Both the position numbers and the translations under genes were made by a program. Positions 1 through 35,190 of a DNA stretch of 35,190 nucleotides are shown here, piece after piece (position 1 is the stretch's first letter; every line of letters begins with the position of its first letter). Origin of the DNA: Candidatus Nanohalalkaliarchaeum halalkaliphilum (GTDB lineage: Archaea > Nanohalarchaeota > Nanosalinia > Nanosalinales > Nanohalalkaliarchaeaceae); the NCBI GenBank assembly GCA_022729315.1, contig JALDAF010000005.1:1-35190 (forward strand), in the 5' to 3' direction. The notes below the pieces were generated by a model. That model made no database searches. It saw only the letters and a program-made list of their open reading frames with translations, and had not been told where the DNA came from.

Positions 1-126
1 GACGAGCCTGAGAACGGTGATCCAGAACCGGTGCAGGCAACGCTTGACTGTCCGCGGACAGAGGATGGCACCTGTGACGGGCTGGACCTGGGAACCGGAT
101 CGGATGCATACTGTCCACCGTGCTGA
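1..126 (+). CDS. C-terminal fragment of an acidic, Cys-containing protein (…DEPENGDPEPVQATLDCPRTEDGTCDGLDLGTGSDAYCPPC*), truncated by the window edge
   Basis: Open frame from base 1 to TGA at 124-126; acidic composition and regular Cys spacing. Confidence 0.5.
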   Translation, partial: DEPENGDPEPVQATLDCPRTEDGTCDGLDLGTGSDAYCPPC

Positions 127-151
127 TTCTACCGTACCGCGCCCAGTTCAG

Positions 152-814
152 TTACCTGAGTAGGGTGCTGATGAGCAGGAGCAGGATGATAACCCCGAAG
201 AACACCCAGAAGAACCAGAGGTCCCGCATGTTCTGCAAGGACCGTTCCCGGTACCACAGTACGGCGAACACGGCACCGGCTGCAGCGCCGCCGACGTGTG
301 CCACGTGCGCGACATTATCCGCCACGTTGAACGCGTTCATCGCGGTCGGGAACAGGAACACCAGTGCCAGGAAGACGATCGGGAAGGACTCGATACGGGG
401 GTGGATGTCCTGACCGGGCTCGATCAATATCGCGGCCGCGATCAGACCGGAGACCGCACCGGACGCGCCGATAGCGGCCTCTGACGGGAACAGTACGCCG
501 AAGAACACGCTGCCGGTCACCATGGAAACGCCGTAGATGATCAGTGTCTTCCACACGCCGAGCGCCTCTTCGCACACCCGGCCGAACACCCAGAGAAACA
601 TCATGTTGAACAGCAGGTGCCCGATATCACTGTGCAGGAACCCGGAAACGACCAGGGCGGACCACTGCTGTGCCACCAGTTTCTCCATCTCAAACGCATA
701 CAGCTCAACCAGCTCCGGGTACATGCCGGTACTGATCCCGCCGAAGAACACGAGCACGTTAGCCGCGATCAACAGGTTGGTCAACGGGTACTGCTGCTCA
801 TCGTCCTGCTTCAT
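152..814 (-). CDS. Rhomboid family intramembrane serine protease
   Basis: Multi-TM protein with HLLFNMMFLWVFG, GASGAVSGL (catalytic Ser) and HVAHVGG (catalytic His) motifs; 4-nt ATGA overlap with the upstream gene. Confidence 0.92.
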   Translation of the reverse strand: MKQDDEQQYPLTNLLIAANVLVFFGGISTGMYPELVELYAFEMEKLVAQQWSALVVSGFLHSDIGHLLFNMMFLWVFGRVCEEALGVWKTLIIYGVSMVTGSVFFGVLFPSEAAIGASGAVSGLIAAAILIEPGQDIHPRIESFPIVFLALVFLFPTAMNAFNVADNVAHVAHVGGAAAGAVFAVLWYRERSLQNMRDLWFFWVFFGVIILLLLISTLLR

Positions 815-2322
815 CGTATCAGCGAATCCTCCATTGGGTCTGGCACGTCAAGGTTTAAGAGGTCAAGCACGGTCGGTGCGACCCGTGAGAGAGCCGCCGT
901 CCCCTGCTCAAGCGCAATATCTTCCGGGGTAACGATGCAGAACGGTACATTATTCAAGGTATGTGAGGTACACATCCCGCCATCTACCTGCATCTGTTCA
1001 CAGTTCCCATGATCCGCGGTAAGGACCACCGCGTATCCTGCCGGCAGGGCCGCATCCATCAGCCGTCCGACAGCGGCATCAACGGTTTCCACAGCCTCCA
1101 CGGTCGCCGACATATCGCCGGTATGGCCCACAAGATCACCGTTCGGATAGTTCACAAGTATAAACCTGTGCTGCCCCGATTCGATCCGACCGATAACGGT
1201 ATCCGTGACCTGCTCCGCCGCCATCTCCGGCCGTTCATCGTAGGCCTCCACATCTGCAGAGGGAACGATACAGCGCTCCTCCCCCGGGAACCGTGTTTCC
1301 CGCTCACCATCGAAGAAATAGGTGACATGCGGCCGTTTCTGGCTTTCTGTTGCCCGTAACTGCTGCATCCCGGAATCGGCAACCACCTCTCCCAGCGTCC
1401 GTTCGACCTGGACACCCTCCATGATCGTCTGGTTCTCGAATGACTCCCCGTACGGTGTCATCGACACGAACCGTGCACCGTCTGACTCCGTCGGAAACCG
1501 GTCAAAACCGGGGTCGGTGAACGCACGGGCAAGCTGTCGCATCCGATCCTTCCGGTAATTAGTACAGATGATGACATCGCCTTCCCCGACCGGCTCGTAG
1601 TACGGCCCTATAACGGTCGGGCAGACAAAATAATCGTTCCTGTCCGTATCCCTTGCAACATCCAAGCCTTCGGAAACGCTCTGTACGGTTCGGCCGTCAC
1701 CGGAGGAAAGCAGTCCGTATGCCGTCCGGGTCCGATCCCAGTTCCCGTCACGGTCCATCGCATAGAACCGGCCCATGAACGACCCGGTATGTCCGGTCCC
1801 GACTGCTTCTGCAGCCTCCTCGATCCGTGTCAGGTACCGTTCACCGCTCTCCGGCGGGACATCCCGTCCGTCCAGCACGGCGTGCGTTACCACCTCCACG
1901 TCCTGCTCCCCGAGATACTGGAGCAGTGCCAGCAGGTGATCGATATGCCCGTGGACCCCGCCGTTCGATACGATCCCCAGCAGGTGGACGGTGCCGCCGG
2001 TCTCCTGCACGTACTCGACAGTCTCCTGGATGGCTCCGGATTCAAACAGTGTCCCGTCCTCGATGGCGGCATCGATCCGTGTCAGATGCTGGGGGACCAC
2101 CCGGCCCGCCCCGATATGCAGATGGCCGACCTCCGAGTTCCCCGCGTATCCATCCGGCAGACCGACGGCAGGACCGGATGCCACCAGTTCCGTGTACGGG
2201 TACGTGTCAAACAATTCATCAAGCACCGGTGTGTCCGCCACGTCAAACGCGTTCCACTCGCTAGACGGCCCGATACCGACCCCGTCCAGCACAACCAGTA
2301 CAACCCCGTCACTCGTGCTCAT
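811..2322 (-). CDS. gpmI: 2,3-bisphosphoglycerate-independent phosphoglycerate mutase
   Basis: N-term VVLVVLDGVGIG, AGNSEVGHLHIGAGR (catalytic Ser region), VLDGRDVPP, C-term VVLTADHGNCEQM and CTSHTLNNVPF. Confidence 0.95.
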   Translation of the reverse strand: MSTSDGVVLVVLDGVGIGPSSEWNAFDVADTPVLDELFDTYPYTELVASGPAVGLPDGYAGNSEVGHLHIGAGRVVPQHLTRIDAAIEDGTLFESGAIQETVEYVQETGGTVHLLGIVSNGGVHGHIDHLLALLQYLGEQDVEVVTHAVLDGRDVPPESGERYLTRIEEAAEAVGTGHTGSFMGRFYAMDRDGNWDRTRTAYGLLSSGDGRTVQSVSEGLDVARDTDRNDYFVCPTVIGPYYEPVGEGDVIICTNYRKDRMRQLARAFTDPGFDRFPTESDGARFVSMTPYGESFENQTIMEGVQVERTLGEVVADSGMQQLRATESQKRPHVTYFFDGERETRFPGEERCIVPSADVEAYDERPEMAAEQVTDTVIGRIESGQHRFILVNYPNGDLVGHTGDMSATVEAVETVDAAVGRLMDAALPAGYAVVLTADHGNCEQMQVDGGMCTSHTLNNVPFCIVTPEDIALEQGTAALSRVAPTVLDLLNLDVPDPMEDSLIR

Positions 2323-2392
2323 GGCCCTACTGTACCGTATCCCGTTGCAGGTTCTTAAAGAAACTGTTGCAAGAGCGGCCGGTTCTCCACAC

Positions 2393-3877
2393 CTATGCCC
2401 GCTCGATCAATGGTTCTTTCTGGCTGCGGACCCGGACAGATTCCCGGCCTTCCAGCTCGGATTTCGCATCGGAAAGCTTGTCCTGGTTCTCGGCGTGGAT
2501 GGTGAACAGGACGTCATCCTCCTCAACCGTGTCACCCACCTTTTTGTGCAGGTAGATCCCGGCGCCCTGATCCTTCGGTGCACCGGCCCTCCGCGCCACG
2601 TCCGTGACAGTCCGGTTGTTGATGTGGGTCACGGTCCCGCTCCGGGTGGCGTGTACGTGCTCGGTCAGATCCCCGACCGCCAGGTCATCACTCTCCACGT
2701 CCGGGTCGCCGTTCTGCGCACCCACGATCTCCTGGAACTTCTCCAGTGCCGCACCTGATTCAAGGATTTCGGTGGCTGATTCGTCCACAGCACACAGGTC
2801 GAACAGTGTGTCAGCAAGCCGGATACTCTTCAACTTCAGATCCTCCGGCCCCTCCCCGTGCAGCACGTCCAATACGTCACGCGCCTCCAGAACCGGGCCA
2901 ACACCGTTTCCGATCGGTTCACTGCCGCGGGTGATGGTGCAGGACACCTCCATTCCGAGGTGGGATCCGATCTTGTTGAAGTCGTACGCCATCTCCCGTG
3001 CCTTCTCCAGATCGTCCACCTTCGATCCCTCGCCGTACGGGATGTCGATCACGACATGCGTGGATCCGGCGCTCCGCTTCTTCGACAGGACGGATGCCAG
3101 CACCTGGCCGTCCGGATCGATGGACAGCGGGTGTTCCGCCCGGATGATCTTGTCGTCGACCGGTGACAGGTTGACGGCACCACCCCACACCATGCAGCCC
3201 CCGGTCTCGCTCACGATCTCCTTGATCTCATCGACGGAGAAGTTGACATCACACAGGACCTCCACCGTGTCCGCGGTCCCCGCCGGCGACGTGATGGCAC
3301 GGGACGACGTCTTCGGCACGTTGATGCCGGCAGCAGCCACGATCGGTACGATGATCGGGGTGACACGGTTCCCGGCCACACCACCGATACTGTGCTTGTC
3401 AGCGATGATCTCACCACTCCACTCGATGGTGTCACCGATCTCGGTCATCGCCTCTGTGAGGTGAACGGTCTCATCCATGGACAGGTTGTTCGCGTATATC
3501 CCGGACACGTACCCGCTGAGCTCCACATCGTTCAACCGGTTCTCATTGATATCCTTGATGATGGTATCGATCTGGGCCCGGCTCAACTCCCGGTCATCCA
3601 GTTTCCGCCTGATATACTTGACGGAGTCCGGTTTCGGTGCCACCTCCACCTCGACCGTCCCTGACAGGTAGTCCAGTTTCCGGGTCACCCCGATAGTCCC
3701 TGATTCGACCAGTTCCTCCGTGATATCCACGATACCGACCGTGTTATGCTCCTCATGATGGATCTCAATACGGTCCAGGGGCTGCACCCCCAGCTCCGCT
3801 GCATCCTGTTTGTTCACGACCACGGTCGGTGACTTCGTCTCCATATCGATGTTCTCAACTGTTAACTCCATCAACAA
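2393..3877 (-). CDS. deoA: AMP phosphorylase (archaeal thymidine-phosphorylase family)
   Basis: About 494 aa; glycosyltransferase-family-3 motifs (DKHSIGGVAGNRVTPIIVPIVAAAG, KTSSRAITSPAGTADTVEVL, LSKKRSAGSTHVVIDIPYG) plus the N-terminal domain typical of archaeal AMPpase. Confidence 0.93.
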   Translation of the reverse strand: MLMELTVENIDMETKSPTVVVNKQDAAELGVQPLDRIEIHHEEHNTVGIVDITEELVESGTIGVTRKLDYLSGTVEVEVAPKPDSVKYIRRKLDDRELSRAQIDTIIKDINENRLNDVELSGYVSGIYANNLSMDETVHLTEAMTEIGDTIEWSGEIIADKHSIGGVAGNRVTPIIVPIVAAAGINVPKTSSRAITSPAGTADTVEVLCDVNFSVDEIKEIVSETGGCMVWGGAVNLSPVDDKIIRAEHPLSIDPDGQVLASVLSKKRSAGSTHVVIDIPYGEGSKVDDLEKAREMAYDFNKIGSHLGMEVSCTITRGSEPIGNGVGPVLEARDVLDVLHGEGPEDLKLKSIRLADTLFDLCAVDESATEILESGAALEKFQEIVGAQNGDPDVESDDLAVGDLTEHVHATRSGTVTHINNRTVTDVARRAGAPKDQGAGIYLHKKVGDTVEEDDVLFTIHAENQDKLSDAKSELEGRESVRVRSQKEPLIERA

Positions 3878-3954
3878 TCCCCTTCATCCCAATATCTGGA
3901 ATCAGTATAGCATACGTGGGTCCACACCCTTATCACTCTTTTCCACACGTTCAC

Positions 3955-4224
3955 TTATGCACCGTGTTTCCGCCGTACCAGAAGCAGCAGCACGTACTCG
4001 GTCGCCGTAAACATCGTCATCGTTACGGAGAACAGGACCAGCGGCAGATCACGCACCGTGAACGCGTAATACGTCAACAACAGGCTCCCAACAACGTACA
4101 GCAACACGTACCGCGTCTCAACCTCCAGCGGCCCCACCGACTCGTACAGCCGGTACCGCTGCACCATCCACACCAGGGGAAACACCACGGCCGCCACGAT
4201 CCCAGCAAGCTCCGACATACCCAC
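3955..4224 (-). CDS. Small multi-TM membrane protein of unknown function
   Basis: 89 aa with 3 hydrophobic segments; lies between AMPpase and RuBisCO on the same strand. Confidence 0.6.
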   Translation of the reverse strand: MGMSELAGIVAAVVFPLVWMVQRYRLYESVGPLEVETRYVLLYVVGSLLLTYYAFTVRDLPLVLFSVTMTMFTATEYVLLLLVRRKHGA

Positions 4225-4278
4225 TCATTCACCGGACAGGCTTTTGTAGCTACCGCGACTATCGCGGAGACCGTGTCC

Positions 4279-4301
4279 ACACCGTTCTTCTAGAACGGTG
4301 T
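4279..4301. terminator. Perfect 9-bp stem hairpin downstream of rbcL
   Basis: ACACCGTTC-TTCTA-GAACGGTGT. Confidence 0.55.
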
Positions 4302-4322
4302 TATAAGAGGCGATTCTGACCC

Positions 4323-4347
4323 GCAGCATTCTCTGTGAGATTGCTGC
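4323..4347. terminator. 10/11-bp stem hairpin downstream of rbcL
   Basis: GCAGCATTCTC-TGT-GAGATTGCTGC. Confidence 0.5.
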
Positions 4348-4351
4348 TCGA

Positions 4352-4377
4352 AGAGTCACCGCTAGCGAGGTGACTCT
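4352..4377. terminator. 9-bp stem hairpin overlapping the rbcL stop codon
   Basis: AGAGTCACC-GCTAGCGA-GGTGACTCT. Confidence 0.5.
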
Positions 4378-5654
4378 GACCCCCACTTCTCCAGTGCCTG
4401 TCCCAGTTCTTCGTGTTCCTGGCCAGCAGAGGCGAGGTCGTCGCCGTCCACGACGGCATCGATCGCCTGCCGCAGAGCTTTCGCACCGTCATGGGTGCCG
4501 CCGGGATGGCCGTGCACACCGCCACCGATCTGAACCCCGATGTTGGTCCCGACACGGTCAACCAGCTCTGACAGGAGCCCGGGATGGAGGCCGCCGGACG
4601 CCATGGGAAGCACATCCTTTTTCCCGTACAGGTCGCTGTACATCCATTCGTTGATGCCGACCGTGTCCTCGTTCTCCAGCTTCCCCAGGTTCGCCGTCCC
4701 GGTATGGAGCTGGTCGACACCGATGATGCGGGCGAACTGTGCTATGCACCGCATGGACACGCCGTGGGTCGGTACGCGGTCGAACCCGGCGTGCATGGCA
4801 CGGTGGGCGTGGATCGCCAGCCCCAGCTCCTCCGTCTTTTCCCGCACGGTCTGCAGCGCGGCCCAGCCCGTGGTGATGATGTCCACCATCACGTATTCGC
4901 CGCCCTGCTCGTGCACGAACTCGGCCCGTTTCTTCATGGTGTCCGCATCCGCCGTGATATTGATAAGGTACGACTTTTTCTCACCGGTCTCCTGCTCCGC
5001 CCGGTCACGGGCCTTCAAACTCTCCACGACCCGTTTCTCGAACCGGTTGAAGCTCTGACTGGTCAGGTTCTCGTCATCCTTCAGCAGGTCGATACCGCCG
5101 GTCCACGCCTCGTACCCGACCTCAACGTGCTGTTCCGTGGTCAGCCCGACCTTGGGCTTGGGAACGGTCGCGGTGATCGGCCGGTCCCCCGCATCGAATA
5201 TCTCGTTCCGCACCGAACTCCCGTACTGCGGCCCAAGGAACGGTTCCACGAGGGGTTCCGGCCATTCACAGTCCATGAGCCGGATCCGGTCCACCGCCTT
5301 CATCCCCAGGATGTTCCCGGCAATACATGATAATATCTGTGGTATACTGGGCGTCCCGTTCAAGGGATCGGTGTCACCGCCGTCAACGGTGAGCTCGAAC
5401 AGTTCCGGTCCGTACGCCACCTTGATGGTTCCATGTTCCTCGTCCAGGTCGTACGCGGTCGCGCTCATGTCTTTGATGCGTTGATCCACCTGGAGTTCCG
5501 CCCACGTCCCGTTCGAACTTTCGGAGGCGACCCGTCCGGCTGCGTCCTCCATGCTTAACCCTTCCGCAGGTTCGATATAGAATTCACATACCAGCTCTGT
5601 TTCATCCGGTTCGTATCCGTCCGCAAGAAAGTCTTCATACTTGATGCCGACCAT
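4362..5654 (-). CDS. rbcL: Ribulose-1,5-bisphosphate carboxylase/oxygenase large subunit, archaeal form III type
   Basis: Catalytic motifs intact: TVPKPKVGLT (catalytic Lys), GGIDLLKDDENLTSQ (carbamylated Lys and metal-binding Asp/Glu), IHAHRAMHAGFDR (catalytic His), LHTGTANLGKLE, ASGGLHPG, QIGGGVHGHPGG. Confidence 0.96.
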   Translation of the reverse strand: MVGIKYEDFLADGYEPDETELVCEFYIEPAEGLSMEDAAGRVASESSNGTWAELQVDQRIKDMSATAYDLDEEHGTIKVAYGPELFELTVDGGDTDPLNGTPSIPQILSCIAGNILGMKAVDRIRLMDCEWPEPLVEPFLGPQYGSSVRNEIFDAGDRPITATVPKPKVGLTTEQHVEVGYEAWTGGIDLLKDDENLTSQSFNRFEKRVVESLKARDRAEQETGEKKSYLINITADADTMKKRAEFVHEQGGEYVMVDIITTGWAALQTVREKTEELGLAIHAHRAMHAGFDRVPTHGVSMRCIAQFARIIGVDQLHTGTANLGKLENEDTVGINEWMYSDLYGKKDVLPMASGGLHPGLLSELVDRVGTNIGVQIGGGVHGHPGGTHDGAKALRQAIDAVVDGDDLASAGQEHEELGQALEKWGSESPR

Positions 5655-5715
5655 TGTCGTTCACACCTGTAACTGCGGCATGCCGGCTTTTAAGCGTTGT
5701 AGTGTGTTCCACGGG

Positions 5716-7854
5716 TTAGATTATTTCGTCGTACCAGTCGTCCGCGACCAGTGTCTCCACGTTCTTGTTCTGGTGCTCGATATCGCGGCCAACCTGGTCC
5801 GCGTACTGCTCCGTGAACTTCTGCAGGTAGATTTCGAGTCCTGGCACGTGGCGGTACGGCCGGAAGGTGGAGAGTGTGCCGTCCTCGTTGAATCCGATAA
5901 GCTGTCTCCCGATCACGGTATCGTCCTCGTTCTTCAGGTAGACGACCTGCTTGTTCACGTCCGCTGCGTTCGCCACGGTACTCCAGTTGTTCATCCCGTC
6001 AGCGCTGAGGCACGTGTCGAAGTGCGTCCCCATGTTGAGTGCATCAAGCGGTTCAGCGATCTCGGCGTGAAGACGGTCCGGCAGCTGACCCTCCTCGTAT
6101 GCGTTCTCCGTCTTTTCCCGCATCGTCCTGTACAGGGATTCAGCAAGTTCCGGCAGGTTCTCCATGGTTTCTTCGAGATCCTTATCTGGATCGTAGGTAA
6201 AGAGCTCAGGTGCATCAAGAAGCTGTTTCAGGTCCTCGATGTTACGGCCTTTCTTCTGCGCCAGCGCTATAGTTTCAAGGACGTAGGGTTCCTGTTCGTC
6301 GATATACGCGGTGATGTCATCCATTGAGGGATGATACGTTACCTCCAGACCGGTTAACTCATCCGTATCGTATCCGTTTTGATCCATCCACTCCTGGTTT
6401 GCAGGATGCTGGTAGATATCGTTTCCCTCCTCCAGCAGGCGCTCTGCTGTTTCAACGTTGTTCTCGTCTTCTATCAGGACGTTGATCAGGTGCTGAGTGT
6501 GCTGCGCGAAGTCGCTGTCCCAGGACAGGTAGTCCGGGAACCGGTCTGCGACGCGCTTTGCGTTCTCAAGGTACGTCTTGTCGTCTTCGACCAGTTCCTG
6601 GAGGTGTTCGAGGTGGTCTGGAACCGTGTCTACCTCATCGACCGGTATCGTTTCTCCAGTGATTGTCTCGTACCAGTTTGCGATACTGTGTTTCTTCGCA
6701 TGTTCAGCGAGTTGAACGGTATAGGCAGGAAGCTTTGACGCGATCTCCTTTTCAAGCATCGCTTCCAGCTCATCCTGGTCGATATTTCGTCCATGCCCGT
6801 GCTGACGCTGGTACTCCCACTGTTTTACCCGGTCCACCGTTGACAGTTCAGGATCGTTGCCGGTGACTGTTCTGGACAGCGCCGTAAGCGCGTCCAGTTC
6901 ATCGCTGTACGCATCGAACGCCTTCACGAGGTGGTCGTGGTATGGGGAATCCACCAGCATGGGGTCAAGACCGGGGAGACCACCGTTGCTACCGAGAGCA
7001 CCGGTGAGATGGTCGATGACCGTCTCATCGTCGGGTGCGTACACGACATGATCGCCTATCTCAGTAAAGTACACACCAAGCTCGTCATCGCCCGCTCGGA
7101 GATTGGAGAGGAGCTGATCCTGTGCCACACCCGGAAGATCCTGAAACAGTCGACCGAACTCGTTCAGGCCGAGATAGTGCTTGTCGCCGTCAACCCGTTC
7201 GAGATCCTGCAGCAGTGTTCCCAGTTCATCATCTCTGAGTGCATCGTATTTGTCTATCAGTCCTGGATAGATGTCGTCCCGGGATGTATCACCGAGGTAC
7301 TGCCGATACTGGTTCTCCAACTCATCAAGTGTCTTGTAGTCCACGGTGTCCGGCAGATCCGGCTGGTACACCTGCAGCCCGAGGAACCGGTTCTCATCCT
7401 CACGCAGTTCCCCTGCAACCTCCTCCAGATCGCCGTCATATGTCGGGAACCCGTCGTCAGGATCGTTCGTCAATGCAAGGATATCATCGGTATATTCGTC
7501 GACATCAATCCGGTCCGCGAGCACAACTGCACCGTATGTGTCCTCATCAAGCACAGGTGCCTCGATCGTGCCGTACACGATAACGCGCTTCATGTCGCTA
7601 TTCGATAACGCAGCTTCTCCGGCAGAGATTTTGTCCGCTGCCAGCACCTCAGACCTGTGCAGTGCTGTTTCCCCGGCAGAGATCGTTCCAGCCTGCTCTA
7701 CTGTGGACTCATACAGTGCCTGACCATCAACAGTGATATCGCCCACTGATCCAATGTAGGTGCTATAGGCTCCGTCTTCCCCCTTGATCGCTGCCATCGC
7801 ATCGATCGAGTCATCATGCACCGCGTACCACCGCGGCCTGTACTCCCTAGCCAT
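5716..7854 (-). CDS. Large acidic orphan protein with N-terminal short repeats and a C-terminal GTHFDTCLS…ANAADVNKQVVYLKN…GRQLIGF module
   Basis: 712-aa uninterrupted acidic ORF with a TATA box about 26 nt upstream of ATG; no family recognised. Confidence 0.85.
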   Translation of the reverse strand: MAREYRPRWYAVHDDSIDAMAAIKGEDGAYSTYIGSVGDITVDGQALYESTVEQAGTISAGETALHRSEVLAADKISAGEAALSNSDMKRVIVYGTIEAPVLDEDTYGAVVLADRIDVDEYTDDILALTNDPDDGFPTYDGDLEEVAGELREDENRFLGLQVYQPDLPDTVDYKTLDELENQYRQYLGDTSRDDIYPGLIDKYDALRDDELGTLLQDLERVDGDKHYLGLNEFGRLFQDLPGVAQDQLLSNLRAGDDELGVYFTEIGDHVVYAPDDETVIDHLTGALGSNGGLPGLDPMLVDSPYHDHLVKAFDAYSDELDALTALSRTVTGNDPELSTVDRVKQWEYQRQHGHGRNIDQDELEAMLEKEIASKLPAYTVQLAEHAKKHSIANWYETITGETIPVDEVDTVPDHLEHLQELVEDDKTYLENAKRVADRFPDYLSWDSDFAQHTQHLINVLIEDENNVETAERLLEEGNDIYQHPANQEWMDQNGYDTDELTGLEVTYHPSMDDITAYIDEQEPYVLETIALAQKKGRNIEDLKQLLDAPELFTYDPDKDLEETMENLPELAESLYRTMREKTENAYEEGQLPDRLHAEIAEPLDALNMGTHFDTCLSADGMNNWSTVANAADVNKQVVYLKNEDDTVIGRQLIGFNEDGTLSTFRPYRHVPGLEIYLQKFTEQYADQVGRDIEHQNKNVETLVADDWYDEII

Positions 7855-7856
7855 AA

Positions 7857-7875
7857 GTTACTACTTGTAAGTGAC
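7857..7875. promoter_or_regulatory. Operator-like inverted repeat GTTACT-N7-AGTGAC between TATA and ATG of the 712-aa gene
   Basis: Arms GTTACT/AGTGAC (5 Watson-Crick pairs plus one G-T) located at -3 to -21 from the ATG. Confidence 0.4.
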
Positions 7876-7876
7876 A

Positions 7877-7884
7877 ATATAAAA
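7877..7884 (-). promoter_or_regulatory. TATA box of the 712-aa gene
   Basis: Minus strand CTTTTTATATTG, centred about 26 nt from ATG (7854), consistent with a leaderless archaeal transcript. Confidence 0.55.
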
Positions 7885-7926
7885 AGAAATGTGTGCTGGA
7901 GTACGTATAAACGGATCAGAACAGGT

Positions 7927-8790
7927 CTACTCCTCCTCGGTCCCGGTCAGTTCGTGGTAGTTCCGGTCGGCGTGGTCCACGAACGTCTCCGGGTTGTAGG
8001 AGCCGATGTCGGAGACGATGGCATCGATGTGTTCCGCGGAGATCCGTTCGAACGCATAGTTCATGACCTGTACGTTGTCCGGTGCGTCCTCCCACACCTC
8101 GCTTCCACGGCGCTTCTCCCGTTCCTCCACGTGGTCGAAGACGGTGCGGTGATCGAATTTCCAGGAGTCCGTCAGCACGTAGACAGGAATCTCCCGTACC
8201 TGTGCGGCCTCCGCGAACAGTTCGCTTCCGATCTTGTTCAGCACGTGCCCCGAACTGGTGACCGCGTCCGCACCGAGCATCACCATGTCAGCGTCCTGCA
8301 GTGCGAGCCGTGCACCGCTATCCACGTAGTGCTTCACCGGGATACCAGCGTCCGCCAGTTCCTTTGCCGTGTCCCGTCCCTGGAACAGGGGCCGTGTCTC
8401 CGTGTTGTGCACTGTTACCTGCTGGTCCAGTTCGTCCGCGGCGTGGATGAGGGTACCGACCACGGTAGAGGAGTGGCAGTGCGTGAACACGGTGTCACCG
8501 TCCTCAAAAAGGTCTGCCGCGGCCCTGTGGATGTCGTCCTGGGCCGAGTCGATGTGGGCAAGCACCCGTTCAAAGTCTTCCGTGCTGAGCGCGATATCGA
8601 TCGCGTTGAACAGGAACGGTTCGGTTGGCCGCACCCCTTTCAACCGTTCGGCTACGGCCTCAATCCGCTGCTGATGGATCCCGTCGTCATGCATCTCCTG
8701 CAGCAGCTCGACACCTGCCCGGGCCACCGCGGTTGCCCCCTGGATCTCGATATTCTCGATCTTTTTGATCACTGCATCGGGATCGGCCAT
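7927..8790 (-). CDS. e2b2: Ribose-1,5-bisphosphate isomerase (eIF2B-alpha/MtnA-like fold)
   Basis: IENIEIQGATAVARAGVELL, FTHCHSSTVVGTL, NTETRPLFQGRDTAKELADAGIPV, MVMLGADAVTSSGHVLNKIGS; partner of the AMPpase and RuBisCO encoded here. Confidence 0.92.
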   Translation of the reverse strand: MADPDAVIKKIENIEIQGATAVARAGVELLQEMHDDGIHQQRIEAVAERLKGVRPTEPFLFNAIDIALSTEDFERVLAHIDSAQDDIHRAAADLFEDGDTVFTHCHSSTVVGTLIHAADELDQQVTVHNTETRPLFQGRDTAKELADAGIPVKHYVDSGARLALQDADMVMLGADAVTSSGHVLNKIGSELFAEAAQVREIPVYVLTDSWKFDHRTVFDHVEEREKRRGSEVWEDAPDNVQVMNYAFERISAEHIDAIVSDIGSYNPETFVDHADRNYHELTGTEEE

Positions 8791-8854
8791 GCTGTACCGT
8801 TGGTAGGCGGCTCACATAAAGGTATGGTGGAGAACGTACTATCCGAGAAAACCG

Positions 8855-9229
8855 TTACCGGTCAGGGAACAGGTTGTTCAGTGACTCGATGTCCCGCCGC
8901 CCGTGCTCCGTCATCAGTTTTCCGAGTTTCTTCCGCCAGATCGGGTGGAGGGATCGGTCCGGTATAAGGTCACGGAGCCGGCCGTTCAACGCCTTCCCTT
9001 CCTCATCGAAATCGGTGAGGATCACGACCGATCCCTCTGTGGACACGTTCCGGGCGAACCCGATCAATCCATCGGTATCGGTACAGGTGTGGATCGTGCT
9101 CGTGAATCCAGCCCGCTCCAGTGCCTTCCGATCGTTCCGCCCCTCCACGATCGCCGCGTCCACGTCCCGATCCATCTCCGCCACAAGCTGCTGTACCGCT
9201 GTCCGCAGATCCATGTCCAGTCCCTCCAC
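8855..9229 (-). CDS. Toprim domain protein, UPF0292/RNase M5-like
   Basis: IVEGRNDRKAL (Toprim Glu motif) and VVILTDFDEEGKAL (Toprim DxD-like motif); 124 aa. Confidence 0.82.
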   Translation of the reverse strand: MEGLDMDLRTAVQQLVAEMDRDVDAAIVEGRNDRKALERAGFTSTIHTCTDTDGLIGFARNVSTEGSVVILTDFDEEGKALNGRLRDLIPDRSLHPIWRKKLGKLMTEHGRRDIESLNNLFPDR

Positions 9230-9345
9230 GCCAACACGCCAACGATTATTAAGTATGCCGGTATTTCACAGTTTCCGTCTCCATGCACATGGTTCGAGGA
9301 CCGTGATTGAGCAGGTTGAAAAAGGTTGGCGGCAGCTGTCCATGC

Positions 9346-9978
9346 ATGACGAACACTCAGGAGGAGCTCGTGGAACACCTGCAGAAGCGAGGCGCCCTCT
9401 CAACGGACCGGATCATCGACGCGTTCCACAAAGTTCCCCGTGAACGGTTCGTTCCCGATGAGTACCGTGAACACGCCTACGTGGACACGGCGCTTCCGAT
9501 CGGGTACGGACAGACCATCTCCGCCCCACACATGGTGGCACACATGACCGAGCTCCTGGACCCACAGATGGAGGATACGGTGCTGGAGGTGGGCGCTGGC
9601 AGCGGGTATCAGGCCGCCATCCTCTCAGCGCTGGCTGGCACCGTTACCACGGTCGAGATCGTGGAGGAACTCGCCCAGCAGGCACGTGACCGGCTCAAGG
9701 AGTATGACAACGTCACGGTGATCCATGCGGACGGCTCCACCGGCTACCCGCAGCACGCACCGTACAGCAAGATACTGTACACGGCCGCATCACCGAAACG
9801 ACCACCGGAAACCGTGTTCGACCAGCTGGCGGAAAACGGGATGCTCATCGCCCCGATCGGTGATCGCAGCAACCACCAGACGCTGCACGTGTACCACAAA
9901 AAAGATGGCAAGATCACATCGGAACAGCATTACGGTGTCCGGTTCGTCCCACTCACCGGGGAAGAAGGGATAAGGTAG
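9346..9978 (+). CDS. pcm: Protein-L-isoaspartate O-methyltransferase
   Basis: RERFVPDEYREHAYVDTALPIGYGQTISAPHMVAHMTELL and VLEVGAGSGYQAAILSAL; ATG at 9346 preferred over the TTG at 9307. Confidence 0.95.
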   Translation: MTNTQEELVEHLQKRGALSTDRIIDAFHKVPRERFVPDEYREHAYVDTALPIGYGQTISAPHMVAHMTELLDPQMEDTVLEVGAGSGYQAAILSALAGTVTTVEIVEELAQQARDRLKEYDNVTVIHADGSTGYPQHAPYSKILYTAASPKRPPETVFDQLAENGMLIAPIGDRSNHQTLHVYHKKDGKITSEQHYGVRFVPLTGEEGIR

Positions 9979-10356
9979 TTAGAGAAGATAGTCAAGCTCT
10001 TTCGCAGCGAACAGACTTTCTAGCCACCGGTATTTTTCCGCATCATCTATATAGTGAAGTCCGTCAGAGATTGCGTCATGGTTCCGCGTGCGTAACGCAT
10101 CGTACGCCGAATGTTGCTGTAGTTCGTTTCGGCGTTCTTCATAATCTTGATCCGCGTATGGAGACGGATCCAGCCAGTCATCAATCATTGCTGCAGCGTC
10201 CTGCGCCCAGTCCTCTCCGTGATCCTTCCCGTACTCTGCTATCGCCGTCAGATCGGCAACGTTGTTGAACGACAGGGTTGTGGGATCGCGGTCTTCGTAG
10301 TGCTGCCACCACTTCTCCATGTCAACGTAATCGACACCGATATGATCCCTGCCCAT
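9979..10356 (-). CDS. Acidic 125-aa protein of unknown function
   Basis: Start MGRDHIGVDYVDMEKWWQHY chosen over the annotated ORF start, which overlaps fen; stop codon directly abuts the convergent pcm stop. Confidence 0.65.
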   Translation of the reverse strand: MGRDHIGVDYVDMEKWWQHYEDRDPTTLSFNNVADLTAIAEYGKDHGEDWAQDAAAMIDDWLDPSPYADQDYEERRNELQQHSAYDALRTRNHDAISDGLHYIDDAEKYRWLESLFAAKELDYLL

Positions 10357-10396
10357 ACCAAGAGCTGATAGACACGTATTTAAATCACTTTCCTTC

Positions 10397-11425
10397 CTAC
10401 ACGAAACTGTCCAGCCCGCTCTGCCGTTCCTGCCGTGCATCCACCAGGCGGTCCACGGTGGAGTTGACGCGGTCCTCGGAGAAGTCGTGTTCATCGATCA
10501 GTACCTCGCGGATCCGTTCCTCATCTGGATCCTGGAAGTCGAAGTCCAGACCCTCCTCGATCGGCGGGTCCATGAAGAAGTCCCGGATCACGTTCGGATC
10601 CGCATCGTGCTCCCACTCCCATTTCTCGTCCTCCTGCAACTCAGTGAACGAGTCGTATGCGTCCACGAGTTTGATCGCGGTCTTCGGGCCGATACCGTGG
10701 ATGCCGCCGGGATTGTAGTCGGTACCGACCATGATCCCGATCCACACCAGCTGCTCCCGGGTGATCCCCAGCTCGTTCAGTGCGTGCTGCAGTTCGATCT
10801 TCTCCGGGACGACCTCACGGTACTGTTGTTTCCCCGGGACTTTCCGGCGGCCGGTGATCGTCAGGTTTTTCACCATGCGGTCCGCGCCGAACAGGAGCGA
10901 ATCCCAGTCCTGGCTGCCGACCGCCCACACCGTATCCTCCCGGTTCAGCTGTGCGGCCTGTGCCTCGCCTTCGCTCGGTGCCTGGAGGTAGGGGACGCCC
11001 ATCGCGTCCAGCAGCTTCTTCGATTCCGTGATCATGTCCCCGGTCATCTCCGCGCTCTGCGTCGCCTTCTGGTACGCCTTCTTCAGCTTGCCTTCCTCCT
11101 TTAGCCGTTTCCACTCCGCTTTCGCTTCCTCACGGCGTTTCCGTCTCTCCGCACTCTCCTCGGCTTTCAGTTCCGGGGTCTCCCCGTCGTACACGTACAC
11201 CGGTTTGATATTGTTCTCGAACAGTTTCACGGTCCGGTAGAACAGTCCGGACAGGTGGGAGGTGACACGGCCCTGTGAATCCTTGAGCGGGGTACCATCC
11301 TGCTGCCGGATGATGCTGAGAAACTGGTACAGCGTGTTCATCGCGTCGACCGCGACCACTTTGTCGTTCATTTCCTCGAACGACAGTTCCTCGGTTTCTA
11401 TCAGGTCACCGAAGTTCGTTCCCAT
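10397..11425 (-). CDS. fen: Flap endonuclease 1
   Basis: MGTNFGDLIETEELSFEEMNDKVVAVDAMNTLYQFLS, QAPSEGEAQAA, VGSQDWDSLLFG, VGTDYNPGGIHGIGPKTA; PIP-box-like C-terminus QSGLDSFV; TATA-like TTTTTAATA about 30 nt upstream. Confidence 0.95.
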   Translation of the reverse strand: MGTNFGDLIETEELSFEEMNDKVVAVDAMNTLYQFLSIIRQQDGTPLKDSQGRVTSHLSGLFYRTVKLFENNIKPVYVYDGETPELKAEESAERRKRREEAKAEWKRLKEEGKLKKAYQKATQSAEMTGDMITESKKLLDAMGVPYLQAPSEGEAQAAQLNREDTVWAVGSQDWDSLLFGADRMVKNLTITGRRKVPGKQQYREVVPEKIELQHALNELGITREQLVWIGIMVGTDYNPGGIHGIGPKTAIKLVDAYDSFTELQEDEKWEWEHDADPNVIRDFFMDPPIEEGLDFDFQDPDEERIREVLIDEHDFSEDRVNSTVDRLVDARQERQSGLDSFV

Positions 11426-11603
11426 TGCTGCAAAAAGAAGTGGGAAATCAGTATTAAAAATAACGTGATTATTCCGACCAAAACTTCCGCTGTAGGGAAG
11501 TGTGGGTGAGAGCGTCAGCGTCCACCCTGGAGCACATGCTGTGTTAAAACGGATGTTGAAAAAAGGAGGAACGTTTTTCAAGGAGGGATGACCGTTACAC
11601 GCT

Positions 11604-11738
11604 ATGGCAACGTTGTGCGACTATTGCGGTAAGGCAGTAACGAACGGCATCACGTGCGAGCTTTGCGGGGCAACTGTCGGACCTGAACACAAGAGGGAGT
11701 ACGGGTGTGAGGTCTGCAAAGGACGCACATCTGTGTGA
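11604..11738 (+). CDS. Small zinc-ribbon protein (44 aa) not in the ORF track
   Basis: Hand translation MATLCDYCGKAVTNGITCELCGATVGPEHKREYGCEVCKGRTSV*; three CxxC pairs, GGAGGG upstream. Confidence 0.7.
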   Translation: MATLCDYCGKAVTNGITCELCGATVGPEHKREYGCEVCKGRTSV

Positions 11739-11811
11739 CATACGGGATCACAGCCTTTATCCATATAGAGGAGGTTTTTCGCTGTCGTAGCTCCAGGTCA
11801 CAGCCACTGCG

Positions 11812-12363
11812 TTATATGATCGCGATCAACATGGCTGTGGAGAACAGGAGCAACGAACTGGATGCGAACGCTATACGGGCCCGGGTCTGCGGATCGGGAG
11901 GGTTGTTGATGTAGGACCGGTATCTGCTGGAGTATGCCAGTACCACGTAGAACAACACGCTTGTACCAGCCAGCAGCAGAACGATGATGACGTACACAAC
12001 GAGATAGGACAGCGGTGAGGGTCCTCCGGAGATCATCGAGGCATGACTGAAAGGGCCAAACAGGTCTGGAACAGCAGAACGGACTGGTAGCAGAAGCGGG
12101 CTGAACAGGATGCCTGTACCAAGCGCCATCCCTATATCGCCAGTTTTCTGCATCCATAGCGGCTTGACTGTGGAGAACACGGAGAATGATGTCAGTACCG
12201 ATGCCAGCTGAAGGAGGATGAACGTCACCGCCGCCACGGTAAGGACGGATCCGATGAAGAACGACAGCCACTCCATCACGTAGTACAGTGGTATGAGCAG
12301 AAGCAGAGCGATGGCAAGAGGGGCGTCACCGTCTAACACTGTGATCCCGGTCACCTGTCCCAT
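11812..12363 (-). CDS. Multi-TM membrane protein, possibly Yip1-like
   Basis: 183 aa with about 5 hydrophobic segments; family call uncertain. Confidence 0.6.
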   Translation of the reverse strand: MGQVTGITVLDGDAPLAIALLLLIPLYYVMEWLSFFIGSVLTVAAVTFILLQLASVLTSFSVFSTVKPLWMQKTGDIGMALGTGILFSPLLLPVRSAVPDLFGPFSHASMISGGPSPLSYLVVYVIIVLLLAGTSVLFYVVLAYSSRYRSYINNPPDPQTRARIAFASSSLLLFSTAMLIAII

Positions 12364-12442
12364 GATGACTATGATACATCCACGGTATAAGAAACCTGCG
12401 GAGGACAGGAAGAGAAAGAATACGGGAGTTGAACCAGCTTGT

Positions 12443-12697
12443 TTACAGCCGGTTCATATCTGTGAGTTCCACGGAGCGCACGCCGTCAAGCCCTTCAAGC
12501 GTGTCCTGCACCTTATCGGCACCACCTTCCTGATCCTCAAGGATGGTGGAGACCTTGACCGCTTTCAGTCCGAATGCGACCTCTTCCTCCTCGATACCGT
12601 CGATATCAACAGCATCCTGGATATCGCTCTTCAGTGCATCAATGTCTGTTTCCGTGTCGTCTGGCATAACTTTGAACAGTACAACTACTTCTCCCAT
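12443..12697 (-). CDS. ef1b: Translation elongation factor aEF-1beta
   Basis: 84 aa; GEVVVLFKVMPDDTETDIDALKSDI…VAFGLKAVKVSTILEDQEGGADKVQDTLEGLDGVRSVELTDMNRL. Confidence 0.93.
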   Translation of the reverse strand: MGEVVVLFKVMPDDTETDIDALKSDIQDAVDIDGIEEEEVAFGLKAVKVSTILEDQEGGADKVQDTLEGLDGVRSVELTDMNRL

Positions 12698-12739
12698 GTG
12701 TATAACCTCGTGTAGTATGAATAGTGTGCGGATCAGCTG

Positions 12740-13540
12740 TTACAGTTCGAGTTCCACGCCTTCCTCGGCGATATGGAACCCTGCATCCTCCACCTGTTGG
12801 CGTTCCTCCGAGTCCGGGTCCAGGACCGGGTTCGTATGGTTCAGGTGGGTGAAATAGATCTCGGTATCCGCTCCGTCCAGCTTCTCCAGGCTTTCCTGGA
12901 TCGGTGGGTGTGGTACGCGTTCATACCGGTCTATCTCCTCCTCCGACCAGAACGTGCCATCGATCAACGCGATGTCTGCCTCTTCCACCCGTTCAATGGC
13001 TTCCTCGGTCCAGTAGTCGATATCTGTCATGTACAGGAGTTTCGTGTTCTCGGTCTCGATCATGAACGCGTGCGTGTCGGTCGGCACGTACCGGTGGACA
13101 ACACCGACCGGGGTCACGGTCAGTCCCATCATCTCCACCGGCCCGTTTTCCGCGATATCGTTCACCACGATGTTGTTCCGGTCTATCAGCAGCCGGAACG
13201 CATAGTTATCCTTCAAAAACTCCTTGACGCTCGGCGTACAGTACACCGGCACCATGTTCGCATTGATAGATTCCTTCCCGAGATACAGCAGCCCGGTGAT
13301 GGTCCCCAGTTCGCCATGACCCAGGAAGATACCGTCGATGTACGTGTCCTCCACCTGGAACCGGATGTCCGGCGTGGCGTCGAACAGGTAGTTCACACCT
13401 TTGTCCTCGTCAAACACCTTGAGACTGGTGGTGAACCGCTGCTTTGACCGGTCGTTCCGCGCAGTGGTGCAGGCATCACACTGACAGCCAAGATGTGGGA
13501 TGCCGCCATCCTGCGCCGTTCCAAGAATCCGTGCTTTCAT
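12740..13540 (-). CDS. Metallo-beta-lactamase-fold hydrolase, PqqB-like
   Basis: MKARILGTAQDGGIPHLGCQCDACTTAR and LFDATPDIRFQ resemble PqqB/MBL proteins; conserved DGTFW and HLNHTNP motifs; canonical HxHxDH replaced by LGHGELG. Confidence 0.8.
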   Translation of the reverse strand: MKARILGTAQDGGIPHLGCQCDACTTARNDRSKQRFTTSLKVFDEDKGVNYLFDATPDIRFQVEDTYIDGIFLGHGELGTITGLLYLGKESINANMVPVYCTPSVKEFLKDNYAFRLLIDRNNIVVNDIAENGPVEMMGLTVTPVGVVHRYVPTDTHAFMIETENTKLLYMTDIDYWTEEAIERVEEADIALIDGTFWSEEEIDRYERVPHPPIQESLEKLDGADTEIYFTHLNHTNPVLDPDSEERQQVEDAGFHIAEEGVELEL

Positions 13541-13578
13541 CGGTGTTACACCACGTTATCAGGCGAGAGCCGCGGAGG

Positions 13579-13758
13579 TTATGGGCCGCGATGTCCGCAG
13601 TCCGTGCAGACGTAGTCGTTCTTCAGTTTCTTGCATCGTCCGCACCGGGCGATCTCTGCTTCACACTCTGGACACGGAAAGACCACGAACGAATCGGCCG
13701 CATCAAGATTCTTTCCGCAGGTCACGCACTCCGTGCTCTCCATCTGTACTTGTACCAT
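13579..13758 (-). CDS. HVO_2753-like zinc-ribbon protein (59 aa), not in the ORF track
   Basis: Hand translation MVQVQMESTECVTCGKNLDAADSFVVFPCPECEAEIARCGRCKKLKNDYVCTDCGHRGP*; four CxxC motifs; near aEF-1beta on the same strand. Confidence 0.85.
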   Translation of the reverse strand: MVQVQMESTECVTCGKNLDAADSFVVFPCPECEAEIARCGRCKKLKNDYVCTDCGHRGP

Positions 13759-13812
13759 GCACCGGAATACTCCATCAAACTTTAAATATGACTCGCGTCT
13801 CCATGCTCCGGT

Positions 13813-15144
13813 TCACGACCGGTTCATCCCTCTTCCAACGAGATGCATGATCCATCCGAGGATACCTGTGACGATGCTGACCGGGAGCTTCAGCAGTCGT
13901 ACCGTGGCAAACACGAGGAAGAACAGTGCCGCGGCAACGTGCTCCGGATGCGCGAACGCCTCCTCAACGGGCTCATCCACCATCGCCGCGATCTGTTCCT
14001 CGATCATCCCATCCTCTGTAAGCGGCGACCCGTCCTCGCCGTCAACCTGACTCATCACGGCCCCCACGCTGCCCTCCGCCGATGAGGATACCGCGTCAGC
14101 TGTCACCGACTCCATCCCGTTGAACCCGGTGATAAGCTGTTCCTCTTCCTCCGCCGTGAACAGTCCGGAGTCCAGCGCCGGCTCCATCACACCGTTCCGG
14201 GCAGCATCTGTCACGGACACGCCGATGCCCTCTGCCTCCGCCTCGGCCGCCTGGACCAGCAGCTCCTCATCGATGCTGTCTCCCTCGTGATCCGCCAGGT
14301 ATCGCTGCGCGATATCGTCGGCGTGCTGCTCCCCTTCCGCGATCATCGGGTCACGCGCCTCATCGAACCGCTCCAACAGGAACTGGCGCTGGTCACCATC
14401 GAAACCACCCTCATCTATCACTGTTAAAAGCTGTTCCTGGGCCTCATGCACGGCTTCCGCTGCCAGCTGCTGCGCCACCAGGTCGGTCACCTGCTGAAGC
14501 TGGGCCAGTACCGTGGGATTCACCTCATCGGGGAGCTCCTCTCCAACCCCGTTCAATCCGTCGTCCAGCCCTGGCAGTTCATCATCCAGCTGCTGTTCAA
14601 CGAGAACCGTACCAAGCTCGACAGCCCGCTCCGTTGCCGCATCCTTCATCTGCTGCTGTACCGCGGTATCGGTATACACCATGTAGCCGGTTCCAGCGGC
14701 GAGGAACAGTGACAGGACAACGATCAACGTGCCACCGGTCGAAAAGTAGGTCCAGAAATAGTTCTTCCCGTTAAACACGCTCCGCGCCTTGTACGACGAA
14801 AGCACTACCAGTGCCGGGACCAGGACCGCTGCAAGCGCCACAACATCACCGAACACCACGCCGGTCACCGCCACGAGGCTTCCCAAACTCTCCCACCGGA
14901 ACCGCGCCGTGGAGATCACGGAAAGGTACGCGACCGGCACCACCAGCAGCCCCAGGAACAGGATTGACGGATCCGCAAGCGCCCATACATCCAGCGTCCG
15001 CAGCACATCACCGGACAGCGGGGACAGCACCACGCCCAGCACACCGATACCGGTCGCCACCAGTACACCAAGAAACGTCAGCAAGTCAACCCGGAGTTCG
15101 CGGCCGCGTACCGTCCACGACAGTTCACGATGTACACCCATCAT
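13813..15144 (-). CDS. Membrane protein with N-terminal TM cluster, long acidic Ala/Glu-rich extracytoplasmic domain and C-terminal TM
   Basis: ORF runs to 15216; MMGVHREL start (15144) preferred because TATA-like TATTTATG lies about 28 nt upstream (about 15168-15175). Confidence 0.75.
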   Translation of the reverse strand: MMGVHRELSWTVRGRELRVDLLTFLGVLVATGIGVLGVVLSPLSGDVLRTLDVWALADPSILFLGLLVVPVAYLSVISTARFRWESLGSLVAVTGVVFGDVVALAAVLVPALVVLSSYKARSVFNGKNYFWTYFSTGGTLIVVLSLFLAAGTGYMVYTDTAVQQQMKDAATERAVELGTVLVEQQLDDELPGLDDGLNGVGEELPDEVNPTVLAQLQQVTDLVAQQLAAEAVHEAQEQLLTVIDEGGFDGDQRQFLLERFDEARDPMIAEGEQHADDIAQRYLADHEGDSIDEELLVQAAEAEAEGIGVSVTDAARNGVMEPALDSGLFTAEEEEQLITGFNGMESVTADAVSSSAEGSVGAVMSQVDGEDGSPLTEDGMIEEQIAAMVDEPVEEAFAHPEHVAAALFFLVFATVRLLKLPVSIVTGILGWIMHLVGRGMNRS

Positions 15145-15237
15145 ACCCTGCACATCAGGTCTGCTGACATAAATACCTGCACCCCTCACCACCGGGACGT
15201 ATTTTAACACGCCCATACCATTGATTTACGTCTCCCA

Positions 15238-15450
15238 ATGAAGCCTTCCAGACGTATTCAGGAACACCGGAAAGAAGTCCTGGAAGTGGCCGCGGTCCTC
15301 ACCGCCCTCATCCTGATCGGCATCATCCTTGTCAGCGACCCGGTCACGGCAGAAGACCGGTTCCTCATCCTCTCACTCCTCGCCTTCCTCCTCGCCGGCG
15401 TCAGCATCTACCTGAAACGCGATGCTTTACGTGCGATAACAGAATGGTAG
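15238..15450 (+). CDS. Small two-TM membrane protein
   Basis: 70 aa; TATA-like TATTTTAA about 32 nt upstream of ATG. Confidence 0.6.
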   Translation: MKPSRRIQEHRKEVLEVAAVLTALILIGIILVSDPVTAEDRFLILSLLAFLLAGVSIYLKRDALRAITEW

Positions 15451-15527
15451 AACACCTGTCTTCCCCGGTGAACGAGACCGCTGCCCATACTTAACGAATA
15501 AGGGTTCTCCAGTAGTCCCGGATACAG

Positions 15528-17000
15528 TTATTCTTCGGGGGGCATCGGGAGCGCAGTGTCTACCATTGTCGCTCCTTCAAAGGTGACAGTGAGTCGCGTA
15601 TCTTCTGTGACGGGTGACGTATCGCGCATAATAGCACCGGGGAGGATGATTTCGTCCGGAGATCGTTCAATATTCCGGTGTCGTTTTTCATGTGGATGGG
15701 ACACGAGGGTTTGATCGTCTCTGTGGATGGTGATATTCCCTTTATGAAGCAGTTTGTCGCCATCAATGTGCGCGATCCGTAATACGTCCTGATTGTTCGC
15801 GGCATCGTCAGGGTGTCGAAGCCATGAGATATTGACCGTGGTGTGCAGATCCGCTGCGTGCTGCACCGGCTGATCCAGATAGGTGATCCGTCCGTGGGTG
15901 ACGCGTAACTGCTTTGGTTCCCCAAGCGTTGTTACAGGTTCTATGCCGTCCATGAGCTGTCGTAGCGCATTATCGCCGTTTGCTGCTGTCAGTTCACCGT
16001 CCTTGACGTACAGATACAGGTTGGAGATGCTTCGTTCTGAGGAGATTCTGGACTGTCCCTCAGTTGTGATCGCCGGTACAGTATATTCGCCGGCGTCCGT
16101 TACCAGCGTGACCACTGCAGCATCCGGGATCGGGAACCGGCTATGACCCATGAACGCGGTGTTGATATACCGCTCCTCCGCTTCAAGGATCGGTGTCACG
16201 TTCTCGTTCGTATCCGCCACCCGGTCACCTGCCAGCTCATCCACCCAGGCAGGGGGCTGGAACGGTCCGCCGTGCCGCCGGTTGTACGTGATCTCCCACC
16301 GGGTACGTTCACCGGTTTCAGGAGATTCAAAGACTACAAAAAAATCTGCTTCCACGAGTATACGATACGTCGTCTCATACCATGAGCGCTCACGAACAAG
16401 TAGGTGCCCCTCGCCGTCAACGATGCTCGCTGCTGAGGCCTCAGTATCGACCTCATACCGGGCATGGCGTTCACCATCCGTTACCACAACGCCTGTCTTC
16501 TCATATGCGATCGGCCACAGGAACTGGCGGAGAAACTGCCGATGAACCGTGTAGTCAGCACCAGCACGGTTCCATTTCCGAATGTCGTACGTGCGATTCC
16601 CTGTTTCGGCGTCGTAAACGGCACGCTCGCTTTTCGCCGAGTAATACTGTTCTCCAACGAATTCGCCGTCACCGTCACGGAGTTCTGAGAGGTACTGAAT
16701 GGTGCGGTTGGATGGCTCCGGGGGCCGATTGGCAGATGTCCGCATGTATTCTTCTACATCAGTCTTTACTGTCAACTGTCGTTCCCTGATTGTTTCGCCG
16801 GTATCTTCATCAATCTCTGTTATCGTCGCATACACCTCCAATGGATCGCCGCGCACAGGACTCCACTGCTGGATCGGATACGGCACAGCGTACTCCTCAT
16901 CAGGTGTTGCATCGGCGAGACTGGTAATGCCGTATCCTGCACCCGCCAGGAACGCGATGATAATTGCCGCTGGAAAGACTATTGCTAACCGCCCTGTCAT
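15528..17000 (-). CDS. Secreted or membrane-anchored acidic protein of unknown function
   Basis: 490 aa; N-terminal hydrophobic anchor MTGRLAIVFPAAIIIAFLAGAGYG; start overlaps the upstream gene by 4 nt. Confidence 0.8.
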   Translation of the reverse strand: MTGRLAIVFPAAIIIAFLAGAGYGITSLADATPDEEYAVPYPIQQWSPVRGDPLEVYATITEIDEDTGETIRERQLTVKTDVEEYMRTSANRPPEPSNRTIQYLSELRDGDGEFVGEQYYSAKSERAVYDAETGNRTYDIRKWNRAGADYTVHRQFLRQFLWPIAYEKTGVVVTDGERHARYEVDTEASAASIVDGEGHLLVRERSWYETTYRILVEADFFVVFESPETGERTRWEITYNRRHGGPFQPPAWVDELAGDRVADTNENVTPILEAEERYINTAFMGHSRFPIPDAAVVTLVTDAGEYTVPAITTEGQSRISSERSISNLYLYVKDGELTAANGDNALRQLMDGIEPVTTLGEPKQLRVTHGRITYLDQPVQHAADLHTTVNISWLRHPDDAANNQDVLRIAHIDGDKLLHKGNITIHRDDQTLVSHPHEKRHRNIERSPDEIILPGAIMRDTSPVTEDTRLTVTFEGATMVDTALPMPPEE

Positions 17001-18142
17001 TCCGCTCCCACCTCGTAGGTACCAGTCGGATACGGGAGTTCGTCACAGCCACGGCGTCTGTGGAACTGGTCGGCCTCGGCGATCACCCGGTCACCATCCG
17101 CAAGCCCTGCGAACGTCACGTTCAGCACCGGTGACTCCGGCGACCCGCGTGCGTGAAAACCCTGAACCCCAGAATCCTGGAGCGGCCGCTCCGTTACCTG
17201 GAACGTACCGTTGGGCAGGACTGTATGGAACATTGCATATCCGTGATCCTGTCCGATGTCTTCCCCATCAAAGTAAATCTCGTGAGCGAGTCCGGCCCCG
17301 GTCTCCTGGAGGTACAGGACATCCATGTTGTTGTAATCCTCCACGACAACAGTAACGTTCACACCATTGTCTGTCACTACAGGCTCAAACCTGACTTCAT
17401 CAGCTGTTTCCGACAGTCGACAGTCAAAACCACTGGATATATCTGATCCACCACCGTATGCAAGTCCAGCAAGCAGTGCGAGTACGATTATAGCGACTTT
17501 TCGATACGGCGTGCCGTACAGTTTCTGAACAGGACGGACGATTGACCGCACAACCTGTCGCCGTATAAGAACGGGCCGCACGACATTGACGATGACCATG
17601 GTGACATAGGTGTTCACAGCCAGGATAACGACGAACACTGCCAGTGCAAACGAAAGATACTGGCTCACCAACGAGAGATTCACATACTCAAGCCCGTGTT
17701 CAAACGAGAAGCTCAAGAGAAACATGCTGACCCCACTGAATAACCGATCCAGTGCCGATACCGCGAACGCATCTCCGGCAGAGGTCATGTACCGCACCTG
17801 CAGCACGGAGTGAAGCACAGTACCTGTCACGACAAGCACCGGGACGAATGCAGTTTTCACCTGCCGATTCCACTGCAGGACCGGCTGATCGTCCAGATGC
17901 AGGATGCGATCAAGCACCGGTCGCACCACGGTTACGGTGATAACTGCCAAAATGATCGAAACAACTACTGCAATCAGTACCCCCTCAAGATACCGTAACG
18001 GGTTGGACAGCAGGCAGGGATAGTATGCAGTACCCCGCGCACAGCTCGCGCTTCCAAGAATGACAACCGCGGCCACAAACGGCGCAGCAACGTATACAAA
18101 CGGCCGCCATACACTACGACGTAGCCATGATCTCAGGGCCAT
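16997..18142 (-). CDS. Multi-TM membrane protein with C-terminal acidic domain, unknown function
   Basis: 381 aa; several TM segments; translationally coupled (ATGA) to the 490-aa gene. Confidence 0.8.
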   Translation of the reverse strand: MALRSWLRRSVWRPFVYVAAPFVAAVVILGSASCARGTAYYPCLLSNPLRYLEGVLIAVVVSIILAVITVTVVRPVLDRILHLDDQPVLQWNRQVKTAFVPVLVVTGTVLHSVLQVRYMTSAGDAFAVSALDRLFSGVSMFLLSFSFEHGLEYVNLSLVSQYLSFALAVFVVILAVNTYVTMVIVNVVRPVLIRRQVVRSIVRPVQKLYGTPYRKVAIIVLALLAGLAYGGGSDISSGFDCRLSETADEVRFEPVVTDNGVNVTVVVEDYNNMDVLYLQETGAGLAHEIYFDGEDIGQDHGYAMFHTVLPNGTFQVTERPLQDSGVQGFHARGSPESPVLNVTFAGLADGDRVIAEADQFHRRRGCDELPYPTGTYEVGAE

Positions 18143-18440
18143 ACTCTCATATTACAGCATCTGGTATATATTATGCCTTGCCAGAACACGCTTCCGATAG
18201 GACGGCAGTTGAAGCAGCAGTTCCGGAGAAGGTCCCAGACAGCATCCTCACCGTACTCATCAACGAGGTACATCGACAAAACGTGCCCGCCGTGGTACAT
18301 GTTATCCGCAATGGTTGAAAAGTCACCGTCCCCCCCGAAATCGTCTCGTTCAAATCCTCAACAGCCCCTGGGGGGGAACTGCTCCTCAACTGTCGGGGTG
18401 TTGTAAACGTAGTATTCAGTCAGGCCGTCCACACCCCAGG
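18135..18440 (-). pseudogene. Remnant of an acidic protein-coding gene (…EYYVYNTPTVEEQFPP…GGDGDFSTIADNMYHGGHVLSMYLVDEYGEDAVWDLLRN…)
   Basis: Protein-like frame interrupted at C7 and G7 homopolymers; ends in a dispersed repeat (18190-18225). Confidence 0.5.
18190..18225. repeat. Dispersed 36-nt repeat copy 1
   Basis: gcttccgataggacggcagttgaagcagcagttccg; 34/36 identical to 23503-23538. Confidence 0.85.
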
Positions 18441-18492
18441 GACACGGTGATTTTAAATACAGTACATCCCATGAAGTGTATAGAAAATAGGT

Positions 18493-21400
18493 GTGTTCCC
18501 GTTGCGGCTGCGTACATTCCTGAAATCAAGTGTTCTTGTTGTGCTCCTTGTTGCCGGACTGGGGGTCGCATCCGCTGATGAGTTGCCTGGGACGTTGGAA
18601 GGACAGATTACGACCGATCCGTTCATGACCGATGGCGGGGACACCGTTGTGGGGACAGGGAGTGGCGTGTACGTCTTCGATGATGGCGGGGTTCAATATT
18701 ATATGGCGATGCCGGCGCCGGTGTCCGATGTTGTCCATGTGGGTGGGGCGGAGTTCGTGGTGGTGCTTGCGGATACACCGTTCGACAATGTTCGGTACGT
18801 AGATGTTGCAGAACAGGAGGAGCGCTGGTCGGCGCGGACTGCTGCCGATATTTACGATGAATATGTCGGGAAGACCACGGTCACGCTTGATGTCTTCGAT
18901 CTGCAGGTGGCTGATGACGTAGCAGTGGTGGCGACTGCGACCGGGGTGGAAGGGTTCGATATGGCGGACGGTGACCACGCATGGTCGGCGGATATCCATG
19001 AAGCGGTGTGGACGGTGACCACGCATGACGGTGCACTGTTTGCTGGCAGCCATTACGGCTATCTGCACCGGATCGATCCGGGGAGCGGCGAGATCCAGTT
19101 CAGGGAGCGCATCGTGGACCCGTACGAGAGCGATGATGACGACATTGGCCCGGTAGCGCGGCCGATCTGGGACGTGGAATCCGTTGGCGGCGCAGACGCA
19201 GTTGCGGTCGGCGGTGAGGACGGGTACGTGCATTTCGTGGATCCTGACACAGGTGGCATTGACGGGAGCGAAGACCTTATCGGGTACAGTATTGGTGCCC
19301 TTGACGATTATTATGAGGATCGGACCCATCCGACAGCACAGCCGGGTGAACCGTTTTTCGATAATATCGAGCTGTACACCGTCGATGATATCACGGATGA
19401 CGGTGCTGTCGATCTGGTGGCGGTGACGCGGGAAGAAGATGCGGGCGGAACACAGGATGAGGAACTGCATCTGGTGCAGTCGATGACACAGAACACGGAC
19501 TGGACGCTCCCTGTCGACATCAGCGGGGGTATCGCGTACACGGCGGCACTGCATGGGGGTAGCGTTGTCGTACCTGAATCACCGGGAGGGACGTCACAGG
19601 ATGTTGCCGTGTACAACCTTGAAACCGGGTTAGAGGAGGATACACTGACGGTTCCGACCGTTGGCAGTGATCCAGGCGGCGATGGTGCAGCGTTCGCAGC
19701 AGGGAGCGATACGCATATCGCGGTGGTCGCGGACAGTGGGGATATGACGTTGCTGGATGCGGACGGCGATCTTCTGTGGAGTTTCCCGCGTATCACTGAT
19801 TTTGTGGTCGAATCAGGCGAGTTCCGGCAGGGGATGGAGGACTACCTGGTATACGACCGGTACGAGGATCAGCGTGACACGTTGCACCGGACGTTTATGC
19901 TCCGGGACGGTGATGACGGTAGCACGGTGTGGTCCGAGCACCAGAACATCACCGCCGCTAAAGAGTCACCGATTCGTGATATCGAACAGATAGAGCCGGT
20001 GACGGGAAGTGGAACAGATATTATGCTGGTGGCGGGACCTGATCGTGGTTCGGATGGCAGCGACCGACCGTCAAGCATCGGTGTGATGGACGGATCTGAC
20101 GGCGATATCCTCCGCAATTTTGTGCTGCAGAATACGGACGGCCAGTTCCCGCAGCTCTCCCCCTATGAAAACATCTCTGTTGCCTCGGCGACTGTGATCG
20201 GTGATGCAGGCGGGACTGGCAACAATCATGCTCTGGTTACGGCAGACGATCGGCTGTTTGCGATAGATCTCCGGACCGGCGATATCGTCGGACAGCGATT
20301 ATTCCGTTATCACGGCCCACCGCCAGAACATCAGGATGACGAGGAAGAAGCGTATGCACCGCAGACGCTGGAATGGTTCGATGAGTGGCGCCCGCACGTG
20401 GTGGCGGTCGGTCCCGGTGACCGGCCGGATATCGCGTTCATCGACCGGAACCATAACATCACCCGGCTGGAACAGGACGGAACCGGTGACGCGTTCGAGC
20501 TGACTCCACGGGAAGCGATCGACTTTGACCATTATATCCAGGACTACAGCGTTATCGGGGATGTGACCGGTGACGGCTATGACGAGCTGCTGGTCGAGGT
20601 ATCGGGCGATGACGGGATGGAGCGGATGATCGTGAGTGTGCGGGATGGTGAGGTCCTGTTCTCGTCAGGAGAGCTACGACACCGGAGCGGACTCTTTTTG
20701 CTGGAAGATGACCTGACCGGGAACGATCAGCGCGAATTCGTGACACTGCAGCGTACCGATCAAGGTGGGGGTGCGGAGATCGCGCTGTACTCTGCGTCCA
20801 CCCAGATATGGGGTATGACGTTCCACCGGTTCGCTGGCGATATCGCTACTGCACAACCGGTCGCATCAGCCGGCGATGTCACTGGAGATGGGTCACCAGA
20901 GCTCGCCGTCGGCAAGTTGCATGCAGGAGGAGAAACGCGGATCGATATATACGATGTGCAGGCCGACGACGTCGTTGACAGCATCACGTTACAGCCGGAA
21001 ACGGAACGGCAGCAGGACGAGGTTACGTCCCTCAAGTATCTGCAGCAGATTCCGGATCAGACAGGGGATGGAACGCCGGAACTGGGTGTCGTTGTCGGCG
21101 ATCATGGTGTCGTTTTTGGGGACGATGATGGCGGCCCCGGGTTTTACATCGTGGATCCGCAGGCTGGCGAGGTGCTTGTCAGCGGTGACGGCACGCCATC
21201 AGCGTTTATCGATATCGGCGATCGAACTGGTGTCCTCGGATCGAACGGTGAGCTCACCCTTGTTGATGTGACGGATGCGGTTGAGATCGGCCCGCTGGAT
21301 GATACGCTGGAACTCGACCTGTCCTGGTCGTTTGCCGGCGACGAGATCCATGATACCACGATCGAAGTGAACGACCGGCCAGTGCATCAAACAACTGATA

Positions 21401-21600
21401 CCGCGATGACGCTCCGATTACCGCCGGGCGAACATGATATAACCGTCCGGAGCACAAACCAGGACGGGATCACCGTGTACGATACAGCACAGGTGACGGT
21501 GACGGACGATTCAGACAGCGATACCCTGCTGTTCGGCGCGACGGCGCTCCTGTTCGTCATCATCTTCCTCCCCAATCTGCTGCGACGGGTGCGTGAGTGA
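18493..21600 (+). CDS. Membrane-anchored beta-propeller (PQQ/FG-GAP/integrin-alpha-like) surface protein
   Basis: Signal peptide; repeated GDVTGDGYDELLV, GDVTGDGSPELAVG, DQTGDGTPELGVVVG Ca-binding-like blades; C-terminal TM LLFGATALLFVIIFLPNLLRRVRE; GTG start. Confidence 0.85.
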   Translation: MFPLRLRTFLKSSVLVVLLVAGLGVASADELPGTLEGQITTDPFMTDGGDTVVGTGSGVYVFDDGGVQYYMAMPAPVSDVVHVGGAEFVVVLADTPFDNVRYVDVAEQEERWSARTAADIYDEYVGKTTVTLDVFDLQVADDVAVVATATGVEGFDMADGDHAWSADIHEAVWTVTTHDGALFAGSHYGYLHRIDPGSGEIQFRERIVDPYESDDDDIGPVARPIWDVESVGGADAVAVGGEDGYVHFVDPDTGGIDGSEDLIGYSIGALDDYYEDRTHPTAQPGEPFFDNIELYTVDDITDDGAVDLVAVTREEDAGGTQDEELHLVQSMTQNTDWTLPVDISGGIAYTAALHGGSVVVPESPGGTSQDVAVYNLETGLEEDTLTVPTVGSDPGGDGAAFAAGSDTHIAVVADSGDMTLLDADGDLLWSFPRITDFVVESGEFRQGMEDYLVYDRYEDQRDTLHRTFMLRDGDDGSTVWSEHQNITAAKESPIRDIEQIEPVTGSGTDIMLVAGPDRGSDGSDRPSSIGVMDGSDGDILRNFVLQNTDGQFPQLSPYENISVASATVIGDAGGTGNNHALVTADDRLFAIDLRTGDIVGQRLFRYHGPPPEHQDDEEEAYAPQTLEWFDEWRPHVVAVGPGDRPDIAFIDRNHNITRLEQDGTGDAFELTPREAIDFDHYIQDYSVIGDVTGDGYDELLVEVSGDDGMERMIVSVRDGEVLFSSGELRHRSGLFLLEDDLTGNDQREFVTLQRTDQGGGAEIALYSASTQIWGMTFHRFAGDIATAQPVASAGDVTGDGSPELAVGKLHAGGETRIDIYDVQADDVVDSITLQPETERQQDEVTSLKYLQQIPDQTGDGTPELGVVVGDHGVVFGDDDGGPGFYIVDPQAGEVLVSGDGTPSAFIDIGDRTGVLGSNGELTLVDVTDAVEIGPLDDTLELDLSWSFAGDEIHDTTIEVNDRPVHQTTDTAMTLRLPPGEHDITVRSTNQDGITVYDTAQVTVTDDSDSDTLLFGATALLFVIIFLPNLLRRVRE

Positions 21601-21605
21601 TACAC

Positions 21606-22373
21606 ATGACAAACGCGATCGAGACGACAGACCTGACGAAACAGTTCGGTGATCTGACCGCGGTCGACGGGATCAATCTTTCCGTGGAGCAGGGCCGGAT
21701 CCACGGATTCGTCGGACAGAACGGGGCCGGAAAGACGACAACGATACAGATGTTGGTAGGGCTGCTTTCACCGACTGCAGGATCTGCAACGATCTGCGGT
21801 GAGCCAGCCGGATCGCTTGCGGCGAAGAAACGGATCGGGTACTCGCCACAGGAGCCACAGTTCTACAGCACGATGACCGGGTACGACTACCTGCGGTATA
21901 TGGGAAAGACAGCGGGGATGGGCGGCGATGCCGCGGACCGGGCCAAGGAGCTGCTGGAATGGCTTGATTTGGACGATGCCGCACACAAGAAAATCGGTGG
22001 GTACAGTGGCGGTATGAAACGGCGGCTGAGCATGGCGCAGGCGGTGATCCATGATCCTGACGTCTTGATCCTCGACGAACCGACTGCAACCCTTGACCCG
22101 GAAGGACGGAAGGAAATCATCGACGCCCTGCAGGATATGACCGACGAAGGCATGACCGTATTCGTCTCTAGCCACGTGCTCGACGAGCTGGAGAAGTTCA
22201 TCGAATATGTCACGATCCTGCACGAGGGCACACTGGTCGAATCCGGTCCACTGGACGCGATCCAGGACAAGGTGGAGACCGAGGGCGGTCTGCAGGAAGC
22301 ATTCCTCGAGATCGTCAACGACGATACATCCGGGGACACCAAGAAGACAGCTGAAGCGGAGGCGGATTCGTGA
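21606..22373 (+). CDS. ABC-2 type transporter ATP-binding protein
   Basis: Walker A GQNGAGKTT, signature YSGGMKRRLSMAQ, Walker B DVLILDEPTATLD. Confidence 0.95.
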   Translation: MTNAIETTDLTKQFGDLTAVDGINLSVEQGRIHGFVGQNGAGKTTTIQMLVGLLSPTAGSATICGEPAGSLAAKKRIGYSPQEPQFYSTMTGYDYLRYMGKTAGMGGDAADRAKELLEWLDLDDAAHKKIGGYSGGMKRRLSMAQAVIHDPDVLILDEPTATLDPEGRKEIIDALQDMTDEGMTVFVSSHVLDELEKFIEYVTILHEGTLVESGPLDAIQDKVETEGGLQEAFLEIVNDDTSGDTKKTAEAEADS

Positions 22374-23308
22374 TGCGGTTCCATGTAATCGCACGGAAAT
22401 CACTGGAGGACTTCACCAGTTTCAAGGTATTGCTCCTGTTCTTCATCCCGTTCCTCCTCATCACCGGTGCAATGGTGTCCGGGTTGACCGATCCTATGCT
22501 GGACAACCTGGATATGTTACCGCTCGAGACGCAGGAGAACGAGCTGTTACCGGCGTTCATCCAGTTCGCCATCCTCTGGGGGGCCGGCATCCCGCTCATG
22601 GTACTTATCGCGATCCTTGCCGCGAACACGATCGCAAAAGAGGAGGAATCCGGCACGCTCCGCATCCTACTCAGTAAACCGGTATCACGGACCGCGGTGA
22701 TTGGCGGCAAGTTCGCTGCAATCTTCGTGTTCTCCCTGCTTGTCACGACAGCGGGACTGCTTGCAGGTGGATCGCTCCTGTTCATCCTGTCCGGTGCCGT
22801 ACCGCAGGCGTTGAGCGGCAGCCTATTCCAGATCCTCCTGCCAACCCTGCTCTACGCGGCGTTGATTGCGTTCTTCACCGCTTCGATCGGGACGTTCCTT
22901 GCCACATTCACCGCGAACCGGTTGCAGTCCGGACTCTTGACGGCGGGTGTCGCAGTCCTGTTCTTCGCGTTCATCCCGATCCGGTTCGTCACCCAGTCCA
23001 GGGAACTGTACGAACCGTACCGCCTCTACCTGATTGATGTCAACTACCACTTCGGAAATATCCTGATCTACCTTTACAACCTGATGGATGTCCCGCTCCA
23101 GTCGCCGGTGCAGCAACAGCTTTCGTTCACCACCGGTGTGTTCACCGATCCAGCTGGGTACACCGCTGCGTTACTCGGTGGGCTGCCAGCAACGCTTGAA
23201 CCGGTCGATCACATCGCACCCGAGCTATCGCTTGCGGTAATCGTCGTGCTGTCCCTCCTCTCCCTGATCACCGGCATCCTACATTTCAACCGGAAGGACA
23301 TCCAGTAA
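22373..23308 (+). CDS. ABC-2 type transporter permease
   Basis: About 6 TM segments, KEEESGTLRILLSKPVSRTAVIGGKF motif typical of ABC-2 permeases; TGATG overlap with the ATPase gene. Confidence 0.92.
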   Translation: MRFHVIARKSLEDFTSFKVLLLFFIPFLLITGAMVSGLTDPMLDNLDMLPLETQENELLPAFIQFAILWGAGIPLMVLIAILAANTIAKEEESGTLRILLSKPVSRTAVIGGKFAAIFVFSLLVTTAGLLAGGSLLFILSGAVPQALSGSLFQILLPTLLYAALIAFFTASIGTFLATFTANRLQSGLLTAGVAVLFFAFIPIRFVTQSRELYEPYRLYLIDVNYHFGNILIYLYNLMDVPLQSPVQQQLSFTTGVFTDPAGYTAALLGGLPATLEPVDHIAPELSLAVIVVLSLLSLITGILHFNRKDIQ

Positions 23309-23488
23309 ACAAATCACCCCCGTTTTACATGTCATCGAGACAGCACGGGATACAGTTAAACCGGTTGTACCTTCGAACTCCGCTCTTTGATAGTCCTTCG
23401 GCAAAGCATTTGTCGCAGAATTTGGATATTGCCTATTTGTTCTCCCCAGAGACATGTTGAGAATTTTCGAGTTTTGGATTGTTTCCGA

Positions 23489-23737
23489 GTGCGCTCCCAC
23501 TGGCTTCCGATAGGAAGACAGTTGAAGCAGCAGTTCCGAAGGAACTGATGCGCCCTGGAGGATGTCGAACACGAAACCGTTGGTTTCTCGGTGCGAAACC
23601 TCTAAGAGTGCTCCCTACCGACTTCTCCTGTTGGAGATGGCGGTTGAAGCATCGAACGTATGTGAGATGCGCCCTGGAGGATGTCGAACACGAAGACTGC
23701 GTCTTCTCGGTTCGAATCCTCTTTCTAGCACTGAGAA
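23489..23737. repeat. Two tandem hairpin-rich units (119 and 130 bp) carrying tRNA-Arg 3'-end-like sequences
   Basis: Unit 1 23489-23607, unit 2 23608-23737; both contain tgcgccctggaggatgtcgaacacgaa and a 45-nt palindrome (23558-23602; 23677-23721). Confidence 0.7.
23503..23538. repeat. Dispersed 36-nt repeat copy 2
   Basis: gcttccgataggaagacagttgaagcagcagttccg; 34/36 identical to 18190-18225. Confidence 0.85.
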
Positions 23738-23738
23738 G

Positions 23739-23872
23739 TGCGCCCTGGAGGATTCGAACCCCCGCTCTGCACGTATTTGCATTCGAAAACCTTCCGGTTT
23801 TCTCGTCCTCACACCGTTTAGCACGGAGTTCGGTTCCGCAACGTGCCGTCTTGTCCGCTAGACCAAGGGCGC
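23739..23872 (-). tRNA. tRNA-Arg (anticodon GCG) with an intron of about 61 nt at the canonical 37/38 position
   Basis: Acceptor GCGCCCT/AGGGCGC, D-stem GTCT/AGAC, anticodon stem GCACG/CGTGC, T-arm GGGGG-TTCGAAT-CCTCC; mature loop TTGCGGA; splice sites lie in bulges GG|A and AT|A flanking TTGC:GCAA (BHB-like); no encoded CCA. Confidence 0.88.
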
Positions 23873-23954
23873 ATACAGTATTCGGGCTACAAGAGAGATG
23901 TGGGAGAGACTTTTATGTATGCTACCGTACGGGGAGGGGGTTCCAGTGGTTGCA

Positions 23955-24422
23955 CTAGTGCCGCCGGTATTTTCGTTGTATTGCGGTGCCTGCGGCTGCT
24001 GTGGACACGGCTGCTACGCCGGCCCAGTAAGTGGGTGGCGGGGTCTCGGCGGGGAGCACGGTGATCGAAACGGTGTTCAGAGCTAGGCCGGCAACGAGGA
24101 TGGGGGCGGCGATCACTGCCAGCAGTTTGGCGACCGCGTTCAGCTGCCGGTCGTACCAGAGGCTGCGGACAAACGGTTTTATCGGTCCTTTTCCGGTGCG
24201 GAACGCATAGAACAGGAACATCGACAGCACCGGTGCGAGCACGAACACGTGCATGATGAAGAGCGCAGTCAGCAGCTGGTGCCCGAGGCTGGCAGGGCTT
24301 CCGTCCAGCATTCGGACATAGGCGAACGATTCTGCGGTCCCCACCATCACCGCGCCAACATTGAGGGCCAGTACGATGAGAAACGATCCTGCCCCCATCT
24401 CAAGCTTTTCCGTCTCCACCAT
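23955..24422 (-). CDS. Multi-TM membrane protein of unknown function
   Basis: 155 aa with 4 TM-like segments. Confidence 0.7.
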   Translation of the reverse strand: MVETEKLEMGAGSFLIVLALNVGAVMVGTAESFAYVRMLDGSPASLGHQLLTALFIMHVFVLAPVLSMFLFYAFRTGKGPIKPFVRSLWYDRQLNAVAKLLAVIAAPILVAGLALNTVSITVLPAETPPPTYWAGVAAVSTAAAGTAIQRKYRRH

Positions 24423-24649
24423 ACTATAACATAGTCTCGGTTCCTGCTTATTGAAGGTTACGTGGGTGGCTATGGATGGTGGGTCTCCGGGGTCCTTATG
24501 TTCCCTGCTTGTGAGAGAGTTCAGGAAGATCCATGGGAGGAGGGCTGGATAAGAGACAATCTTTATATTCGGGAAACATGGGTCGAACTGGAAGAATATC
24601 CTTGACTCGGCCTGATGAGAACTGATGGTCGACGCCTCACAAAACCGCC

Positions 24650-24666
24650 GTAATACCCCGTAATAC
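24650..24666 (+). promoter_or_regulatory. Direct repeat GTAATAC-CCC-GTAATAC upstream of the TATA box of the 1086-aa surface protein gene
   Basis: Two exact heptamers 10 bp apart; same architecture at 31762-31778. Confidence 0.6.
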
Positions 24667-24682
24667 GCCTGTTTTCAAAGGA

Positions 24683-24690
24683 TATATAAG
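24683..24690 (+). promoter_or_regulatory. TATA box (TATATAAG)
   Basis: About 30 nt upstream of the ATG at 24716; leaderless architecture. Confidence 0.65.
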
Positions 24691-24715
24691 GCGGCCACGG
24701 TGAGCATATACATTG

Positions 24716-27700
24716 ATGCCCGACGTAACGAAGAAGCTATCTGATCGGAAGGCACCACTCGTTCTCATCGCACTTACTCTGCTTGTGTTATCCGTATTTG
24801 TCGTGGCACATGATGGGGATCACTGGTTGGAGGCGGACGACAGCCTGAACCCGGATGCAGATTTCGTGAACACGACACCAGAAGAATCTGAAGCTGTTGT
24901 AGCAGAATATCCTCACTGGTCTGATTTTGGGCAAACAGTTCCCATAGCGTTCCGAGGTGAAGATATCTATGTGAACATATCATTCCTTGAAGACGATGAC
25001 GAAAACGATCAAGCACCATTTAACATAACAAACATATCTGGAGGACTGGTTGATTCAGGAGTAGGAAACCAAGCAGATGGCGTATTCGGTTTATCTACTG
25101 ACTCTTCGAATGCTTCGGAAGATGGCCGGTACGTGTACTGGGGAGACTGGAATGATCCGGATGATCACCGCCATATTGACCTTGTATCTTCTGAGTACAA
25201 CGTGACTGGGCGTATAGCGCCGACGTCAGGAGGTTCGCTTACCAATGTGAAGATTGAGCTTCGGTACTGGGAGAACCTGTCGCTGATCGATCATGAGACC
25301 CGGGATGACATCAACCTGACGGTTGATGATTGGCCTGAGGAGGGCGGTGAGGAGAGAATATACCGTATTAATACGTCAACGCTTGAAAAATTCTGGATCG
25401 GAGTGACCGCGGACGGCTACGGCTGGAACTACAACCCGAGCCGATCCGTCGGTGCCGATGATGGGAATTGGGAGGTTCCGTCCGTTGAGTTGCCGCACAT
25501 AAATGATATTGGTGCGTTGCATGTTGGAAATGGTCCTACCGAGGCCACGGTCGTGGGCGAGCTGGTATACGAGGATGGGACGCCTGCAGAAGGTGTCGAG
25601 GTTCGACTGACCGGTATGTGTGAAGAGTCGCTGCGATGTTTCTCGCGGATGCCGTACATGGAACGGCCACCTGTCATGACCAATATGACGAACAGCTCAG
25701 GATATGCTACATTTAATGGCGTGTATCCCGGTGCGTTTATCGAGGAAGGAGAAGATATTATATGGGAAGATATGGCGGCGTACAGCGTAAGTGTGACGAA
25801 TGATTCGGTGGCACGGGTTTCTGGTGATGTATTTATGCCTGATTTCTTCCTGGAGGGCGAGGGCTTCTTTGAGGAAGAGGTTGAGGTGACGGACACGGTT
25901 GGCCACATCAACGGAACGATCGAGGGTGATGACGAGGCGACGTATGTAATTGGTGCGATGAACACGGAGACGGGTGAGGCGCTGCGGTTGGCGCCTCAGG
26001 AGAATATCAGCAATATTTCGGTTCGTGCCCTTCCGAACGGCACATACTCTGTTATTGCAGCAGAGGTAGAGGGCGGGAATCCGGTTGCCATGACATCGGA
26101 GACCGTGGAGATCGAAACAGATACTACAACGACCCTCCATTTCGAGTTCCCGGAGACCGTGACATTGACTGGGAACGTGACAGATGAGGCGGACAATCCT
26201 GTGGAAAATGTTCGGGTTGAGGCAGAGAACCAGACAGACTTCCAGTTCTACTCCACCCGGACCGAAGCCGACGGGAGTTATACACTGCAGGTGGTGAACG
26301 ACACGTCTTACGATGTGCGACTGTTCCCACCACACGACAGCGAGTTCTCTGAGACAACGGAGAACGTTGCTATCAATAAAAGCGAGACGGTGAAGAATTT
26401 CACGCTCAGCACCGGTGAATGGCTGGCCGGATATGTGGAAACGTCGGGCGGCGAGCCGGTTGACGCTCATGTGTACATATGGGGTGACAGCACGTTCCAG
26501 GATGCAGCGACGGATGAGGACGGGTTCTACAATATCACTGGGCTTGAGGCTGGTGAGCAATATAGCTTTAATGTATATCCGTTTGAGCCTGGAGTTGAGC
26601 GGAACCGCTCAACGTTCACGCTTGTACAGGGACAGGATTGGCGGAACGTAACGCTTGAGGCAGACACCCGGGATATCAGCGGGTTTGTGACGGATGAAGC
26701 AGATAATGCATTGAATGCGACGGTCCGGCTGGTGAACCATGACCAGAGGCAGCGACAGGAGGTTGAGACGAACAGCAGCGGCGGATACAATTTCACGGAC
26801 CAGCCGCGGCATAGCTATTATACGATCCGTGTCCGACCGGATAATGCAAGCTTCGGACCGGATGATCAGTCATTTGGATTGTCCGACGACCGTATTGTGG
26901 ACTTCACGTTGGAAACCACGACCAGTGTCTCCGGATACGTGCTGGATGAGAGCGATACCGGGGTGGAGAACGCAGAGGTGTTCGCATTCAACTGGACGAC
27001 AGACACGTACGGTTGGACACGGACGGATGCAGATGGGTCATACCAGATCGAGCTTCGGGAAGGCGGATACAATATCGAGGCATGGAAGGAAGGGTTTGCA
27101 CCAAACCTGTCCACGGTAGTAGAGGTTTCCGAAGAATCAACGCAGAACCTTACCCTCTCCCAGGGAGTATCTCTCTCCGGACAGATCACGGAGAACCAGC
27201 AGCCGACACCCTACAGTGGAGAGATCGCGGTCTGGAACCGTGAACATGAAGCATTCGGTCATTCAGAGATCGTGAACGGTGAGTACAACATCACCGGATT
27301 ACAGGATAATATAGCGTACAACGTCTGGTTCAGAGTGGATACGGACGAATTTACACCGGATAGAGAGAGCGTTGACCTTTCAGAGTTGAGCGAACCGTAT
27401 GAAAAGAACTTCAGCGTGGCCGGGAACAAGGGACAGAAGCTGAACGTGACTGTTACATCCAGCGGTGCACCTCTGGCGAATGCGACCGTAAGAACCCCGC
27501 TCAGAGAACGGACGACGAATGATGCAGGGTTTGTCACATTCCCGAACCAGTCCATCGGTGGGTTGACGATCAGTATTAATAAGGACGGGTATAGGGGTGT
27601 GCTTCGAACGGAGAACATTGATCGGCCAGGACAGCTGGGTGTCGAAGAATACAAATCCCTCTCGGTATCCCTGGACCAGGTGGTGGAGACAGAAGTAGAT

Positions 27701-27973
27701 GTGAACGTGACACGCGATGGAGAGGCGGTCAGCAGTGTTTCCACAGTGTTCGTGTCCAACGAGACCGGTATCTCACAGCATTCAAGTGCCGTGACCGGTG
27801 GGGACGGAGAGACAACTGTAGAAGGACTTGTGGATGGAGACTACCTGCTTACCCTGGGTATCAGTGAAGATGAGGTGCATCGTGATTCGGTCACCGTTGA
27901 TTCAGATGCAGGAGCACAGACCAGCGAAGGATTCGATGGTTCTGAATACGATGTATGGTTCAATGCAGAGTGA
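24716..27973 (+). CDS. Giant secreted surface protein with tandem carboxypeptidase-regulatory-like/SpaA-like beta-sandwich repeats
   Basis: Signal peptide; about 8 repeats of the type (L/I)xGxVxDEADNPVxNxxVxAxN…DGSYxL; many NxS/T sequons; no C-terminal TM. Confidence 0.85.
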   Translation: MPDVTKKLSDRKAPLVLIALTLLVLSVFVVAHDGDHWLEADDSLNPDADFVNTTPEESEAVVAEYPHWSDFGQTVPIAFRGEDIYVNISFLEDDDENDQAPFNITNISGGLVDSGVGNQADGVFGLSTDSSNASEDGRYVYWGDWNDPDDHRHIDLVSSEYNVTGRIAPTSGGSLTNVKIELRYWENLSLIDHETRDDINLTVDDWPEEGGEERIYRINTSTLEKFWIGVTADGYGWNYNPSRSVGADDGNWEVPSVELPHINDIGALHVGNGPTEATVVGELVYEDGTPAEGVEVRLTGMCEESLRCFSRMPYMERPPVMTNMTNSSGYATFNGVYPGAFIEEGEDIIWEDMAAYSVSVTNDSVARVSGDVFMPDFFLEGEGFFEEEVEVTDTVGHINGTIEGDDEATYVIGAMNTETGEALRLAPQENISNISVRALPNGTYSVIAAEVEGGNPVAMTSETVEIETDTTTTLHFEFPETVTLTGNVTDEADNPVENVRVEAENQTDFQFYSTRTEADGSYTLQVVNDTSYDVRLFPPHDSEFSETTENVAINKSETVKNFTLSTGEWLAGYVETSGGEPVDAHVYIWGDSTFQDAATDEDGFYNITGLEAGEQYSFNVYPFEPGVERNRSTFTLVQGQDWRNVTLEADTRDISGFVTDEADNALNATVRLVNHDQRQRQEVETNSSGGYNFTDQPRHSYYTIRVRPDNASFGPDDQSFGLSDDRIVDFTLETTTSVSGYVLDESDTGVENAEVFAFNWTTDTYGWTRTDADGSYQIELREGGYNIEAWKEGFAPNLSTVVEVSEESTQNLTLSQGVSLSGQITENQQPTPYSGEIAVWNREHEAFGHSEIVNGEYNITGLQDNIAYNVWFRVDTDEFTPDRESVDLSELSEPYEKNFSVAGNKGQKLNVTVTSSGAPLANATVRTPLRERTTNDAGFVTFPNQSIGGLTISINKDGYRGVLRTENIDRPGQLGVEEYKSLSVSLDQVVETEVDVNVTRDGEAVSSVSTVFVSNETGISQHSSAVTGGDGETTVEGLVDGDYLLTLGISEDEVHRDSVTVDSDAGAQTSEGFDGSEYDVWFNAE

Positions 27974-27978
27974 TACAG

Positions 27979-29376
27979 ATGAGTAAGAATAATACAACAC
28001 GATTCGTGGCGGTCCTCGTTGCAGTACTTCTCTTTGTGGGAGCTGGTGCAGCGATGGAGGCGAACATCCAGCCGTCCAGTCCAAGCGATATCACGCTGGA
28101 CAGTTCGAATAATTACGAGGTAGAAAAAGAGTTTGATGGGACCGCGTCCACCGGTGATATCACCAGCTATACGTGGGATCTGGTTGGGTCAGGCCAGTCA
28201 GATACCGGGCCGCAGGCAGAATTCACGTTTGACCGGGACAGTTCCGGTACCAACACCATCCGGTTAACCGTGTCGAACGGGACCCACAGTGATGTGGATG
28301 AAGTGACGCAGGTCCTGCACGATGAACCACAGGTCACGATTACCGGTCCGTCATCGCTTGATGAGGATGAGGAAGGTACCTGGGAAATTGATGACTTACA
28401 GAATGAATTTGATGGCCCAGTGAGTTATACGTGGGAGGTTGATGGTTCTGAAGAGGCCACAGGTGATGACTCATTCTCCCACAGTGCCAGCAGCGACTTT
28501 ACTGTAACATTGATTGTTGAGGACAATGCTGGACTGACCGATTCTGACACGGTCAGCGTCAATGTCGATGAAGAAGATGACAGTGATGATAGTGATGATG
28601 ACAGTGGATCCGGTTCCGGTTCCACCGGTCCTGCACCGTCTGTACCGAGCGATGTGTTCTCGGAGCTGGTGGGTACGGTGCGGGCCGGTGACGTTGCGAC
28701 GGTGGAGATCGAGGAGGATGATGAGTATGGAGTACGATCGATTTCGATCTCGGTCAATACGTATACGCGGGATGTGCGCATCACTGTGGAGAAGCTGGAT
28801 GAAGAGCCAGCTGATGTCACGGTGGACGTGACGCGTAACGGTGAACGTGCCGTGTCGCACTATATGGATATTGAAGCGGAGAACCTGGACGATGACCGTA
28901 TTGATGACAGCACGATCGAGTTCAACGTGGAACAGGACTGGATCGATGCGAATGATATCGATACAGAAACGGTCCGGCTGGAGCGGTACCATGACGGTGA
29001 CTGGCAGGAGCTTGTCACGGAACTCGTGGATGGTACGGGTGCGACGTGGGTGTTTGAAGCGGAGACGCCCGGATTTTCATACTTTGCCGTGACCGGTGCG
29101 TCCACGGAAGAGGAACCGGATGATGAAGAGGAGGATGTGACCGCGCCTGATGAAACAGATGAAGAGGACGAGGTTGAGGATGCGGATCCGGTTGATGAGA
29201 CGGACGATATGGATGATGCACCGGCTGAAACGGTAGAGGAAGAGGAATCGTTGCTGGACCGTACCGGTGTTTTCCTGCTAATCCTGCTGGTGATCGGCCT
29301 GGTGGCCGGTGGCGTGGTCCTGTACCGTCGGAAGGAGCAGGCCCGTTCCATGTTCAGGGATCTTTCTGGGAACTAG
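27979..29376 (+). CDS. PKD-domain surface protein with PGF-pre-PGF-like domain, acidic stalk and C-terminal TM
   Basis: Two PKD-like domains (SYTWDLVGSG, SYTWEVDGSE); FNVEQDWIDANDIDTETVRLERYHDGDWQELVTELVD…FEAETPGFSYFAV; C-terminal TM followed by basic residues. Confidence 0.88.
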   Translation: MSKNNTTRFVAVLVAVLLFVGAGAAMEANIQPSSPSDITLDSSNNYEVEKEFDGTASTGDITSYTWDLVGSGQSDTGPQAEFTFDRDSSGTNTIRLTVSNGTHSDVDEVTQVLHDEPQVTITGPSSLDEDEEGTWEIDDLQNEFDGPVSYTWEVDGSEEATGDDSFSHSASSDFTVTLIVEDNAGLTDSDTVSVNVDEEDDSDDSDDDSGSGSGSTGPAPSVPSDVFSELVGTVRAGDVATVEIEEDDEYGVRSISISVNTYTRDVRITVEKLDEEPADVTVDVTRNGERAVSHYMDIEAENLDDDRIDDSTIEFNVEQDWIDANDIDTETVRLERYHDGDWQELVTELVDGTGATWVFEAETPGFSYFAVTGASTEEEPDDEEEDVTAPDETDEEDEVEDADPVDETDDMDDAPAETVEEEESLLDRTGVFLLILLVIGLVAGGVVLYRRKEQARSMFRDLSGN

Positions 29377-29518
29377 AGTGTCGCGTCACCGTCGTCGGGG
29401 TTCAGGTACGTGTCCGCCCATCCATAGTTCAAGCTGGAGGCGGGTAATCCGCAGGGTGTGCGGGTTGAAACGTCTGGGTACGTTTCTCTAACTCTGGAGA
29501 GAACCAGCGTTTATTAGC

Positions 29519-30265
29519 GTGAGTCGAGAAATGAAGGGTATGGTTGAGTATACAGGGTGGAAGTCCACGGTACTTGGGGTGCATACTACCCGTATCTTGG
29601 TGTCTGTTGTTGCCGTGTTATCGTTTGCGACCGGACTGCTGCATATGGGGATGGATACTGTTTCTGGCCCACTGGGGGCGGTGATACCGCTATGGATCCA
29701 GAATCTGTCCGGGTTTACGGGAGCATTGACCGGGTTTGTCGTGTTGAGCGTGATGATCGGGCTGTGGGGGAGGTACCGGGCAGCATGGCGGGTTGGCGTC
29801 ATCGTCGTCCCGTTGACGATGGTCCAGGCGGTGCTGCAGGCAAGTATCCTGTCCGTTCCGTTGATTCTGGTCGCGGTGCTGGCGACCGTGGGCCTGTACA
29901 ATAACAGGGATGCATTCGGGCGTTCGATCGGATTGACGTTGACGCAGAAAGTTTCTATGGGCGCGGTCATCGGCGCAGTAGTCTACGGGACGGTAGGGGC
30001 GTACACGCTTCGCCATGGATTTACACAGGATCTGACACTGTTTGATGCGTTCTACTATGCGATCGTAACGATGAGCACGGTGGGATACGGTGATATCGCC
30101 CCGGTGACGTTGGAAGCCCGCATCTTCACGGTCTCACTCATCGTCGTCGGTGTCGGAAGCTTCACTGCGTTCGTCGGATCCCTGATCGGACCGATCATCC
30201 AGCACCATCTCCCGAAAAAAGTGGAGGGCCGGCGGAACAAGCGGGAGCAAAAACGCGCTGAATAA
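29519..30265 (+). CDS. Two-pore-type potassium channel (Ion_trans_2)
   Basis: Selectivity filter MSTVGYGDIAP with flanking TM helices; GTG (29519) or ATG (29531) start. Confidence 0.9.
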   Translation: MSREMKGMVEYTGWKSTVLGVHTTRILVSVVAVLSFATGLLHMGMDTVSGPLGAVIPLWIQNLSGFTGALTGFVVLSVMIGLWGRYRAAWRVGVIVVPLTMVQAVLQASILSVPLILVAVLATVGLYNNRDAFGRSIGLTLTQKVSMGAVIGAVVYGTVGAYTLRHGFTQDLTLFDAFYYAIVTMSTVGYGDIAPVTLEARIFTVSLIVVGVGSFTAFVGSLIGPIIQHHLPKKVEGRRNKREQKRAE

Positions 30266-30299
30266 CCGGGTTATGCGCCCTTCAAGACGGAGGACGCGA

Positions 30300-31760
30300 T
30301 CACAGCAGTGCGTCCCGGATATCGTCGTTCAGCGTATCGAACCGGTCCAGGTAGTCTTGCCGGTCATCCGTGAATGATTCCCATTGCTGCGCGAAGTCGT
30401 CCAGCTGTCCCGGCGGGTAGTACGCGTCCAGGTCGATGCCGTCCACGTGTGTGGGTAACGCCATGCCGTACACGTCATCGAGCTCCCAGTCCAGGGTGCC
30501 GCGCGTGGTCTGATCGAGGATGGTCACGGTGTCGTCCACGCCGATGTCGTTCCCGGCGGCGTCACCGGTGTTGATGAGGTAGCTGTCGACGTCGGTGTCA
30601 GCGATCAGATCGTGCAGCCGGTTCCCCTCCTCCCCAGGCGGGCCGATGATGAACGGGTTGAACCCGGGGACGCGCACCGCGTCACCGTCCTTCTCCGGGT
30701 CCGCGGCACCGGTCTCCACTGATTCTCCAAGCATGAAGGTGGATGCTGCCTGTGCATCCGTCAGCTTCGCGATAGGCGGCAATAGGCTGTTCCGTGCGAT
30801 GAAATATATCTGGTCGAGTTCCGGCATATCGATATGTTCGGATGCGCTTTCAAGCATGTCCCTTGGTACAACGGCCCTGCCATTGGCGGTGAGGTCCGTG
30901 TTGTGGAAGTCCACGTGTCCGTACCGGTCCACGTCCACGTTCTCCAGGACTGCTCCTGCGCTGGTCACGGCACGGTACAGTTCCTCCTGGCTGTCGGTCA
31001 GTCCGTTTGTCTTCGAGTACAGGCCGTTCCCTTCCGTCCCGATCACGGTTCCATCCGGCAGCAGTCCCACCACATCATCCTGCAGCATTTCGGCCGATTC
31101 AGGCGGTTCCAGTCCAAATCCGTGGCTGGTAAGCGTGGATTTCCCGGTCCCGCTCAACCCGAAGTAGAGCTGGTGCACGTCCTCCAGTCCGTCATCCTCG
31201 ATGGTGACGCGTTTCGTCCCGGCGTGCAGTCCGAGCCCGCCCGCCTGCTTCACGTCGTACATGAAGTTCCGGAGAAACGACTTTTTCCCTTCACCCGTAT
31301 AGTCGCTGCCCAGTACCGCGGTCGTGCCCTGCTCCGGCCACACCAGGATCCCGGTCCCGTCCTGGTCCGGAAGGTGGTACGTCTCGAAATCCGGTTCATC
31401 ACTGTCCTCCTCGTACCGTTCAAACAGCGTGTCCAGCGCCAGTGCGATCCGGGCATAGTCCTGCGGAACGTGGTACCGGCACTGGTATGGCTGTTCGTCC
31501 CCGATCTGGAAATCAAGCGTGATCATGTCACGGTCCGCACCCTGTTCCCGCACCTCCTGCAGCGTCAGGTATTCAGCCAAACCGAAGTCGTGGTCGACCG
31601 CGTTCCATGTCCTGTCACTGCTCCGGGACCGGAACGCACTTTCGAACGCGAGCGACCCGTACACGGTCTCCACGCCGTCTTCATCGGCCAGTTCACGCAG
31701 TGTTTCACGGGACGGGTTGTACAGGGATCCAGTATCGTCGGTGTCACCAAACCTACCCAT
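30300..31760 (-). CDS. pckA: Phosphoenolpyruvate carboxykinase (ATP-type), divergent
   Basis: GLSGTGKSTLT P-loop, LQDDVVGLLPDGTVIGTEGNGLYSKTNGL, YFIARNSLLPPIAKLTDAQAASTFMLGES. Confidence 0.88.
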   Translation of the reverse strand: MGRFGDTDDTGSLYNPSRETLRELADEDGVETVYGSLAFESAFRSRSSDRTWNAVDHDFGLAEYLTLQEVREQGADRDMITLDFQIGDEQPYQCRYHVPQDYARIALALDTLFERYEEDSDEPDFETYHLPDQDGTGILVWPEQGTTAVLGSDYTGEGKKSFLRNFMYDVKQAGGLGLHAGTKRVTIEDDGLEDVHQLYFGLSGTGKSTLTSHGFGLEPPESAEMLQDDVVGLLPDGTVIGTEGNGLYSKTNGLTDSQEELYRAVTSAGAVLENVDVDRYGHVDFHNTDLTANGRAVVPRDMLESASEHIDMPELDQIYFIARNSLLPPIAKLTDAQAASTFMLGESVETGAADPEKDGDAVRVPGFNPFIIGPPGEEGNRLHDLIADTDVDSYLINTGDAAGNDIGVDDTVTILDQTTRGTLDWELDDVYGMALPTHVDGIDLDAYYPPGQLDDFAQQWESFTDDRQDYLDRFDTLNDDIRDALL

Positions 31761-31761
31761 T

Positions 31762-31778
31762 GTATTACGACGTATTAC
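31762..31778 (-). promoter_or_regulatory. Direct repeat GTAATAC-GTC-GTAATAC immediately upstream of the PEPCK ATG
   Basis: Plus-strand GTATTACGACGTATTAC, at -2 to -18 from the start codon; same half-sites and spacing as 24650-24666. Confidence 0.6.
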
Positions 31779-31785
31779 ATCGTTG

Positions 31786-31794
31786 TTTATATTT
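31786..31794 (-). promoter_or_regulatory. TATA box of PEPCK (AAATATAAA on minus strand)
   Basis: About 30 nt upstream of ATG (31760). Confidence 0.6.
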
Positions 31795-31845
31795 GTTTAG
31801 TTTTGTCACAGAAGGATAACAGCGGCGGGAAAAACGAGGACGCAG

Positions 31846-32310
31846 TCACATCGGGGTTCGTGCATGGGTGTGGTTCATCGGGATGTCGGTTGTGTTGATC
31901 TGGGTCATGAGCTTCAGGCAGGTCGGGTCGATCCGCTGTACCGACTCCTGGTACACCCAGTCATGCTCCCGTTCCGGGTACAGATTGTGCAGTTTCTCGT
32001 GGACGCACGTGATGTAGATGTCCTGGAGGGACCGGCTGGACCTGATGTAGATATCGTCGTTCCCGGTCGTGTACCCGACCATATCGTCGTACTCGGATAC
32101 GTTCCAGTCCTGTAGGCGGATGGTGTACCCGTCGATCACGTGCTCCTCCTGTGTATCCACTGATTCAACGTCCACGCCGGGACCGAACCCGCCCTGGATC
32201 GCATCCGCATACCCTTTCTGGTACCCGTACACTGCTCCGAGGCTGGCGGTGAGACCGGCGAACACGCCGAAAAGGATGGACAGCAGGAGCTGACGGCGCG
32301 TGAGCATCAC
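31846..32310 (-). CDS. Tat-like exported, membrane-anchored putative metallopeptidase (HEKLH)
   Basis: N-term LTRRQLLLSILFG (RR motif plus hydrophobic segment); DIYITCVHEKLHNLYPEREHDWVYQ. Confidence 0.6.
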   Translation of the reverse strand: MMLTRRQLLLSILFGVFAGLTASLGAVYGYQKGYADAIQGGFGPGVDVESVDTQEEHVIDGYTIRLQDWNVSEYDDMVGYTTGNDDIYIRSSRSLQDIYITCVHEKLHNLYPEREHDWVYQESVQRIDPTCLKLMTQINTTDIPMNHTHARTPM

Positions 32311-32490
32311 CCATCAAATCGGGAGAGAACTGTTTAGAGCAGTGAGGAAGTTCCCGACAGGCGTTGAAGATGGTATCAGTCCGGGCACAGGGGAACTCCC
32401 GTATCATGTACAATCCTCCGGGGGACTGGAACGGCCCGGTCGACGGCGCAGGAAGAAGATTACATAAACGGGTGTATTCAACACGTACCT

Positions 32491-32850
32491 ATGCGCGTGC
32501 TGAACAGGGACACCGGCTCAGTGATCCCGGAGGTTGAGCACAAGTCCAGCCCGCTCCAGAAGTTCATGGGCCTCCGGTTCCGGAAGGCGGGGCGGGCATT
32601 CTTCTCGTTCAACCGGCCGACACGTGCCGCGATCGACATGGCGCTGGTCCGCGGCCCGCTGGACATCGCGTTCATCAACGAGGACATGGAGATCATGGAG
32701 ATCCACGGCGCATTCCCGCTCACCCACCATCCGGCCACGTGGCGGCTGTACCGTCCAGAGAATCCGTACCGGTACGTGCTCGAGGTGGAGAAGGAACTGC
32801 TGCAGGAACGCGAGTTCAAGGAAGGCCACCAGGTCAAGATCGTCGAATAA
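32491..32850 (+). CDS. DUF192 family protein
   Basis: QKFMGLRFRKAGRAFFSFN…IDMALVRGPLDIAFINEDMEIMEIH…YRYVLEVEKE resembles the DUF192 pattern; TATA-like sequence about 30 nt upstream. Confidence 0.82.
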   Translation: MRVLNRDTGSVIPEVEHKSSPLQKFMGLRFRKAGRAFFSFNRPTRAAIDMALVRGPLDIAFINEDMEIMEIHGAFPLTHHPATWRLYRPENPYRYVLEVEKELLQEREFKEGHQVKIVE

Positions 32851-32860
32851 AACGCGGTGC

Positions 32861-34468
32861 CTATCGATCGTTCTCTGTTGATTCTTCACCGGTTTCATCG
32901 AGCGGTTCCGGCATCGCCATCTGTTCGCCCCGGATCTCTTCACGCACCTTCTTCCGGAGCCGGTCCGCGGTCTCTTTATCGATATCCATGATGGTCGGGT
33001 TACCGCGGCTGACACCGTACGACCCGGCCGTGTCCAGTGTGAGCGTGGCCAGGTTCCATCGGCGCTGCAGGATGGTCTCCGTCTGTATCACGTCCTGCAC
33101 CCGGCGGTACACCACGACCGCGGCATCCCGGTGCCAGAACCCGTTCCGTGCAGACATCGACTCCTCCGTCACCGCGTACCCCCGGTGCTTCCACCGGTAA
33201 TGCGCCCCGACAACCGCGACAACAAGAAGTAGGGGGATGAGGGCCGGTGGCACCTGGAGCGGAACATCCACGAGGTACGGTACTGCTGCCAGCACCGCCA
33301 GGAACGCTGTGGCCGCCAGCAGGAACCGGATGACGTACCGGCGGCGCGCCCGTTTCGGCGGTCGTTTCCAGTCCACGACCTCACCCGGCATCACCCGGTT
33401 CATCGTGGTGATCACCTCGTCCCGGTCCGCCATCGGCAGGGCGTGGTACTCCTTGCTTTCCTCACCGGGCGCGTACCCGGCCGTGTTGATCTGGAGGCCG
33501 GCAAGCCCCAGCATCCGCGTGACCGGGTCGTCCACAACGGTCACGCTCTGTATCTTTTCACGGGGCAGGGTACGCTCGTGCCGGGTGAACATACCGTGCT
33601 CGATCCGTATCCGGTCCTCGTACTCCTCCATGATACAGTCGTGGTACCGCGTGTACCGCCGTACCGCTTCCTGGACCCACAGCAACCCGGCAAACACGAA
33701 CCCGCTGGCTACCATGAGCGGCGGCACCAGTTCAAAGAGAACGGGGGCGAACAGAAGTACTCCCACCAGTCCTGTGGCTACGGCGTAGATGAGGGTGGTG
33801 CGGCCCCGCGTCAGTGCGAACACGCTGTACACGAACAGGTTGCTTACGTTCATTTCCGTGGTCCGCACCGGTTCTGCGGTTCTCCGTTCCGTTGCTGGCT
33901 GGTCGGCCGGCAGTTCATCGTCGGATGCATCCGTCTCCGCTGCCTCCTCCTTTTCCTCACGGATCCGGTCCTGGAACCGTACCGCGGTCTCGTAGGAGAC
34001 GTACCGGAGGGAGACCTCGGTCTCTCCCCCGCCCGCGGTCTCGATATGGAGCTCGTTGACACCGAACCATGACAGGACGAACGGCCGTCTAATATCAATA
34101 TTCTGTACGCGGTGCAGGGGGATACGCCGGTCACGCCGCGAGATCACGCCGGACGTGATGACGAGCTCGTCCTCCACCAGCCCGTACCGGAACCGTTTCA
34201 CGTACAGGTGTTCATACGTGTACGCGGCAACGTAGGAAACGGCCAGGATCGGGAACAGCATCAGTGAGACCAGGCCGCCACCACCGAGAAACAGGTAGGC
34301 GGCACCGATCCCGAGCGCGGTCCCCGACTTGAGGGTTCGGACCACGGCGGACAGTTGATGCAGCCGCTCCAGCGTCTCGTGTTCTTCTGCAGTATCCATC
34401 CCGTTCTGGCCGGGATCGGTGCGGTCCGCATCAGTCTCCGTGTCCGTGCCTTCGTCGTTGCTGGTCAT
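32861..34468 (-). CDS. bPH2 (DUF304) membrane protein, YdbT-like
   Basis: 535 aa; repeated TM pairs plus bPH2 segments (EDELVITSGVISRRDRRIPLHRVQNIDIRRP; EDRIRIEHGMFTRHERTLPREKIQSVTVVDD). Confidence 0.85.
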   Translation of the reverse strand: MTSNDEGTDTETDADRTDPGQNGMDTAEEHETLERLHQLSAVVRTLKSGTALGIGAAYLFLGGGGLVSLMLFPILAVSYVAAYTYEHLYVKRFRYGLVEDELVITSGVISRRDRRIPLHRVQNIDIRRPFVLSWFGVNELHIETAGGGETEVSLRYVSYETAVRFQDRIREEKEEAAETDASDDELPADQPATERRTAEPVRTTEMNVSNLFVYSVFALTRGRTTLIYAVATGLVGVLLFAPVLFELVPPLMVASGFVFAGLLWVQEAVRRYTRYHDCIMEEYEDRIRIEHGMFTRHERTLPREKIQSVTVVDDPVTRMLGLAGLQINTAGYAPGEESKEYHALPMADRDEVITTMNRVMPGEVVDWKRPPKRARRRYVIRFLLAATAFLAVLAAVPYLVDVPLQVPPALIPLLLVVAVVGAHYRWKHRGYAVTEESMSARNGFWHRDAAVVVYRRVQDVIQTETILQRRWNLATLTLDTAGSYGVSRGNPTIMDIDKETADRLRKKVREEIRGEQMAMPEPLDETGEESTENDR

Positions 34469-34926
34469 ACCGTATCCGCTCCACGGAACCGGTTGGCCTG
34501 GCGCCGTAGCGACGCCTGCAGTTCCTCGGCCCGCTCCGGCCGTAATCCAGGGATGTACGCATCAGAACCACGTGAGCCTGCCGTGTACACGACCACGCTT
34601 GCCAGTCCGAACAGCCGCTCCCAGGGATCCCGGTTCGTGTCAACGTGCTGGATCCGTGAGAACGGGACAACGCTCTTCCGCCGGGTCAACACGCCACGCT
34701 TCAAGTATAACGCGTCATCGTCCACGGAGAACCGCCAGATCTGGTACCGCCGCACCTGGTACACGACAGAGACCACCATCAGCAGCAGCCAGCCTCCGAC
34801 AGCGATCAGGACCGCCGGCAGGTTGAAGTAGAACGCAACACCGCCAGCAATCACGGATGCCACGGTGACGGTGACAGCACCAAGCAGGATCCACATGTTC
34901 ACAACGGTCCGGTCAAGCTCTTCCAT
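34465..34926 (-). CDS. bPH2 (DUF304) membrane protein, YdbS-like
   Basis: 153 aa; VDDDALYLKRGVLTRRKSVVPFSRIQHVDTNRDPWERLFGLASVVVYTAG; 4-nt overlap with the YdbT-like gene. Confidence 0.87.
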   Translation of the reverse strand: MEELDRTVVNMWILLGAVTVTVASVIAGGVAFYFNLPAVLIAVGGWLLLMVVSVVYQVRRYQIWRFSVDDDALYLKRGVLTRRKSVVPFSRIQHVDTNRDPWERLFGLASVVVYTAGSRGSDAYIPGLRPERAEELQASLRRQANRFRGADTV

Positions 34927-35019
34927 GATACATACTGTACAGGCACGCTATATCTTAAAACCCTGCGGTGAAATCCTATCGGAACCAGTATCTGTGGATG
35001 CTGCATTGACCCGATCGGT

Positions 35020-35190
35020 TCACCGGTGCTGCCAGTGGTAGGAGATCATGTCGTCCGCCAGCTCCTCGAACACCGCTGCCTCGGTCGGTGGTGACGGGAA
35101 ATGTGAGAGCGGCATCTTCTCGTTCTGCGACTTCAGCACGTCATCACAGTACGGGATCCTGGTAAACCGGGTGCCGAACAGGGACCGTGC
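35020..35190 (-). CDS. C-terminal fragment of a MinD/ParA-like ATPase, truncated by the window edge
   Basis: Hand translation …ARSLFGTRFTRIPYCDDVLKSQNEKMPLSHFPSPPTEAAVFEELADDMISYHWQHR*; IPYxxxVxxSxxxxxPL pattern resembles the MinD C-terminal region. Confidence 0.5.
   Translation of the reverse strand, partial: ARSLFGTRFTRIPYCDDVLKSQNEKMPLSHFPSPPTEAAVFEELADDMISYHWQHR

Follow-up and report, generated by a model that had tools for sequence, protein, structure and literature searches.

The question raised by this locus is why the 3' end of a tRNA gene recurs in the DNA that follows it, within palindromes that appear to keep their pairing while their sequence drifts. The window, i.e. the whole stretch of 35,190 nucleotides that has been analysed, is contig C73 of the source genome G000, which belongs to the salt-loving Nanohaloarchaeota (1.13 Mb in 78 contigs), and the relatives of this genome in the same order are all small archaeal genomes. 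The initial annotation of the locus had offered three explanations: att scars accreted by integration at the tRNA gene, a hairpin-based recombination substrate, or an undescribed structured RNA cluster derived from a tRNA 3' end. Elsewhere in the window, AMP phosphorylase-like, RuBisCO and ribose-1,5-bisphosphate isomerase-like reading frames lie close together on the minus strand (positions 2393-8790); we take them to be the archaeal AMP pathway, with the names other than RuBisCO assigned from sequence only, and the RuBisCO has its nearest match in Nanohalarchaeota archaeon QJJ-5 (73% identity).

Anatomy of the tRNA-Arg(GCG) array

The tRNA-Arg(GCG) gene is overlooked by ARAGORN because of its intron. 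The part of the gene that is copied downstream is its 3' end, from the T-loop to the discriminator base, which we refer to as “T”, with “T*” denoting its inverted copy. On the strand of the tRNA, the array is ordered as follows: tRNA, T*, module A, T, type C, T*, module A, T, type C (Table 1). The exact 15-nt copies of the tRNA 3' end that had been reported downstream of this minus-strand gene are present at both sites: the 15-mer ATCCTCCAGGGCGCA occurs three times, i.e. in the tRNA-Arg gene itself and in the copies that end at positions 23668 and 23549. Both copies fall within a 57-nt direct repeat (84% identical), and no element or gene lies between the direct repeats of the tRNA end. The palindromes at 23558-23602 (U1) and 23677-23721 (U2) read as previously written; the repeats are 119 nt apart and the spacing from the tRNA to the first T copy is 71 nt, so that the unit sizes differ slightly from the 119 and 130 bp given. 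The view that the units contain no convincing ORF is also borne out, as the overlapping ORFs run through the tRNA and the repeats.

Table 1. Features of the tRNA-Arg(GCG) locus, listed along the strand of the tRNA, with an isolated copy in the last row.
Feature	Position	Strand	Basis
tRNA-Arg(GCG) gene with anticodon-loop intron	23739..23872	-	Rfam RF00005, 47.9 bits; anticodon and putative bulge-helix-bulge by sequence reading
C+A two-hairpin element, body of the tRNA-Arg intron	23781..23833	-	Model R2, 39.9 bits, E 2.9e-7 in own genome (low-scoring member of the R2 training set); model R1, not trained on this copy, 21.2 bits; fold
T* of unit 2: tRNA 3' end in inverted form, spacing retained, 7 altered acceptor-stem bases	23709..23730	-	Sequence; inverted repeat 23709-23721/23748-23760, 100%
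Module A hairpin of unit 2, CGAGAAGACGCAGTCTTCG	23691..23709	-	Sequence
T copy 1, GTTCGACATCCTCCAGGGCGCA, one C more than the tRNA	23668..23689	-	Sequence; repeat search
Type C unit: small stem-loop, TTCA, ACCG-CCA-TCTCC..GGAGA-AGT-CGGT hairpin, altered acceptor end AGGGAGCA	23609..23667	-	Sequence and fold
T* of unit 1, less perfect	23590..23608	-	Sequence; repeat search
Module A hairpin of unit 1, CGAGAAACCAACGGTTTCG	23572..23590	-	Sequence
T copy 2, GTTCGACATCCTCCAGGGCGCA	23549..23570	-	Sequence; repeat search
Second type C unit: CAGTTCC-TTC-GGAACTG stem-loop, ACTG-CTTCC..GGAAG-CAGT hairpin, end GGGAGCGCA	23490..23548	-	Sequence and fold
Intergenic partial copy of a type C unit (39 nt, 92% identity), isolated at 5 kb from the array, no adjoining tRNA	18190..18228	-	Sequence search

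Three features of the locus go beyond the earlier description: T* retains the internal spacing of the tRNA, a second type of unit alternates with the palindromes, and related hairpins are found in the intron of the tRNA-Arg gene. The spacing follows the pattern TGC-7-AGGATTCGAACC, with TGC-TAGAAAG-AGGATTCGAACC in T* and TGC-GCCCTGG-AGGATTCGAACC in the tRNA; the seven altered acceptor-stem bases are located opposite the acceptor strand of T, where they are unpaired. The units of the second type, type C, are closed by TGC..GCA and terminate in an altered acceptor end.

The folding energy of three stretches of the array is better than that of dinucleotide shuffles (z -4.1, -2.6 and -3.2). The covariation of the palindrome stems that had been claimed holds for the inner stem, where GAAACC/GGTTTC in U1 and GAAGAC/GTCTTC in U2 differ by two compensated pair changes; it does not extend to the entire palindrome, because the outer arms, which in U2 are fully paired save for one bulged C, carry two mismatches in U1. 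The second hairpin covaries as proposed (CTTCC/GGAAG and TCTCC/GGAGA). At the intron of the tRNA-Arg gene, exon and intron sequences can be paired as GCACG/CGTGC and TTGC/GCAA, next to the 3-nt bulges GGA and ATA, an arrangement that in the modelled fold looks like a canonical bulge-helix-bulge (BHB).

Units at both ends of tRNA genes, and their turnover

The arrangement at the tRNA-Arg gene is real, and it is not local: most tRNA genes of the genome have the same layout. We have scanned 38 tRNA genes, 20 from the source genome and 18 from G001, a genome of a sister genus in the same family, for a downstream copy of the last 12 nt of each tRNA, with at most 2 mismatches and within 600 nt. Such copies follow 15/20 tRNA genes in G000 and 7/18 in G001, while in the controls the reversed 12-mer is found downstream of 2/38 genes and the true 12-mer upstream of 1/38. 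The T*-hairpin-T units, about 60-130 nt in length, occur one to four per tRNA, at the tRNAs for Phe, Ala, Gly, Asn, Leu, Glu, Gln, Met, Asp, Val, Pro, Ser and Arg.

A copy of the tRNA's own 5' end, which we refer to as “F”, is located upstream of 10 of the 38 tRNAs, mostly in a mirror F-hairpin-F* unit, where F is followed by one or two hairpins, the inverted copy F*, a linker and the tRNA. Since a TTTAAA-like box precedes the outer F by about 30-37 nt in several of these arrays, the entire 5' array is suggested to be a single transcript. In 5 of 14 5' units, F* matches its own tRNA better than any of the 31 others; for T*, only 3 of 37 3' units have their own tRNA as the single best match, and many individual matches are no better than shuffles, in a test that is blunt because T-loops are nearly universal. 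The T* of most 3' units matches this near-universal T-loop, with fits specific to the T-stem in Arg, Val, Asp, Phe and Gly; the reading of T* and F* as inverted copies thus holds well for some units and poorly for others. Exact acceptor ends are retained in diverged units, which hints at selection rather than neutrality. The tail of the tRNA-Gly gene of G014 (L112) ends in ACGCCGCA, closer to the tRNA-Gly end of G000 than to its own, a resemblance that suggests the transfer of a unit between glycine tRNAs.

The units turn over quickly between genera: the orthologous tRNA-Arg gene is followed in G001 by a decayed unit of another type, with no intact copy, and in G014 by no unit, yet a C+A copy is present in its intron, while the tRNA-Glu gene and one tRNA-Leu gene have units in G000 and none in G001. 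Across archaea, the T*-N-T pattern is found in 7 Nanohaloarchaeota genomes, with 2 matches in 297 genomes for the backwards control. T*-hairpin-T units with different inner sequences follow tRNAs in G044 (L206), G248 (L205), G293 (L194) and G242 (L195), which belong to other archaeal families; the linkers of G044 have a common GAGC..AGCGATT-like motif, and upstream of the tRNA-Leu gene of G248 (L205) its 5' half is partly copied, where the D-arm region of the copy has an insertion. A search centred on G044 with a three-part pattern was uninformative, as its spacing was too narrow and missed the arrays of G044 itself.

The C+A element in introns and other RNAs

The inner hairpins of the tRNA-end units are parts of a recurring two-hairpin element of about 51 nt, which we refer to as “C+A”. 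In the 5' units of Ser, Pro and Gln, the two hairpins occur as C then A, in the same order as in the tRNA introns of these genomes. A covariance model of the element (R1), built from 5 natural sequences, matches several copies beyond its training set: one in RNase P RNA (G014, 43.1 bits), others in the introns of tRNA-Thr and tRNA-Leu, and the one in the tRNA-Arg intron of the window (E 0.012). A second model (R2) has been trained on the R1 matches, including one opposite-strand RNase P match of doubtful status. Among 17 aligned copies, 94% of the cells are paired and there are 53 two-sided changes, compared to 15 after shuffling (0/500) and at most 9 with slid partners, figures that should be read with the caution that the alignment had been fitted to the structure; MAFFT alignments, which aligned the hairpins poorly, have been left out of the analysis. 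R2 matches occur in 19 of the 28 Nanohaloarchaeota genomes of the order and in 4 of 92 other archaea, all four of them weak; G014 and G025 have the most (17 each), followed by G000 and G001 (12 each), where the counts for these four genomes and for G010 include training copies and the remaining genomes are independent. Of the outcomes that had been named as contrary to the initial annotation, two, i.e. no copies in relatives and no preserved pairing, have been checked by comparison between genera: copies are found and the pairing is preserved.

Above the Rfam gathering score, the window contains only the tRNA, and the C+A loci only their tRNA and RNase P contexts, with nothing convincing below the threshold. 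Two known motifs have been set aside after inspection by eye: an H/ACA guide RNA, where a pocket-like loop is present but its loop sequences match no tRNA target and the 3' end is GCA instead of an ANA box, and a K-turn, where module A is flanked by GA-like pairs but many copies have only part of the motif.

Copies of C+A are located within tRNA introns as well as on either side of tRNAs; in G014, additional copies occur about 30 nt before the 16S gene, in the 16S leader, and about 36 nt past the 3' end of 23S, with the rRNA on one side and, on the other, inverted sequences resembling the 23S processing stem. C+A also closely precedes a ribosomal protein gene, from its sequence probably L18e, in two genera; the copies before this gene in G014 (L277:553-602) and G025 (L283:3122-3173) are oppositely oriented. 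Inside RNase P RNA, C+A is present in G014 and G010 and not in G003; the two-hairpin inserts of L218 (G014 C1:267600-268200) and L219 (G010), absent from G003, lower the Rfam score. RNase P RNA was found in the bearers G014 and G010, with no match in G000, G001, G008 and G017, which such inserts may account for. All contexts other than RNase P are expected to lie in RNA that is to be removed or untranslated, while the copy in RNase P RNA may lie in the mature RNA. The substrates of the splicing endonuclease in Haloferax volcanii include introns of tRNA and rRNA precursors and of one mRNA 5' UTR (PMC7714728); the contexts of C+A fall into the same classes.

The BHB motif has been defined here as two 3-nt bulges separated by a 4-bp helix, located at the exon borders. 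Folds and sequence reveal it in the tRNA-Arg intron (GGA / TTGC-GCAA / ATA) and in L226, and in the folds of both introns C+A is situated directly behind it. By the same strict motif, no more than the 5' 3-nt bulge is seen in U1, U2 and two Pro 5' units. An automatic BHB scan gave no match, because the inner side is a three-way junction.

Origin of the units and comparison with known systems

The anatomy, recurrence, covariation, contexts and turnover described above are our observations, and the results support a structured, lineage-wide family of insertions that is related to introns. Among the initial suggestions, the third, a structured RNA cluster, comes closest, with the amendment that the layout is genome-wide, that it is mirrored at the 5' ends, and that its covarying core is common to introns and precursor RNAs. 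We give roughly even chances to the explanation that the units are structured, intron-like insertions in tRNA leaders and trailers, harmless since they are removed. The units would be built from direct and inverted copies of the host tRNA end, combined with C+A hairpin modules. The array would probably be transcribed together with the tRNA, and each T* would pair with the next T copy, closing the unit on itself and leaving the real tRNA free to fold, so that maturation at the first 3' end could discard the tail. The elements may persist as passengers because they are sited in RNA that is removed, i.e. introns, tRNA leaders and trailers, and the rRNA leader and trailer. Our preferred guess for the origin of the T-T*-T or F-F*-F order is that replication switched templates at the tRNA end, the loop being where modules were inserted. 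A broader proposal, which we consider tentatively, is that these insertions form a new class in Nanohaloarchaeota, tiny and non-coding, which spreads as RNA insertions: the two-hairpin element would settle at precursor sites removed by processing, and the copies of the tRNA end would bring both an exon and its complement, the tRNA working whether the insert is spliced, trimmed or neither.

The main rival is a role of the units in end maturation, which we judge rather unlikely: the hairpins would recruit or position EndA or other enzymes, or splicing would join the tRNA to the outer T or F as an alternative exon, the tRNA being intact either way. The same module in EndA-type introns, the BHB-like helix of the Arg intron and L226, the presence of units at both tRNA ends with acceptor ends kept exact, the fit of the contexts to known EndA substrate classes and the four genomes with no RNase P RNA match all speak for such a role; against it, the Arg and Pro units examined do not have a second 3-nt bulge, many tRNAs of the same genomes have no unit, and RNase P RNA is present in two bearers, so its absence elsewhere may reflect inserts or incompleteness. 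It is improbable that the units are palindromes of the DNA level only, formed by template switching at heavily transcribed tRNA genes in the E-E*-E order and kept paired by palindrome correction instead of by RNA: the alternation of direct and inverted copies at both tRNA ends, and the similar T*-N-T layouts that a few distant archaea have around different inner sequences, would be expected, but the inner hairpins are a recurring, covarying family common to introns, RNase P RNA and rRNA spacers, and not random loops.

A mobile DNA element (MITE-like, casposon-like or a hairpin transposon) that targets tRNA ends and duplicates its target on insertion is a shade less probable still, even with the inserts flanked by direct copies, the dispersed partial copy of Table 1 and the opposite orientations before the same ribosomal protein gene. 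Cas1 has no match in G000 and G001 (75-78% complete) or in G014 (95% complete), no reverse transcriptase was found in these three genomes, and Y1 transposase is found in 0 of the 28 genomes of the order; the copied length differs by unit type, the ends of the element are not fixed, and two IMG/VR scans gave chance matches only and phage records none. The same lack of Cas1 in the main bearers removes CRISPR-like and casposon arrays from consideration, and it weighs, with that of Y1 transposase and reverse transcriptase, on the hairpin-based recombination substrate of the initial annotation, which keeps some plausibility. Because no such enzyme and no viral or phage carrier has been found, host processes are the more likely sources, i.e. 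template switching for E-E*-E and gain of intron modules in the loops. Least probable by far are att scars accreted as an integrase inserted elements at the tRNA 3' end. The exact 15-nt copies counted in their favour, as did the fact that archaeal tRNA genes are common sites of integration (PMC9897764, PMC3293823), but we have rejected them on account of a layout found at most tRNA genes and mirrored at the 5' ends, with units on both sides of the tRNA and no inserted genes; nor would integration lead us to expect inverted copies, conserved inner hairpins and 5' versions.

How archaeal tRNA introns originate and spread is an open question. One covarying module that occurs as an intron body, in rRNA spacers, in RNase P RNA and as tRNA-end tails, with copy numbers that differ between sister genera, offers a natural series for testing intron gain; it also provides candidate substrates of the splicing endonuclease beyond introns, and explains why tRNA finders stumble in these genomes.

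We have found no earlier description of these units in the open-access literature, and the known systems that they resemble differ from them in several respects. One likeness is to the BHB introns that EndA removes: several tRNA introns here have C+A as their body, and that of Arg has an apparently canonical BHB; to our knowledge, BHB introns have no conserved body, and the tRNA-end units examined differ from them in having copies of the tRNA ends and no second bulge. The tRNA fragments left by integrative elements are also direct copies of a tRNA 3' end adjoining the gene; unlike these, the units are about 60-130 nt long, contain inverted copies and conserved hairpins, have 5' versions, and affect most tRNA genes. 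In the tRNA-Thr of Caldiarchaeum, an intron was gained together with a 5' tRNA fragment, in a 1.8-kb recombinase-encoding insert at one locus (PMC3293823); the combination of intron gain and a partial tRNA copy is the same, but here the units are tiny, non-coding and spread over many loci. Lastly, about half of the tRNA genes of Methanopyrus kandleri are followed, about 10 bp downstream, by a palindrome that has been proposed as a processing signal (PMC5217627); these palindromes share their position downstream of tRNA genes with the units of Nanohaloarchaeota, while being a short, fixed CGTTA(N)9TAACG motif, reported to be specific to M. kandleri, that does not contain copies of the tRNA.

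Follow-up and report, generated by a model that had tools for sequence, protein, structure and literature searches.

The glycolytic regulon of the Thermococcales relies on the TGM (TATCAC-N5-GTGATA), a palindromic operator found at glycolytic and gluconeogenic promoters and associated with TrmBL1/Tgr. The TrmB regulon of Halobacterium and Haloarcula (TACT-N7-8-GAGTA) also covers gluconeogenesis, in the extreme halophiles that host nanohaloarchaea. To our knowledge, gene regulation is almost unexplored in the DPANN archaea, which are tiny, host-dependent cells. For TrmB-type proteins, the position of the binding site relative to the TATA box is thought to set the sign of regulation, an upstream site leading to activation and a downstream site to repression (PMC10817205, PMC4158304). 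A different fold is used by the ribbon-helix-helix (RHH) repressors, among them RelB, two dimers of which occupy paired half-sites along the same face of the DNA (PMC2812701).

The window analysed here is the whole stretch of 35,190 nucleotides that forms contig C73 of the genome of Candidatus Nanohalalkaliarchaeum halalkaliphilum (1.13 Mb, 76% complete). The original prediction for this window was that GTAATAC-N3-GTAATAC occurs in the promoters of two unlinked genes, encoding a surface protein and phosphoenolpyruvate carboxykinase (PEPCK, pckA). Both copies are exact (Table 1), and the identity of their half-sites, the mini-palindrome formed by each half-site and the 10-bp spacing of the half-site centres were all confirmed from the sequence. 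The whole motif reads as a 17-bp palindrome, GTAnTAC-NNN-GTAnTAC. The window contains five matches with up to three mismatches against 0.84 expected, a count made on both strands in which palindromic sites thus appear twice. The surface-protein ORF is listed from a TTG at 24713, with an ATG at 24716. The window also encodes a 1035-aa protein with PQQ/FG-GAP beta-propeller repeats that is likely secreted (18493-21600, +), as well as two adjoining bPH_2 (bacterial PH) genes, the larger of which has three domain copies (32861-34926, -).

Table 1. Features of the window, operator sites elsewhere in its genome, and loci in other genomes.
Feature	Position	Strand	Remarks
Operator GTAATACCCCGTAATAC	24650..24666 (C73)	+	exact match; non-canonical position, upstream of the surface-protein TATA box
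TATA-like box (atatataa), surface-protein gene	24682..24689	+	read from sequence
Surface protein	24716..27973	+	predicted secreted; carboxypeptidase-regulatory-like and SdrD_B domains
Phosphoenolpyruvate carboxykinase (ATP), pckA	30300..31760	-	486 aa; ATG 31760; Pfam PEPCK_ATP 1.2e-57
Operator GTAATACGTCGTAATAC	31762..31778 (C73)	-	exact match; between pckA TATA and ATG; canonical position; ATG at site+18; central-carbon site
TATA-like box, pckA	31786..31792	-	read from sequence
Operator at gap	C62		window's genome; central-carbon site
Operator at fbp	C36		window's genome; central-carbon site
Operator at ROK kinase gene	C28		window's genome
Operator at RHH fusion gene	C66		window's genome
Operator at gene for small putative secreted protein	C70		window's genome
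RHH-nucleotidyltransferase fusion, intact loop	L257:2266-3100 (G038:C17:31765)		outside the order
RHH-nucleotidyltransferase fusion, intact loop	L258:1550-2330 (G039:C56)		outside the order
PadR-like gene with two tandem operators 24 bp apart	L018:1097-1541 (G017:C1:426195-426235)

At the genome scale, the motif was followed by pattern searches together with the reading of stretches. GTANTAC-N3-GTANTAC is found exactly at five places in the window's own genome, against none for the reversed control. The 28 genomes of the window's order, the Nanohaloarchaeota, whose small-genome assemblies are often incomplete, hold 33 exact matches against none. When one mismatch is allowed, the same genomes give 99 operator matches versus 32 for the control (summed over genomes), and outside the order the pattern was matched in one of 12 genomes. 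The consensus of 68 promoter sites is RTAWTAC-N3-GTAWTAY, in which T2, A3, T5, A6, T12, A13, T15 and A16 are invariant. Chance or base composition may explain a few one-mismatch matches in coding regions, which behave as background (the control gives 32 in the 28 genomes). For the exact sites, this reading is refuted by their excess over the control, by their functional clustering and by their fixed promoter position, and it has virtually no probability as an account of the motif. An operator was expected to be enriched at promoters genome-wide and conserved at orthologous promoters; the exact matches in the 28 genomes bear out the enrichment, and the PGK, FBA, ROK and GAPDH promoters carry the motif across the order.

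Target families were read from the genes beside 96 sites. Sugar-phosphate nucleotidyltransferases account for 12 of them, with two regulator fusions in addition, and the other targets are PGK (10), cupin-like proteins (9), class I fructose-bisphosphate aldolase (8), ROK sugar kinase (8), GAPDH of both types (5), NUDIX (4), and phosphomutase (PGM), FBPase and PEPCK (one each). Pfam confirms representatives of the target families; for the aldolase the match is to the DeoC/LacD family, and the finer name comes from its sequence. The target nucleotidyltransferases keep the nucleotidyltransferase loop in their sequences. The cupin-like targets (L064, L021, L025, L026, L014, L101, L114, L136) recur without a confident Pfam match, and this family lies near the RHH fusion described below in many genomes. 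In the window's genome, the sites at gap, fbp, pckA and other genes suggest that the regulon leans to gluconeogenesis there. The motif is almost certainly a real operator of a central-carbon and sugar-nucleotide regulon in the Nanohaloarchaeota. Enrichment at promoters and recurrent targets uphold the proposal of a transcription-factor operator common to PEPCK and unlinked genes. The proposed link between gluconeogenesis and the cell surface holds in that the motif lies at glycolysis/gluconeogenesis genes and at sugar-nucleotide genes, which provide surface precursors; its two-gene scope was too narrow for what is an order-wide sugar regulon.

Most sites lie between the TATA box and the start codon, often overlapping the ATG. 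In 68 sites the ATG follows 12-32 bp after the start of the site, with spacings of 15, 18-20 or 22-32 bp, and an A/T-rich box stands 9-15 bp ahead of the operator sites. In 26 one-mismatch sites the ATG is exactly at +15, the second half-site running into the start codon (GTAWTATG). With the TATA box ~25-30 bp before the ATG, the target genes are apparently leaderless, and the operator extends over their start region, which is the classical position of archaeal repressor operators. Since the operator at most targets fills the space between TATA and ATG, a protein bound there would stand in the way of RNA polymerase, and the motif is probably a repressor operator. Judging from this position, repression at the canonical sites is very likely, and the repression originally proposed for PEPCK fits the layout of the whole regulon. 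Among the genomes of the order, pckA was found in the window's genome (G000) and in G001 only. The G001 promoter has GCAGTCCAGGGTTCTAC at the same place (ATG +18), matching 9/12 motif positions; the estimated probability of such a match by chance is ~4 in 10,000 at that position and ~0.5% over the allowed positions. Footprinting at pckA, with this one orthologue, points to a degenerate or lost site in G001. The surface-protein site, upstream of the TATA box, is an exception to the layout. Its position and the precedent of the TrmB family together suggest that it may activate, which is plausible.

Palindromic half-sites 10 bp apart suggest an RHH protein bound as one dimer per half-site. In both G000 and G001, the operator is found in the own promoter of a gene encoding RHH_1 fused to NTP_transferase in one ORF, hereafter RHH-pNT. 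RHH_1 (PF01402) scores 23.8, 26.2 and 22.1 bits at the N-terminus (curated cut-off 20.5), and the nucleotidyltransferase (NTase) fold is recognized by Pfam (PF00483) and by Foldseek matches. The fusion occurs in 20 genomes of the order, truncated copies counted, the scan returning QJJ-7, SG9, Nanosalina J07AB43, Nanosalinarum J07AB56, M3_22 and others. Beyond G000 and G001, a further 13 genomes have an operator at a distance of 15-1343 bp from the fusion gene (chance ~1-2.5% per genome); these genomes are non-independent owing to shared gene order, and the linkage may partly reflect inherited order. The gene at this operator varies, however (cupin-like, HAD, GalE-like, NUDIX and others), which argues against one inherited site. 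G002, G004 and G007 have neither sites nor fusion gene, as expected. Upstream of the fusion gene of G017 (L198), two half-sites separated by N4 rather than N3, GTAATAC-AAAT-GTAATATG, overlap the start codon and are possibly a spacing variant of the operator.

Other genomes depart from this picture. G006 (99% complete) has good sites at aldolase, PGK and ROK, and no RHH-pNT was found in it; the RHH proteins that it does encode resemble antitoxins or NikR. Either G006 has recently lost or replaced the fusion gene, or the operator has another reader. In G011 the fusion is present with no site within one mismatch. G012, of which ~43% was read for targets, has the fusion, PGK and PGM without a site, and a ROK promoter with a two-mismatch site; aldolase and GAPDH were not seen in it. 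Four incomplete genomes (G013, G021, G025, G026) contain sites, and the fusion was not found in them. G014 has the fusion with no operator near it, and most genomes outside the window's family have no good site in the fusion's own promoter. Because G006, G011, G012 and the four incomplete genomes do not fit, our confidence is graded: close to certainty for the regulon, high for repression at canonical sites, and moderate for the fusion, which, on the evidence of sequence, is the probable reader of the operator.

The GxGTRLxP...PK nucleotide-binding loop is absent from all 15 aligned fusion proteins of the order, in which the SLTL strand and the NRS turn are invariant, and the Asp of NGD is changed to His in most of the main fusion family. 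The predicted structure (pLDDT 84.5) comprises two RHH-like helices and an NTase domain that matches GDP-mannose pyrophosphorylases (E 4e-19), the RHH strand being modelled with low confidence (pLDDT <50 at residues 1-7). Sequence and model together suggest that the loop-less second domain is a pseudo-enzyme, with a predicted role as a sensor. Outside the order, the loop is intact in the fusions of G038 and G039, which are possibly autoregulated enzymes. The own promoter of the G038 fusion contains a perfect 17-bp palindrome, ATCATAC-TTA-GTATGAT, 3 bp before the ATG (ATG at +20), that shares the inner core ATAC-N3-GTAT with the operator of the order. This palindrome was spotted by eye, post hoc, among six outside loci (estimated chance ~1 in 1000), and a search through 303 kb of G038 gave no further exact match to it.

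A TrmB-family regulator might read the operator instead, as in the glycolytic and gluconeogenic regulons of the Thermococcales and haloarchaea: TrmBL1, Tgr and TrmB control the same kind of regulon and follow the same position rule (PMC10817205, PMC4158304). Every genome of the order encodes a ~288-aa TrmB-type protein, and a second TrmB-type regulator lies ~3 kb from the GAPDH operator in G000 (C62:20814-21020 (-), L057). However, the ~288-aa protein is equally present in the site-less G002, G004, G007 and G011 and outside the order, and no operator lies near its gene at any locus examined. Matches to the full sugar-binding TrmB domain (PF11495) are weak and partial throughout the order, and the TrmB motifs TACT-N3-AGTA, TATCAC-N5-GTGATA and TACT-N7-8-GAGTA all differ from the operator (PMC4158304). 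TrmB, being ubiquitous, unlinked and without a site, was rejected as the regulator, and we consider it unlikely to be the reader.

Palindromic half-sites can also make up the operators of stand-alone RHH proteins, such as the NikR-like protein (~131 aa), RHH-pNT then being merely a linked target. We retain the NikR-like protein as a rival on account of its presence in G006, which is without RHH-pNT; it was not found in G012 or in the few-site G005, G009 and G011. Its recognition strand nevertheless differs (ISLSL, without the conserved Arg), no operator was found at or near its genes in the order, and it also occurs outside the order in G029, G030 and G037, genomes that do not have the motif. 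Its presence in motif-less genomes and its lack of linkage to sites led to its rejection, and we give such a reader little probability. The gene of a small PadR-like winged-helix protein has operators in its own promoter in G017 (Table 1) and, with one site each, in G008 and G019. The similarity of this protein to the PadR/LmrR-type fold is weak and falls short of significance (best E 0.02). Since the gene is found at useful scores in just three of the 28 genomes of the order, its distribution largely refutes it as the general regulator, a role that is very improbable.

The explanation that we favour, and rate as somewhat better than even, is that the motif is the operator of a sugar regulon and is read by RHH-pNT as a repressor. 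One RHH dimer would sit on each of the two palindromic half-sites, the pair lying 10 bp apart along the same face of the helix, and DNA binding would be set by a sugar phosphate or NDP-sugar that the pseudo-enzyme domain senses. Depending on the presence or absence of this signal, RHH-pNT would bind and keep transcription from starting at glycolytic, gluconeogenic and sugar-nucleotide genes and, in the window's family, at its own gene as well. In the window, pckA would be repressed, and the surface-protein gene may instead be activated. We infer the binding of RHH-pNT to the motif, its ligand and the sign of regulation. It is an even question whether RHH-pNT represents a new class of transcription factor, that is, an autoregulated RHH-sugar-nucleotidyltransferase enzyme that lost catalysis in the Nanohaloarchaeota, symbionts with reduced genomes, became a sugar-phosphate or NDP-sugar sensor and captured an entire regulon of glycolysis/gluconeogenesis and surface sugars. 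If RHH-pNT is the regulator, it is an enzyme turned transcription factor whose enzyme-like and degenerate stages are both found in living archaea, and carbon flux is tied to the supply of cell-surface sugars. For a whole phylum, an operator is now defined, together with its list of targets and a candidate regulator of sugar metabolism. No earlier description of the system was found in the open literature, to which the search was confined.

The operator of the Nanohaloarchaeota resembles the known glycolytic/gluconeogenic operators as a shared motif enriched at central-carbon promoters. It differs from that of the Thermococcales regulon in sequence and spacing, and the reader there is a winged-helix TrmB with a sugar-binding domain. 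A TrmB-type regulon is marked by a known motif, from which the operator differs, and by a DNA-binding protein with a canonical PF11495 domain, which was not found in the order. With the RHH repressors MetJ, Arc, CopG, RelB and NikR, RHH-pNT shares an N-terminal RHH with a conserved NRS turn; unlike them, it is fused to a nucleotidyltransferase-like domain, an RHH-nucleotidyltransferase fusion for which we found no described precedent in the open literature. Of the features of sugar-1-phosphate nucleotidyltransferases, it has the NTase fold and lacks the GxGTRL...PK loop. This fold is shared with GDP-mannose pyrophosphorylase and GMPPA, and 7d72 and 7d74 (GMPPA/GMPPB complex) are among the best structural matches. 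GMPPA is a non-catalytic sensing paralogue; RHH-pNT is unlike it in being archaeal, in the deletion of the loop and in the DNA-binding domain attached to it.
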